Positions 1-43,356 of a stretch of DNA of 43,356 bases are shown here, piece after piece (within the stretch, counting starts at the first letter, position 1; each line of letters opens with the position of its first letter). Location of the stretch: the IMG/VR virus record IMGVR_UViG_3300046007_007878, positions 1 to 43,356 of that record; one strand, written 5' to 3'. Position numbers and translations under genes: made by a program. The stretch is from a virus. The notes under the pieces are model-generated. The model was not told the DNA's origin and made no database searches. It worked only from the letters and a program-made list of their open reading frames with translations.

Positions 1-231
1 GTGCATAACCCATCGCACTATGTGGCCGGCAGATACGAAGTCATTGACATCTTGGAGGATTGGGTCCAGCACGCGCCAGACGCTGTGGTTGGCTCGCTCC
101 AGTGGCAATGCCTGAAGTATCTCAGCCGGATGTGGCTGAAGAAGGATCCGCTGGAAGATGCGGAAAAGTGCCGGTGGTACTTGAACCGGCTGATTAACAC
201 GTTGGCGACTGAGGCTTATCGGAATGTCTGA
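1..231 (+). CDS. DUF3310 (SaV-like) small phage protein
   Basis: This 76-residue protein opens with an NPSHY motif, then an EVIDILEDW segment, a KYLSRMWLKKDP segment and a final WYLNRLI segment. That order is the signature of the DUF3310 domain, common in phage early regions and related to part of the T7 gp1.7 family. No catalytic role is assigned with confidence; T7 gp1.7 is a nucleotide kinase, but I cannot tell whether this short version is active. The GTG start is the first base of the window. If the window is a circularised genome, the last three bases (TGA) would be an in-frame stop immediately before this GTG, supporting the start. It overlaps the next gene by 8 bases. Confidence 0.8.
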   Translation: MHNPSHYVAGRYEVIDILEDWVQHAPDAVVGSLQWQCLKYLSRMWLKKDPLEDAEKCRWYLNRLINTLATEAYRNV

Positions 232-547
232 CCATCCCATCACTCCACCGCCGGAATTGGTGCGTCAGTGGCTGCTGGAGTATTACGGCAGCGATCTTGG
301 TGAGATGGGACCGGATGAAATGTATCTTGCTAGGTATGGTGCCCAATGGGGTGCAGACCAAGAACTGGAGGCGTGCTGTCAATGGCTTGATTTCAATCAC
401 TCTGCGTCTGCTGCTCGCAATCTCCGCACCGCTCGCCGTCCCAGCTTGAAGGAGCAGGCGCTAGCCGAATTGACCGAATGGGAGAACATCATGGACATCG
501 CGCCCGATAGCCCAATCCGCCGCGCACTGGAGCAGCTGGATGACTGA
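224..547 (+). CDS. Conserved cyanophage hypothetical protein (ITPPPELV family)
   Basis: A 107-residue soluble protein beginning with SDHPITPPPELVRQWL, followed by a QWGADQELEACCQWL segment and a C-terminal helix ending in IRRALEQL. From memory, this arrangement recurs in many small proteins of Synechococcus phages and cyanobacteria, with no known function. The two adjacent cysteines in ELEACC are part of the conserved core and not an obvious zinc site, since no second pair is present. The ATG overlaps the 3' end of the DUF3310 gene, and the stop overlaps the start of the next gene, so translation is probably coupled along the early operon. Confidence 0.75.
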   Translation: MSDHPITPPPELVRQWLLEYYGSDLGEMGPDEMYLARYGAQWGADQELEACCQWLDFNHSASAARNLRTARRPSLKEQALAELTEWENIMDIAPDSPIRRALEQLDD

Positions 548-758
548 GGCGAAGAGATCGCCGACGAAGACGTCGTTCCAAGAAGGTTCGATTCCGGGGA
601 CGGCGGTGTTGACGCCGCAGAACGCGCTGGATTTGAGGCATCTTTATGCCTCTGGCACGTCGATTTCGGAGTTGGCCAAGGTGTACGGGATTTCGTACCA
701 GCACGCTTGGGACATTGTGAAAAACAGGAAGTGGAAAAATGCGGTGCGCCAAGTGTGA
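540..758 (+). CDS. Small helix-turn-helix protein
   Basis: A 72-residue protein whose C-terminal half (about residues 27-68) reads as a resolvase/Fis-like helix-turn-helix: an ALDLRHLYASG helix, then ISELAKVYGIS and a recognition-like helix YQHAWDIVKNRKW. Such domains bind DNA; here it is likely an early regulator or a partner of a DNA-processing enzyme. The N-terminal 25 residues are polar and probably flexible. It overlaps its neighbours on both sides (8 bases upstream, 20 bases downstream), so it belongs to the same early transcript. The target is unknown. Confidence 0.65.
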   Translation: MTEAKRSPTKTSFQEGSIPGTAVLTPQNALDLRHLYASGTSISELAKVYGISYQHAWDIVKNRKWKNAVRQV

Positions 759-948
759 TTTCAAGCGGATGGACGTGGATCGCACTTGCCGGGATACGGC
801 GGAGTCGATTTTGCGCCAGCGCAAGTGTCCGCAGTGTGGGCACAGGGTTTTTACGGTTGAGGTTGAGCTGCCTGATAAGGCGGCTCAGCACACCAGAACT
901 GGCGTGTTAAGACGCCTGCCGGGATTTTTACGTGTTCGTTTTTTCTGA
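739..948 (+). CDS. Small zinc-ribbon protein
   Basis: A 69-residue protein with two knuckles, CAKC near residues 3-6 and CPQCGH near residues 30-35, spaced as in a zinc ribbon. The intervening segment (MDVDRTCRDTAESILRQRKC) resembles the N-terminal ribbon of NrdR-type regulators and of small phage zinc-ribbon proteins. The C-terminus is basic and hydrophobic (RRLPGFLRVRFF). Function is unknown; nucleic-acid binding is the usual inference for such ribbons. The stop codon shares bases with the next start (TGATG), so the two cysteine-rich genes are probably translated together. Confidence 0.6.
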   Translation: MRCAKCDFKRMDVDRTCRDTAESILRQRKCPQCGHRVFTVEVELPDKAAQHTRTGVLRRLPGFLRVRFF

Positions 949-1220
949 TGCAAGTTCCAATCAACAGTCGCCGTTGCATCCAGTGCGGAAGTATTACGAC
1001 AAACGCGGTCTACTGCTTTAAGTGTTATCGCTCCAGCGAGGCCGGAAGAGCGGAGTTGCGGCTGCAGCATTTATTGAGTAAGTACAAGCCGTTGCCGGAT
1101 GGCGGGGAGTGCCGAACCTGCGTTCACTGGTATCACCGTTGCACGCTGGGGATTCCTGAGGCTGGGACGGAACTGGCTGAGTTGTGCGCGGCCAAAGAGC
1201 TTGACGGTGTGTTAGAGTAA
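948..1220 (+). CDS. Small cysteine-rich (putative zinc-binding) protein
   Basis: A 90-residue protein with CIQCG at residues 10-14 and CFKC at 23-26, which together could make one zinc knuckle, then a second cysteine group, CRTC, CTL and LCAAKE, in the C-terminal half (about residues 55-83). The second half (ECRTCVHWYHRCTLG) recalls small cyanophage proteins with a CxxCxxWxxxxC pattern. I do not recognise a defined family. It directly follows the zinc-ribbon gene and precedes the DNA polymerase by 22 bases, so a role in early DNA metabolism or regulation is plausible but not shown. Confidence 0.6.
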   Translation: MQVPINSRRCIQCGSITTNAVYCFKCYRSSEAGRAELRLQHLLSKYKPLPDGGECRTCVHWYHRCTLGIPEAGTELAELCAAKELDGVLE

Positions 1221-1242
1221 TACAGAACACGCCCTACCCGGC

Positions 1243-3075
1243 ATGAACATTCTTCAGGGGATCGAGCACCTGCACACGCTCGACGGCGCCAGCTTTGTGG
1301 CGTTTGATGTGGAGACCACTGGACTCCAGCCGAAATTTGGTGGTCTGCGGCTGCTCCAGCTGGCCACCGTAGATCAAGCGCCCGTCGTATTGGATTGTTG
1401 GCAGTTCAGCGATGAGGACTGGATCACGCTGGAAAACTTTTTCACCGAGGAACGGACCTGGCTGGCGCACAATGCGGTATTCGATCTGGGCTGGCTCCAG
1501 GAGCATGAGATTTACCCGGAAGGCTTAGTATTTTGCTCTATGTTGGCTAGTCGTATTCTTACCAACGGTTTGCCTAACCAAAAACATGGACTTAAGCATG
1601 TAGTTAATGATTATTTAGGTTACGATATTTCTAAAGATGAGCAGAAAAGCGATTGGTCAGGAGATTTAACACTTAGTCAGTTAGAGTATGCTGCGACAGA
1701 TGTTGTTGTTTTGACTGAGCTATATGAGGTGCTAGAACAACATATGGCTCAGTATAAGCCCAGCTTACAGCCGGCATGGCGATTAGAATGTAAAGCGTTA
1801 CCTGCAATGGCACAGTTGTGGCGAACAGGTTTACCATTCAATAAAAGCGCATTAGTTAAACTGATTGAGGAGCTTGACATTGAAAACTTTGAAATAGGAG
1901 AACAGTTTATTGAAGATTTTGATGCGGCTCTTCCTCCTTTGGCTAAATTAGCCAGAAACGAACAGGGTAAAATTTTATATCAAGTAAAGCCTGGGGCAAA
2001 GGGCGCAAAACCTGACAAACGTGTATTTAACCTTAATAGTCCCATTCAACTGTTAAACAAATTTACTGCCTTACTAGGTGCTGAACCTTTAGACCCAAAG
2101 ACCGGTAAAGCTAGTGCTAGTAAAGCAGCACTTCAGGAGTACGTTGGAGAACACAAAATAATTGCGGATTATTTGCGGTGGAAACGTGTAGAGAAGCGGC
2201 GGCAAATGGCGGAGACTTTGTTAAAGAATTTGTCGGATGACGGGTTTATTCGTGCCAGCTATCTGCAGATGGGGGCTGACACCGGCAGGATGAGTTGCAT
2301 GAGTCCCAACCTGCAACAAGTGCCGCGGGACGTGCGTTTTCGGGCTTGCGTGCAAGCACCAGCTGGTTGGCGACTGGTTGTGGCGGACTATGGGCAGATG
2401 GAGTTGCGGCTGGCCGCGGCAGAAGCTCAAGATCCTCTTATGACTCAGGTGTTCCAGCAGGGGAAAGACCTGCATACGATTACAGCGACGCAGATTTACG
2501 GGGTCAAGGAAGAAGATGTTACAAAAGAGCAGCGGCAAGTCAGTAAATCAGCCAACTTCGGATTGTTATACGGAAGCGGTGCAAAAGGACTCAGAAACTA
2601 TGCCGCAACAATGGGAATCCAGATGGATCTTGATGAGGCTACGGCGGTGCGGGAAAAGTTCCATGCTGCATATACAGGCATCTCCAAATGGCAGCAGCGA
2701 AATGCTCTCGCTGCTCATGCGGATTCGTACAACGCATCTATCCGCATACGCGAATCGGGCTTGCGGCGGATTTTATCGGGCGAGAACAATAAACTTACGA
2801 CCCGTTGCAACACCCCAATCCAGGGAGCTGGTGCCGCCGTCCTCAAACTTACGCTCGGCAAACTGTGGCCGTTCCTTAAAGCAGACGGAGAAGAGCGGGT
2901 GCGCTTGGCCGGCGTGGTGCATGACGAGATCATCCTGCTCGTAAAAGAAGAACACGCCGATACTTGGGCCGCTCAGCTCCAGGCAATCATGGAAGAGGCT
3001 GAGGCTAAGTGGCTTGGCGAAATTCCCCCGCTTGCCGAAGCTAAGGTCGGATTGAGCTGGGACCAGGCAAAATGA
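1243..3075 (+). CDS. DNA polymerase I (family A) with 3'-5' exonuclease
   Basis: The replicative polymerase, 610 residues, with a proofreading exonuclease (about 1-175) and a family A polymerase domain (about 190-610), but no 5'-nuclease domain. Exo I is FDVETTG with D22 and E24, Exo II has N77 and D81, and Exo III is YAATD with Y149 and D153. Polymerase motif A is VVADYGQMELR with D382; the usual serine after DY is glycine. Motif B has R431, K435, F439 and Y443 with YG; the residue matching E. coli F762 is the common Phe (F439). Motif C is HDE at 560-562. Bases from about 1515 to 2170 are far more AT-rich than either flank, suggesting a recombinant segment. Its stop overlaps the next start (ATGA). 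Confidence 0.96.
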   Translation: MNILQGIEHLHTLDGASFVAFDVETTGLQPKFGGLRLLQLATVDQAPVVLDCWQFSDEDWITLENFFTEERTWLAHNAVFDLGWLQEHEIYPEGLVFCSMLASRILTNGLPNQKHGLKHVVNDYLGYDISKDEQKSDWSGDLTLSQLEYAATDVVVLTELYEVLEQHMAQYKPSLQPAWRLECKALPAMAQLWRTGLPFNKSALVKLIEELDIENFEIGEQFIEDFDAALPPLAKLARNEQGKILYQVKPGAKGAKPDKRVFNLNSPIQLLNKFTALLGAEPLDPKTGKASASKAALQEYVGEHKIIADYLRWKRVEKRRQMAETLLKNLSDDGFIRASYLQMGADTGRMSCMSPNLQQVPRDVRFRACVQAPAGWRLVVADYGQMELRLAAAEAQDPLMTQVFQQGKDLHTITATQIYGVKEEDVTKEQRQVSKSANFGLLYGSGAKGLRNYAATMGIQMDLDEATAVREKFHAAYTGISKWQQRNALAAHADSYNASIRIRESGLRRILSGENNKLTTRCNTPIQGAGAAVLKLTLGKLWPFLKADGEERVRLAGVVHDEIILLVKEEHADTWAAQLQAIMEEAEAKWLGEIPPLAEAKVGLSWDQAK

Positions 3076-3956
3076 CGTTACGTATACTTGACTTGTTTTC
3101 CGGCATTGGCGGATTTAGTTATGCGGCTGAAAACATTGTTGGAGGTTTTGAAACAAAACAATTTGTAGAGATAGACGGCTTTTGCCAGAAAGTTCTGCGT
3201 AAACACTGGCCCAATGTCCCAATCCATTCCGATGTCTGCACCTTTACAGCTCCAGTTGGATCTTTCGACGTTATATGCGGAGGATTTCCCTGCCAAGACC
3301 TCAGTACAGCTGGAAAACAAGCCGGTCTTCAAGGCCATAGAAGTGGGCTGTTCTTTGAGATCATGCGTTTGGCTAGGGAAATTCAACCTAGATTTATCGT
3401 CATTGAAAACGTGGCAAACTTACGGTCTCACTCCGACGGGGAAACTTTCCAAGAAGTGCTCTGGGAAATTGCCTCGGCAGGGTTTAATGCTGAGTGGGCA
3501 TGTATACCAGCTGCAGATGTGGGAGCCTGCCACAAACGAGATCGCATATGGATTGTTGCCTACTCCGACAGCGTGTATAGCAAACGATGGGGAAACTCCC
3601 CGAACGTGGCTGGAACGCAGGGAGCGTGTGAAGACAACAACAAAAAATGGGAACGGAATGGGAATGCCTCTAACTATTGCGGCTCAGTTACTGCCGACAC
3701 CAACAACGCGGGATTGGAAAGATGGCAGTCAATACAGTGCCAGCAAAGCTCCAGCAAATGGCCTACTTGGCAGGGAGATTCACGTTTTATGCTCTTCAAT
3801 GACTGGCGATCCTTTATATCTAAACCCGTCATTCGTCGAGGAGATGATGGGTTTTCCGGTCGGGTGGACCGCTTAAAGGCTCTTGGTAACGCTGTCGTTC
3901 CTCATGTAGCCGCAGTAGCTTTGAACCGGGTCAAGCATTTAGCGCAAGATGTTTGA
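3072..3956 (+). CDS. DNA (cytosine-5) methyltransferase
   Basis: A 294-residue C5-methyltransferase that transfers a methyl group from S-adenosylmethionine to cytosine, probably protecting phage DNA from host restriction or altering late expression. Motif I is DLFSGIGG (7-14), motif IV is GGFPCQDLS with catalytic C74, motif VI is ENV with E112, motif VIII includes KRDRIWIV (155-162), and motif X is ALGNAVVP near the C-terminus. The target-recognition region (about 168-250) is short and unusually rich in Asn, Ser and Trp. The same DNA encodes a second long reading frame (3214-3876), which may explain that composition. No cognate endonuclease lies nearby, so it looks like an orphan enzyme. Target sequence unknown. 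Confidence 0.95.
   Translation: MTLRILDLFSGIGGFSYAAENIVGGFETKQFVEIDGFCQKVLRKHWPNVPIHSDVCTFTAPVGSFDVICGGFPCQDLSTAGKQAGLQGHRSGLFFEIMRLAREIQPRFIVIENVANLRSHSDGETFQEVLWEIASAGFNAEWACIPAADVGACHKRDRIWIVAYSDSVYSKRWGNSPNVAGTQGACEDNNKKWERNGNASNYCGSVTADTNNAGLERWQSIQCQQSSSKWPTWQGDSRFMLFNDWRSFISKPVIRRGDDGFSGRVDRLKALGNAVVPHVAAVALNRVKHLAQDV
3214..3876 (+). CDS. Overprinted protein nested in the +1 frame of the methyltransferase gene
   Basis: A 220-codon frame with no stop lies wholly inside the methyltransferase gene, one base out of phase. Its product looks like a real family I recall from genes next to phage and bacterial dcm: DFPAKTS (24-30), LPRQGLMLSGHVYQL (86-100), two copies of LLPTPT (114-119 and 159-164), TRDWKDG, and LNPSFVEEMMGFPVGWT (203-219) at the end. 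The motifs coincide with methyltransferase motifs in the other frame: GFPCQDLS, RIWIVAYSDS and DDGFSGRVD. Between those anchors the nested frame stays protein-like while the methyltransferase frame is low in complexity. The ATG at 3214 has no clear ribosome site, so the start is uncertain. Function unknown; an over-annotated shadow frame is the main alternative. Confidence 0.6.
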   Translation: MSQSIPMSAPLQLQLDLSTLYAEDFPAKTSVQLENKPVFKAIEVGCSLRSCVWLGKFNLDLSSLKTWQTYGLTPTGKLSKKCSGKLPRQGLMLSGHVYQLQMWEPATNEIAYGLLPTPTACIANDGETPRTWLERRERVKTTTKNGNGMGMPLTIAAQLLPTPTTRDWKDGSQYSASKAPANGLLGREIHVLCSSMTGDPLYLNPSFVEEMMGFPVGWTA

Positions 3957-4125
3957 AAAACGGGAGGACTTCGAGTATCGGGTCAGGTTGTATGCACTCC
4001 ATGGCCCGATGCACGATGTTTATGTGGTGGCGCCGGATGCGTTCCAGGCGCACATGCAGATCAGGCAGCAGTATCCCGGCAGCCTGGTCCAATCCATCAA
4101 GCGAATCTCAGAGTTAGACGCATGA
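3949..4125 (+). CDS. Small hypothetical protein (58 aa)
   Basis: The ATG at 3949 overlaps the end of the methyltransferase gene by 8 bases, and the stop at 4123-4125 overlaps the next start as ATGA. The product begins MFEKREDFEYRVRLYALHG and includes VYVVAPDAFQAHMQ and a final SIKRISELDA. It resembles short cyanophage proteins that convert a surface or index value (a YxVxAxxxxxAxxxxRxxYPG pattern), but I recognise no function. Tight coupling on both sides supports it as a real gene despite its length. Confidence 0.6.
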   Translation: MFEKREDFEYRVRLYALHGPMHDVYVVAPDAFQAHMQIRQQYPGSLVQSIKRISELDA

Positions 4126-4331
4126 GTCCAGCCCGCACGGGAAGGGAACTTGTGATGGAGTGGCTCCAGCGGGAGATCAGGCTGGCGAAGACGGCGGATT
4201 TGCAGCGGGCGGCGAATTTTTTGGAATGGGCGCGGGGGATTAGGGCTGGGTGTTCCAAGCAGAGGAGTGGGGCGAGGCGGGCGCAGTCCAATGCGTGGCG
4301 GAAAAAAGTGGACGAGGATATTCGGTGGTAG
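4122..4331 (+). CDS. Small basic hypothetical protein
   Basis: A 69-residue, strongly basic protein with a predicted long helix (LVMEWLQREIRLAKTADLQ) and an RRAQSNAWRKK tail. Its start overlaps the preceding stop (ATGA), which argues for translational coupling. No family recognised. It ends at the left edge of a large inverted repeat (4332-4372), so the transcript from the polymerase operon may be interrupted or regulated just after this gene. Confidence 0.5.
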   Translation: MSPARTGRELVMEWLQREIRLAKTADLQRAANFLEWARGIRAGCSKQRSGARRAQSNAWRKKVDEDIRW

Positions 4332-4372
4332 GTCTAGTGTGTCTCATTGTGCTATTGTGTATGAGACTAGAC
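4332..4372. promoter_or_regulatory. Composite inverted repeat upstream of a putative ribbon-helix-helix gene
   Basis: The arms GTCTA (4332-4336) and GTCTCAT (4341-4347) are mirrored by ATGAGAC (4361-4367) and TAGAC (4368-4372), with a 4-base insertion in the left arm and a 13-base centre. All 12 paired bases match. It ends 8 bases before the ATG of a small protein that looks like a DNA-binding ribbon-helix-helix protein. An operator for autoregulation is the natural inference; a weak terminator hairpin is possible but there is no T-run. Confidence 0.5.
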
Positions 4373-4380
4373 CCCGTACC

Positions 4381-4656
4381 ATGCCGCTGAAGCACGGATC
4401 GAAGCTGTACTGCCAGTTGCTGCTGGACCCGCATCGGTACAAGCTGGCGGAAAATCTTGCGGCTGGGGAAGGTAAAAAGGTGACGGCGCTTCTGCGGGAG
4501 ATGGTTTATACGGCGCTTGAAAAAGCTCTGCCGGCCTCGGAGTACAAGGCGGCCGAGGCTGCAGATGAAGCACTGTGGCGTGAGTCGGTGAAAAAGCGGG
4601 TGGAGGGAAGGATGCGCTCCAGGCAAGAACAACCGAAAGCAAAACCGGACGCATAA
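4381..4656 (+). CDS. Putative ribbon-helix-helix (CopG/Arc-like) DNA-binding protein
   Basis: A 91-residue protein. The segment SKLYCQLLLDPHRYKLAENLAAGEG followed by KVTALLREMVYTALEKAL (about residues 7-50) has the strand-helix-helix layout of ribbon-helix-helix repressors: a short beta strand, a first helix over the LAENLAA region, and a second helix opening with VTALLREMV. The C-terminal 40 residues are helical and charged. I chose ATG 4381 because upstream in-frame starts would run through the inverted repeat. The repeat immediately before it is a good candidate operator. The assignment rests on pattern reading only. Confidence 0.6.
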   Translation: MPLKHGSKLYCQLLLDPHRYKLAENLAAGEGKKVTALLREMVYTALEKALPASEYKAAEAADEALWRESVKKRVEGRMRSRQEQPKAKPDA

Positions 4657-4734
4657 GACTCAGTTAGATGTCTTCATAGTCTGGTCCGATGGTGTAGGAT
4701 CTACTAGACTTACACAGTAATTCAATTGCAACAG

Positions 4735-4950
4735 ATGACTCGGTATGTGGTGATGGCCGGGGATCGCTGGGTCACAGCGGTCTACGGACCAGGGAATGGA
4801 ATCGGTTTTACGGCGACCAAGGAGGATGCCTCCAGCTGGGTCACGTACGAGCGTGCTGTCAAGGCGGCGCGAGTTGTTGCTGACCGCACTAACAGCTTTG
4901 TTGCTGTTCATAGCATTGAAGAACCCAACTACCCCAAGTCATGGAAATAG
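4735..4950 (+). CDS. Small hypothetical protein (71 aa)
   Basis: From ATG 4735 the product begins MTRYVVMAGDRWVTAVYGPG and continues with a helix over YERAVKAARVVADR and a final strand FVAVHSIEE. This beta-beta-alpha-beta outline is typical of small cyanophage proteins of unknown function. A TTG at 4726 in the same frame would add three residues; neither start has a strong ribosome site. It follows a 78-base gap (4657-4734) with no gene, which includes the 13-base string GACTTACACAGTA that recurs near 34910. Its 3' end overlaps the next gene by 10 bases. Confidence 0.55.
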   Translation: MTRYVVMAGDRWVTAVYGPGNGIGFTATKEDASSWVTYERAVKAARVVADRTNSFVAVHSIEEPNYPKSWK

Positions 4951-5204
4951 TGCCGGCGCAGGGAAAACTTCGGCAGTACGAGCTAACGATTTGGTTGCCC
5001 GGTAAGGGTGCCAAGCGGGATCTGGTAAAGGGGTTGTCGCTGAATCACGCGCTTCAGGCGGCAAGGAATCTTTACCCGAATTGCATGGTGGAGGTGCCGC
5101 CTGAGGCGGCGCCGAAGCCTAAGCTGGCGCGGTCAAATGTCGGACCTCGGGAAGCCGAGCGCCGGCGTCTCAGACTCGTGGAGAAAAAACGTGACAATCC
5201 CTGA
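4941..5204 (+). CDS. Small basic hypothetical protein (87 aa)
   Basis: An 87-residue protein with an N-terminal YELTIWLPG strand, a LNHALQAARNLYP helix and a proline-rich basic tail (PEAAPKPKLARS, then EAERRRLRLVEKKR). The N-terminal part shares its outline (strand, helix, MVEV strand) with the preceding 71-residue protein, so the two may be distant relatives, which I infer from layout only. ATG 4941 overlaps the end of the previous gene. Function not recognised. Confidence 0.55.
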   Translation: MEIVPAQGKLRQYELTIWLPGKGAKRDLVKGLSLNHALQAARNLYPNCMVEVPPEAAPKPKLARSNVGPREAERRRLRLVEKKRDNP

Positions 5205-5364
5205 CTGGGCACAGGATGCCTGGAGACGCACCAGTGCAGATCAGGCGCGGGTGGATTTTCTAGAGCAGTTGTATCTGGAGGATGGCCGGGATAATCCCGA
5301 GCATCCGATGCACTGTCTGTATACCGGGTTGTACCAGCAGTATTTAGGCCGAGTCGCGGTCTAG
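5191..5364 (+). CDS. Small hypothetical protein (57 aa), last gene of the early block
   Basis: The product from GTG 5191 begins with TIPDWAQDAW and includes ADQARVDFLEQLYLEDGR and CLYTGLYQQYLG. I prefer GTG 5191 over ATG 5137 because GGAG at 5180-5183 lies 7 bases upstream, whereas the longer form would overlap the previous gene by 68 bases. It ends convergently with a minus-strand gene, overlapping it by 21 bases (5344-5364), and marks the meeting point of early and late transcription. From memory, similar short proteins occur in cyanophages; no function known. Confidence 0.55.
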   Translation: MTIPDWAQDAWRRTSADQARVDFLEQLYLEDGRDNPEHPMHCLYTGLYQQYLGRVAV

Positions 5365-5571
5365 ACCAAATTGCTCGGTGAGGTTTTCTGCGGCTTCGCG
5401 GATTGCCCACCGGGCTTTTGTTTGCTCCAGCTGGTGGAGCGTGTTCAGGATGAGGGCCGCTTCGAGGAGGCCACGGTAGTCGCCGGAATTGAAGCGGTCG
5501 ATCAGCCACTGGTCCGTGGCGGCCTTGTGGAAGCTGGATTCGGTGGTGTGTTCGATGGGTCGCATGGTCAC
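5344..5571 (-). CDS. Small hypothetical protein at the end of the late block (75 aa)
   Basis: A 75-residue, mostly helical protein (WLIDRFNSGDYRGLLEAALI, LHQLEQTKARWAIREAAENL). The ATG overlaps the stop of the endolysin gene (ATGA), so it is translated as part of the lysis operon. No signal peptide or membrane segment. It is the last minus-strand gene before the convergent junction with the early block. No family recognised. Confidence 0.65.
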   Translation of the reverse strand: MTMRPIEHTTESSFHKAATDQWLIDRFNSGDYRGLLEAALILNTLHQLEQTKARWAIREAAENLTEQFGLDRDSA

Positions 5572-6695
5572 CTAGGGCGGACTTTAAGGAACCAGCCGGT
5601 GTCGTCACCCTCAATCAGCCAACGAGGCAGCCAGTTTTTGCGGGAGTAGGCGACGCCCGCTCCACCTTTGTGGCTGACGTAGCCGCCGCTGACCAGATTG
5701 GCCTCGCCGTAGGGGTCGTTATGGATGAAGTGGGTGGGGGTGAAGCCGACGACAACGCTCCAGTGGCCGGTGCCGGATGGGTTGCTGACCGGGCCTTTGT
5801 GGAGCCAGCCGACTGGTACGGGGTGACCGTTGCTGATTTCGTTTTCAAGGTCCTCGACTGTGCCGTCCATTTCGAAGGTGGCGGTTAGTCCCAAGGCTTT
5901 GAGGGCTGCGATTTGGGCTTTGGGGTCGGTGGTGTCGCCGAAACGGGCGCGGAGTTTGTTGTACTCGTAATCGCCCGAGATCTTGCCGTAGTAGCGGGCC
6001 ACCATCGCACAGCTGGAACTGAAGCACTGGCGGTAGCCCGTAACGCCGTCGTCTGGGCCCAGCTGATACTCGTAGGCGACCTTCAGGATTTTTTCTTTGG
6101 GTTTGACTGGCGGGTTAGTGCCAGCGTGCTGATTCATCAGCTCGATTAGTTTGCCGGCGTAGTTGGGGTCGGTTGCGTACCCTTCTTTCACCAGCCACTT
6201 GGCAGCTTCGTCGCGGGTGCTGGCGTTGTTGCAGCCCTTGTAGGTTTTGAAGTCCTTGTACCAGTGGTCAACGAGGTAGATGACGCAGGACAGCAGATCG
6301 GGGAAGTCGATGAAGCTGTCGGTGATCGTGACCCACTGGTTGTTGATGAACTCTTGGGTTTTGGTGTCGGTGCCGTCGCCCTTGAGGCCAAAGAAGTTGT
6401 TGCGGCCTGAGACGATCTTGCCGTAACTAGATTCCAGTGCCCATTGGGCGGCAACTAGTTCGGGAAACTTGGCGCCGGCCACGCGGGCGGCTTCGAGGAT
6501 GCCTTCCCAAGTGTTGGGAAAATTAGTTTGTTTGCCGGCCACACTCCAGGTCTTGAACCAGCCTTGGTCTCGACCAAGAATGTTGGGATTGGCCTTGTTG
6601 ATGGCCTGCTCCAGCTCGGTGATGGCGGCCATCTGGTGAGGGAGGGCCTTGTAGTACCGGAACAAATCGCCTAGGCGGATCTTGTTGGTTGCCAT
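5568..6695 (-). CDS. Endolysin: glucosaminidase plus C39-like peptidase
   Basis: A 375-residue cell-wall hydrolase with two modules. Residues about 60-190 match an N-acetylglucosaminidase/lysozyme-like domain (AAQWALESSYGK with catalytic-type E88, then NNFFGLKG). Residues about 205-350 match a C39-like cysteine peptidase fold: SCAMVARYYG with C229, GTGHWSVVVG with H311 and HNDPYG with D327. It would cut glycan and peptide links in peptidoglycan at the end of infection. I use ATG 6695, which opens MATNKIRLGDLFRYY, a beginning I recall from cyanophage lysozymes; a longer frame exists but runs through another small gene. There is no signal peptide, so release probably needs a holin. Confidence 0.88.
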   Translation of the reverse strand: MATNKIRLGDLFRYYKALPHQMAAITELEQAINKANPNILGRDQGWFKTWSVAGKQTNFPNTWEGILEAARVAGAKFPELVAAQWALESSYGKIVSGRNNFFGLKGDGTDTKTQEFINNQWVTITDSFIDFPDLLSCVIYLVDHWYKDFKTYKGCNNASTRDEAAKWLVKEGYATDPNYAGKLIELMNQHAGTNPPVKPKEKILKVAYEYQLGPDDGVTGYRQCFSSSCAMVARYYGKISGDYEYNKLRARFGDTTDPKAQIAALKALGLTATFEMDGTVEDLENEISNGHPVPVGWLHKGPVSNPSGTGHWSVVVGFTPTHFIHNDPYGEANLVSGGYVSHKGGAGVAYSRKNWLPRWLIEGDDTGWFLKVRPR

Positions 6696-6718
6696 GACAA
6701 GGCCCTCGTAAGAAAAGG

Positions 6719-6862
6719 TCAGCGGCGACGCTTGGGGAACATCAACTGGAGCCCTTGGAACAGCAGTTGGATCCAGCTGTTGGATCTCAGCTTGCTCATG
6801 CCGATGATCTCGGAACCGGCGGCAACCACGACGGCGGCGATGGCGATTTGTTGGTCGGTCAT
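6719..6862 (-). CDS. Small membrane protein, holin candidate (47 aa)
   Basis: A 47-residue protein with a hydrophobic N-terminal helix (IAIAAVVVAAGSEIIG), an amphipathic middle (SWIQLLFQGLQLMF) and a basic PKRRR end. It lies 23 bases upstream of the endolysin gene on the same strand. I recall close counterparts next to lysozyme genes in cyanophages. A small membrane protein with a charged tail beside an endolysin is a reasonable holin or holin-accessory candidate, but the function is inferred from context. Confidence 0.65.
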   Translation of the reverse strand: MTDQQIAIAAVVVAAGSEIIGMSKLRSNSWIQLLFQGLQLMFPKRRR

Positions 6863-6883
6863 AAAAAGCAGTAGCTTTTCTTG

Positions 6884-6889
6884 AGTTTA
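6884..6889 (-). promoter_or_regulatory. TAAACT motif, possible -10 element
   Basis: TAAACT on the minus strand, 22 bases before the ATG of the holin candidate. The same hexamer sits at a similar distance before four other late genes. No convincing -35 box was found. Confidence 0.3.
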
Positions 6890-6932
6890 GCTGTAGTAGA
6901 CAAGAGCACCAGAGCACGTAATAGTTTCTACC

Positions 6933-6949
6933 GCTACTGTTCCAGTAGC
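6933..6949. repeat. Perfect inverted repeat before the HNH gene
   Basis: GCTACTG and CAGTAGC separated by TTC, ending 11 bases before the plus-strand ATG at 6961. It could be an operator or a small hairpin in the HNH leader. No T-run follows, so a terminator is unlikely. Confidence 0.4.
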
Positions 6950-6960
6950 CACTGCCGGGT

Positions 6961-7281
6961 ATGGACCATCGCATCGAAGATGGCGAATACTTAAACAAAA
7001 AAGAGGCGAAATTAAGGTTTAGGCAAGGAATCCTGAGTGATTGGGATAACTGCTGCGCGTATTGCGGTGATGGCCTTGGGCGGGCGGCCACGCTGGATCA
7101 CGTACACCCAAAAATGAAGGGAGGCTTAACGCACCAGCAGAATTTGGTGGCCTGCTGTTTTGCGTGCAATATTTCTAAGTCGTCGGAAGATTGGATTGAG
7201 TGGTACAGGCGCCAGCCGTTTTGGACGGAGGAGCGGGAGGATCAGATTATTTATTGGATTACTGGGGGTCTTGTTGCTTAG
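6961..7281 (+). CDS. HNH endonuclease (free-standing, homing type)
   Basis: A 106-residue nuclease with the HNH core: CCAYCG (residues 31-36), LDHVHPKMKGG with the catalytic HV/HP histidines, QQNLVACCFACN and a final K. The two CxxC-like groups form the zinc site of the HNH_5 type. It would nick or cut DNA and may act as an intergenic homing endonuclease. It runs opposite to the lysis genes around it and its 3' end overlaps the end of the 61-residue minus-strand gene by 23 bases, as expected of an insertion between two late genes. A role in packaging is less likely, as it is far from the terminase. Confidence 0.88.
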   Translation: MDHRIEDGEYLNKKEAKLRFRQGILSDWDNCCAYCGDGLGRAATLDHVHPKMKGGLTHQQNLVACCFACNISKSSEDWIEWYRRQPFWTEEREDQIIYWITGGLVA

Positions 7282-7444
7282 GGTCCCAGCCCATGCCTTC
7301 GAGGTACATCATGGCGATGTAGTGGTCCTCGGCGTAGCGGCACACGCTGTCTTTGCAGGCGCGGTAGTAGATGTCGCCGGAGTCGCCGATGAGTTGATCC
7401 AATCGGTAACCGTCGCCGTAGTCGGTGGCGTGGATAACGGACAT
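7259..7444 (-). CDS. Small hypothetical protein (61 aa)
   Basis: A 61-residue protein with short motifs LDQLIGDSGDIYYRACKDSVC and YIAMMYLEGMGWDPK. It starts where the previous gene stops (shared bases at 7444), so it belongs to the same operon as the membrane protein upstream. The 3' end overlaps the oppositely oriented HNH gene. No family recognised; the position between the tail and lysis genes suggests a late function. Confidence 0.6.
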   Translation of the reverse strand: MSVIHATDYGDGYRLDQLIGDSGDIYYRACKDSVCRYAEDHYIAMMYLEGMGWDPKQQDPQ

Positions 7445-7686
7445 CAGCGGCGCAGCTCTAGTTTGATGATACGAACGTCGTGATCTTTAACAGTGTCTTC
7501 CAGCTCACCCACGCGGGCTTTGAACTGCTCTTGATTTTGAATTACACGCTCCAGCTGGGATGGAACGGTGTAAACGAGGTAGCCGATGCCGGTAATAGCG
7601 CCACCGGCAAGAAGGACGACGAGACCGGCAGCGGCTTCCTGCTTGACGCCCCGCCAAAAGCTAGTGTCCGACGGGGTTTGGGCCAC
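7444..7686 (-). CDS. Single-pass membrane protein with coiled coil, lysis-related candidate
   Basis: An 80-residue protein with a transmembrane helix (AAAGLVVLLAGGAITGIGYLVY, about residues 18-39) followed by a charged coiled-coil tail (LERVIQNQEQFK, GELEDTVKDHDVRIIKLEL). This one-helix plus coiled-coil design is seen in some phage holins and holin accessory proteins. It lies between tail-fibre assembly genes and the endolysin. The start is GTG 7686 and has only a weak ribosome site. Role inferred from topology and position. Confidence 0.65.
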   Translation of the reverse strand: MAQTPSDTSFWRGVKQEAAAGLVVLLAGGAITGIGYLVYTVPSQLERVIQNQEQFKARVGELEDTVKDHDVRIIKLELRR

Positions 7687-7708
7687 CTGTGCCTAGGAAT
7701 CTTTTTGT

Positions 7709-7714
7709 AGTTTA
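7709..7714 (-). promoter_or_regulatory. TAAACT motif, possible -10 element
   Basis: TAAACT on the minus strand, 22 bases before the GTG of the 80-residue membrane protein. Its first three bases are also the stop codon of the preceding 44-residue gene, so chance must be considered. Confidence 0.25.
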
Positions 7715-7846
7715 ACGCCCTTGCCCGCGTGTCTTTTTTCTGCCGTGATTAGGCAGGCTGTGCTGGCCTTGGCCTTGGCGGGTGCGCTTGGGCTTGCCTG
7801 GGACGTGCTGGACGCGAGCGGTGCCAGTCTTGGATTTAACCGCCAT
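7712..7846 (-). CDS. Very small basic protein (44 aa), MAVKSKTG family
   Basis: A 44-residue, strongly basic peptide beginning MAVKSKTGTARVQHVPGKPK and ending in RKKTRGQGR. I recall near-identical short proteins in Synechococcus phages, always among late genes. The ATG overlaps the stop of the preceding gene (ATGA), which supports translation. Basic and disordered, it could bind nucleic acid or a virion part, but no function is known. Confidence 0.7.
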   Translation of the reverse strand: MAVKSKTGTARVQHVPGKPKRTRQGQGQHSLPNHGRKKTRGQGR

Positions 7847-8337
7847 CAACCTTCCTCGCTAGCGTCAGCAATGACAGGAGCGTAAGGGTCAACTGGCCAA
7901 GCTGGGTAGTCGGCGCCGGTGATGTAGGCCGCCAATGCATCGGTGTCGGCGGTTTGCCCGATCTCGTAGTTCTTGCTGCCGGCGGCTAGGCGGATTTCTT
8001 CGCGCCAGGTCTTCAGTACGGGGTCAGCCGCTTTACCGTTGTCGGCCTCGCGGATGATGATCCAGTCGGTAGGGGCCAGCAGCGAGTTGGCGGTTTGGCG
8101 GGTTTGGCCTACCCACTGTTCTACGAGTTGGGCGTGGTCCTTGGGGATCAGGTGGCCGTCGGCGTCGTAGCCCCAGTAAAAGCGTTGGTCGTAAGGTGCG
8201 GGGTCGGGCACCTCGGTGATGCCGATGGCAGCGCGTTCTTCAGGCGTGGCGAGACGGAGCCAGTTGGCCGGATATTGGATGCCGTCGTGCGTGAAGGGCA
8301 CATCAGGCGAAAGTGGCTTGCCGTCGAGGATGAACAT
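7846..8337 (-). CDS. Tail-fibre assembly-like protein
   Basis: A 163-residue soluble protein. The N-terminus (GKPLSPDVPFTHDGIQYPAN) and the middle (WVGQTRQTANSLLAPTDWII, ADPVLKTWREEIRLAA) follow the pattern of phage tail-fibre assembly or tail-chaperone proteins, where an LLxxTDWxxxR motif precedes a helical RxxxR segment. It sits directly after the receptor-binding genes in transcription order, the usual place for such a chaperone. Not a virion protein in most relatives. Confidence 0.7.
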   Translation of the reverse strand: MFILDGKPLSPDVPFTHDGIQYPANWLRLATPEERAAIGITEVPDPAPYDQRFYWGYDADGHLIPKDHAQLVEQWVGQTRQTANSLLAPTDWIIIREADNGKAADPVLKTWREEIRLAAGSKNYEIGQTADTDALAAYITGADYPAWPVDPYAPVIADASEEG

Positions 8338-8390
8338 GGGTCTGGTGCGCTGGGTTGAGTCTAAATGGGGTGATCAGGCTTGTTCACTAC

Positions 8391-10745
8391 TCACCTAGCG
8401 CGTGAGTAATTAAATGGCGACTCCGCGAAGGCGGCAAATACGATTTGGTTGCCATTTGTGTACGGATAGCGCAGCTTGATTCCATTAGACAGAAAATCAA
8501 ATTCAACAGAGGTAAGCTCTGCGTTTGACGAGCTAGCAAGCAGTAAGTTATCGCAGACATTTTCAGGATCTCGGCTTGAGTCATACATACCCCAGTTTCC
8601 TGTTGCGCTTGCGTTTTTATATAAAAGGAAGCGAGGCCGAAATCCTAAATATGCAAATGCGTTGTCTGACGTTCCATTAGATGTAATTGATCCGAAACTA
8701 GAGTACCCGGATACTGGGGCGAAGCAGTAAACGACGTAAGTGCCGCCGCTTGCATTAACCGTCGCGTCAGTGCCAATGCTGAACACGGTCGAAGATGGCA
8801 CCGTGCTATTCCAGACCGTTGTTGCTGATGCAGCAGCGTTGGTTAGGTTCAGTTGGATGCTGTTGGCTGCAGCGATAGAGGTATGACGCACCTGCCAGTT
8901 GCTGGTGGTGTCGCGGCGTTTGACGATGACCATGCCCGGTGCCACGCCAAGCCCATGCCCCACCGTGGCATTGGCACCCGTGCCGGTGTAGGTGACGACG
9001 CTGAACCCCGCACTCGCATTAGCCCGCACCTGACTAGAGATGGAGCCTGATGTGTTCGTGACGGTGGAGCTGCCGGCGTCCCAGGTCCAACCTGCATAGG
9101 TGGCGCTGCTGGTGTTGACTTTGGCGAGCGTGCCAAGGCTGAAGCCATCGCTGTTGAACGCAGTTAAGCCCTGCGTTTGTGTGGTTTCGGCGGCAGTGCT
9201 GTTGCTGACTAGATCAATCTGCACGCCACGCACGGCGTCGTAGAGAGCGTGGTCGGTAGCACCAGAGCGGCCTTTGATCCAAACAAGGTCAGGATTGAAC
9301 GCCAGCCCGGTGATACTGCGAGCGGAACCATTGCCTGTCCATAGCGCAACATCCATCACCGTAGAAGGCTTTGTGACTACGGGCGCGGGCAGGTTCTGCG
9401 TGCAGAGCGCCTTGAAGCCGCTGGGGGCCGTGTAGGCGAAGGGGCGTTGGCCGAAGTTGGCGGTTATTGATGCGCCGCTGCTTCCTCCGGCGGATACGCC
9501 TGGGGCAAAAGTGCCGGTCAACGATGAAAATGCAGTGCCCTGTGAAACGCCATTTTTGTAAAAAATAAGTGTGCCTGCATCAAGATCTAAGGCAACGCCA
9601 ATGACATCGCCGTTTGTGAATGTTGCTCCATATGACGTAGCCGTTGCATTGTTGTATTTTTGCCCATTAGACGCATAGTAACCATACTCACCTGCGACAC
9701 CTCCAAGGTAATTAGCTGATCCGGTGGAGGCGGGATTGCTTGGTGGCATTATGCCTACCATTGCATCACCAGCAGAAGTTATAGTTACTTCCCAATACCA
9801 TTTACCCGAGCTGACACCAATAGTGCCAACCTTACGCCCGCCGCCTGTATTTGTTAGATCGAGATTGCCATTAGACAATGCTCCACCAGCAATATTTAGC
9901 GGATTCCAAGTGCAGTAATTCCCCCTCACCTCACCCCCCGCGCCAGTGTTTGTGCCGTAATTCGTGGGACTATCGACGAGGCTGTCGTTGCCTGCACCAG
10001 CGGTGACGGAAAGGTTGTTCGGCGTCCAGTTATTGCCGTTGCCAGAAGTGTCCTTCCCTAATGTGGTCGCGGTTGCTGCACTGTTGTCCGCGAACTCAAG
10101 GTGGAAGCCGTTGGTGCCGTAGCTGCCGGTGTACGCCTTGGGGTTCCACACGCCCGTGGTGGCGTCGGTTTCGCCGAAGCTGGTGGGGTCGAGGGCTTGG
10201 CCGTCCACCAGATGCACGTCGGCTAGGTAGCCATTCGTGTAAACACCGGGGGATCCGTAGTAGCCCGATGCAATGTTGTGTATTGTCGCGGCATTTACAG
10301 CCGTATCAGCATTTAATCCAATCCCTGTCGAAGTGGACAGCACTTGCTGGGTGCCGTTGACGTAGATCTTCACCCTGTTGGCCTGTGTGGCCTGTGTTGT
10401 GTCAACGGTACAAACAATGTGGTACCAGGCGGAAAAATCTCTGAATACTGCAGTTGTTACCGCATTGGTATAGGGCTCAAACGCAAGTTGGTCGGAAGAA
10501 GTGAACTGAAAAAAGGTGTAGTTGCTTCCATCAATGTAAGCAGAAAATAAAACGTGTCGTCCAAGCGATGCGCGCTTTACCCATGCCGCCCACGTCCACG
10601 TTTTGCGGTTGCCGGCGGATGCAGGGGTCCGGCTTAAGTAAGCAGAATCGGCGGAGTTGAAGCGTAGTGATCTACTAATCTGATAGCCCGTAGGAGCTGC
10701 AGCACTACGCAGCAACAGTGCGTTGGCGTTTCCGGGAACTCCCAT
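8391..10745 (-). CDS. Receptor-binding tail protein with LamG-like and SPRY-like domains
   Basis: A 784-residue beta-rich virion protein. Residues about 25-190 look like a concanavalin/LamG fold (TWTWAAWVKRASLG, WYHIVCTVDTT, VKIYVNG). Residues about 295-440 look like a SPRY domain (SSGKWYWEVTI, GDVIGVALDLDAGTLIFYKNG). The last 300 residues hold related modules around AFNPDLVWIKGRSG, GLGVAPGMVIVKRRD and GFRPRFLLYKNA, a repeat I recall from phage and cyanobacterial adhesins. These folds bind sugars or proteins, so this is a good candidate for host recognition. It starts 4 bases after the end of the preceding fibre gene. Confidence 0.8.
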   Translation of the reverse strand: MGVPGNANALLLRSAAAPTGYQISRSLRFNSADSAYLSRTPASAGNRKTWTWAAWVKRASLGRHVLFSAYIDGSNYTFFQFTSSDQLAFEPYTNAVTTAVFRDFSAWYHIVCTVDTTQATQANRVKIYVNGTQQVLSTSTGIGLNADTAVNAATIHNIASGYYGSPGVYTNGYLADVHLVDGQALDPTSFGETDATTGVWNPKAYTGSYGTNGFHLEFADNSAATATTLGKDTSGNGNNWTPNNLSVTAGAGNDSLVDSPTNYGTNTGAGGEVRGNYCTWNPLNIAGGALSNGNLDLTNTGGGRKVGTIGVSSGKWYWEVTITSAGDAMVGIMPPSNPASTGSANYLGGVAGEYGYYASNGQKYNNATATSYGATFTNGDVIGVALDLDAGTLIFYKNGVSQGTAFSSLTGTFAPGVSAGGSSGASITANFGQRPFAYTAPSGFKALCTQNLPAPVVTKPSTVMDVALWTGNGSARSITGLAFNPDLVWIKGRSGATDHALYDAVRGVQIDLVSNSTAAETTQTQGLTAFNSDGFSLGTLAKVNTSSATYAGWTWDAGSSTVTNTSGSISSQVRANASAGFSVVTYTGTGANATVGHGLGVAPGMVIVKRRDTTSNWQVRHTSIAAANSIQLNLTNAAASATTVWNSTVPSSTVFSIGTDATVNASGGTYVVYCFAPVSGYSSFGSITSNGTSDNAFAYLGFRPRFLLYKNASATGNWGMYDSSRDPENVCDNLLLASSSNAELTSVEFDFLSNGIKLRYPYTNGNQIVFAAFAESPFNYSRAR

Positions 10746-10748
10746 TGC

Positions 10749-13700
10749 TTAGCTCAGGTTGGTGATCAGCGTAGCGGTGATTTGTGTACTGGACTGAACC
10801 GAGTACACCAGACAGTCTCGGGCTCCAGCAGTTGTTGTCAACGTTGGTGCGGTGCCGCCGGTGAAGTCCCACTGCGAGCCATACGCCAAGGTGCGGCTAC
10901 CCGTGCCGTCCTGCGTGATCCAGATACACCCGCTTGCACCAGCGGTCAAATTGGTTGGGTTGGCGAGGGTGCGGTTGCCGCCGAGTGTCACGCTGAAATT
11001 GTTGGCAAGGCTGAAATCAGGCGTGATCGTGGCGCCATCGGTCAGCGCAGAAATCGCACCACGCTGCTGTGCCGTGTAGCTCTGGGCAACGGACAAACCA
11101 GCCAACGTCGTGGTGGCGTCGGGCAGCGTGACCGTGCGGTCGGCGGTTGGCTCACATGCAAACGTCAGCTCGTGTGCATCAGCCGTTGTGCCTTCCAGTG
11201 TCAGCGCACCAGCGATATAAACCGTGCTGTCGAAGGTGACCGCGCCGGTTACATCCAGCGTTCCAGGCAGGTCGATGCTGCCGGTCCACTCAACGCCGGT
11301 GCCAGCAATGTCGGTTTGCAGCAGTTGGCGGGTGGTGCCATTGGCCAGTTTGCTAACCGCGATTTCAGCAGTGCCGCTGATGTCTGCGTCAACAATCACG
11401 CCCGAGGCGATCGCCGTAACGCCGGCATTGCTGATTGTCACATCGCCAGTGACTGCAACGCTGGTGGCGACATTGCTGCCGTTGCCGACAAGGATGTTGC
11501 CCGAAGTCAGTGCAGCCAGCTTGCTAAATGCAATCGCCGCGCTTGCGCTGATGTCCGAGTTGGCAATCGAGCCAGACAACACGATGTTGCCCGAAGCATC
11601 GGGGAAGGTGATCGTGCGGTCAGCCGTGGGGTCGGTTACGGCCAGCGTGGTCTCAAAGGCGTTGTCGCTGGCGCCTTCAAACGAGAACGTACCAGCAGTG
11701 CCGATCAGCAGGTTGCCGGTAACGGTGCCGCCAGCTTTGGCCAGCTTTTCCGTGTCCAGCTCTTCAATCGCCGCCTGAACGTTGGTGGCGGAAATGTCGC
11801 CGGCTGGTGTAAAGCCAACGTTGCTTGCAATCTGCGCCGAAATCGTTTGCGAAACGTCAATCTCAGTCCAAGAGGAGCCGTTCGACAGGATGATGTCCGG
11901 CGGGCTCAGCGAAACCTGCGGTGCATTACCCGAGGTGATCGTGCCAGCCTCGGAAACCACGAGGTAATAGCGGCTGTTGGCTTGAGCGGCGGCGGGCAGT
12001 GCTTGACCTGCAACCAAGCCGATGGCCGTACCCTCAGCCGTGACCGAAGCCACCAATCCGGTGCCACCACCAGCCGAGGCGTCAAACGTGCCAGCGAAAA
12101 CAATTTCACCCACCGAAATACCGATGGGCTGGTAAACGTTGCCGTCCCAGAGAAATAGGTCGCGGCTTAGCGGGTTAAAGAAGAATTGGCCGATGTGGTC
12201 GGCGGTTGGCGTGGTATCACCGATCTTGGAAACGGCGAAGTTGGCCAGCTTGCCGCCGGTAATCGTGCTGGTGCCAATACGGGCAACATCCAGCGTGCCA
12301 GTCGTCAGCAGTGCTGCGCTGTGGTTAGGAAGGTCACTATCCAGCAGGATCCCGCCGCTGGCAACGTGGCCTTGGCTGTCAATCGTGACCTTGGTGTAGG
12401 TGCCCGGAGTGGCGCTGTTGCTGTGGTTGAGGTTGCCGCTGCCATCAACACTCAGGCCGGTTCCAGGAATGACGGCGCCCTTGGAAACGCTGGTGGCAAC
12501 AGGCAGGTCGCTGCTGATGATCGTGCGGCCAGCAGTAACAAGACCTTTGGCGTTGTAAGTGACGAGGCCGTAGGTGACGTTGGCGGTTACGTCGTTGTCG
12601 ATTTCAAGGACGCTGCCGTCAAGCCGCAAACCCTCGCCGTTGATTGCAACACCACCACGGTCGCTAGTTGTAGGCAGCGGTAGGTCGGCGCCAGTGATCG
12701 TGCGGTAAGCGACGGCGCCAGCGTTGGCGGCAGGACCAGCCAGAAACTGTGCGGCGGATGCAGTGTTGTCGAGTGAAGTGGTCAGCGTTGCGGTTCCGCT
12801 GCTGGTGCTAACCGCGATGTTGACGATGCCGCTGGTGTCGCCGGCCACGGCGTTGATTGAGCCAGCGCCTTTAACCGAACTCCACGTTGCGCCGGACCAG
12901 CAATACAGCGTGTTGTCGGTGGTTAGCAGTGCCAGTTGGCCGACAAATGCGCCGCTTCCGGGCAGCGAGGTGACGAGATCAACGCTGCTTTCGTCCGCCA
13001 GTTTTGCGGCGGTAACGGCGTCATCAGCCAGTTCGCTTGCCGTGATGCTGTTGGCGGTGGCGATGGTGCCAAGGCCGAGCGTGGTGCGTTGTGCGGCGGC
13101 GTCCGCGTCGTCAAGTAGTGCCCGACCTGCTGCAGTACACGCAATTTCTTCAATGTCACCAGCACCAGCACTGCTACGACCCAGTAGACGGTCGGTGGCG
13201 GTTACGTTCTGAACCTTGGCGTAGGTGACGGCGTTGTCAGCGATTTCTGCTGTGTCAACGGCGTTGGCGGCAATCGCGTCGGAAGTAACGCTGTTGGTTG
13301 CCAGTTGATCGGCAGTAACGGCGTCGTCCGCGATCTTGGCGGTGGTAACCGCGTCGTCCGCCAGTGCTGCGGTGCCGAGTCCGGCGGCATTGATTTTTGC
13401 AGTGATTACTGCACCGTTGGCGAGTTCGGTGGTGCCGACTGCACCCGTGCCAACACCAGCGAAGACGTTTGCGTAGGCGCCGGCGCTGTAAACCTGAAGG
13501 ATGCCGGTGGTGCTGTTGAAGTAGCCGCGACCTTCAAAGTTATTGCTTACTGGGGCGGTGGTATCAACAACGATGCTGCTGTCGGCGGCCAGCTTGGCGG
13601 CGGTGATCGCACCAGTGGCGATGGCGTCGCTGCCGAGTTTGGTGGTGCTGGTCTGATCCAGCTTGCCGAGGTCAATACTGCCAGCGTCTACAAGGTCGAG

Positions 13701-13835
13701 GCCGGCGTCAACAAGGTCTTTGGCGGTAACTTTTTTGGTCTGGGATGCCGAAATGTCGGCAATGGGCAGAACGTCTGTGGCGGCTACACCGGCCTTGGGT
13801 AGCGCGTCAAGCTGCGTAATACGTTGATCCGCCAA
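10749..13835 (-). CDS. Large tail fibre protein with repetitive shaft
   Basis: A 1028-residue fibre. The N-terminus (RITQLDALPKAGVAATDVLP, then ISASQTKKVTAKDL) is an attachment domain I recall from many phage fibres. Residues about 130-300 carry short repeats of the type DDAVTTAKIADDAVTADQL, expected to form an elongated beta shaft. Later parts hold further fibre modules (NHSAALLTTGTLDVARIG, then TPAGDISATNVQAAIEEL) and a C-terminal GNRTLANPTNLTAG domain. The start is TTG 13835: AGGAG lies 7 bases upstream on the minus strand, deciding this unusual codon. The neighbouring gene carries the likely receptor-binding tip. Confidence 0.85.
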   Translation of the reverse strand: MADQRITQLDALPKAGVAATDVLPIADISASQTKKVTAKDLVDAGLDLVDAGSIDLGKLDQTSTTKLGSDAIATGAITAAKLAADSSIVVDTTAPVSNNFEGRGYFNSTTGILQVYSAGAYANVFAGVGTGAVGTTELANGAVITAKINAAGLGTAALADDAVTTAKIADDAVTADQLATNSVTSDAIAANAVDTAEIADNAVTYAKVQNVTATDRLLGRSSAGAGDIEEIACTAAGRALLDDADAAAQRTTLGLGTIATANSITASELADDAVTAAKLADESSVDLVTSLPGSGAFVGQLALLTTDNTLYCWSGATWSSVKGAGSINAVAGDTSGIVNIAVSTSSGTATLTTSLDNTASAAQFLAGPAANAGAVAYRTITGADLPLPTTSDRGGVAINGEGLRLDGSVLEIDNDVTANVTYGLVTYNAKGLVTAGRTIISSDLPVATSVSKGAVIPGTGLSVDGSGNLNHSNSATPGTYTKVTIDSQGHVASGGILLDSDLPNHSAALLTTGTLDVARIGTSTITGGKLANFAVSKIGDTTPTADHIGQFFFNPLSRDLFLWDGNVYQPIGISVGEIVFAGTFDASAGGGTGLVASVTAEGTAIGLVAGQALPAAAQANSRYYLVVSEAGTITSGNAPQVSLSPPDIILSNGSSWTEIDVSQTISAQIASNVGFTPAGDISATNVQAAIEELDTEKLAKAGGTVTGNLLIGTAGTFSFEGASDNAFETTLAVTDPTADRTITFPDASGNIVLSGSIANSDISASAAIAFSKLAALTSGNILVGNGSNVATSVAVTGDVTISNAGVTAIASGVIVDADISGTAEIAVSKLANGTTRQLLQTDIAGTGVEWTGSIDLPGTLDVTGAVTFDSTVYIAGALTLEGTTADAHELTFACEPTADRTVTLPDATTTLAGLSVAQSYTAQQRGAISALTDGATITPDFSLANNFSVTLGGNRTLANPTNLTAGASGCIWITQDGTGSRTLAYGSQWDFTGGTAPTLTTTAGARDCLVYSVQSSTQITATLITNLS

Positions 13836-13872
13836 GGCTTAACTCCTGTGGTCGCCGCAATCTTTTGGAAGT

Positions 13873-14745
13873 CTAATCGTCTATCTCTTTAAGCAGGTAA
13901 TCCACAGACTGCTCCAGCTCCACGCGATCGTCGTCTTCCTTGAGGATGTAGGCAGACGGTTCGCCCACCAGCAGACGGATTTCGCCTGTGGTCACAAAGT
14001 CCAGCGTGCAGGTGATCGTCCCATCCGTGTCCACTGTTACACCGGACGAGGTGATGACCGCTTCGACTTCGTAGTACACGGAATCGTTGCTGGCATCGAG
14101 GCTGTTGTCGATCAGGTACAGCGCAATGTCACAGTGGCTGCCGACTTCAACGCGCTGGATTGTTTGCAGCAGCATCAACGGCACTTCTTTAATGCCAGTG
14201 CTCTTGTAATCAAAAATGCAGTCGATCTTGCCGCTGCCGCTGATCAGGCCGGCGCTGTATTGAGTTTTGAATTTGTCGTTAAGGGCAGTGGTATCAACAG
14301 CTTCGCGGGCGGTGTTAATTTCGTAGCCCGTTACGTTGCCTAGTACGTTATACGTAGAGTCGCGGATTGATACGCTGATCGGCAACTCTGCACCAGCAAA
14401 GGCGTAGAGCGTATATTCGGTGGCGCGGTTGTTATTTACTGCGTCGCTAAATGATGGGAAAAACCGTAAACCGCCGACGGAGTTGACGTGGACGTAGCCG
14501 GTGATTGAGTGCTGGACTGTGTTGCTAGACCAGTTGGATGCAGCGAAACACACCAAGCCGCGTGCATCGGTGGTGCTGATTTCAATGCGGTCGCCAGTCA
14601 GCAGGTTGTCGGCAGATTTATCAAAGCCGAGGCGATTAAGCAGCGTATTTACGTCAAACTCTTGGATGACATCGGCAAACTCGCTGCCCTCGCCGCCCGC
14701 ACGACGAAGACGGATGTTACCTGTGTTGCCAAGAAAAACCGCCAT
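13873..14745 (-). CDS. Virion protein, tail-tube-like fold
   Basis: A 290-residue protein opening MAVFLGNTGNIRLRRAGGEG. The middle (ISVSIRDSTYNVLGNVTGYE, then a DTTALNDKF segment and a LISGSGKIDCIFDY strand) repeats the layout seen in the next gene and in the major tail protein at 24400: a strand, a DxT turn, then a GxGxxxxxxxY strand. It is probably a tail or tail-tip structural protein. The ATG overlaps the previous stop (TAATG). Exact position in the virion unknown. Confidence 0.65.
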   Translation of the reverse strand: MAVFLGNTGNIRLRRAGGEGSEFADVIQEFDVNTLLNRLGFDKSADNLLTGDRIEISTTDARGLVCFAASNWSSNTVQHSITGYVHVNSVGGLRFFPSFSDAVNNNRATEYTLYAFAGAELPISVSIRDSTYNVLGNVTGYEINTAREAVDTTALNDKFKTQYSAGLISGSGKIDCIFDYKSTGIKEVPLMLLQTIQRVEVGSHCDIALYLIDNSLDASNDSVYYEVEAVITSSGVTVDTDGTITCTLDFVTTGEIRLLVGEPSAYILKEDDDRVELEQSVDYLLKEIDD

Positions 14746-15176
14746 TAGGCGATAACCTCGATGAAGTCGCCGTCCATCGTGAATTGGATCGGCACCACGC
14801 TCAGTTCGCCGGTGCTAACGCTGACTTGGGCGCTGGTGATGTAAGCGTTCAGGCGAATATCATCGGAGCCACTTCCGCCCACATTCAGCTTCAGTTCCAC
14901 GCGATCACTTTCGGTAATGGCGCCGCCTTTCATGATCTTGGCCAGCAGCGCAGTGAATTGCGTGTACGAGGCGGTTTCGCTGGATTCCAGCCGGTAGTAC
15001 ATCAGCGTGGCGCTGCCGGTGGCGCCTTTGATGCCGGGCGTAAAAGTATTAACCGAGCTGTCGATGGTGTTGGTATTGAGCAGTTCGACGGTGGTATCGA
15101 GCGACCAATCGCGGATCTTGGCGACAGGTTTACCGCCGAAAACTAGAGAGCCGCTGCGGCCTGTGAAAAACGCCAT
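14745..15176 (-). CDS. Tail-tube-like structural protein (143 aa)
   Basis: A 143-residue protein starting MAFFTGRSGSLVFGGKPVAK. The segment IRDWSLDTTVELLNTNTID and the strand GATGSATLMYYRLES match the strand-turn-strand core of phage tail tube proteins. The C-terminus ends in a beta strand (SVVPIQFTMDGDFIEV). It is shorter than the major tail protein at 24400 and lies among tip and fibre genes, so it may be a minor ring or tip component. The adjacent 290-residue gene shares the fold, suggesting an old duplication. Confidence 0.65.
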   Translation of the reverse strand: MAFFTGRSGSLVFGGKPVAKIRDWSLDTTVELLNTNTIDSSVNTFTPGIKGATGSATLMYYRLESSETASYTQFTALLAKIMKGGAITESDRVELKLNVGGSGSDDIRLNAYITSAQVSVSTGELSVVPIQFTMDGDFIEVIA

Positions 15177-15200
15177 CGTCTGCGGGGTCAGTTACACACC

Positions 15201-15206
15201 AGTTTA
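15201..15206 (-). promoter_or_regulatory. TAAACT motif, possible -10 element
   Basis: TAAACT on the minus strand, 25 bases before the ATG at 15176. The first three bases are the stop codon of the preceding gene, so this site could be coincidental. Confidence 0.25.
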
Positions 15207-15572
15207 CAGAACTGCGATGAGTTTTATTTGGACGGTGCTGTAACCGTTTTTAACGCTGGTGATGGATGGTGCTTCGGCATATCGCCATGCGTTGCCAGTT
15301 CCAATGTTTAACGTTCCAGGAGACCAGCCAGCAACAGCTTCGGTTGGGAGATTGAAGGTCAGGTAGGTGCCTTTTGTTTCGTCAAAGTGTGTAACAAAAC
15401 TGTTGGCGTTGGTGTCGGTGATGTTTTCGTAGGTCAGTGAGGCTGTTGCGCCAGTGCGGCGGTTGCCGTAAAGGATGCGAGTCTCGGCGCCGGATTGGGA
15501 GCGAAACGATTTGATCGGGTAATCGCCCGCGTCGAAGTTGCGGCTAGACGGTTTGAGGGTGGGGTAAGGCAT
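15204..15572 (-). CDS. Minor tail protein (122 aa)
   Basis: A 122-residue beta-rich protein beginning MPYPTLKPSSRNFDAGDYP. The segments FRSQSGAETRILYGNRRTGA, SLTYENITDTNA and THFDETKGTYLTFNLP match a family of small tail proteins that I recall downstream of the J-like gene in cyanobacterial phages and prophages. The ATG abuts the stop of the J-like gene (15572 shared). Probably a tail tip part; biochemical role unknown. Confidence 0.65.
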   Translation of the reverse strand: MPYPTLKPSSRNFDAGDYPIKSFRSQSGAETRILYGNRRTGATASLTYENITDTNANSFVTHFDETKGTYLTFNLPTEAVAGWSPGTLNIGTGNAWRYAEAPSITSVKNGYSTVQIKLIAVL

Positions 15573-18500
15573 CAGAGGTCAACGAGGAAATTGCCGCTGT
15601 TTGTCACGTCAAGCGCAATGGTGCTCACCAAGCTGCTGTTGCACGGGAAGTGCGAAGCGTTGATCTGGACGGCGCCATCTGCATCCAGCGTAATCTGTTC
15701 CACCTGATAAACATTTGCCGAGACGGTTGAGTTGACCACGGTGAAAACAGAGTTGTACAAGGCCGTCTGTTGCACCACGCCGCCGCTGACTGTCATGGTT
15801 GCTTGCACGACGGTTTCAGAGCCTGAGGTGTAATACAAGATTGTGTATTGGCCGTCGTTGAAAGTTGTGGCGCTGGTGATGATGCCGGTGGCGCCGATGC
15901 TGCCGTTTTGGGCTGAGCTGTACGGGTTGGCCTCGGTAACCACACGGATGTAATCGCCGGGTGCCAGATCAATACCGTAAGGCGAAGTTTTGAATTGGAT
16001 TGAGTGGGTGATACGGCGGCGGATTGACAGGAAGAAACGCGCCACGAGTTCGGCATGGGCGCGGCTGGTGCAGTATTGCGTCATGTCGAATGACTCCAGC
16101 GGATGCCCAGTGCTGGCGGTTTCGTTCCAGCGGACGACGATGTTGCGCTCTTGCGGCAGTTGGTTTTCACGTTCTTCACGGAAACGCATCATTGCTTGGA
16201 AGTCTTTGCGCTCCTCGGCAGAGATGTAGTTGAGTTCAAAGGAGTCTTCAAAAATATTGCCGGCGGTGAACAGTTGTTTGATCGTTACGGGGGTGGTTTG
16301 GATGTTGCCGCCGATGTCTGTGGGCAGTGCGGGCAGCAAACTAAATTTGCCGTCGGAAATGACGAAGTTGCACAGCATGAACGGTGCTGTGTCGGCAATG
16401 AACTGACGGATGTTGACCGTACTGGCAACCGCTCCATCAAAAAACAGACTGTTGGTTTTAAGGAATTTGGCGGTGGTGATGAAGTCAGTGGTATTGATTA
16501 ACGGGGCGCTGTTGACGCTCATGTTGAGGAGATCGCCCACACCGGCAACACGGTCGGTGAGCATGTAGTACACAAGGTCGCAGAACAGGTTGCTGGGTTT
16601 AATTTCGGAGGATTCGCTGGGGTGGAATCGCTTTACGGGAATGCCGTTTTTGATCCAAAAGCGAATCTGATCCAGTGATGTAAAGTTGCGGGACGCTTTG
16701 AGCGCCAAGCCCGCTGTTGTCATGTAGCTGTACTGGGGGTCTTGGTCGTTGGCGACTATTTCGTTGACGTAGGTAATGACGTGCTCGGGTCCGTTGGCGT
16801 TGGACTTTTCGACAAGGTTGCCGTAAAAACTGACATCCGCGTACTGACTCTGGCTTTCAAATGATCTGCCGGCATATGTGTACTGCTGCGTGTATGTTTG
16901 GCCGCGTGATTCAATAACGAACTCTGCGCCAACCTGTGATCCGGGCTGACGGAAGGGGTTAGACGTGCCAACAAAATACGTTTGTGTGAATAGATCACCA
17001 ACGGACCAGTTATCGGAAACCTTACTAGTGTCGCTGCTGATTGTGATGATGGGTGCTGTCCAGAGCTTGGTAACGCCGCTCCAGTGGGCGGGATCTTCGT
17101 AAACAGTGCTGCTGAAATTCAGGCGGATGTATTTGCTGCCGACAGTGAAGTCGATAAAAGCGGAGCGTTGCGTGCTGGTGGCGTAGTTGCGGGCTGGTCC
17201 CAGCAGTTCTTCGTAAAAGGCTTGGCTACGGCCTTGGGTTGCCGTGGAGTTGATGACGCTGGTGACGCGGCGGCGTTGACCGATGGTGATAAAAGCCGGC
17301 GATTGATCAGGCTGGCGGTATGGGTTGCTGGCGCTGACAGGAAAGGAGATCGTAAATTCGCTAAGTTGCGTCCAGTTTTTGGAGCTTTCAATAATGGTTT
17401 CGTTTTCAACGACCCAAGTAAATTGCTGGCCGTAACCGATGCTTGCGGTTTTACGGAGGGTGTAGCGCACCTTGTATGAACGGTTGCCGCTGATGTTCCA
17501 GGTGTAGTCGCGGACAACTGTGGTGCCGTCGTTTCCGGGATAGTTATCAGCCGAGCCGACGCCCATGGCTGTGGCCAGTTCCCATGTAAATGCGCCGTTG
17601 CGGCCTGAGGTGTATTCAAAAACTGGGTCGGTGTACCAGCTCGCAAATTCTGTGGCGCCAAGGCTGACGAGGCTGTCGTCAAATTCCGGCAGGAACGTAA
17701 GCAGGCCGACACTGGTGGGGCGGTCGTTGACGACGGTACGATCCAAGAACGTGGGTTCGTTGCGGAACTCGTCGTTGTGCTGAATATCGAGCTTGGTGAC
17801 TTTGCTGCCGACTGCCTGCAACTTGAAAACACCGTATGCCGTGGTGTAGTTGGCGGACAGAATTTGGCGTTGGGAAGTGCTGTCGAGTGAACCGCCGTTG
17901 TACAAGTACCAGAACTCGGCAGTATCGGGAGAGTTGTAGCCGATGTCTGCGCCGTTTTTAGGGATAAATTTGTACTCGTACTGGCGCTTGTCTGGGTGGG
18001 TTACGCGAATGAAGTTGTACTGTTCGATGGGTTGGTTGCCGATGACGCAGAACTGCTCACCAATCGGTTCCCATGTGTAGGCAGCACCAGCAGGATTGAG
18101 GCCGGCGGGGCGGATAAAGATGGTGAAAAGTGATGCGCGTTTGATGTAAGCGTTGATCGTGCCAGTTGATACTTGGACGCGCTTTTCGTCGAGGTTGCGG
18201 AGTTGCTGCGGGCTGGGTACGTTCTTGAAGTTGCAGATGTTGTTGAGACGCTGGTACACATTGCTGCGGATGCCGAACTCGGTTACATCACACGGGCGGG
18301 TGTTGCGAATCTTGGCCTCAGACACACGCATCAGCGGGAAAAATGCTGAACCGGCGTTGTACTGGATAGGGGTGTTGTTGTCGTTGATATAGTCTGAGCG
18401 CAGCATGTAGTCGGACACCATGCCAATGATGTTGTTGGCGGTTGTACCAGAGTCGATGCACTTAAGCGTGATCAACTGATCTTGTGCGATGTCGCGGTCC

Positions 18501-19888
18501 CAGAGTGCAAGGCTTCTGGCGGTTACTTGCCATGTGGTACGACCGATCATGAACATTTCGCCGATCTGCAGTTCGTCGTCTGCAGCAATACGCATTTCGG
18601 CTGTTGCGTCGTTGATGTCGTCTACGCTGACTTCACGGTCTGTGCCCTTGTAATAATCACTGCGGATCATGTTATGGGCAATCGTAAAAGTAATTTCGTC
18701 GCCAACACCAACACTTTGAGTTGATACGCCAGTGGCGTTTGAGATGGTGATCGGGGTGGCTACACCTACTTTTTTCAGGCTTGTGATGCCCATGCGGCGG
18801 CTGTAGTTGCGGCCAGTGCCCTCCATGCCAAGGCCGCGTAGATCGCGGAATGTTCCACCGTCATCAACGCCGTTTACATAACCTGTGCCGTTGGCGTCGC
18901 CGGCAATCTTGACGCGCTCGTAGGTCAGGTTGTCGCCTGGATCGTCGCGCTGATTGAGTAGGTGCGGGATGCTAACAACGCGCCAGTTGACGCGGTAGTG
19001 GCTGCCGTTGGGGATTGGGGAGTAGCAGCCAAAGTCGGCGTTGTTGCTTAAGCCGTGGGCGGCAGAAAATGCGTCGTCGTTTGCCTGTGCGCGGGTCGGG
19101 CAGCTAAATACGTCGCCGTGGTTTTCGGGATCGCCAGATGCAAGGGTTCCACGGGTGCCATACAGCAGATCCGATGCTTGGATGCGGCGGTTGATCAGAT
19201 TATTGAGATCGCGCTTCCAGTAGAAGGCGAAGGTCTCGTTGTAGATGGTGTCGAGGGCGCCGTTGCCGATGAAAATGCCCTGCAATGCTGGGGGTTCGAT
19301 GCCGTCGGGGCGGACGCCTTCAGTTACGCCTTGCTCGCCTACAACAAACAACAATTTGACGCCTTGCTGGCGCCCGTAGCTGAACATGCGCGACCACACC
19401 AGCTTGGGTGTAATCAAAATTCCGCCGGTTGTTCCAGTCCAACGGCCAAAGACGATGGGGATTGGGTCGCCGTAGCTGGCTAATTCGGCCTGACTATCAA
19501 AGCCGAAAGTAGGCGTAAAACGCTGGCCGCCGATAAGGCTGGCGAGACTTAACTGTGTTGTACCTTGTTGTTGATCTTGGGGCGCCCGAGGTTTAGGTGT
19601 TAAAAAATAAGAGACAGCCGTTGTAACTGCCCCAAGGGCAAGACTGATTAGGGCTGATACGAGGACTGGGCCGTTTTGTACGTCTGGAACGAGGTCGTAT
19701 TCGGCGGGGCGTATTTTTGAACGCTTGTAGGCTTCAGCTACAAAAAATCTGTACTCGTCTTCGGTGAGGCCGGTTAATTCCAGGAGCTGCTTTTCATACG
19801 GAAGCAGATTGGGCTGATAAAGACGTGCGGCGGTGCCCAAGCGACTTTTCCCAGGTAGCTGTTGATGTACAGGATCCCGGTCTGCCAT
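15572..19888 (-). CDS. Large tail tip protein (J-like, central tail/host specificity)
   Basis: The second-longest stretch of the tail module, 1438 residues. The N-terminal 80 residues include NLLPYEKQLLELTGLTEDEY and KRSKIRPAEYDLVPDV, an opening I recall from cyanophage tip proteins, followed by a hydrophobic helix (LVSALISLALGAVTTAVSYFL, about 95-115). Then ELASYGDPIPIVFG marks the start of the hub region shared with lambda J-type proteins. The C-terminal third (LPQERNIVVRWNETASTGHP, then an LAPGDYIRV strand) is typical of tail hub proteins. It would form the tail tip that connects the tube to fibres and opens at infection. Its first 115 bases overlap the NlpC-like gene in another frame. Confidence 0.85.
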   Translation of the reverse strand: MADRDPVHQQLPGKSRLGTAARLYQPNLLPYEKQLLELTGLTEDEYRFFVAEAYKRSKIRPAEYDLVPDVQNGPVLVSALISLALGAVTTAVSYFLTPKPRAPQDQQQGTTQLSLASLIGGQRFTPTFGFDSQAELASYGDPIPIVFGRWTGTTGGILITPKLVWSRMFSYGRQQGVKLLFVVGEQGVTEGVRPDGIEPPALQGIFIGNGALDTIYNETFAFYWKRDLNNLINRRIQASDLLYGTRGTLASGDPENHGDVFSCPTRAQANDDAFSAAHGLSNNADFGCYSPIPNGSHYRVNWRVVSIPHLLNQRDDPGDNLTYERVKIAGDANGTGYVNGVDDGGTFRDLRGLGMEGTGRNYSRRMGITSLKKVGVATPITISNATGVSTQSVGVGDEITFTIAHNMIRSDYYKGTDREVSVDDINDATAEMRIAADDELQIGEMFMIGRTTWQVTARSLALWDRDIAQDQLITLKCIDSGTTANNIIGMVSDYMLRSDYINDNNTPIQYNAGSAFFPLMRVSEAKIRNTRPCDVTEFGIRSNVYQRLNNICNFKNVPSPQQLRNLDEKRVQVSTGTINAYIKRASLFTIFIRPAGLNPAGAAYTWEPIGEQFCVIGNQPIEQYNFIRVTHPDKRQYEYKFIPKNGADIGYNSPDTAEFWYLYNGGSLDSTSQRQILSANYTTAYGVFKLQAVGSKVTKLDIQHNDEFRNEPTFLDRTVVNDRPTSVGLLTFLPEFDDSLVSLGATEFASWYTDPVFEYTSGRNGAFTWELATAMGVGSADNYPGNDGTTVVRDYTWNISGNRSYKVRYTLRKTASIGYGQQFTWVVENETIIESSKNWTQLSEFTISFPVSASNPYRQPDQSPAFITIGQRRRVTSVINSTATQGRSQAFYEELLGPARNYATSTQRSAFIDFTVGSKYIRLNFSSTVYEDPAHWSGVTKLWTAPIITISSDTSKVSDNWSVGDLFTQTYFVGTSNPFRQPGSQVGAEFVIESRGQTYTQQYTYAGRSFESQSQYADVSFYGNLVEKSNANGPEHVITYVNEIVANDQDPQYSYMTTAGLALKASRNFTSLDQIRFWIKNGIPVKRFHPSESSEIKPSNLFCDLVYYMLTDRVAGVGDLLNMSVNSAPLINTTDFITTAKFLKTNSLFFDGAVASTVNIRQFIADTAPFMLCNFVISDGKFSLLPALPTDIGGNIQTTPVTIKQLFTAGNIFEDSFELNYISAEERKDFQAMMRFREERENQLPQERNIVVRWNETASTGHPLESFDMTQYCTSRAHAELVARFFLSIRRRITHSIQFKTSPYGIDLAPGDYIRVVTEANPYSSAQNGSIGATGIITSATTFNDGQYTILYYTSGSETVVQATMTVSGGVVQQTALYNSVFTVVNSTVSANVYQVEQITLDADGAVQINASHFPCNSSLVSTIALDVTNSGNFLVDL

Positions 19889-20154
19889 GTCACCGCAAAT
19901 GCCCAGTTACTCTCGCGGAGCAGCAAGATGTCCCCATCGTACTCGGGTCGGGCAATACGACGACCCCAACCCAACAGGTCTCGGACAACAAGACGCTTAG
20001 AGGCGGTGTACCAGTCGGGGTTAAACGGGGGGGTGGCAATGTCAAGGCGTGCCAGCACTGTGTAAACCAAATGGATGCAGTCGATTTCGTCGCCGCTACC
20101 ATCCGCGCCAAGGCGGTACGGGCGCCCGATTAGATCACTGCAATCTGATGCCAC
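19774..20154 (-). CDS. NlpC/P60-like tail tip peptidase
   Basis: A 126-residue protein. CSDLIGRPYRLGADGSG and EIDCIHLVYTVL place the catalytic-type cysteine of NlpC/P60 proteins at C26, within DCIHLV. A GDILLL strand and a late His in APPHVFIS (about residue 109) could complete the site. Lambda K and similar proteins occupy the same place, between the L-like and J-like genes, and are thought to cut peptidoglycan or process the tail. The usual catalytic histidine context (HVGIY) is not present in its standard form, so activity is uncertain. The 3' end overlaps the J-like gene by 115 bases. Confidence 0.75.
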   Translation of the reverse strand: MASDCSDLIGRPYRLGADGSGDEIDCIHLVYTVLARLDIATPPFNPDWYTASKRLVVRDLLGWGRRIARPEYDGDILLLRESNWAFAVTWQTGILYINSYLGKVAWAPPHVFISPICFRMKSSSWN

Positions 20155-20599
20155 TGGTTGCGGGGATGTTGCCGATCAGCTTTTGAGTAAGGCGGCGCAT
20201 CGGGAACTCGGCGCCAACCGCGTCCAACACCGTGTTCAGGCTGAGGGTTAGCTCGGCTTCTCTCCAAGAGCCGCTTGCGACCAGACCGTAATACTGGTGG
20301 AGCTGACTGAAGCTGGTGCGGTCGTCGGGATTTAGCAGCATCACGATTACGTGTGCCAGCCAGCGTTTTTCAAGGGCTTCAACTGCCCAGTTACGGCTAA
20401 GCGTGTTGTTGGGTAGCAGCAGGCTGGCCTCGGTGTTGTCGCCCGTGCGGTTGATTGTGACGCCCGAGAAGCCGAACGGCAAAAATCCGTACTGCGAGCC
20501 CGAGTAAGTGATTGTTTCGCTGATAAAAAAGTTCTGGAACCGCTGGCGGACAGTGGTGCCTTCGCTGAACGTAACGAAATTGCCGATTGCGAGTTCCAT
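20135..20599 (-). CDS. Minor tail protein (DUF1833-like, lambda L-like position)
   Basis: A 154-residue protein. The opening (LAIGNFVTFSEGTTVRQRFQ), the central TINRTGDNTEASLLLPNN and the C-terminal GSWREAELTLSLNTVLDAVG with FPMRRLTQKLIGNIP follow the DUF1833 and minor tail protein L pattern, in which FPxRxL lies near the end. It lies between the tape measure gene (overlapping start and stop, ATGA) and the NlpC-like gene, as lambda L lies before K. Probably a tail tip protein; the lambda L iron-sulfur cysteines are not visible here. Confidence 0.75.
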   Translation of the reverse strand: MELAIGNFVTFSEGTTVRQRFQNFFISETITYSGSQYGFLPFGFSGVTINRTGDNTEASLLLPNNTLSRNWAVEALEKRWLAHVIVMLLNPDDRTSFSQLHQYYGLVASGSWREAELTLSLNTVLDAVGAEFPMRRLTQKLIGNIPATSGIRLQ

Positions 20600-23500
20600 C
20601 AGATTCCGAGGCGTTTGCGGGTGCCGGTGGAGCTTTGCAGGCGGCGGAGTGTGCGTTGTTCGCCTTGGGCCGCGCCTTGGGCGGCAGCTTCACGCATACC
20701 GGCTTGGAATTGGTCTGCCGTAACGTAATCGACTTGGTTGATGCGTTCCACGGTATAGCGCACGTCGATGGTGCCGCCACCTCCTCCGCCGTAACTGCCG
20801 TCGCTGCCTGCTCCGGGGATGACAGACGCGCCACGGGCACCAGCCGCATAACGACTCATGGCGCCACGCATCTTGCTGGCAGGGATGACGTACTCGGGTT
20901 CGCCGCCTTCGCCTACGACGGCGCGGGTGGGGCCGGTAACAAAACCGCCTTCGGCAAAAAAGGATGTGCCGCCGAAAGCGGCAGGGTTAAAAGCAGGTCC
21001 GGCGGTGCTAAAGGCTTGTGCCCCGGAAACGGGGCCTGCACCGCTGAACAAACTGCCGCCACCCCCACCGAAAATGCCGAGGACGGATTTAAAGACATAC
21101 ATAGTTATCATTTTTGCGATTATTTCGGCGGCCATTGCATTAAATGCCTGCCCCACTTGCTGGAAGAATTGCTGAAGGGCTTCTTGTGTTGTTTGGGTGC
21201 CGTTAACGATGCCCTGGAACGAATTGCTAAACGCGTCGCCGATAGCTTCTGCGCCGTTTTTAGCCAGCATCAAACGGTCTTGCAGTATTTGCAGTTCGCC
21301 GTTGTATATATCAAGCTGTTTAATGCCTTTGTTGTTGGGATCTAAGTTAATGTCTGTGCGGAAAGCGCCGCCTTCCATGCCAAAAGCACGTCCCAGGCGG
21401 CGTTGGGTTACTTCGTCTAGTAATTGCGCTACATCGAGTAAGCGGTACATATCTTCAACTTCTTTTTTGAGAAGTACCGCTTTTTCTTGCTCGTAAGCGA
21501 TTGTGGCTTTGAGGGTTTCGCTACGTTGAGCAGTTAGCAGGTATTCGATTTCTGCGTTGCTGAGGGCTTTTTTGTAGAGTGTTTCGTACTTGGTCATCCG
21601 CTCCAGGCGGGCTTTGTCGTAATCGTTTTGTAGTTTTTCTTGGTCGGTAATAGCGACTTGTGCCCGCAGTTCAAATTCCGTTTCTACTGCCATGCGGGCT
21701 GCGGCTTCTAATTGTTGCTGGCGCTGCTCAGTAAGATCCTTGGGCTTACGTCCCCGACCCCCTCCAGAGGGGGCTGCTTGACCTAAAGGAGAAACGTCTA
21801 TCGGTTTTACCTTGGCAGCGGCGCTAGCTGCTTTTGCCTGTTCTTCTCTCTCCAGCTGACTCAGACGTTGCTGATACTTTGCTGGTACGTAACGACTGCC
21901 AGCAGAAGGACCTCCTTCTGCGGCCAAACGTTGCCTAGCTCGTGCGTTAGCGGCGGCTGTAGCTGCGGTGCCGCCACTCAGCAAGTTGGCCATAGCCGCT
22001 ATTCCTTGGGCCCCCAAATTGATTATGAAAGCCAACTGTTTAGCGAGCCAGTTGAGAGGGGGTGCCAAGGCTTTCATGATGGCGCCGCCCAAAGCGCCTA
22101 GGGCAGAACCAAGGCCGGCAGCGGCTTTTGCTAGCTGCTCCATGCCGGAGGCGGGCTTTTTAGTTGCTGCAACACCCTTATTTCCCATGTCCACCAATAC
22201 ATCAACAAGATCCTGAATACTGATCTTGCCTTTCTTGGCCATCTCCAGTAATGCATCTCTGGAGACACCTAGTTTGTCGGCAAGAGCCTGCTGGACATTT
22301 ATGCCTTGACTGGTGAGCTGATTAAGTGTTGCTTGGCTTACCTTGCCGGATTCCAGGGCAGAGGTTATAGCGTTACCTACTTTGTCAAACTGACCACCAT
22401 ACTTTTCGGTAAGGGCGGTAGTTAGTTTGATTAGTTCTGCTTGATCTTGGAGTTCTAGCCCGAGACCGCGTATGTTTTGAACGACTGCTGTAAACTTTTC
22501 AACGTCAGTATTTGCAGTTTTGAAAGCGGTGGCAAGAGTCTGAGCTTGTTGAGCGGAAAAACCAAGATCTTGGCCTAATTGTTTTATAGCTTTACCTTTT
22601 GATAGTAAGTCTCCTATTGCTGTCCCAGCAATGGACAGCGCAAACCCAAAACCCCCGCCAAGCAAACCACCAGCAACACCACCTAAAGCACCACCGGCTG
22701 CTGCTCCAGCTCCTTGACCAAATAGTAATGGAAAGCCTCCGCCGATAATCCCGCTACTTAATGCTGAGGGAACACGCCCTCCAATCCCTCCAAGCAGTGA
22801 TGTTCTGCGGGCTGCTTGAGCACCGGGCAGCATTGACTGGGTTCTGCCTCCGAGTAGCTGCGCCGGCCCATCTGTTGGAAAAGTTCCGCCCCCTATACGT
22901 GGACGAGCTACTCCAGCGGCTAAGCGTGCTCGCGCAGCAGCACTAGCGGCGCCTTCTCTACTGCGTATTGCAGCTGCCGTACTTTGAGCCAGCTGATACA
23001 AATCTACAGAAACTTTTTGCGCTTCTGTAAAGAATGTGTTCCAGCTCTGTTTGAGGTTTATAGCTTTTGCAGCTGCTGTAGTTTTTAAGTCACTACCTAG
23101 TTCTGCAGCTTCTGTAAAGAATGTGTTCCAGCTCTGTTTGAGGTTTATAGCTTTTGCAGCTGCTGTAGTTTTTAAGTCACTACCTAGTTCTGCAGCTTCT
23201 GTAAAGAATGTGTTCCAGCTCTGTTTGAGATTTATAGCTTTTGCGGCTGCTGTGGTTTTTAAATCACTACCTACTTCAGCAGCTTCTCTAAAGAAAGTAC
23301 CCCAGCTTTGCTGTATTTCTTTTGCTCGCACCATAACTGGCGGAAGAGCGGGTGTTTGCTGTCCGTACCCCGCATTACTCGTTGGTACAATTCTTCGTTG
23401 CGCTGCTGTCTCAGCGGCTTCAATATTACGAATAAGCCGCAACCGCTCCCTTAATCCGTCGTTTAATTGGTTTGTAGCTTTTACGTATGCGAGAGCTGCT

Positions 23501-23724
23501 GCCGAGGCTTCTTCAGTACCTAAAACTGCTTTGTTAAAACTCGCCGCTGCTTCAGATACAACTCTGTTTAAATTATTTATGCTGCGCGGTATTGTGTTAG
23601 CTACACCGGCAAAACTAGAGTTTAAAGAGTCAACTGCATCAGCAGCAATTCGTATTTCATTTTGTAGGCGCTTGAGTTCTTGTGCGCCGCGAACCGCAAT
23701 TTCGATGTCGGCTCTGTAGGCCAC
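20599..23724 (-). CDS. Tape measure protein
   Basis: The 1041-residue ruler that sets tail length and passes into the cell with the DNA. It has an N-terminal helical region (EIAVRGAQELKRLQNEIRIA), four tandem 29-residue units between about residues 120 and 235, a glycine-rich hydrophobic stretch (GAGAAAGGALGGVAGGLLGG, about 340), a helical tape_meas-like region (DLGFSAQQAQTLATAFKT) and a lambda-like C-terminus (ALQQFFQQVGQAFNAMAAEI, then FAEGGFVTGPTRAVVGEGGE). The start is GTG 23724. The middle of the gene has lower GC than the fibre genes. It follows the chaperone genes, as expected. Confidence 0.93.
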   Translation of the reverse strand: MAYRADIEIAVRGAQELKRLQNEIRIAADAVDSLNSSFAGVANTIPRSINNLNRVVSEAAASFNKAVLGTEEASAAALAYVKATNQLNDGLRERLRLIRNIEAAETAAQRRIVPTSNAGYGQQTPALPPVMVRAKEIQQSWGTFFREAAEVGSDLKTTAAAKAINLKQSWNTFFTEAAELGSDLKTTAAAKAINLKQSWNTFFTEAAELGSDLKTTAAAKAINLKQSWNTFFTEAQKVSVDLYQLAQSTAAAIRSREGAASAAARARLAAGVARPRIGGGTFPTDGPAQLLGGRTQSMLPGAQAARRTSLLGGIGGRVPSALSSGIIGGGFPLLFGQGAGAAAGGALGGVAGGLLGGGFGFALSIAGTAIGDLLSKGKAIKQLGQDLGFSAQQAQTLATAFKTANTDVEKFTAVVQNIRGLGLELQDQAELIKLTTALTEKYGGQFDKVGNAITSALESGKVSQATLNQLTSQGINVQQALADKLGVSRDALLEMAKKGKISIQDLVDVLVDMGNKGVAATKKPASGMEQLAKAAAGLGSALGALGGAIMKALAPPLNWLAKQLAFIINLGAQGIAAMANLLSGGTAATAAANARARQRLAAEGGPSAGSRYVPAKYQQRLSQLEREEQAKAASAAAKVKPIDVSPLGQAAPSGGGRGRKPKDLTEQRQQQLEAAARMAVETEFELRAQVAITDQEKLQNDYDKARLERMTKYETLYKKALSNAEIEYLLTAQRSETLKATIAYEQEKAVLLKKEVEDMYRLLDVAQLLDEVTQRRLGRAFGMEGGAFRTDINLDPNNKGIKQLDIYNGELQILQDRLMLAKNGAEAIGDAFSNSFQGIVNGTQTTQEALQQFFQQVGQAFNAMAAEIIAKMITMYVFKSVLGIFGGGGGSLFSGAGPVSGAQAFSTAGPAFNPAAFGGTSFFAEGGFVTGPTRAVVGEGGEPEYVIPASKMRGAMSRYAAGARGASVIPGAGSDGSYGGGGGGTIDVRYTVERINQVDYVTADQFQAGMREAAAQGAAQGEQRTLRRLQSSTGTRKRLGI
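23021..23368 (-). repeat. Four 87-bp tandem repeats inside the tape measure gene
   Basis: Units start at 23021, 23108, 23195 and 23282, each 87 bases (29 codons). The first two units are identical over all 87 bases. The third differs from them at about six positions and the fourth is clearly diverged. The peptide unit includes SWNTFFTEAAELGSDLK and TTAAAKAINLKQ and should be helical. Perfect identity of two units implies a very recent duplication. Confidence 0.95.
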
Positions 23725-23750
23725 GGCGCTGCGTCACACTCTGGTACTTC

Positions 23751-23756
23751 AGTTTA
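23751..23756 (-). promoter_or_regulatory. TAAACT motif, possible -10 element
   Basis: TAAACT on the minus strand, 27 bases before the GTG of the tape measure gene and just after an intrinsic terminator. A promoter here would let the tape measure gene be expressed independently of the chaperone transcript. Confidence 0.35.
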
Positions 23757-23762
23757 CGCCGT

Positions 23763-23788
23763 AAAAAGCCGCCGGGGTTAGCGGCGGC
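23763..23788 (-). terminator. Intrinsic terminator after the tail chaperone genes
   Basis: On the minus strand GCCGCC and GGCGGC form a stem (23768-23773 with 23783-23788) followed by TTTTT. The stem contains the stop codon of the T-like frame. It should reduce read-through from chaperone into tape measure. Confidence 0.7.
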
Positions 23789-23978
23789 GTTTGGCCTTGT
23801 CGAGTTCCTTTTGCTGGTCCTCGTTCAGGATCTGGAAGTAGGCGCTCCAGCCAAGGAGTTCTTCGGCGGTCATTGTGGTGCGGACTTGGTGGAGACTCAA
23901 GCCCAACTCCTTTGCGACGCCGAACTGGAGCATGAGCCAGTTGTCCTGGCGAAGCTCCTTGGCTAGTTCTTGGGGTCG
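23778..23978 (-). CDS. Tail assembly chaperone extension (lambda T-like, probable -1 frameshift product)
   Basis: A 66-codon open frame in the -1 phase relative to the G-like gene, with no suitable start codon near its beginning. The peptide contains NWLMLQFGVAKELGLSL, then MTAEELLGWSAYFQIL and ends KAKRRR. A LxWxAYF motif close to the end is typical of the T part of G-T chaperones. In lambda, ribosomes slip by -1 near the end of G to make GT. Here a CCCC run at 23972-23975, three codons before the G-like stop, is the nearest candidate slip site; it is not a standard heptamer. The bounds mark the visible frame from the first codon that bypasses the G stop. Confidence 0.7.
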   Translation of the reverse strand, partial: RPQELAKELRQDNWLMLQFGVAKELGLSLHQVRTTMTAEELLGWSAYFQILNEDQQKELDKAKRRR

Positions 23979-24304
23979 ATGGGCTCGGCGTCGTCCGTCA
24001 GGATTGCCAGCATCAAGGCTTGGAGGTCCTTGTCTTTGACTTCGTTTTTGAGGACGTCAACTTCGCCGGGGCTGAAGAGTTTGGCGCCAGAGTCATCAAG
24101 CGCCTTGGTAATCAGCAGTTGGAGGGCGAAGGCGTTGGCGTCGTCAGATTTGGCTTGCTTTTGGGCACGCTCGCGCTCAGCCATCGTCAGCGGAGTCACC
24201 CACATCTCGAAGGTGCTGCCGTCGGACAGATCGACGGTCTTTTTGACGGGCTCCAGGTTGGCGGCCTTGCGGAGGCGGTCAATGGCGCGGACAGGAACTG
24301 GCAT
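23963..24304 (-). CDS. Tail assembly chaperone (lambda G-like)
   Basis: A 113-residue protein between the major tail protein and the tape measure gene, the fixed position of the tail assembly chaperone. It contains RLRKAANLEPVKKTVDLSDG, a FEMWVTPLTMAERERAQKQA segment typical of this family, and an acidic end (LTDDAEPIDPKN). The protein binds the tape measure before tube assembly and is not part of the virion. The overlapping -1 frame gives the T-like extension. It is flanked by terminators on both sides and so may be a separately controlled unit. Confidence 0.82.
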   Translation of the reverse strand: MPVPVRAIDRLRKAANLEPVKKTVDLSDGSTFEMWVTPLTMAERERAQKQAKSDDANAFALQLLITKALDDSGAKLFSPGEVDVLKNEVKDKDLQALMLAILTDDAEPIDPKN

Positions 24305-24341
24305 ACCAGGGACTTGGGTATGGCACTACTGTAGCGGATTA

Positions 24342-24373
24342 GAAATAAAAAACCCCGGCGGTGAGGCCGGGGT
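24342..24373 (-). terminator. Intrinsic terminator after the major tail protein gene
   Basis: On the minus strand ACCCCGGC and GCCGGGGT form a perfect 8-bp stem with a 6-base loop (24352-24373), followed by TTTTTATTT. It lies 27 bases after the stop of the major tail protein gene. Confidence 0.85.
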
Positions 24374-24399
24374 CGCGCTTTCGTTCCCGTTGCAGACTA

Positions 24400-25170
24400 T
24401 CAGGATTTGCTGAAGTCGAAGGTGGGGCTACCGGCGGGACGGAAGTTGACGGTCACCGATTGGGCGTCGTCCGGGTTGATGTTCAGGCTGGCCGAGGTCA
24501 GCACGGCGTCGAAGCTGATCGAGCGGCTGAGGGTCTCGCTCAAGGTGCCGCCGCTGTACACACGGTCGGTGTAGAGCTTGAAGGCGGCGCCGTTTTGCTG
24601 GCGCTGCAGCACGTCCTCAACCATGCGGTTGGAAAGGGCGGCATCTTCGTTGGTCATGTAGACGGTGGCGGTGCCGGAGCCGTCGCCGAAGCCGCTGATG
24701 TAGCTGCGGAAAGGCACGTATTGGCCGGGGGTTTGACCGATCGTGGTGACGTCAATCTCGGCGCGGCTGATTTCGAAGCTCCAGTCGCGGACTTGGCCCA
24801 CGACGGCGAAGTCGGCATAAGCGACCTGGAACTCGTTGGGGGCAGCAGCGGTGCCGTCGTCGGTAATGGCGAGGATGGTGCCACCCAAGGTGTCAGAAAC
24901 AGTCAGCGCACCAGTGGCAGCGGTATAGCTGAGCACGTAATAGGTGGTACCGGCGGTAATACCCGCAGGCAAAGTGCCGGAACCGGAACCGCCAGTTTGG
25001 CTGTTCACCACGCTGAACTTGACGGGATCGCCAGCTTTAAAGTTCAGGTAGGTCTCGACCGTGATGACGTCGGTGCCGGTATTGACGCCAGCTTCACCGA
25101 ACGTTCCGGTGGTGCCAGCGGGCTTGTAGTAGAGAGCGCCGGACGTGCCGGACAGAACGGTGGTGGCCAT
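24400..25170 (-). CDS. Major tail tube protein
   Basis: A 256-residue protein with the tail-tube pattern: VVGQVRDWSFEISRAEIDVT, a VPFRSYISGFGDGSGTATVY strand pair, and a C-terminal ISFDAVLTSASLNINPDDAQ with SVTVNFRPAGSP. An inserted domain near residues 60-115 (TAGTTYYVLSYTAATGALTV) resembles beta domains often placed on the tube surface. The ATG at 25170 is preferred to a GTG at 25206, which lacks a ribosome site. It is followed by a strong terminator, consistent with high and separate expression. Polymerised rings of this protein form the tail tube. Confidence 0.85.
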   Translation of the reverse strand: MATTVLSGTSGALYYKPAGTTGTFGEAGVNTGTDVITVETYLNFKAGDPVKFSVVNSQTGGSGSGTLPAGITAGTTYYVLSYTAATGALTVSDTLGGTILAITDDGTAAAPNEFQVAYADFAVVGQVRDWSFEISRAEIDVTTIGQTPGQYVPFRSYISGFGDGSGTATVYMTNEDAALSNRMVEDVLQRQQNGAAFKLYTDRVYSGGTLSETLSRSISFDAVLTSASLNINPDDAQSVTVNFRPAGSPTFDFSKS

Positions 25171-25214
25171 AGGGGCGTACCAAAAGTGGGGTTTCTGGGC
25201 GGGCACTGCCCGGC

Positions 25215-25240
25215 TTATTACAGGTTAGCGCCTGTAATAA
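25215..25240. repeat. Perfect 10-bp inverted repeat between tail terminator and tube genes
   Basis: TTATTACAGG and CCTGTAATAA flank TTAGCG. The hairpin lies in the 77-base gap between the 143-residue tail gene and the tube gene. No T-run follows on either strand, so it may be an operator or an RNA processing or stability hairpin and not a terminator. Confidence 0.6.
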
Positions 25241-25247
25241 ACATTAC

Positions 25248-25679
25248 CTAGGACAACACAGTTGCCACGTAGGAGGTGTCGATGCGCCCCACAAAATGGG
25301 GGGCATCTTCAGTGGCGGAAAATGTGGGGCCGTTGATCTCTCCGACGCGGAAGAATACGCCGCTGGTTGTTTTAGCGGTGTTGTTGAGAGTTTCTAGAGC
25401 GGTAACCGCCGTGGTCAGAAGAGTTTGGTTGCGGGCGGGGCCACGGCCTTTTTCGGTGAAAATGCGAATGATTATCGCTCCACGGGCGTTATCGACGCTG
25501 GAGGTCAGTGTGGGTTCGTTGGTGATGCCGAAGGTGACGTTGACGCGGACGTACTCGGTGGTCGTGTTGGGTGGGACTGCTGTGATGTTGTCAAAGTAGA
25601 CCGGAACCGGCGGAACCAGTGCGCCAAACGCTGTCAGCAGCGGGTTCTCGACGGCGGCACGGATGGATTGGTAGTTCAT
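25248..25679 (-). CDS. Tail terminator / completion protein
   Basis: A 143-residue protein with IRAAVENPLLTAFGALVPPV at the start, then TTEYVRVNVTFGITNEPTLT and GAIIIRIFTEKGRGPARNQT, the usual core of tail terminator proteins of the lambda U / DUF4128 type. The C-terminal FVGRIDTSYVATVLS strand also fits. Such proteins cap the tail tube and join it to the head. It overlaps the preceding gene by 4 bases (ATGA), and the order adaptor, closure, gp10-like, terminator, tube is standard. Confidence 0.75.
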   Translation of the reverse strand: MNYQSIRAAVENPLLTAFGALVPPVPVYFDNITAVPPNTTTEYVRVNVTFGITNEPTLTSSVDNARGAIIIRIFTEKGRGPARNQTLLTTAVTALETLNNTAKTTSGVFFRVGEINGPTFSATEDAPHFVGRIDTSYVATVLS

Positions 25680-26245
25680 CGGGCTGCCTTAAATGTCTTG
25701 TCCAACATTACTTGGATGGTGCGATCGAGTTCCCCGCCTCCGGCATAGGTGGTGTACCAGTCGAGGGGTGCGGTAGAGCGATTGCGCCCAGAACCGTTAA
25801 CGTCACCGCGTTTGGCGCCGGCGCTACGGAAACCGAATGTTGCTTGCCCCAGGGGTTCTCCTATCTTGCTGCGTTCTTCTTTTGAAGGCGGCGTGTAGGC
25901 CACAAGATCTCTAGCTTCATCTGCGTAGGAGCAAAAGTTAGAGATGGTGTATACAACTTTGTCTGTAGTAAATACGGTTCTTAGCAAAGTTTGTGTAGCT
26001 TGGCGTCCGCTAAATGGGGTTGTATTGAAGCCGATAGATTGAGGAGCACCAGCAGAACCTGTGCCTCTTGCAATTTGGCCTTGTGGGCCTGTTATTTGCC
26101 AAGAGTTTGCAAATGTGCCTGTCCATAGAGGTCCTTTATCTTGCAGATCGCGCACGACTTGCTCTGCGGCCAATGTGGGACCTACGAGTGCCAGGGAACC
26201 TCCTAAACGATCTAGTTCTTTTATTAGTGCGTCTAGCTTTGCCAT
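25676..26245 (-). CDS. HK97 gp10-like head-tail protein
   Basis: A 189-residue protein. LDALIKELDRLGGSLALVG and VVRDLQDKGPLWTGTFANSW match the HK97 gp10 family opening, in which a helix leads to a P-WTG-L-S segment. Its C-terminus contains PLDWYTTYAGGGELDRTIQ, then VMLDKTFKAA. The family works at the head-tail joint, probably in tail completion. Base composition in the middle (about 25900-26150) is lower in GC than its neighbours. Start and stop overlap adjacent genes. Confidence 0.75.
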   Translation of the reverse strand: MAKLDALIKELDRLGGSLALVGPTLAAEQVVRDLQDKGPLWTGTFANSWQITGPQGQIARGTGSAGAPQSIGFNTTPFSGRQATQTLLRTVFTTDKVVYTISNFCSYADEARDLVAYTPPSKEERSKIGEPLGQATFGFRSAGAKRGDVNGSGRNRSTAPLDWYTTYAGGGELDRTIQVMLDKTFKAAR

Positions 26246-26622
26246 TACTGGGGCCTCGCTATGACGATGTGGAGGACCGGGGCGTCGCCGCGATAAGTGT
26301 TGACGTTGAGGATTTTGGCCTCGCGGGTGACGCCGGCTTGGGTGTACTGGATGCGGTCGGCCTCGGTGGGGTAGTACGTTCCAAGCTCGCTGCTGCCAAA
26401 AATAAATTTGACGTCGGTGGCTTGGTACAGACCTTCGGATTCGCGGGGTGTGACGCGGGTGATGACCGCTTTGACCGTGACGGTGGTGTCGGCGCCAGTG
26501 ACGTTGCCGGTGGTGGGGTCGTAGGTGCGGGGTGTGGTGGTTTTGATGTACGTGATGTTTTGGCCCCAGTCCGCTAGGACTGAGGTGGGAATTGGGGCGA
26601 AGGTATCGTCGATTAGGCCCAT
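26245..26622 (-). CDS. Head closure / head-tail stopper protein
   Basis: A 125-residue beta-rich protein (ITYIKTTTPRTYDPTTGNVT, then TVKAVITRVTPRESEGLY, and AKILNVNTYRGDAPVLHIVI). This length, the central VKAVI strand and position between the adaptor and gp10-like genes fit the head closure proteins of siphoviruses. It would plug the connector after packaging until the tail joins. Stop and next ATG share a base. Confidence 0.68.
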   Translation of the reverse strand: MGLIDDTFAPIPTSVLADWGQNITYIKTTTPRTYDPTTGNVTGADTTVTVKAVITRVTPRESEGLYQATDVKFIFGSSELGTYYPTEADRIQYTQAGVTREAKILNVNTYRGDAPVLHIVIARPQ

Positions 26623-26623
26623 G

Positions 26624-27154
26624 TCATCCTCGGAAGAGGCGGACGGCGTAGTTGGCGGCGCCGCCCATGCAGTAGGGGCCTAGGTAGGTCTGCAGCCAGG
26701 GGTAGACGTCAAAGACGTTGTTGATGACGCCGCTGGTTTGGCTGGATTTGTTGTATTTGACTTTGAGTTCGCCCAGTTCCACTTGGTCGTAGATGCCGGT
26801 GGTGCCAGTGCTGCCGGTGATGGCGTCGGTGTCGTTGGCAAAGGCGCGTGCCAGCTCGTAGGTGGCGGTTTTGATGCCGTCGGGGATCAGGGTGCAAGCG
26901 AGGTCGATGCCGTCAACCGTGTAGTTTTCGCGGGGCCACTTGAGGGCTTGGGTGTCGGTGCAGCGGTCGCCGTAGAAGCTGAGCGCGTCGATCCAGCGGG
27001 TGGCGGAAATGAGGGCGCGGTTTTTCTGATCGGTCGTCTTGCTGGTCCAGGTGCTGGAGTCGGGCACCGTTTCGAAGTAGGAGTCGGCAGCGGCCAGCGT
27101 CACGTAGCTGTTGGCCGAGGCCCCACTCAAAGTGGCATCAATGACGGCAGCCAC
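26624..27154 (-). CDS. Head-tail adaptor (DnaT-like/connector protein)
   Basis: A 176-residue helical protein. SANSYVTLAAADSYFETVPD and ALISATRWIDALSFYGDRC followed by ALKWPRENYTVDG are the marks of a connector family often labelled DnaT-like ssDNA-binding protein in phage genomes (the YVTLAxADxYF and ATRWID motifs). GIKTATYELARAFAND is the second helix pair. In this place it is the adaptor beneath the portal, so a DnaT-like label should not be read as a replication role. Confidence 0.8.
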   Translation of the reverse strand: MAAVIDATLSGASANSYVTLAAADSYFETVPDSSTWTSKTTDQKNRALISATRWIDALSFYGDRCTDTQALKWPRENYTVDGIDLACTLIPDGIKTATYELARAFANDTDAITGSTGTTGIYDQVELGELKVKYNKSSQTSGVINNVFDVYPWLQTYLGPYCMGGAANYAVRLFRG

Positions 27155-27157
27155 AGC

Positions 27158-27352
27158 TCAATACAGCCTTTTCTTGAGTTTAGCTCCAGAAGTTGATCTT
27201 CTTGTTTTAGGGGGTGGATTGAGAATGACGGCGTGGTAAACCTTGCCGCCGGTCATTTCGATGTCGGCTTGGGCTTCGGCTTGTTGGCCGTAGGGGACAT
27301 CAATAAAGCTGCGGAGGTTATCCTGTAGTACGAAAAGCCGGACTGTACTCAT
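27158..27352 (-). CDS. Small head-region protein (64 aa)
   Basis: A 64-residue protein starting MSTVRLFVLQDNLRSFIDVP and ending with a very basic tail (KTRRSTSGAKLKKRLY). It is encoded 3 bases upstream of the adaptor gene. Its ATG (27350-27352) shares two bases with the plus-strand ATG at 27351, so the two genes diverge from one CATG. No family recognised; the basic tail suggests contact with nucleic acid or an acidic surface. Confidence 0.6.
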   Translation of the reverse strand: MSTVRLFVLQDNLRSFIDVPYGQQAEAQADIEMTGGKVYHAVILNPPPKTRRSTSGAKLKKRLY

Positions 27353-27635
27353 GCCTGCTCGCAAACTTGTGGACGCTGATGCCAGCGTAGAAACAAAAGT
27401 GGTTTCTGCCCCATCGGCAGCGCCCGGAAAGACCGTGCGGCCGCTGGAAGTAGTGGCCAACGCTATTCGGGAGCGGTTCTCTAACGGAGAACCTGCTGAG
27501 ACGATCCTGCTGGATCTGCAGGTCAGTGAGCACGTATTCAAAGAACTACTCACTCAGTCGTACCGTTTGGTGGGGCGGGCTCCAGAGATTTTTGAGTATC
27601 AGGAGCGGGTGCGGATTGGGGAAATTGAAAACTGA
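27351..27635 (+). CDS. Plus-strand small protein inside the head operon, possible DNA-binding
   Basis: A 94-residue protein, opposite to its neighbours. The N-terminal 30 residues are polar. Residues about 33-75 (EVVANAIRERFSNGEPAETI, then a LDLQVSEHVFKELLTQSYR segment) could form a short helix-turn-helix. Its ATG lies on the start codon of the minus-strand 64-residue gene. It ends just before a hairpin with T/A runs on both sides that can stop both strands. Possibly a regulator carried as a separate unit; function unknown. Confidence 0.55.
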   Translation: MPARKLVDADASVETKVVSAPSAAPGKTVRPLEVVANAIRERFSNGEPAETILLDLQVSEHVFKELLTQSYRLVGRAPEIFEYQERVRIGEIEN

Positions 27636-27654
27636 GTAATTTTTGGTAAAAGAA

Positions 27655-27677
27655 AAGGCCCCCGGTTTGGGGGCCTT
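27655..27677. terminator. Bidirectional intrinsic terminator after the capsid gene
   Basis: AAGGCCCCC and GGGGGCCTT form a 9-bp stem with a GGTTT loop. TGTTTT follows on the plus strand and TTTTC on the minus strand. It separates the major capsid gene from the convergent 94-residue gene. Confidence 0.85.
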
Positions 27678-27698
27678 TGTTTTGGCGCGTACTGAGGA

Positions 27699-28805
27699 TC
27701 AGTATGCGCTGGTGTCGAACGGGGTGTTGACCAGCAGGCGAGCGATGGGCACTTGCTTGGTGGTGCTGTACACCAGGCTCCAGGAGGCGGTGTCGGCCAG
27801 GTTGCCGGTGGTGGCGGCGTTGGTGGGGTTGTCGCCAGCCACGTTCCACTTGGTACCAGTGATGTGGTAACCGTAGTGGTAGTCGACGGCCAGGATGTCC
27901 TGCATGGACAGGATGTTGCGGTCTGCAGCGAGGCGCAGATCCTGCTGGATGCCCTCGGAAACCACACCCGACTTGAAGAGGTACACCGGGTACTTCTTGG
28001 CGTGGGTGGAGGTGCCGCCGGTCAGGGCAGTCAGTTGGTCGTCGATGACGACGCGCAGGCCAGCGAACGTGGCCACTTCAGGAGCTGCGATGCCCACACC
28101 GCCGCCGCCCCAGGTGATGGCGCCGCCGGTGGACAGAGCCGAGGTGCTGAAGGTCAGCATCCCCACCTGTTGCAGGTAGTAAGCCACGTTGGAGTGCATG
28201 GCGATCGAGTCCAGCTCGTCGCCGCGCTCACCAAGCAGGGCCTTGGTGCTAACCACGTTGGCCACGTTCAGGAAGTTGGCCTCGGTCATGGAACCGGGGA
28301 CACCAGCGAACGATTTGTTGCTCTGGTTAGGGCCGAGCACGCCAGCACCGGAGATGCCGCCGAACAGACCCAGCAGTTGGGCTGCCAGGGTGGCGGTCTT
28401 CAGCTTGTTGATGGCGGCAGACAGCTGGTTGCGGACGTGAGCCAGCGGGTCGGCACCAGAGCCCAGCTTGCTGAGGTCGTCAGCGGCGTAGGCAAAGCCA
28501 CGGTGCAGAATCGTCATGATCTGCTCGTCGGCAGTGACGTTCTGGGCGGTCAGATAACCCAGGCCACCGTTCCAGGTGGAGGTGGAGAGGATCTGGGTCT
28601 CGCTCGGGGCGATGGGATCGAAGAAGGGCACGCGCACGCGGGTGCCGCCGGCGCGGGCGTCAAGAGCAGCGTTGCGCTGCACAATGCCGCTTTGGATCCA
28701 CTTGGATTGCTCGAAGATGCCTTCAGCGGTGTACTGAAGGAATTCGGGGCGAGCAACCAAGTTCGAGAGAAAAGTTCCCCCGAAGTTGCTGTTAGAGGCG
28801 GACAT
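27699..28805 (-). CDS. Major capsid protein
   Basis: A 368-residue capsid subunit of probable HK97 fold. The opening (FLSNLVARPEFLQYTAEGIF, then EQSKWIQSGIVQRN) is typical of capsid proteins of this group, followed by RVPFFDPIAPSETQIL, a QNVTADEQIMTILHRGFAYA segment (E-loop to spine transition) and the C-terminal ADRNILSMQDILAVDYHYGY, then FKSGVVSEG. CGGAG lies 7 bases before the ATG, a strong ribosome site fitting high expression. It is preceded by scaffold and portal genes and followed by a terminator. Confidence 0.88.
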   Translation of the reverse strand: MSASNSNFGGTFLSNLVARPEFLQYTAEGIFEQSKWIQSGIVQRNAALDARAGGTRVRVPFFDPIAPSETQILSTSTWNGGLGYLTAQNVTADEQIMTILHRGFAYAADDLSKLGSGADPLAHVRNQLSAAINKLKTATLAAQLLGLFGGISGAGVLGPNQSNKSFAGVPGSMTEANFLNVANVVSTKALLGERGDELDSIAMHSNVAYYLQQVGMLTFSTSALSTGGAITWGGGGVGIAAPEVATFAGLRVVIDDQLTALTGGTSTHAKKYPVYLFKSGVVSEGIQQDLRLAADRNILSMQDILAVDYHYGYHITGTKWNVAGDNPTNAATTGNLADTASWSLVYSTTKQVPIARLLVNTPFDTSAY

Positions 28806-28852
28806 GGATTAGCTCCGGTGGAGTCAGGGTTGGTGAGGTGCCCCACAGGGGC

Positions 28853-29560
28853 TTATTGTCCGGCTTCCGCTTTCAACAATCTGGCTTTGTCGGGGTCGCT
28901 GGCGAGCATCATCATTTGCTGAGTGATGTTCCAGCTGTCCTTGGACCAGGGATTGACTTGGCCGGGGAGAGCGGTGGCGCGGGCACTACCCGTGACACCC
29001 ATGCCGGCGCGGTTCGTAGCAGCAAAATGATGCTCGTAACCACTGCCGGGGTTTTTTAAGTTGGCGATATACTCGCCAATCGGAACTTCCACGCCGCCGA
29101 CATAAGCCACAGGCTGTCCTTCTTTGGCGCGTAAGTTCTCCTGCACCAAACGATACAGCTGATCGGGTGCAAGCGCACCAGCAGAAGAGAGTTGGGCGAT
29201 TGTGCCGGCGCGGAGTTGTTCTTGTGAATAACCCTGGCGGATTTGCTCAACTTCGGATTCCTTTGTCGCAAGCTGTTGCTTTAGATCAGCAACAGTTTGT
29301 TGGGCCTCTTCCCAGAGGGTTTTGAACTCGCCGGATTCGGCCAATTTGGCGGTTTTGGCGGATTCTTGGGCCAGGCGGATTTCGTCGAGTTGTTTTTGCA
29401 GGGTTTCGCGGTTTTCGCGGTCCTTGCGGCGTTCGGCGATCAACTCCTGGTTCTTCGCACGAAGGGCTTCGAGTTGGGCGGCCAGATCGGAGCTTTCAGC
29501 CACAGGCTGAGGGGCAACAGGCTCCACGGGAGTGACTGCTGCTTGCTGTTCTTCGGGCAC
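28853..29560 (-). CDS. Head scaffolding protein
   Basis: A 235-residue protein with a proline-rich acidic start, then a long coiled coil over about residues 25-115 (AAQLEALRAKNQELIAERRK, KEQLDEIRLAQ-type heptads, ADLKQQLATKESEVEQI). The C-terminal 60 residues include SWNITQQMMMLASDPDKARL, a likely capsid-binding helix. Length, coiled coil and place between portal and major capsid gene all fit a scaffold that guides shell assembly and leaves before packaging. The start is GTG. A TAAAGT variant of the late motif lies 26 bases upstream. Confidence 0.82.
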   Translation of the reverse strand: MPEEQQAAVTPVEPVAPQPVAESSDLAAQLEALRAKNQELIAERRKDRENRETLQKQLDEIRLAQESAKTAKLAESGEFKTLWEEAQQTVADLKQQLATKESEVEQIRQGYSQEQLRAGTIAQLSSAGALAPDQLYRLVQENLRAKEGQPVAYVGGVEVPIGEYIANLKNPGSGYEHHFAATNRAGMGVTGSARATALPGQVNPWSKDSWNITQQMMMLASDPDKARLLKAEAGQ

Positions 29561-29595
29561 GGTTGTGTATTACTTGGACGCTATTACTTTAGCAG

Positions 29596-31047
29596 TTAAG
29601 AAAGTTCGTCACTCGTGTCTTCGTCCTCGCTGTCCATAGAACCAGGCTCTTCGGGGCTTTCGGGTTCTTCAAGGATGTCGGTGGCGGGTTTGCCGGCGGC
29701 TTCCATCTCGTCCTCGACGTTGATGTTGTCGGGCAGGACTTCGCCGCGGCGCAGGACTTCCAACAGCATGGCGTCGCTGATTTTGCCCGCCTGATTGAGT
29801 TGGGTCAGGACAGCGACGTCTTGGCCGATCAGGCGGTAGTAGTCGAAGTCGCGGTCGATTGTGATTTCGGGGGCTTCGATGCCGACGTACTGGGCGGCAA
29901 ACTCAAAGGCTTGGTTGAGGGCGCTTTCCAGCTCTTGACTGATGATCGAGAGGACGCTGTTGGATTGGGCTTGGTCGATGCGCTTGGCCTCGGCAGATTC
30001 GGCGACGAATTTTTGGCCGAAGAGCTTGGTGACGCCCAACGTGGACATTTGGCTCTCCAGGGATTGGAGTTCGGCCATCTGGGCGTCGAAGCTGGTGGCG
30101 TCGGCCTGCACGTAGTACGCCTTGTTGCCCGGTTGCATGGCGATGGCGTAGTTGACGCCCATCGTTGCGGAGCCGGTGGTGTCGTCCCAGCCCTCAAGGA
30201 CAAGGGTGGGCATCGCGGCGATGTGGAGGGCGTGGATTAGGTCGGCTTGGCGCTGGTAGTGGGTGATGTTGAGGTTGGCGATGTCCAGCAGTGGGGGCTG
30301 GGACACCAGCAGGCCGCGGCGGTTGCTGTAGATCGGGACTAGGGGGATTTCGTCGAGGCTGTAGCCGCCGGTGGCCGTGAACTCCACGAGTTCTTGGCCG
30401 AGGGTGTAGAGGTCGTAGCGGCCGGGATAGATCACCCGCATTTCCTCGACCTGTTCTTCGCCGAACTCGTTGAGGGGGCGGACGTCGTAATCGTGGATGC
30501 GGACCTGCAGCAGGCGGTTGGTGCCGGGTTCTTTGCGCCAGCCCCAGATCTGGGGGGCGTCAACGTGGACGAAGTAGGGGCGGCGGCCCATGGCACGCTC
30601 TTCCGCCAAATTCATCGCGCCAGCGGCGGCTGGGTAGTCAACGAGGATGGCGCTGTGGCCGTAGGTCAGGCTGCTGACAAGGGCGCGGCGGGCGTATTCG
30701 TTGATGTTGGAGCCCAGGCCGTCGATGTTTTGGATCAGGTCCAGCCAGTAGGGGTCGCCTTCGACGTGGATGGGTTTGCGGAGGATCGCGCCAGCGGCGG
30801 TTTCGATGAGGCGGCTGGTGTAGGGGCTCAGAACGCTGCGGTCAACGCGGGTTTGGTAAGCGTCATCGTCTTCGCGGGGTTCTTGCGGGAGATAAGTTTC
30901 ACTCATGTCCCGCAGGTAATTGGTGCCGTTGGTGACGGCGGCCATCACACCCCAGTCCGGCATCATGGCGATGACGTCCAGGCTGCGGACAAACGGAGAT
31001 TCGCTGACTACAGCACCAGTCGGTGGGATGTTGGCGCTGTAGACCAC
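29596..31047 (-). CDS. Portal protein (DUF4055 type)
   Basis: A 483-residue portal subunit. It has YLPQEPREDDDAYQTRVDRS and VLSPYTSRLIETAAGAILRK, the hallmark region of DUF4055 portal proteins, then DGLGSNINEYARRALVSSLT, YGHSAILVDYPAA, WGWRKEPGTNRLLQVRI and a stem region (QPGNKAYYVQADATSFDAQM). The C-terminus is very acidic (PESPEEPGSMDSEDEDTSDE). Twelve copies form the ring at one capsid vertex through which DNA passes. GTG 31047 is preceded by AGGAG. Confidence 0.9.
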   Translation of the reverse strand: MVYSANIPPTGAVVSESPFVRSLDVIAMMPDWGVMAAVTNGTNYLRDMSETYLPQEPREDDDAYQTRVDRSVLSPYTSRLIETAAGAILRKPIHVEGDPYWLDLIQNIDGLGSNINEYARRALVSSLTYGHSAILVDYPAAAGAMNLAEERAMGRRPYFVHVDAPQIWGWRKEPGTNRLLQVRIHDYDVRPLNEFGEEQVEEMRVIYPGRYDLYTLGQELVEFTATGGYSLDEIPLVPIYSNRRGLLVSQPPLLDIANLNITHYQRQADLIHALHIAAMPTLVLEGWDDTTGSATMGVNYAIAMQPGNKAYYVQADATSFDAQMAELQSLESQMSTLGVTKLFGQKFVAESAEAKRIDQAQSNSVLSIISQELESALNQAFEFAAQYVGIEAPEITIDRDFDYYRLIGQDVAVLTQLNQAGKISDAMLLEVLRRGEVLPDNINVEDEMEAAGKPATDILEEPESPEEPGSMDSEDEDTSDELS

Positions 31048-31100
31048 GGCTTGACTCCTACTTTGTACCTATTTTGGCACTAGAGATCTAGGTATGTCTC

Positions 31101-31289
31101 GTGCGCGAGTGGAATACGCCCGTGCGTGAACCGTGGAACGCGCTTATTCACCAGTGTTTGAGGGGCGTTGATAATCACATGCACCAGTACATGGAGACTG
31201 GGAATGTTTGGCATTTAGAGAAGGCAGATGGGCTTAGAAAATATGTGTTGGAGTTGAAGATGTGGATACACAAAGTTGAGGGGAAGTAG
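31101..31289 (+). CDS. Plus-strand small protein between portal and structural genes (62 aa)
   Basis: A 62-residue helical protein (ALIHQCLRGVDNHMHQYMET, then WHLEKADGLRKYVLELKMWI) read opposite to the head genes. The pattern YVxxLKxWIxxxE recurs, as I recall, in small cyanophage proteins. The start is GTG 31101 without a clear ribosome site. It ends exactly one base before the convergent gene's stop at 31290. An 8-base GTCTCGTG overlaps the start. Function unknown. Confidence 0.5.
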   Translation: MREWNTPVREPWNALIHQCLRGVDNHMHQYMETGNVWHLEKADGLRKYVLELKMWIHKVEGK

Positions 31290-31487
31290 TCAATCATCGT
31301 CTTCCTCCTCGTCTTCGGGGTTTTCGATGGGTACCAGCACTTCAATGCCCATGGCCAACATGCGAATGAAGTTGCCCAGTGTTTCGGGTACTGAGGGAGT
31401 TTTAAAGACGAAAGTGGCGGTGGTGATGCCTTCCTCGCCGTCGATTTCGATGTGGAGGCAGCTGCCGGTGATTGTCTGGATGGTCAT
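31290..31487 (-). CDS. Small acidic protein (65 aa)
   Basis: A 65-residue beta-strand protein with a strongly acidic tail (NPEDEEEDDD). It contains CLHIEIDGEEGITTATFVF and GNFIRMLAMGIEVLVP. The start overlaps the stop of the 415-residue structural gene (31487). Its acidic tail resembles that of the adjacent portal protein. No family recognised. Confidence 0.6.
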   Translation of the reverse strand: MTIQTITGSCLHIEIDGEEGITTATFVFKTPSVPETLGNFIRMLAMGIEVLVPIENPEDEEEDDD

Positions 31488-32734
31488 CAGCGACTGATTT
31501 CCTCCCAGTCCATGGATGCGTGTACGTTAGACGTTGCCGCGCTGGCTGTAACAACAAGGCTTAGTTCGTAAGGGGTGGAGGTGAGGCCGTTGCGTTCCAG
31601 TTGGAATTTGAATAGGGCTTCCTTGAGGATGTCGACGGATGCCGTGCTTTGGTTGGTGGAGCTGAAGTAGCCCTGGGCCAGGATGCGGCCGCCGGTTGTA
31701 GCGGTGCCGGTGAGGTTGTATTCGACGCTGGATTCGCTTCCGGCACTTGTCCAGGTGCCGCCGGTAGTGGTGGTGTTAGCCATTACGCGCCAGTTGTAGT
31801 TGGCGTTGGCGGTGGCGCCCAGGATTGATAGGGCGGTAAGAATGACGATTGCGTCTAGGGAGTTGGATTTAAGGCGTAAAGAAATAACTGGGTAGTAAGT
31901 GCCGGCGGTGGTAAGCGCGTAAGGAGCGGTGATGGCGGTGCCGATGGCTTGTTGGAGGCCGCGGAGTTCGTAGCCGCCCTCGGAAAGTACAGTCGAGCAG
32001 ACTTGTTTGAGGGTGCTGGCGCTTGCTGTGGCGGCGGTGTTTGTGATTTCGTAGCGGAGGGGGAGTGAGGCGGTAGTGATATAAGTTGAAGTAATGATGT
32101 TGGCGTGGTGGAAGGAGTGGCAGTGGATAAATTTGCCGTTAATAACAAAACCCATGCGGACAGTGCCGAGGCCCAGCCACTCGATGTCCATCCATAGGAT
32201 TTGGGACTTTGTGATGTCCAGTTCCAGGTTGGAGGGGCCGTCACCGTTTAGGGGGTCGGTGTTCCAGTTGGATTGGGAGACGCGGGTTTCGACAAGGGAG
32301 CCGGTGGAGGAGCTGCGTTCGACGAAGGAGAGGGTGTTGTTGGCAAGTTCCAGGTACATGCCGTTGGCGGCGCCGTAGTAGCCGACGCGCTGGCGGAGGC
32401 CGGTCTTGGCGGGGTTCAGCGTAAAAGTGGACATCACCAGCAGGGATTTGCCCGGCTGGTATGAGCAGCATTTGGTGGTTTCGCGGATGACCTCGGAGCC
32501 GGAACTGGTGGTTACGGCAAGATTGACGAGGCCGGCGTTGGCGTCGAACGTGGACGTGCCACCAGTGGCGGTGGAGGTGGCCCAGAGGCCGTTGTCGTGG
32601 TATCGGTGGCTGGAATCGAAAAGGGTGAGTGGGTTAGATGTGCGTAGACGTCCAAAAGCATCTCCAACACCAACGGGGAGAGCGGTGGTTACAAAAGGGT
32701 TGGTGTAGGAGGAAGTCTGGACGAATAAGGACAT
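31487..32734 (-). CDS. Conserved phage structural protein (415 aa)
   Basis: A 415-residue beta-rich protein with GDAFGRLRTSNPLTLFDSSH, then QPGKSLLVMSTFTLNPAKTG, LRQRVGYYGAANGMYLEL and PSNLELDITKSQILWMDIEW. I recall homologues in many cyanophages and environmental phages, annotated only as structural; the RVSxPxTLFDxxxxY pattern and the VGYYxxxNG segment recur. It lies between terminase and portal, an unusual place for a fibre, so a head decoration or neck role is possible. Confidence 0.7.
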   Translation of the reverse strand: MSLFVQTSSYTNPFVTTALPVGVGDAFGRLRTSNPLTLFDSSHRYHDNGLWATSTATGGTSTFDANAGLVNLAVTTSSGSEVIRETTKCCSYQPGKSLLVMSTFTLNPAKTGLRQRVGYYGAANGMYLELANNTLSFVERSSSTGSLVETRVSQSNWNTDPLNGDGPSNLELDITKSQILWMDIEWLGLGTVRMGFVINGKFIHCHSFHHANIITSTYITTASLPLRYEITNTAATASASTLKQVCSTVLSEGGYELRGLQQAIGTAITAPYALTTAGTYYPVISLRLKSNSLDAIVILTALSILGATANANYNWRVMANTTTTGGTWTSAGSESSVEYNLTGTATTGGRILAQGYFSSTNQSTASVDILKEALFKFQLERNGLTSTPYELSLVVTASAATSNVHASMDWEEISR

Positions 32735-32737
32735 GGC

Positions 32738-32893
32738 CTATTTCTTGCCTTTTTTGGCGGTTTTGGCGGATGCGCGGAAGGCGGCGGCGGTTGGGGCGCC
32801 CTTCGTGCCAGGCTTACGCATCTTTTCGCCCGATCCGGCGGCGATGCGCTTGCGCTTGGCGTTGATGTTGCTGTAAAGACCGCGTTTTGCCAT
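32738..32893 (-). CDS. Very small basic protein (51 aa)
   Basis: A 51-residue, very basic peptide beginning MAKRGLYSNINAKRKRIAAG and containing EKMRKPGTKGAPT and a lysine-rich tail. Near-identical peptides occur, from memory, in many cyanophages and other aquatic phages beside terminase or structural genes. Possible DNA or capsid binding; no known function. Its ATG overlaps the stop of the next small basic gene at 32893. Confidence 0.7.
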   Translation of the reverse strand: MAKRGLYSNINAKRKRIAAGSGEKMRKPGTKGAPTAAAFRASAKTAKKGKK

Positions 32894-33060
32894 TACTTTT
32901 TCCTCTTTTTGCGGGCCACTCCGGCCTCGGATAGGGCGATTGCTACGGCTTGCTTGCGGGTGGTTACTTTTTTGCCCGAGCTGGACTTCAGTGCGCCTGA
33001 TTTGTACTCAGACATCACTTTTTCCACCTTTTTCTGGGCTTTGGTTGGCTTTTTGGCCAT
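32893..33060 (-). CDS. DUF6496-like small basic protein (55 aa)
   Basis: A 55-residue basic protein with MAKKPTKAQKKVEKVMSEYK, SGKKVTTRKQAVAIALSEAG and a KKRKK tail, the pattern of the DUF6496 family found in phages and bacteria. The RKQAVAIALSEAG segment is the family core. A longer frame exists upstream, but ATG 33060 is the conserved beginning. It lies 13 bases after the terminase stop. Confidence 0.75.
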   Translation of the reverse strand: MAKKPTKAQKKVEKVMSEYKSGALKSSSGKKVTTRKQAVAIALSEAGVARKKRKK

Positions 33061-33073
33061 AGCGTTCCAGCCA

Positions 33074-34324
33074 TTACCACACACGATAGGAGGTCTTTCC
33101 GAGGTTCTCGGGCTTGGCAAGGTTGAAAGTTTGTAGGCAGAGATAGCCCAAAGCGTCAAATGCGTGGTCAACGCCGAGATTTTTGTTGGGTAGGCCGGTT
33201 CCAGGGGCGTAAGTCAGTGTGCGGAGGGACTTGATGAGTTCTTTGCAGCGTGGGTGGATGAAGAGGCGGCGGGTTCCAGAGGCATCCAACAATGCGGTGT
33301 TGACGCAGGTGATTTTGTCGCGGATTTTCCACGGATTTCGGGGGCTGGAGACGGTGAAGCCGCTTTTGCGGAGGATGTTGTGGTCGGTGGCGCCGACGCC
33401 GGAGGTTTTGCGGGCGCCGCCGGTGGGGTCCGGGCAGGCGATGATGCGGCGCTCCACGCCGTAGCGGGATTGGATTTCTTCGCAGAGGTCCCAGGTGGTG
33501 GCGCCGCCGGTCATGATGATTTCGTCGAAAACCCAGAGCACGTCGCCTTTTTTGACCGCGCAGACCGCGGACATGGGATCCACGTTGAAGTCCACGCCGA
33601 GGAGTAGGGGGAGGACGGGCAGGTCTTGCACCACGCTGTCGATGTTGTCGTCGCTAAATGAGACGGCGACGAGACCGCTGAGATTTTCGAAGCTGGCCTC
33701 AAATTCTTGGCGGAAGGTGCGGGCGTCGAGTTGGGCGCGGGCGGCTTCAATTTCTTCCGGGGGGACGTTATCGCCGTCGATTGTGGTGAATTGCCACCGC
33801 TGCCAGTCCGGATCGTCTTGGTCGCAATAGCACCAGAGGTCGTAAAACCAGCTGGCGGTGCCATCGGGCGTGGAGATGAAGAGGGCCCAGCCTTGTTTGT
33901 CGGCCAAAGCGGGGCGGATGACCTCAAACCAGACGTCGCTGGACATAAATGCGGCTTCGTCGAGTACCACGCCAGCCAGACTGCGGCCTCGGAGGGCCAT
34001 GGCGTTTTCGGTGCCCTTCAGTTCGATTGTGGAGCCGTTAACTAGCTCGATTTTCAGGTCGGTCTCGTTCTTGGACTTAATCCAAGCTTTTGGGACGAGT
34101 TTTTTCATGACCTTCCAGGCGATGTCCTTCGCCATCCGGTATGTAGGGGCCGCGTAGAAAAATGTTTCGCCCGGCCTTTCAATCGCCCCACGCAGCAATT
34201 CGATACATGAGAGGTAGCTTTTGCCGAAGCGGCGGCCAGCAACTAATACTCTGAAGCGTTTGCGGCTGGAAAAAACTTGGCCCTGGGCGTAGCGGAGGGA
34301 GAGTGTTCCAGCCGTATCGGCCAT
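33074..34324 (-). CDS. terL: Terminase large subunit
   Basis: The 416-residue packaging motor. The ATPase part has Walker A GRRFGKS (30-36), Walker B VVLDE (119-123, D122 and E123) and the coupling motif ISTP (149-152). The RNase H-like nuclease has acidic residues D244 in LLGVDFNVDP, D298 in ACPDPTGG and D385/D389 in VDHAFDALGYL. It hydrolyses ATP to drive DNA into the prohead through the portal and cuts the concatemer. The probable small subunit is about 680 bases upstream, separated by two tiny genes, a loose arrangement for a terminase pair. Confidence 0.95.
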   Translation of the reverse strand: MADTAGTLSLRYAQGQVFSSRKRFRVLVAGRRFGKSYLSCIELLRGAIERPGETFFYAAPTYRMAKDIAWKVMKKLVPKAWIKSKNETDLKIELVNGSTIELKGTENAMALRGRSLAGVVLDEAAFMSSDVWFEVIRPALADKQGWALFISTPDGTASWFYDLWCYCDQDDPDWQRWQFTTIDGDNVPPEEIEAARAQLDARTFRQEFEASFENLSGLVAVSFSDDNIDSVVQDLPVLPLLLGVDFNVDPMSAVCAVKKGDVLWVFDEIIMTGGATTWDLCEEIQSRYGVERRIIACPDPTGGARKTSGVGATDHNILRKSGFTVSSPRNPWKIRDKITCVNTALLDASGTRRLFIHPRCKELIKSLRTLTYAPGTGLPNKNLGVDHAFDALGYLCLQTFNLAKPENLGKTSYRVW

Positions 34325-34380
34325 TTTGTAGGTGACGGGTACCTTCTAGGGTATTACAGGAATTGAACCTCTGCCCCCCA

Positions 34381-34590
34381 TCAGCGGTGGGGGTTCCAGG
34401 AGCAGTAGTTGCTGGAGGCGTAGGTGCCGTAGGGGCAGTTGCTGCTGGTGCGGGGGATGGATTCGGTGCGGCCACGCATCGTGGAACTTGGTACGCAGTA
34501 GCCGGCTTGGGAGTAGTAGCCCATGGGGCAGCTTGTTCCAACCCGGTTGATGGGCTGGTAGGAGGCGAACAGGAGGACGAGGGACAGCAT
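34381..34590 (-). CDS. Small secreted-type cysteine-rich protein (69 aa)
   Basis: A 69-residue protein with a hydrophobic start (MLSLVLLFASYQ) that could be a short signal or anchor, then two related units: TSCPMGYYSQAGYCVPSS and SNCPYGTYASSNYCSWNP. The unit SxCPxGYYSxxxYC recurs in short cyanobacterial and phage proteins, as I recall. Paired cysteines suggest disulfides outside the cytoplasm. Its position beside the terminase is odd, and the function is unknown. Confidence 0.65.
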   Translation of the reverse strand: MLSLVLLFASYQPINRVGTSCPMGYYSQAGYCVPSSTMRGRTESIPRTSSNCPYGTYASSNYCSWNPHR

Positions 34591-34613
34591 GGGGATGTAG
34601 TACAGAAGAGATT

Positions 34614-34619
34614 AGTTTA
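34614..34619 (-). promoter_or_regulatory. TAAACT motif, possible -10 element
   Basis: TAAACT on the minus strand, 24 bases before the ATG of the 69-residue gene. It is preceded by TTCTACTGTGC, close to TCTACTACAGC before the copy at 6884, so the shared pattern extends beyond the hexamer. Confidence 0.35.
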
Positions 34620-34656
34620 GCACAGTAGAAGAAATTGCGAATGTGTCAGTAGGTTC

Positions 34657-34720
34657 CCTGGGACCCGCTCCCGCCCCGCCAGAATCCGAACCCCGCCCCC
34701 CCGTCAAGGGGGGAGGCCGG
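34657..34720. other. GC-rich non-coding stretch with hairpin near the terminase
   Basis: A cytosine-rich run on the plus strand (CCCGCTCCCGCCCCGCC, then CCCCGCCCCCCC) ends in a CCCCCC-GTCAA-GGGGGG hairpin (34697-34713). The whole gap 34591-34750 has no supportable gene. There is no T-run for a terminator. A packaging recognition site (cos or pac) is possible because it lies between the terminase genes, but that is inference. Confidence 0.35.
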
Positions 34721-34750
34721 ATCTGTCACAAGCTGTAACGCCGCGGCGGT

Positions 34751-34888
34751 TCAGCGTGCAGCGTCTAGGTAGAGAGCACCAGCACCAGCCAGCACTAGGA
34801 AGCCGGTGAGGGGAAGGAAGCTGCAGCACGCGGCGCCAGCGAACAGGAGGCCGGCTGCGAGCTTGGGGTTGATGGCAGTGTTGGTCAT
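34751..34888 (-). CDS. Small membrane protein (45 aa)
   Basis: A 45-residue protein with two hydrophobic segments, LAAGLLFAGAACCSFLPL and TGFLVLAGAGALYL, and short polar ends. It could span the membrane once or twice. A GACTTACACAGTA string and TATACT (minus strand) lie 20-30 bases upstream and could be a promoter. Located between the terminase subunits; holin-like size, but no lysis genes are nearby. Function unknown. Confidence 0.5.
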   Translation of the reverse strand: MTNTAINPKLAAGLLFAGAACCSFLPLTGFLVLAGAGALYLDAAR

Positions 34889-35005
34889 GGGGCTGTGTCC
34901 CTTGGTTGACTTACACAGTATAACCACAGAAGCGGCACGCGCCAGGGCAGCGGTGGCCGGTAATGCAGCTGTCTACTGTCTCAACCTAAAACAACGGATC
35001 TCAGC

Positions 35006-35470
35006 CTAAGACTCGGCGCCGCGCTTGTCGTCGATCTCCACGCGCAGCACTGGCGCCGCGGCGGCTTGGGCTTCCGGTGCAACCTCGCCCACCACTGCGC
35101 CAAGGTCACGCAGCAGCAGCTGCGCGGTGCCGAACTGCTTTGCCCGCAGGGCGCCCTCAATGCAACGGAGGCGCATCTGCTGGATGCGTGACACTGTACG
35201 CTCCCGCTCTTGGGCCCAGTCCGATTCATTCCAGCTTTGCACCACTGCGTAGTCGCGCCAGGCTGTACTTAGACTCACACCTTCACGTGTCGCGTGTTCA
35301 TACACCAAAGCACGGGCAGGCATCCCGTCCAGCTGACGCTTGAACAGCCGACGCTGGCGTTCTTCAATCCAAGCGTCGGGGTTCCGGCGCCCGTACGCTT
35401 TGCCGCCATTTTCTACAGCTTCCGCCGACACTTCCGGCGCTTCGTAGTTAGCTTCCGGCTGTTCGGCCAT
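35006..35470 (-). CDS. Probable terminase small subunit
   Basis: A 154-residue protein. The N-terminus is acidic and disordered. RNPDAWIEERQRRLFKRQLD and REGVSLSTAWRDYAVVQSWN look like a helix-turn-helix DNA-binding region, followed by a long helix (RTVSRIQQMRLRCIEGALRA, then AKQFGTAQLLLRDLGAVVGE) suited to oligomerisation. These features and its place ahead of the large subunit in transcription order fit a small terminase, which recognises the packaging site. No sequence motif is decisive. Confidence 0.65.
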   Translation of the reverse strand: MAEQPEANYEAPEVSAEAVENGGKAYGRRNPDAWIEERQRRLFKRQLDGMPARALVYEHATREGVSLSTAWRDYAVVQSWNESDWAQERERTVSRIQQMRLRCIEGALRAKQFGTAQLLLRDLGAVVGEVAPEAQAAAAPVLRVEIDDKRGAES

Positions 35471-35539
35471 TGTTAAGATCCTCGGGCTGTTTGGTTCAAT
35501 CTTAGGCTGTACCTTGCAAGCGGCCGCAGGCCGCGCAGC

Positions 35540-35564
35540 AAAAAGCCCGGCAGCATGGCCGGGC
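35540..35564 (-). terminator. Intrinsic terminator after the acidic protein gene
   Basis: On the minus strand GCCCGGC and GCCGGGC form a 7-bp stem with a 6-base loop (35545-35564) followed by TTTTT. It lies 26 bases after the stop of the 220-residue gene and 70 bases before the small terminase gene. Confidence 0.8.
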
Positions 35565-35589
35565 CGTTAGTCGGTGGGGGGCGCTGGCG

Positions 35590-36252
35590 TCACACTGCCC
35601 GAAACACCAGCCACTCACCGCCGCCGATACTGTGCAGCCGGTAACCGTCGCCCATCTCCAGCTCCCGCCAAGCCGCTTCCCAATCAATACAGCAAAGCGG
35701 CCAGCCATTACCTACTTTTTCCGGTAAGCCGAGATCCTCGGCCAGCTGCTGGGCGTAATCGGCGCCAGCCCGTTCTTCTGACCAGCCCTCGGCGCGGCCG
35801 CAATAGGAATCTTCCACCGTATCGGGGTCGATCCCGTCGGCGTCAAGTTCGGCGATCAGCTCAGCCCAGCCGGTGGGGTCGTCGTCACCTAGGTCGAAGT
35901 GCTCCAAAGCTTCGGCCCAGCTCTCGTCAAGCCAGAAACCGAAGCACGCTCCATCACAGTCCTGGCTTCCGAAATAGAAGCCAACGGGCGCCAGCTCCTG
36001 CAGGGCTTCGGTCAGTTCTTCCAGGGTGTGGCAGGCTTCGGCGTCGTTCCAGTCAGCTTCCCGGGAATCCTCGCCGACTAGTTTCGTCAAGCTGGCCAGC
36101 GTGGCAGGACTGAGCACATCCGGCTTGTTTGCCGCCAAGGCCAGCACTTCGGCCACGCCCCAGAACTTGGGCAGCAGATCCTCGGGGCGCAGGGTGTCGC
36201 AGCTGGCAATCCAAGGGAAGTGCGCCAGGGCTTCGGTGTTGTAGCGAGTCAT
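35590..36252 (-). CDS. Acidic protein, possible ArdA-like antirestriction protein
   Basis: A 220-residue, very acidic protein. Its C-terminal half (ADYAQQLAEDLGLPEKVG, WPLCCIDWEAAWRELEMGDGY, then GGEWLVFRA) resembles the end of ArdA antirestriction proteins, in which an ED helix precedes a P-x-YIDWE-AWREL-DGY segment and a final WxFR strand. ArdA mimics B-form DNA and blocks type I restriction enzymes. The middle (WLDESWAEALEHFDLGDDDP, then GWAELIAELDADGI) is highly charged, as a DNA mimic would be. The first 90 residues are not familiar. It is followed by a terminator, and a second acidic gene precedes it. Assignment is by eye and tentative. Confidence 0.5.
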   Translation of the reverse strand: MTRYNTEALAHFPWIASCDTLRPEDLLPKFWGVAEVLALAANKPDVLSPATLASLTKLVGEDSREADWNDAEACHTLEELTEALQELAPVGFYFGSQDCDGACFGFWLDESWAEALEHFDLGDDDPTGWAELIAELDADGIDPDTVEDSYCGRAEGWSEERAGADYAQQLAEDLGLPEKVGNGWPLCCIDWEAAWRELEMGDGYRLHSIGGGEWLVFRAV

Positions 36253-36304
36253 GGTGTGAGCCTATGGGTTGGGTCTCGTGAACTACAATAGCACGGATCA
36301 GCGG

Positions 36305-36916
36305 CTAAGCCAGGACCGTCGGATACTCGTTCAAATTCTCCAGGATCAATTCCCGGAGCCGGTCAAAGCCGTCGCGCCAGGGTGCGGCATCATCACGGGC
36401 CGCAAAAATGCACAGCCCCAGCTGCTGCAGCGTCCGCACACGACCGGCGATGCTCTTACCGTCCCAGTCTGCGCTGATGCCGTCCCACTCAAGCTGACTG
36501 TGGTCGTCCTCGCTGATGAGCGGATAGCTCTCCAGGGCTTCCACGGTTTCGAGCACGTCAGCCGGAACCCTCAGCAAGTCCAGCACGACGCCGCGACCGT
36601 TCCAGCCGTAGCCAACTTCCAAGATGCCGCCATGGGGGTCTGGAGTGCTGGCGGGATCCGTGAGCACGCGGAAGTTGGATAGTCCCACCAGCCCGGTGCG
36701 GCTGTAGTCGCTGTAGCCGCAGTAGGACGGCACGAAACCTAGGGAAACATCGCGCCAGCGTTCTGTTAAACAAGTCTGCAAGTGTTCCTCGGGGGACTGG
36801 TGCCACTGGTGGCTGCAGTCTGTTTCGGGTTGGCCGTCGCGGATCAGGACCCAGTGGCCAGCGCAGCCGGCGAGACGGTCGACGCGATCAAGGAGAGCGG
36901 GGGAGGCGGTTTGCAT
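36305..36916 (-). CDS. Conserved hypothetical acidic protein (203 aa)
   Basis: A 203-residue protein. SYCGYSDYSRTGLVGLSNFR, then DVLETVEALESYPLISEDDH and SQLEWDGISADW form a pattern (SDYS near a SNxR, then LexYPLISEDDxSxxE) that I recall from phage and plasmid proteins of unknown function. The family's enzymatic role, if any, is unknown. It runs in the same direction as the acidic gene downstream, so both may act early against host defences. The start is ATG 36916, 103 bases from the divergent gene at 37020. Confidence 0.6.
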   Translation of the reverse strand: MQTASPALLDRVDRLAGCAGHWVLIRDGQPETDCSHQWHQSPEEHLQTCLTERWRDVSLGFVPSYCGYSDYSRTGLVGLSNFRVLTDPASTPDPHGGILEVGYGWNGRGVVLDLLRVPADVLETVEALESYPLISEDDHSQLEWDGISADWDGKSIAGRVRTLQQLGLCIFAARDDAAPWRDGFDRLRELILENLNEYPTVLA

Positions 36917-37019
36917 GGCAGGGTTTGCCGAAGTGCTCCCATAGTGTATGTCACGGCTGGCGATTCCGCAAGCTTGCGCCCGGTGCTACTGTTACAGGGC
37001 ACACCCCAACCCAGGGATC

Positions 37020-37253
37020 ATGCCACCCACCTTCGGCAACAGGCCGCTAGGCCCGCTCCAACGGAACATGCTGTCCTTTTGCCAGCGCCACCCAGGACAC
37101 CACACGATCCACCCAGACCAAAAGACAATCAGGATCGCCCGCTCACTTGAGGCCCGCGGGCTGCTGCATGTGACCGATTGCGGCATGTGCACTGCCGGCG
37201 GCTGCCCCGTGCTGATGGTCTCGCTTGCGAACGACGAGCGGAGCGAGTCGTGA
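37020..37253 (+). CDS. Small protein with winged-helix-like segment (77 aa)
   Basis: Plus-strand, 77 residues from ATG 37020 (AGGGA at 37013-37017). GPLQRNMLSFCQRHPGHHTI and IRIARSLEARGLLHVTDCGM give a helix, turn and helix, and CTAGGCPVLMVSLA a final strand pair, a winged-helix outline. I recall related short proteins in cyanophages. It may be a transcriptional regulator, fitting its divergent position against the 203-residue gene. Its TGA overlaps the next GTG (GTGA). Confidence 0.6.
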   Translation: MPPTFGNRPLGPLQRNMLSFCQRHPGHHTIHPDQKTIRIARSLEARGLLHVTDCGMCTAGGCPVLMVSLANDERSES

Positions 37254-37666
37254 GCGGCGGCGAATGGAACACCACCCGGGAGCGGAAACAGCTGGCCGCG
37301 GACGCCAGGGAACAGGCCCGGGAGATTCTGCGCCAAGAGAAGCGGGCCCTCAGGGATCTCCGCTTCTGTGCTGAACGCTCCACCCTTAGCCCGGTGGAGT
37401 GGCGGGACTTCCTAAACCTGCATCAGCTGCACGGCAAGGAGGGTATCCGGGAGCTGCACGAGTCGTTGATTCCGTATTGGAATCAGTGCCAGGCCCGCAA
37501 CGGTGGCAGCTGCTGCCCCAGCGAACTAGTGCCGGTCGGCTTGCGAGAATTAAGTGCAGAAAATGCGCGCACAAACCCCACCACCCGCAAGCCACCCGGA
37601 GCACCACGCAAACCCCGAACGGATGCCGGTAAACCCCGCAAGCCGTACCGCAAGCGCACCAGCTGA
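37250..37666 (+). CDS. Basic hypothetical protein (138 aa)
   Basis: A 138-residue protein from GTG 37250; GGAG lies at 37240-37243, 6 bases upstream, and the start overlaps the preceding stop. A helical segment (LAADAREQAREILRQEKRAL) and PVEWRDFLNLHQLHGKEGIR precede a proline- and lysine-rich tail (RKPRTDAGKPRKPYRKRTS), likely disordered and nucleic-acid binding. Nothing more specific is recognised. A GC hairpin follows its stop by 8 bases. Confidence 0.55.
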   Translation: MSGGEWNTTRERKQLAADAREQAREILRQEKRALRDLRFCAERSTLSPVEWRDFLNLHQLHGKEGIRELHESLIPYWNQCQARNGGSCCPSELVPVGLRELSAENARTNPTTRKPPGAPRKPRTDAGKPRKPYRKRTS

Positions 37667-37673
37667 CGCCCCA

Positions 37674-37697
37674 GCCCTCACCCTTCCCGGTGAGGGC
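37674..37697. other. 9-bp hairpin after the plus-strand pair
   Basis: GCCCTCACC and GGTGAGGGC with a CTTCCC loop. There is no T-run, so it could be a weak terminator or RNA stability hairpin for the plus-strand transcript. Confidence 0.45.
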
Positions 37698-37700
37698 CTA

Positions 37701-37823
37701 TCACCGTCTCGCAGTGAGACTCACGAGACACCACCTAAGGCGCCCCAGCAGCAGGCCCCACGCCAGCCCCAGCAGGATCCCAGCCAATGGTGCCAGCAGC
37801 ACAGCCTCAGGAGTGAGACTCAT
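37701..37823 (-). CDS. Possible tiny membrane protein (40 aa)
   Basis: A 40-codon frame with one strong hydrophobic segment (AVLLAPLAGILLGLAWGLLL) and an arginine-rich end. It lies downstream of the exonuclease gene on the same strand but has no ribosome site. The repeated 19-mer at 37713 and 37812 covers its last and first codons. It may not be expressed. Confidence 0.3.
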   Translation of the reverse strand: MSLTPEAVLLAPLAGILLGLAWGLLLGRLRWCLVSLTARR

Positions 37824-37830
37824 GAGACAC
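37713..37830. repeat. Direct repeat of a 19-mer with a GTCTC/GAGAC core
   Basis: Copies of AGTGAGACTCAYGAGACAC at 37713-37731 and 37812-37830 differ by one base (C or T). Each contains overlapping GAGAC units. The first copy also pairs with GTCTCG at 37706-37711. The stretch 37667-37867 is otherwise non-coding or holds only the 40-residue frame; an operator pair is possible. Confidence 0.5.
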
Positions 37831-37867
37831 GCGGTAAGACATCATGAATGGGTTTTCGTCGAGGCCG

Positions 37868-38710
37868 TTAGGCCGAGACATGAATGGGATTTTCCAGGGC
37901 AGCGAAGTATTGCTCCACCCGAGTCATGAATGACTTTTCAGCCTGCTCCAGCTCGGCTTGGGTCATGTAGTGGATGTTTGGGTTGCCGCAGCGGCGGGCC
38001 AGCACGATGGCTGCTCCAGTGGGTTGGAGACCGGTGAGATGCTTGAGTCCTAGGCTGTAGGCGCCGCACTGGTCGATGTATGAATGGCCGGGTGGGAGGC
38101 GCTCCAGGCCGTCGTCGTCGAGTTTGGTCTTGCGGCCCACGCTGGTCTTCCAGTCCGCTAGTACCAGCTCGTTATTCTTGAGGCCCACCAGGGCGTCGCA
38201 GGTTCCAGCGAAGCCGGCGGGGTGGTGAATGGAAAATTCGCTGGCGAAAATTTCGGTGACGTTCTCGGCGATCCAGTCAGACAGGCTGCGGGCGTAGCCG
38301 GAGGCGCTCCAGCCAACGCGGGGGACGTTTGGTCTCACTCTTTTCAATGCCCATTGCGTGATTGGCGAGGGAATCCGAGCCAATCCACGCTCGTCCCAGC
38401 GGATGGCGTTGCGCTTGTTTGCAGTGGAACGTGCCAGCTGCTGTGAGGTTTTTAGTAGATACTCGGCCTGACTGTGGGCCATGTTGCCTCGGGTGGCGGC
38501 AACGTTGCGCTGGCAGCTTGCTTCTACTGGTCCCAGGCGGGCTTCCCAACGCTCCAGGCCGGTTTTGTCGCTTGTTTCCTTCAGGATGTGTGTAACACTA
38601 TGGTATACATTACCCTTGATGTCCCTGTAGACCCGGAAAGGGCCGCTGTTGTCTTGCTCCAGCTTCCACCTACGCAGTGATGCCAGCGTGTCTTGGGTGT
38701 TAGCTGCCAT
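37868..38710 (-). CDS. PD-(D/E)XK exonuclease (Cas4/RecB-like)
   Basis: A 280-residue nuclease. The active-site signature is visible: GFAGTCDALVGL gives the first Asp, ELVLADWKTS gives the D-x-K pair, and a later Q-CGAYSLGLKH segment matches the QxxxY motif of RecB-family enzymes. An early helix (TRGNMAHSQAEYLL) carries the conserved G-x-x-xH. It would resect double-stranded DNA for recombination and concatemer formation, working with the SSB-like protein encoded upstream on the same strand. An HNH gene separates the two. No iron-sulfur cysteine cluster is obvious, unlike Cas4. Confidence 0.85.
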   Translation of the reverse strand: MAANTQDTLASLRRWKLEQDNSGPFRVYRDIKGNVYHSVTHILKETSDKTGLERWEARLGPVEASCQRNVAATRGNMAHSQAEYLLKTSQQLARSTANKRNAIRWDERGLARIPSPITQWALKRVRPNVPRVGWSASGYARSLSDWIAENVTEIFASEFSIHHPAGFAGTCDALVGLKNNELVLADWKTSVGRKTKLDDDGLERLPPGHSYIDQCGAYSLGLKHLTGLQPTGAAIVLARRCGNPNIHYMTQAELEQAEKSFMTRVEQYFAALENPIHVSA

Positions 38711-38734
38711 TAGATACTCTTTCCCTAACGGAGT

Positions 38735-39247
38735 CTAACAGGTACGTGCAAATTCGCCATTGAAAGCCAAGGCCGCTGTTTTGTACGCCATACGAGCTTC
38801 TTCGGCAGTTGTGTAAGTACCAAGCTCGTAACGAATGTTTTTATGCCATATTCTTGCGGTATAATTACCTGTTGGTGTAACTGAAACGCCTTTTATTCCA
38901 GATCTATTAGCTTTTGTCAAACCGCGATTGGCTTGATTTTGATAACAGCTAGCTAGACGCAAATTTGACCATGTATTATTTTGTTTATTACCGTCAATAT
39001 GATCTAGCTGCATATTTTTTGGATCTGTACCTGTCATCCAAACCCATATAAGCCTATGTATAGGATAAATAGAGTGGTTAATACTTACAATTATATAGCC
39101 GCGCTGATTTAAACAACCCGCTTTAGATCCAGCGGCAAGTTTACGAGAAGGCTTTACACGCCAGATAAGTTCGCCGGAAAGCGGGTTGTAGTCAAATAGT
39201 TGCCACAATTCTTCTGCAGTTGGGAGTGGCTTGTATGCTTTGGGCAT
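38735..39247 (-). CDS. HNH homing endonuclease with AP2-like DNA-binding domain
   Basis: A 170-residue nuclease. An N-terminal region (LFDYNPLSGELIWRVKPS, then GYIIVSINHSIYPIHRLIWV) leads into the HNH core QLDHIDGNKQNNTWSNLRLA (about 79-98), and the C-terminal 60 residues (SGIKGVSVTPTGNYTARIW, then YELGTYTTAEEARMAY) form an AP2-like DNA-binding domain. This is the classic free-standing phage homing endonuclease. Its DNA is clearly more AT-rich than both flanking genes, a sign of recent arrival. It lies between the SSB-like and exonuclease genes. Confidence 0.92.
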   Translation of the reverse strand: MPKAYKPLPTAEELWQLFDYNPLSGELIWRVKPSRKLAAGSKAGCLNQRGYIIVSINHSIYPIHRLIWVWMTGTDPKNMQLDHIDGNKQNNTWSNLRLASCYQNQANRGLTKANRSGIKGVSVTPTGNYTARIWHKNIRYELGTYTTAEEARMAYKTAALAFNGEFARTC

Positions 39248-39309
39248 CGCCTATTTCGGGTAGGTGGTCGGGGGCAGGGTGTTAGCGCACCGCTGCCCGT
39301 ACATTTTGC

Positions 39310-39363
39310 CGTAAAAAGCCCCCTGGGTTAGAGAGGGCGGCACAACATAAAAGTTTTTATGTT
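39310..39363 (-). terminator. Hairpins after the SSB-like gene, probable terminator
   Basis: On the minus strand, an AT palindrome (AACATAAAA and TTTTATGTT, 39344-39363) is followed by an imperfect GC stem (39318-39341) and TTTTTA. The string GCCGTAAAAAGCC on the plus strand is shared with the terminator at 23763. The 121-base gap 39248-39368 contains nothing else I can support. Confidence 0.5.
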
Positions 39364-39368
39364 ACGAA

Positions 39369-39950
39369 TCAGGCTGCCTTAAAAGGGTTGCCACCACTGA
39401 GAAGTCGGCTGATGTCGAAGCCTTCGGACTTGGCTTCCAGCCAGGCGGCATCGACGTGCTCTTGGCTGCCTTTCTTGCGGGGGACGGGGCGGACGGTGTA
39501 CTCGGTGAGCAGGCCGCTGCCCTTCTTGCTGATCGTGAAGTCCCACTCCAGCAGGTTTTCGTAGTCCTCCATTTGGGAGATCTGGTCGATTTCCTTGAGG
39601 ATGGACTTCTGGGTGATCTGCAGGACCTGGACTTTGCCGGACTCGTAGTTGTAGACCGGGCAGGCGATGGCGAACTTGACGTCGGCGGTGCCAGGGCCGC
39701 CGCGGCCTTCGCGGGGCTCGAACTCGCCCATCTCAGTCGTCACGTCCTCGATGGTGGGCTCGTAGTCGAAGCGGAAGGGCTTAGAGGCGCCGTTGGCTTG
39801 GCCCCAGCACTCGTAGAACTCCAGGGGTTCGTCGGTCAGCAGCGCGAAGCGGACGGAGCCGCCGTCAGGGAGCTTGCTGAGGCTGAGGTAGCCGCCGCCG
39901 GTGCTGTTGGACGTAACAGCAGCAGAGGCTTGCTTGGAAAGGAAAGGCAT
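39369..39950 (-). CDS. Probable single-stranded DNA-binding protein
   Basis: A 193-residue protein. YLSLSKLPDGGSVRFALLTD and FYECWGQANGASKPFRFDYE at the start, then VKFAIACPVYNYESGKVQVL and QKSILKEIDQISQMEDYENL, followed by WDFTISKKGSGLLTEYTVRP, match an OB-fold-like family that I recall annotated as phage SSB or gp32-like protein. It probably coats single-stranded DNA during replication and recombination. The typical acidic SSB tail is absent. It faces the primase-helicase gene across a 146-base divergent gap. Confidence 0.6.
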   Translation of the reverse strand: MPFLSKQASAAVTSNSTGGGYLSLSKLPDGGSVRFALLTDEPLEFYECWGQANGASKPFRFDYEPTIEDVTTEMGEFEPREGRGGPGTADVKFAIACPVYNYESGKVQVLQITQKSILKEIDQISQMEDYENLLEWDFTISKKGSGLLTEYTVRPVPRKKGSQEHVDAAWLEAKSEGFDISRLLSGGNPFKAA

Positions 39951-40096
39951 TGGTGTTTCCGGTGTTTTGGTGGTCGCCCGGGGGCAACGTGCAACACACT
40001 AACACGGAGTTGACGAGACGGCTACCCTAGTAAAACGCCCCAGCCGCGGAAGGCGACCAGGGCGCGTGTAACACAACACTGTAGGAGTCTAACAAA
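39951..40096. promoter_or_regulatory. Divergent intergenic region, early promoter candidate
   Basis: The 146-base gap separates the minus-strand SSB-like gene from the plus-strand primase-helicase gene. TTGACG (about 40012) followed after about 15 bases by TAAAAC is the best sigma70-like pair on the plus strand, but the -10 box is poor. AGGAG at 40083-40087 is the ribosome site for GTG 40097. No other structure is evident. Confidence 0.35.
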
Positions 40097-42547
40097 GTGT
40101 CTCGTAAGACGCAAGAATTGCTGGCTTTTGTGCGCCAGCTGCCTGAAGGCATGGCGTATGCGCCGATTTACGTTGCTGGAAGCAAGCTCCAGTCCGGTAA
40201 GGAGTCAAAGGGCAAGGCGCCGTTGGAGCGCAGCCACCATCAGGTGCTGAATCCGGCTGATGTTGCTCTGCAGATTGAGCGGCGGCCTGAGGTGTTCCAG
40301 GCGGTGGGGGTTTTTACGGGGGCTCGCAGCGCGGGACTCGTGATTCTCGACGTGGACCGCAACCTTTCCAGGCTGCTGAAGAAGTGGGGCGAGACGCTGG
40401 AGGGGGCGCCCAAGGTCACCAGCACCAAGGCCAATGCGGCGAAGTATCTCTTTCGTGTTCCAGAGGCTCTGTGGGGCGATGTAAAGGGTTTTGGCCTGTC
40501 GGATACCGGGGCTGGTTATGAGGTCCTCTGGGGGCGCCAGGGGCTCCTCTACGGGGCTTATCCGGGCTCCAGTGATGGAAAGGCGCCGGCGGGTGAATAC
40601 GGCTTTGAGGGCGATCTGGAGGCCATTCCAGAGGCTCCAGCGTGGTTGCTGGCGGAGATGCGGGAGCACGCCGGCAAAGAGGTGGCTGATGGGGGCTTCA
40701 TCAAGAATCGGAAGGCGCTGGATTTCTCGGATCGAGATCCGACTGAGATTGCCGAGATTGTGCAGTCGGCGCTGAAAGTAATTCCAGGGCAGGGTGCCGG
40801 CAGCCGGGACCACTGGGTGAAGGTGGGGATGGCGATCCACAGCGAGCTGCCGACTGACCTAGGGCTAACGCTGTGGTCGGCCTGGTCTGCCGAAGATCCC
40901 GAATTTTCACAGGAATGGGCAGACAGCAACCCCTGTGAAGAGGTCTGGAAGAGTTTTCGCAAGGGGCCGGTGAGCCTTGGGACGCTGTTCTGGATGGCGG
41001 ACCAGCAGATGCCGGGCCGACTGTGGCTGTCGGAGGATCTGCGGAAGGTGGTGGCCGATGTTGAGGCCGATAACGTTACTCGGATCCGGCAGGTCACCCT
41101 TAATTACGCCGAAGTAATTAGTCGCGCCAAGGAAATTCAAGAGCTGGATAACCCGGCTGAAATGGCGCATCGTATGAACGCCTTGGCCTTAGAGGCTGGC
41201 TACCGCGATGCCGGCGCTCTTGAACGGCTACTAATCAGCCAGATTCAGTACGAGCAGCGTGATGACGACATGGAGATAGGCGCCCTGTTGGATAAGGAAG
41301 TGCAGTTGGACTACCTGATCCCTGATCTACTGCCAAAGCCGGGTGTTGTGATGATTCATGGCGCTGGTGGTGACGGTAAATCCATGACCGCCTGGACCAT
41401 TGCAAAACACGTTGCCCGCGGTATTCCTTTTTCAATTAGGGGTGCTGATGTTCCAGTTCAGCAAGGCAAAGTCCTGATCCTTAATGGCGATCAGTCTGAA
41501 GTTCAGGTCAAACAGCAGATGCAGGACTTGGAACTTGGCCATGGTGATCCGATTCGGGTTGTTATGGGCTGGGACCTGAACTGGTATCTGCGTTTTGTAA
41601 AACTCGTTGAGAAGCACCAGCCGGCTTTGGTGGTCATTGATTCGATCACCGGTTGCAGCCGGGGTTCGGCGTTCGATGAAAACCGGAAGGAGTTTGCTGG
41701 GCCGCTGTACTGGCTGGCTAACAACAATGGTCGCCTGTTCCCTGCCTGCACCATCCTCGTTGTCCACCACAGCAACAAGGCTGGAGGCTTCCGGGGCACC
41801 ACCGCCCTTAGGGATGCCGTGGATGAGGTCTGGAGCCTCCGCAAGCCCTCTGAGAAGGAGCTGGAGCGAGTGGGCTTCTCCAGCCGCCTAATCACCGTTG
41901 AGAAGAGCCGCGCAGGCCGTGGTGGCAGCAAACTGCTGCTCAAGATGCTCGAAGACCTGACCTTCGAGCTGAAGGACTACGTGGAGATGACCACGGAAAG
42001 CGCCACGCCGGCTTCCATCGTGGATCGGGTGCTCCAGCGGTTGCGGTCAGCCGCCAAGAGCGACGAGGGCCGTACACGGCAGGATTTGCACTCCGATCCG
42101 CTGTGCGGGGGAAGCGTGGTCGGCATCAAAAAGGCGCTCCAGCGGTTGGAAGCCCGCGGCTTGATCTTTAGTACAGAAGAACCAAGCTCCAGAAGGGCTG
42201 GTTCCAGCATCAAGCGGTACTTTGCTTTGCTCTCGCGTGATATGTGTGAGAGAGAGTGTCCCCCTATAGCAAAAACCAGTCCAGGACTGGAAAAATTAGG
42301 GGGACAAGGTACTGGGGTGTCCCCCTTAAATGCGGACCCGACACCTGCCCCTGGGACGCTTGACCAGCTTTCGCCATCCAGCGAAGTCGATTTAGGGGGA
42401 CACAAAAAAGGTTGTCCCCCTGAGACCGCCTGTATTGATGCGGATTCTGGACAGGGGGACACATTTTCTGTAACCCCCCAAGAGAGGAAGCGTTCCAAGG
42501 AGGAACTCAAGGCTCTTATGGATGCCGCAGTGAGGATGTGGGAATGA
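40097..42547 (+). CDS. Bifunctional primase-helicase (PrimPol plus RepA-like AAA ATPase)
   Basis: An 816-residue replication enzyme. The N-terminal PrimPol domain (about 1-200) has the catalytic LDVD motif with D85 and D87 and a later GYEVLWGRQGLLYGAYPGS segment. A PriCT-like helical domain follows (about 215-310; WVKVGMAIHSELP, WSAWSAEDPEFSQEW). The helicase core has Walker A GAGGDGKS (422-429) and Walker B ALVVIDS with D515. A winged-helix region (about 640-710; LHSDPLCGGSVVGIKKALQR) precedes a proline-rich linker whose DNA contains the TGTCCCCCT array. It would prime and unwind DNA at the fork, with the family A polymerase. The GTG start has AGGAG 9 bases upstream. Confidence 0.93.
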   Translation: MSRKTQELLAFVRQLPEGMAYAPIYVAGSKLQSGKESKGKAPLERSHHQVLNPADVALQIERRPEVFQAVGVFTGARSAGLVILDVDRNLSRLLKKWGETLEGAPKVTSTKANAAKYLFRVPEALWGDVKGFGLSDTGAGYEVLWGRQGLLYGAYPGSSDGKAPAGEYGFEGDLEAIPEAPAWLLAEMREHAGKEVADGGFIKNRKALDFSDRDPTEIAEIVQSALKVIPGQGAGSRDHWVKVGMAIHSELPTDLGLTLWSAWSAEDPEFSQEWADSNPCEEVWKSFRKGPVSLGTLFWMADQQMPGRLWLSEDLRKVVADVEADNVTRIRQVTLNYAEVISRAKEIQELDNPAEMAHRMNALALEAGYRDAGALERLLISQIQYEQRDDDMEIGALLDKEVQLDYLIPDLLPKPGVVMIHGAGGDGKSMTAWTIAKHVARGIPFSIRGADVPVQQGKVLILNGDQSEVQVKQQMQDLELGHGDPIRVVMGWDLNWYLRFVKLVEKHQPALVVIDSITGCSRGSAFDENRKEFAGPLYWLANNNGRLFPACTILVVHHSNKAGGFRGTTALRDAVDEVWSLRKPSEKELERVGFSSRLITVEKSRAGRGGSKLLLKMLEDLTFELKDYVEMTTESATPASIVDRVLQRLRSAAKSDEGRTRQDLHSDPLCGGSVVGIKKALQRLEARGLIFSTEEPSSRRAGSSIKRYFALLSRDMCERECPPIAKTSPGLEKLGGQGTGVSPLNADPTPAPGTLDQLSPSSEVDLGGHKKGCPPETACIDADSGQGDTFSVTPQERKRSKEELKALMDAAVRMWE
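42257..42461. repeat. Six alternating copies of TGTCCCCCT (iteron-like array)
   Basis: Exact 9-base copies lie at 42257-42265 (+), 42298-42306 (-), 42318-42326 (+), 42394-42402 (-), 42413-42421 (+) and 42453-42461 (-), strictly alternating in orientation. Two minus/plus pairs can fold as hairpins with 9-bp stems and loops of 11 and 10 bases. The copies fall in different reading frames (reading as CPP, SPL, GGQ, GGH, QGD), so the DNA and not the protein is being repeated. The array is inside the linker-coding 3' end of the primase-helicase gene. Confidence 0.9.
42276..42290. repeat. Perfect 15-bp palindrome flanked by A-runs within the array
   Basis: CCAGTCC-A-GGACTGG with AAAAA on both sides, placed between the first two TGTCCCCCT copies. 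A protein-binding site or hairpin within the same element is likely. Confidence 0.8.
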
Positions 42548-42831
42548 TGTACTACACAAAAGACGGGCAGCCCTCTTATGTGCCACAAACTGACGAACAA
42601 CGCTTCGCTGTTTGGGTGCAAAAAGTTAGCGATTGGCGCCTAGTTGTAGTTAAAGAAGTTGTAAAAGACAGATTCGGTAAACCGTGCAGAAATCGTTTGG
42701 GCCAAGTTTTATACAAAGAGGTAGAAAAGGTGGTGGGTACAGGCATAGCCGAACCCACCGACGAGGAGTTGGCCCACGCGTGCGCCAAACCATGTCGTTA
42801 CAGGAGGGCAGCTCGTGCATCACGCGCCTAA
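42544..42831 (+). CDS. Small hypothetical protein downstream of primase-helicase (95 aa)
   Basis: A 95-residue protein from ATG 42544 (overlapping the preceding stop as ATGA). YYTKDGQPSYVPQTDEQRFA, then WRLVVVKEVVKDRFGKPCRN and LGQVLYKEVEKVVGTG form a likely beta sheet; PTDEELAHACAKPCRYRR ends it. GAGG lies about 9 bases upstream. It overlaps the next gene by 17 bases. Base composition is more AT-rich than the primase gene. No family recognised. Confidence 0.55.
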   Translation: MMYYTKDGQPSYVPQTDEQRFAVWVQKVSDWRLVVVKEVVKDRFGKPCRNRLGQVLYKEVEKVVGTGIAEPTDEELAHACAKPCRYRRAARASRA

Positions 42832-43153
42832 CTTTTTCTTAGGGCTCATGCGGGCTGCCGCGTGGCTGATCTGGAGAGAACCCGTGGCTAAACCTGAACC
42901 GCCCCAGCCGAAGCGTCCCAGGAAGCCAACCCTGGGTTACACCGTCGGTGACATCCCCTTCGAACTGATGGCCGTGGTGCGCGTGCAGTGGTACCGAAGG
43001 GGCCGGGCATACGAGGTTGAGGAGTACCAGATCGAGGAGTGCCCTGATGCCCACGCGCAGTTCCACTACATCGTTGGGACGGCGCTTAAGCAGGGCGCTG
43101 ACGTCTGTGTGCTGACCCAGTACCAGCCGGAAGACTTAGGAGTCCCAGCGTGA
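42815..43153 (+). CDS. Hypothetical protein with short hydrophobic N-terminus (112 aa)
   Basis: A 112-residue protein from GTG 42815. A hydrophobic stretch (FFLGLMRAAAWLIW) is followed by a proline-rich basic linker (KPEPPQPKRPRKPTLG) and a compact domain (PFELMAVVRVQWYRRGRAYE, FHYIVGTALKQGADVCVLTQ). It might be a membrane-anchored or signal-bearing protein. The TGA overlaps the next GTG (GTGA). Function unknown. Confidence 0.5.
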   Translation: MHHAPNFFLGLMRAAAWLIWREPVAKPEPPQPKRPRKPTLGYTVGDIPFELMAVVRVQWYRRGRAYEVEEYQIEECPDAHAQFHYIVGTALKQGADVCVLTQYQPEDLGVPA

Positions 43154-43233
43154 TACCGCCGGTTGTGGTGTTCGGGTTGACGTGGCTGCTGGGGATGCTG
43201 GCGGCCACCGTCTACCTCACCCTGCTGGCGTAG
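43150..43233 (+). CDS. Tiny hydrophobic peptide (27 aa), translationally coupled
   Basis: A 27-residue, almost wholly hydrophobic peptide (IPPVVVFGLTWLLGMLAATV, then YLTLLA) starting at a GTG that overlaps the previous stop. A single membrane helix is expected. The GTGA overlap gives it a plausible expression route; its function is unknown. It is the last gene before the terminator at the window end. Confidence 0.45.
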   Translation: MIPPVVVFGLTWLLGMLAATVYLTLLA

Positions 43234-43318
43234 ACCGAAATCCGGTGTACGCCCCTAGGCCACATGAAGAATTGCAACAGCCCGGCTGGACGCCCAGCTG
43301 GCTGTGTGCAACAGTAAG

Positions 43319-43344
43319 GGCACGCCCGCAACGGCGTGCCTTTT
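43319..43344 (+). terminator. Intrinsic terminator at the window end
   Basis: GGCACGCC and GGCGTGCC form a perfect 8-bp stem with a 6-base loop (43319-43340) followed by TTTTATT. The gap 43234-43318 before it contains no supportable gene. Confidence 0.85.
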
Positions 43345-43356
43345 ATTACTGATTGA

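Follow-up and report, generated by a model that had tools for sequence, protein, structure and literature searches.

A phage C5-cytosine methyltransferase gene enclosing a selected +1-frame gene that probably supplies its recognition modules and motif IX

Introduction

M.SPR and M.phi3T are multispecific phage C5-cytosine DNA methyltransferases (C5-MTases), each of which combines several exchangeable recognition modules, while M.EcoHK31I and M.AquI are YGGCCR and CYCGRG methyltransferases, respectively. In 1995, Lee et al. reportedly described the small gene of M.EcoHK31I as lying inside the large one in another reading frame. Both M.EcoHK31I and M.AquI are two-chain enzymes in which the small polypeptide carries motif IX (PMC3404938). 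The large polypeptide of M.EcoHK31I carries motifs I-VIII, motif X and a predicted recognition domain, and the large subunit of M.AquI ends in a variable region (PMC3404938).

Here we analyze a comparable locus in the tailed-phage record IMGVR_UViG_3300046007_007878 (a virus; 43,356 bases, hereafter the window), where the gene for a large C5-MTase polypeptide (alpha) encloses a second gene (beta) in its +1 frame.

Results

The flanking open reading frames searched gave matches that include terminase, portal, major head, tail, endolysin, DNA polymerase and primase, and no restriction enzyme was identified among them beside alpha and beta. Alpha (3072..3956, plus strand, as are all features of the locus given below) encodes 294 amino acids with motifs I-VIII and X, and its ATG shares bases with the stop codon that ends the DNA polymerase gene upstream (1243-3075). 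Its assignment comes from matches to PF00145 (1.6e-45, over residues 4-171 only, the match ending at motif VIII), TIGR00675 (2.3e-41) and phrog_363 (3e-76). Alignment to M.HhaI places motif I (DLFSGIGGF) at 3090..3116, motif IV (GGFPCQDLS, with the catalytic Cys) at 3279..3305, motif VI (ENV) at 3405..3413, motif VIII (CHKRDRIWIVA) at 3528..3560 and motif X (RVDRLKALGNAVVPHVA) at 3861..3911, so that motifs I, IV (PCQ), VI (ENV) and VIII of the PF00145 class are all present in alpha. A single polypeptide carrying a recognition domain together with motifs IX and X was not found here, the IX-like sequence lying solely in the +1 frame. What alpha has between motifs VIII and X (3561..3860) is an Asn/Ser-rich passenger segment that contains neither a target-recognition domain nor motif IX.

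The original prediction of a 220-codon open reading frame with an ATG start at 3214-3876, in the +1 frame inside the methyltransferase gene at 3072-3956, agrees with the open reading frame coordinates, and the nested-frame motifs it quoted all occur in beta. The beta product (3214..3876; up to 220 amino acids) is encoded entirely within alpha and matches phrog_1008 (3.7e-21 over beta 19-219). Its 'DFPAKTS' is read in the +1 frame at alpha motif IV, and its first 'LLPTPT' starts, again in +1, at alpha motif VIII. Two predicted target-recognition modules follow, module 1 (LPTPTACIANDGETPRTWLERRERV...) at 3556..3690 and module 2 (LPTPTTRDWKDGSQ...) at 3691..3816, both with identity to modules of relatives, and then a candidate motif IX (LNPSFVEEMMGFPVGWT) at 3820..3870, which partially overlaps alpha motif X in the other frame. 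The families phrog_363 (alpha) and phrog_1008 (beta) are both labelled 'DNA methyltransferase', with no nesting or role recorded. Since phrog_1008 also matches the alpha motif X region, it includes split-type members with motif X in the beta frame.

We evaluated the nested frame by its lack of stops. The +1 run of 233 codons (stop to stop) in the window alpha was matched in 0.03% of 20,000 synonymous-codon permutations (P = 0.0003), with the +2 frame being ordinary in the same test (P = 0.39). Homologues were gathered twice, by beta (80 viral loci) and by the first 162 alpha residues only (80 viral loci), the second set in order to avoid circularity. A beta-profile match was present in the +1 frame at 80/80 of the alpha-selected loci, 68 of which reach motif IX (counted from the table); the remaining 12 comprise 3 cut by contig ends, 2 with motif IX in the alpha frame and 7 that stop short of motif IX. 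Across 51 alpha-selected, beta-blind genes of <90% identity, alpha columns 61-255 contain 17 +1 stops vs. 263 expected, a 15-fold depletion, while the +1 frame outside these columns contains 228 vs. 190 expected and the +2 frame 583 vs. 591 expected. Close relatives have no +1 stops within the nested frame in either the beta-found or the alpha-only-found set. As a control we used 18 PF00145 genes without a beta match, found by Pfam alone in gammaproteobacterial-class genomes; these have 84 +1 stops vs. 94 expected, so the signal is not common to all C5 genes.

At a finer scale, the depletion sets in at columns 64-66, which means that beta begins upstream of motif IV. A +1 ATG is found at columns 51-54 in 96/113 relatives, and an alternative start of this kind in the window is the ATG at 3232..3234 (alpha column 53). 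As no clear conserved Shine-Dalgarno or start-codon signal is visible at the beta start of the relatives (any signal being weak), the ATGs at 3214 and 3232 both stand as candidate starts of beta.

Selection was then described by scoring the differences between disjoint pairs as synonymous or not in each frame. For the alpha-based alignment (65 pairs), omega_beta (dNN/dNS) is 0.89 in columns 1-60 (control), 0.58 at 61-165, 0.64 at 166-240, 0.22 at 241-252 and 0.73 at 256-285 (control), and omega_alpha (dNN/dSN) over the same five segments is 0.22, 0.27, 0.78, 0.77 and 0.21. With the beta-based alignment (45 pairs), omega_beta for the recognition modules is 0.37 (0.33-0.42) and omega_alpha is 1.15 (dNN/dSN) or 0.78 (dNS/dSS), values that favor beta since these pairs were chosen and aligned on beta identity, and the contrast in the modules is weaker in the alpha-based treatment (0.64 vs. 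0.78). At motif IX the beta-based values are 0.09 for omega_beta vs. 0.66 or 0.46 for omega_alpha. Taken over both treatments, omega_alpha lies between 0.21 and 0.27 for motifs I-VIII and X, reaches roughly 0.7-1.2 across the recognition stretch and is 0.5-0.8 at motif IX.

The DNA is thus divided between the frames, with alpha dominant over motifs I-VIII and X and beta dominant over the recognition modules and motif IX. This division accounts for the Asn/Ser-rich stretch of the methyltransferase, which is real (alpha residues 164-262) and which had been ascribed to the other frame dictating the codons: beta is constrained over the target-recognition and motif IX stretch, alpha is a passenger there, and its linker is rich in Asn and Ser because the linker codons are set by the beta frame. 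The anchors said to coincide with methyltransferase motifs are likewise present, but they are not all alike. Two of them, 'DFPAKTS' and PRQGLMLSGHVYQL, are read across from alpha motif IV and the AGFNAEW segment, and alpha therefore imposes part of the likeness that they show among relatives, whereas LNPSFVEEMMGFPVGWT lies opposite nearly unconstrained alpha sequence and its conservation belongs to the nested frame.

These data bear directly on the possibility of a shadow frame, in which the +1 frame would be open and similar among relatives only through the conservation of alpha and would yield no product. The strong conservation of alpha at columns 61-165 (omega_alpha 0.27) does impose part of the +1 sequence, and a single gene can reach a +1 run of this length by rare chance (P = 0.0003). 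Neither effect explains a stop depletion found in >100 genes, in one frame and one segment, and absent from ordinary C5-MTases, nor a conservation that peaks where alpha is unconstrained, and in mycobacteriophage Roosevelt the module region keeps the beta frame alone. We consider this explanation extremely improbable, rejected as it is by the stop-depletion and selection tests, and the lack of a nested-frame signal in ordinary C5-MTases rules out that beta and its matches are merely shadow frames of dcm genes. Beta is a real, selected, dual-coded gene, as the stop and selection tests together confirm for the coding of both frames, and the nested frame is under purifying selection.

Nesting of this kind was expected to be rare, which is not the case, as the arrangement is family-wide in phages, bacteria and archaea. 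When 84,980 species genomes were scanned with the beta profile, 80 cellular loci were returned, all of them bacterial except two from a Euryarchaeota bin, and beta is in the +1 frame of an alpha in these loci, with frame disruptions at two of them (L180 and L230). In class samples that each contain their own centre genome, beta was found in 9/289 alphaproteobacterial and 8/274 gammaproteobacterial genomes, nested in every case (E <= 1e-10), or in ~3% of the species sampled in these classes. The nested arrangement is widespread, occurring in hundreds of related viruses and microbes. A contig of an Actinomycetota bin (L215:2907-4971) has two alpha/beta-type matches in tandem.

This breadth also weighs on whether the locus could be a decayed or mis-sequenced monomeric methyltransferase with two compensating indels. 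The partition does resemble two frameshifts in a monomer, which is perhaps how it originated; as an account of the present gene the chance of this is negligible, excluded by an arrangement that recurs, under purifying selection, in well over 100 genes of phages, bacteria and archaea.

In the records inspected, beta is mostly unannotated and usually alpha alone is listed. An exception is Paenibacillus phage Shelly gp56 (L248; NC_041909.1 33550-34254), a nested beta deposited as 'g55 internal gene' that matches phrog_1008 at 8e-74. Synechococcus phage S-H1 is another cultured phage with the alpha and beta pair. Our literature search found no paper describing the nested phage genes; within the material searched the arrangement is new as a documented family-wide one, and its precedent is clear.

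The middle of beta is built from 1-5 units that each start with LPTP, two of which are present in the window, and across 179 distinct betas the units recur in different orders and numbers. Module 1 of the window is 80% identical to module 1 of a Planctomycetota-bin contig (L167), 75% identical to module 3 of L123 and unrelated to module 1 of L007, and module 2 of the window is 88% identical to module 2 of that same L007. Such shuffling is the behavior expected of exchangeable target-recognition modules, which would make the units putative specificity determinants.

When M.HhaI is aligned to a profile made of alpha I-VIII, the beta modules and motif IX, and alpha X, its residues 266-318 (motifs IX and X) align in order and in exact register, LnPsfveelmGfPvGW in beta being followed by lGnavvPqv in alpha. 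The match of the beta motif IX to that of M.HhaI (KLHPRECARVMGYPDSY) is weak, at 2.7 bits. Since the parts follow one another in the DNA as they do in a normal methyltransferase, programmed frameshifting could be imagined to join alpha I-VIII, the beta modules and motif IX, and alpha X into a single chain. This would take two shifts in opposite directions, and the +1 frame is stop-free for ~100 codons upstream of motif VIII, which a shift after motif VIII would not require, so that we regard frameshifting as very unlikely.

The same parts are divided differently in other lineages. In mycobacteriophages Roosevelt (L005) and Bora (L253), alpha stops after motif VIII, and everything beyond it is encoded in the beta frame, which overlaps alpha over a short distance; the Roosevelt beta frame contains the modules, motif IX and motif X together, and in both phages the pair is annotated as two 'DNA methylase' genes. 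At five further loci (L146, L192, L205, L231 and L243) motif IX (and X) is in the alpha frame and the modules are still in +1. In two phage contigs (L107 and L109), alpha does not extend past motif VIII and the +1 frame is interrupted within the module region; these may be decaying or re-partitioned copies.

Open +1 frames were also observed in other methyltransferase types. Streptococcus-type and phiCD27-type phage MTases are mostly complete in one frame, and in columns 46-150 they have 24 +1 stops vs. 309 expected (54 genes) and 0 vs. about 111 expected (18 genes), respectively. Their nested +1 product matches PHROG 16143 (L279-L357 and L358-L437; examples are L280:1652-2083 and L282:1592-2074). 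This phrog_16143 product is under purifying selection, with omega_beta 0.44 in columns 106-150 and 0.22 at 151-165 (combined set) against 0.70-0.74 in control segments, and 112 loci keep its C-terminal LSDILEEEVDEKYFL opposite alpha GHLRGGSGRKVFP at the same offset. It resembles beta in being a +1, stop-depleted and selected frame over alpha motifs IV-VIII, and differs in that it ends shortly after motif VIII, without LPTPT modules or motif IX, and in that its MTase is monomeric. The presence of phrog_16143 in monomeric MTases means that +1 genes nested over motifs IV-VIII occur beyond the split enzyme. Whether nested +1 genes form a general, mostly unannotated layer of phage-type C5-MTase genes, in one clade as a modular specificity subunit whose shuffled units retarget the enzyme, with the in-frame chain serving just as a linker opposite them, and in monomeric types as a phrog_16143 gene kept under selection, is a question to which we give slightly less than an even chance of a positive answer.

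Elsewhere in the window, the DNA polymerase gene contains a +1 run that stays open for 166 codons (2444-2941, plus strand), longer than in any of 300 synonymous shuffles; the resemblance to relatives over this run is 41% vs. 75% for the polymerase, a low likeness that fits a shadow frame. In the tail protein gene (15572-19888, minus strand), the +1 frame is open for 293 codons in a row (shuffle P = 0.007).

Structure prediction with AlphaFold was poor for beta alone (pLDDT 60). For a relative (L102) whose chains were joined in silico by a four-letter step, the joined alpha-beta model was confident in an M.HhaI-like catalytic domain only, with no confident recognition lobe, and its Foldseek matches cover essentially the catalytic domain. 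A Pfam search with alpha and beta joined in silico gave no extension over the modules or motif IX (with one control using shuffled beta), and a PDB sequence search with beta returned no meaningful match.

It could thus be asked if beta is translated and selected for some other role, for example as a regulator, an anti-restriction factor or a nuclease partner. Beta lacks a recognisable fold, its motif IX score is weak, and phrog_16143 is nested in complete monomeric MTases that have no missing part to be supplied, all of which would be compatible with another function. Such a role leaves aside that alpha has neither motif IX nor a recognition domain and is unconstrained where they would be, that several lineages redistribute the same parts between frames (including modules, IX and X contiguously), and that M.EcoHK31I offers a precedent; we consider it unlikely, with more to be said for it than for frameshifting. 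Beta had been predicted to be a separate, dcm-associated protein, and most likely it is instead the missing specificity and motif IX part of the same methyltransferase.

Discussion

Dual coding, the motif split, the constraint pattern, module mosaicism and the breadth of distribution are direct observations, and with them in hand we think it highly probable, judging from sequence, that the locus encodes one C5-cytosine DNA methyltransferase made as two polypeptides from two frames, with beta contributing the recognition modules and motif IX. For such an enzyme, alpha would contribute motif X as well as the catalytic domain (motifs I-VIII), the two being linked by a passenger segment in which the residues hardly matter. 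Translation of beta would start internally, close to alpha codons 47-62, and proceed in +1 through an N-terminal part that overprints alpha motifs IV-VIII, then the exchangeable module or modules, then motif IX, with the predicted chain ending just before motif X. Target recognition would fall to the LPTPT modules of beta, the two chains would assemble into the active enzyme, and an exchange of beta modules would be expected to change the methylated sequence. Since no restriction enzyme was identified adjacent to the locus, the methyltransferase probably serves a protective role, shielding the phage DNA from host restriction.

Because alpha is usually the only annotated chain, genes of this kind that are cloned alone are probably inactive, and their predicted specificities would be read from the wrong frame. 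The phage, bacterial and archaeal loci also provide a large natural data set of two proteins evolving in one DNA with one frame drifting, and the retargeting of DNA methylation by shuffled nested modules becomes testable.

Relative to the systems already described, the multispecific enzymes M.SPR and M.phi3T are set apart by description, in that their modules are in the MTase frame and those described here are in the nested frame. M.AquI is resembled by the Roosevelt and Bora genes; it differs from the window locus in that its small subunit has motifs IX and X, whereas here motif X is in alpha and the nesting is complete. The likeness is greatest to M.EcoHK31I, where the large chain carries motifs I-VIII and X and the small chain motif IX, as in alpha and beta, and where the small gene is said to lie in the other frame, as is seen in the window and in the alpha-selected loci. 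The differences from M.EcoHK31I are that no cognate restriction enzyme was identified near the phage gene, and that the recognition domain of M.EcoHK31I is in the large subunit, whereas here omega_alpha is about 0.8-1.15 over this stretch and beta is constrained instead. With the modules in the nested chain and alpha nearly unconstrained opposite them, we place this set, compared by description, as a variant of M.EcoHK31I.

Follow-up and report, generated by a model that had tools for sequence, protein, structure and literature searches.

A candidate origin-recognition array within a phage primase-helicase gene covaries with the winged helix encoded beside it

Introduction

Lambdoid phages carry type-specific O/ori pairs, and the lambda O protein is not a primase-helicase. 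The alpha protein of phage P4 is a primase-helicase whose C-terminal winged helix binds short iterons; its helicase is of another type than the one considered here, and its sites lie outside the gene.

In lambda and the Stx phages, iterons are located inside the initiator gene O (PMC3349717, PMC7466680). The lambda ori comprises 18-bp iterons adjoining an AT-rich stretch (PMC3349717), and lambda is arrested when the cell contains additional copies of its origin (PMC4488673). In PLE satellites, the RepA_N domain and the iterons covary and are swapped as modules between relatives, with an origin-directed phage nuclease (Odn of ICP1) as a likely selective force (PMC8263062). A role in origin recognition has been suggested for the C-terminal winged helix of certain primase-helicases (PMC5862659). 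Further, the replication protein ORF904 of plasmid pRN1 has several domains, among them a winged helix, and the plasmid's origin adjoins the ORF904 gene on its 3' side (PMC4234260). In a literature search, with most subscription papers outside its scope, nothing describing the element reported below was among the papers listed, which is no proof of absence.

The locus and its protein

The window, i.e. the whole stretch of DNA analysed, corresponds to a 43,356-base virus record (IMG/VR IMGVR_UViG_3300046007_007878). On its plus strand, a gene with a GTG start (40097..42547) encodes a protein of 816 aa that matches primase/helicase families of PHROGs. A PriCT_2 domain (residues 223-301) and a RepA-like AAA_25 ATPase (residues 394-563) were located by Pfam. 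No Pfam primase domain was found in residues 1-222 at the cut-off, and a PHROGs DNA primase family matches residues 52-290.

An AlphaFold2 model of the C-terminal domain, of middling confidence (pLDDT 74.7, pTM 0.53), has the form of a winged helix, and its comparison with solved winged-helix proteins gave VIA-align Z scores of up to 10.8. For structure prediction, 70 of the 93 listed distinct domain sequences were used. The modelled winged helix spans residues 638-712 (42008..42232, plus strand). Its recognition helix corresponds to residues 674-687 (42116..42157, plus strand; helix 75-88 of the model) and contains the covarying residues 676, 678 and 681; the codon of residue 678 (42128-42130, plus strand) falls early in this helix. 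A P4 structure was absent among the matches listed in the structure comparison, which excludes nothing. Taken from Pfam, the model and the structure comparison, the domain order of PriCT, RepA-type ATPase and C-terminal winged helix is that of PrimQH-type primase-helicases. A Pfam scan at E 0.001 gave no lambda O-family match, the PriCT_2 and AAA_25 domains being found instead; identification as an O protein was thus rejected, and the two systems are alike in arrangement.

Named phages and plasmids gave only partial matches to the primase-helicase, at less than 60% identity, and the match to S-CBS4 had 29% identity over only 26% of the length. The best matches listed for the terminase of the record were Vibrio phages at approximately 45% identity, and the matches listed for its DNA polymerase were at 25-28%. 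The cyanosiphovirus label attached to this DNA in the original prediction is therefore not established.

An alternating array in the gene tail

The 3' end of the gene (its last hundred codons, plus strand) bears the array. Six exact copies of TGTCCCCCT, three per strand and strictly alternating in orientation, lie within 205 bases, at 42257..42265 (plus), 42298..42306 (minus), 42318..42326 (plus), 42394..42402 (minus), 42413..42421 (plus) and 42453..42461 (minus). These sites occupy codons 721-789 and are therefore inside the gene. Their start-to-start distances are 41, 20, 76, 19 and 40, and the midpoints of pairs 1-6, 2-5 and 3-4 place the dyad of the whole array at 42359..42360. The alternating array described in the original prediction is thus real: no further exact copy of the 9-mer occurs in the 43,356-base record (0.26 expected), none of 100 shuffles reached six copies, and the only two one-mismatch copies outside the array lie at 19929 and 28796. 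Random synonymous recodings of codons 701-816 never yielded any 9-mer in more than three copies (5000 draws), so that coding constraint from the peptide is insufficient to account for the array. The copies were earlier said to fall in different frames and to encode different peptides. All three frames are indeed used (offsets 0, 2, 1, 2, 0 and 1), but copies 1 and 5 share one frame (both CPP) and copies 2 and 4 another (both LGG), which makes four peptides and not six.

Between iterons 1 and 2 lies CCAGTCCAGGACTGG (42276..42290), previously called a perfect 15-bp palindrome. It has inverted arms of 7 bp (CCAGTCC and GGACTGG), but these flank a single unpaired central base (A), so that it is not a perfect even palindrome. 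The element is a possible second binding site. Among the 84 dereplicated genes described below, 45 contain CCAGT-N5-ACTGG, 44 of them at an identical offset, and its presence does not track repeat type. After the array, a stretch with 62% AT (42620..42719; 98.7th percentile of the 100-base windows of the record) is a weak candidate for an unwinding element, and no conserved AT-rich stretch was found at the array in relatives.

No Rfam match was found in 41900-43000, the RNA fold of the array region had a z of -5.3, and a DNA-level search of the array against phages gave no match. The original prediction had proposed a change in cumulative GC skew near 42.3 kb as a check. None was found there, the detrended cumulative minimum being at 23,773 and the maximum at 34,653. 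The missing turn lends no support to an origin, yet it does not decide where replication starts.

Conservation of the array among relatives

Six scans of viral contigs were pooled and gave 303 sequences (window included) with a tblastn match. Removal of 150 duplicates and of 14 genes open at the 3' end left 139 distinct intact genes, 122 of which have at least five TGTCC sites in the gene tail, mostly in one conserved layout. Most of the 17 genes without five such sites belong to one distant clade, several members of which have symmetric arrays of other words, e.g. TTTTCCGAA and TGTCAAAAG. From the 122 genes, 10 with an incomplete N-terminus were set aside (leaving 112), as were 28 that shared their 9-mer with another gene and were 98.5% or more identical to it at the N-terminus, which resulted in 84 dereplicated genes. 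A scan of bacterial and archaeal genomes produced 19 pattern hits, with no relative of the gene among them. At the S-CBS4 and MW202742 loci, no listed 8-mer or 9-mer exceeded two copies in the last 450 bases of the gene and the 200 bases after it.

The place and layout of the array are constant while its word differs between phages (3' ends printed for 51 of the first 80 loci), and the copies within one phage's array change in concert. The 122 genes have 27 consensus words, including TGTCCCCCT, TGTCCCACC, TGTCCCACT, TGTCCAACT, TGTCCAGCT, TGTCCCATT and TGTCCGTTT; because each TGTCC of the tail contributes to these words, stray matches can enter (one of seven in the window). The concert is imperfect, with a mean consensus agreement of 0.76-0.87 at positions 6-9 (122 genes). 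A six-site layout is present in 69 of the 84 dereplicated genes, and in 18 of these 69 all six 9-mers are identical. The loosest arrays are those of the group with glycine at residue 678.

The commonest spacings are 41-20-X-20-41, where X is 30 or 42, and 41-20-76-19-40 as in the window. Distances between adjacent sites show a periodicity of 10.3 bp (R 0.81; n = 229, 41 distinct layouts), although the phasing is weaker when each distinct distance is counted once (R 0.39, p 0.03). In the linker (residues 716-787), mean pairwise identity is 0.31, compared with 0.78 in residues 1-620. Since the linker is poorly conserved while the layout is kept, it is the DNA rather than the peptide that is maintained, in agreement with the original claim of selection on DNA. 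The pattern is the reverse of repeat loss with a conserved linker peptide, which had been named as evidence against that claim. In the 51 arrays with non-identical copies, mirror-partner sites agree above shuffles (2.96 versus 2.69 of 4; 0 of 2000 shuffles), in a test that related phages enter repeatedly. Local hairpin-partner sites do not (2.71, p 0.39). Local hairpins were thus rejected as the recognised element, the nested dyad being better than shuffled arrays.

Covariation with the winged helix

For the co-change scan, changes in the repeat and in every protein column were mapped by parsimony onto a tree built from residues 1-620 of the 84 genes. Mean co-change z was approximately 0 for residues 1-600, 0.6-0.7 for 601-667, 1.47 for 668-687 and 2.25 for 688-715. 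Of the top 20 columns up to residue 715, 15 lie in residues 668-712, a stretch holding only 36 of the 415 variable columns; many of the top columns other than those of the recognition helix fall in or near the wing of the modelled domain. A tree built from residues 1-620 favours low scores in that region, and neighbouring reading frames, which lie outside the tree, are a fairer control. Across 22 neighbouring ORF families within about 4 kb, some of them probably spurious antisense frames, mean co-change ranged from -0.20, for the gene directly downstream, to 0.72, for family 14, which is below the signal of the winged helix. Positions 6-7 of the repeat were also predicted from the nearest neighbour. 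With relatives of at least 85% N-terminal identity barred, the helix (residues 673-684) reached 61%, residues 560-667 reached 37% and residues 1-620 reached 33%; without the bar, the values were 80%, 73% and 58%, respectively (84 genes). The covariation makes the gene's own protein, through its C-terminal winged helix, the likely binder, as the original prediction had surmised.

Individual residues of the helix were associated with individual bases. Position 6 of the repeat is C and position 7 is C or G in all 19 genes with lysine at residue 678, a combination present in one of the 65 non-lysine genes. Similarly, 31 of the 35 genes with arginine at 678 have A at position 7 (7 of the 49 others), and all 14 genes with glycine at 678 have T at position 6 (1 of the 70 others). 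Pagel-type correlated-evolution tests on the N-terminal tree gave likelihood ratios of 54.6 for lysine, 61.1 for arginine and 43.7 for glycine. On two local trees built without the helix, the ratios were 40.6 and 37.5 for lysine, 32.1 and 24.9 for arginine, and 11.0 and 10.5 for glycine (p approximately 0.03). The association of T681 with A at position 6 was not significant on the local trees. Judged by these associations, residue 678 behaves like a base-reading residue. Within-array agreement at position 7 averages 0.39 with glycine at 678 and 0.87 with lysine or arginine, and we read the low value as a probable loss of base contact.

Changes of specificity

Between phages that are otherwise nearly identical, differences are found in a cassette of about 0.5 kb that comprises the winged helix and the array. 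In 100-base bins, upstream identity between the loci L051 and L059 is mostly 92-99% (one bin 85%, and 84% immediately ahead of the drop); it falls to 50-77% across the winged helix and the array and is again mostly 92-100% for approximately 1.2 kb after the gene (one bin 59%). Among pairs whose residues 1-620 are 95% or more identical, identity of the winged helix averages 0.975 where the word is shared (25 pairs) and 0.72 otherwise (49 pairs), with members shared between pairs. In L224 and L226, lysine occupies position 678 of a domain that otherwise resembles that of their own clade, in which the residue is arginine. The sites of L224 are a mixture of TGTCCCCCT, TGTCCCTCT, TGTCCCACT and others, and this array looks half switched, as if a switch were in progress. 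Two modes of change can thus be seen in the sequences, namely exchange of the whole cassette and a residue shift that the array then appears to follow, assembly chimeras being possible for single contigs.

Discussion

The best explanation, to which we assign a probability of roughly 0.78, is that the array constitutes the iterons of an origin-recognition site and that these lie at the 3' end of the very gene encoding the protein by which they are read. Binding of the iterons by the encoding primase-helicase is strongly suggested by the covariation, whereas origin activity of the array is a further step that we infer. The C-terminal winged helix would bind each 9-mer, which consists of a TGTCC core and four variable bases, and six molecules or more would assemble on one helical face as a two-fold symmetric complex about 42,360. 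Such a complex would explain the agreement of mirror-partner sites. The polypeptide's own primase and RepA-like helicase parts would then be loaded at the array, and replication would start. Assembly, helicase loading and firing are proposed by us as the likely sequence of events.

REP clusters consist of short inverted repeats in alternating orientation, and the array resembles them; the original prediction had named a REP-like element as one possibility. However, the 9-mer has no copies elsewhere in the record, and in 690,244 bases around 84 loci, occurrences of a phage's own 9-mer outside the gene tail totalled six, against 5.8 expected. Relatives also have different words in the same place and layout. 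A dispersed REP family was therefore rejected, and it is hardly conceivable that the array is such an element. A more serious alternative is pure linkage, in which recombination swaps neighbouring sequence and the winged helix and the array travel together without recognition. Cassette exchange is real, residues 601-667, which belong neither to the recognition helix nor to the wing, show the mild co-change that linkage would give, and residues 560-667 nearly equal the helix as a predictor when close relatives are allowed (0.73 versus 0.80). Linkage cannot, however, make the copies of one array identical while their spacers differ, and it does not account for the lack of co-change in the gene just downstream, for lysine and arginine associations that survive on local trees without the helix, for the altered residue and altered sites of L224 and L226 within their own background, or for the fall in position-7 agreement with glycine at 678; we regard it as quite improbable. 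Binding of the array by another phage or host protein is more improbable still: the failure of CCAGT-N5-ACTGG to track repeat type does suggest a second factor, but among the 22 neighbour families within about 4 kb none tracks the repeats to the extent seen for the winged helix.

Two further alternatives concern what the sites are for and in what form they are read. The winged helix could bind them for regulation, with the array as an operator or roadblock for downstream genes or as a means of titrating the protein, and not for replication. The position of the array at the gene end, with a codirectional reading frame following immediately, would suit such a role, as would a GC skew without a turn. 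The predicted binder is nevertheless a primase-helicase, an operator needs fewer than six phased symmetric sites, and iterons inside an initiator gene are an established form of origin (PMC3349717, PMC7466680); regulation is thus unlikely, though less so than any other alternative considered here. As proposed for plasmid pRN1, the recognised form could also be a large stem-loop or cruciform with the repeats as its arms. The agreement of mirror partners, the z of the RNA fold and the stem-loops of pRN1 and BIP-1, which sit 3' of comparable genes (PMC4234260), are in its favour. Yet sites on the same strand match as well, which pairing does not require, local hairpin partners are no better than shuffles, the mirror-partner test counts related phages repeatedly, and helical phasing together with the residue-base associations favours reading of the duplex. 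We consider a stem-loop in place of the duplex to be very improbable, a little more so than linkage; as an added feature beside the two-fold complex, a large stem-loop may exist.

Returning to iterons read by their own primase-helicase, both key and lock are within about 0.5 kb of one gene and can thus be inherited, mutated and recombined together, and they would behave as one specificity cassette. On the available sequences, the best reading is that iteron specificity is diversifying among these phages. A more extended proposal, which we hold at even odds, is that the phages have allelic replication types, each a self-contained lock-and-key cassette of winged helix and iterons (approximately 0.5 kb) under diversifying selection. 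Types would be switched by cassette exchange and by single substitutions at one recognition residue followed by site-by-site repair of the array, and competition at the origin would be the driver. Candidate drivers include relatives that infect the same cell, satellites or decoys making use of the initiator, and origin-directed nucleases as in ICP1 and PLE.

A joint change of specificity in initiator and origin without loss of function is difficult to observe in natural populations. In the present contigs of uncultured phages, a single locus provides 27 consensus repeat types, together with near-identical phages that differ at the cassette and at least one array, that of L224, apparently in transition. 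The covariation of array and winged helix is evidence for the published suggestion that such winged helices act in origin recognition (PMC5862659). It also yields concrete predictions as to which residue reads which base, and it suggests that diversifying pressure acts on the origin specificity of phages. If the proposal of allelic types is true, a natural series this large would allow the origin-recognition code to be read from sequence.

Comparison with known systems

As in the lambdoid O/ori systems, the sites lie within the gene of their own putative initiator, although binding is predicted here. The present sites differ in being 9 bp long, in alternating about one dyad and in belonging to a primase-helicase gene, and no conserved counterpart of lambda's AT-rich stretch was found among the relatives. 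With P4 the locus shares a primase-helicase that has a C-terminal winged helix, for which iteron binding is predicted. PrimQH-type primases with a RepA-like helicase have the same three domains in order, but no iterons inside the gene were found in the accessible text describing them (PMC5862659). The pRN1 replication protein likewise combines several domains, one of them a winged helix, and the candidate origin at this locus is also at the 3' end of its own gene. In pRN1, the stem-loop follows the gene, iterons are reported absent and the helicase is of the SF3 type (PMC4234260), whereas the helicase here is RepA-like.

The PLE satellites share with this locus the covariation of a DNA-binding domain with iterons and their modular exchange; the satellites have two origin groups, with three semi-palindromic repeats of approximately 30 bp in an intergenic origin (PMC8263062). 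Here, by contrast, there are 27 consensus words, sites inside the gene and associations of single residues. The lambdoid O/ori and PLE RepA/ori pairs are precedents for the present case. New here are a primase-helicase gene that contains 9-bp sites in alternating orientation around one dyad, a long natural series of alleles and single-residue associations.

Further DNA elements around the iterons

Between sites 1 and 2 of the six 9-mer iterons in the tail of the primase-helicase gene lies an inner palindrome, CCAGT-N5-ACTGG (positions 42276-42290 in the window), which is found in 45 of the 84 dereplicated genes of this family and stands at the same offset in 44. Among these relatives it does not track the repeat type (the 9-mer word that each phage carries). 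The palindrome may serve a second factor. A short way upstream of site 1, at approximately 42233-42240, 62/84 genes spell a Ser-Arg pair with the same codons, TCGCGT, and a further 17/84 have CTCGCG instead at this place. Since serine and arginine can each be encoded by six codons, this codon usage indicates that the stretch before site 1 is under an additional DNA-level constraint.

Elsewhere in the window, the detrended cumulative GC skew has its minimum at 23773 and its maximum at 34653, both distant from the array. Other genes encode a DNA polymerase A (1243-3072), a C5 cytosine methylase (3072-3953), a PD-(D/E)XK nuclease (37871-38710) and, at 38738-39247, an HNH endonuclease that also has an AP2-like part scoring under the curated cut-off.

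Arrays in relatives

A distant clade (loci L170-L177 and L260-L270) has symmetric arrays in the same place with different cores, including TTTTCCGAA, TTTTGCCAA, TTTTGACAA, TGTCAAAAG and ATTTGTTCC, and its recognition helix in the C-terminal winged helix also differs. Among neighbouring ORFs, family 14, approximately 4.6 kb past the gene start and present at 41 loci, changes together with the repeats to a modest degree (mean co-change 0.72). In another relative, L224, an array of mixed words adjoins a changed recognition residue, possibly a specificity switch in progress.
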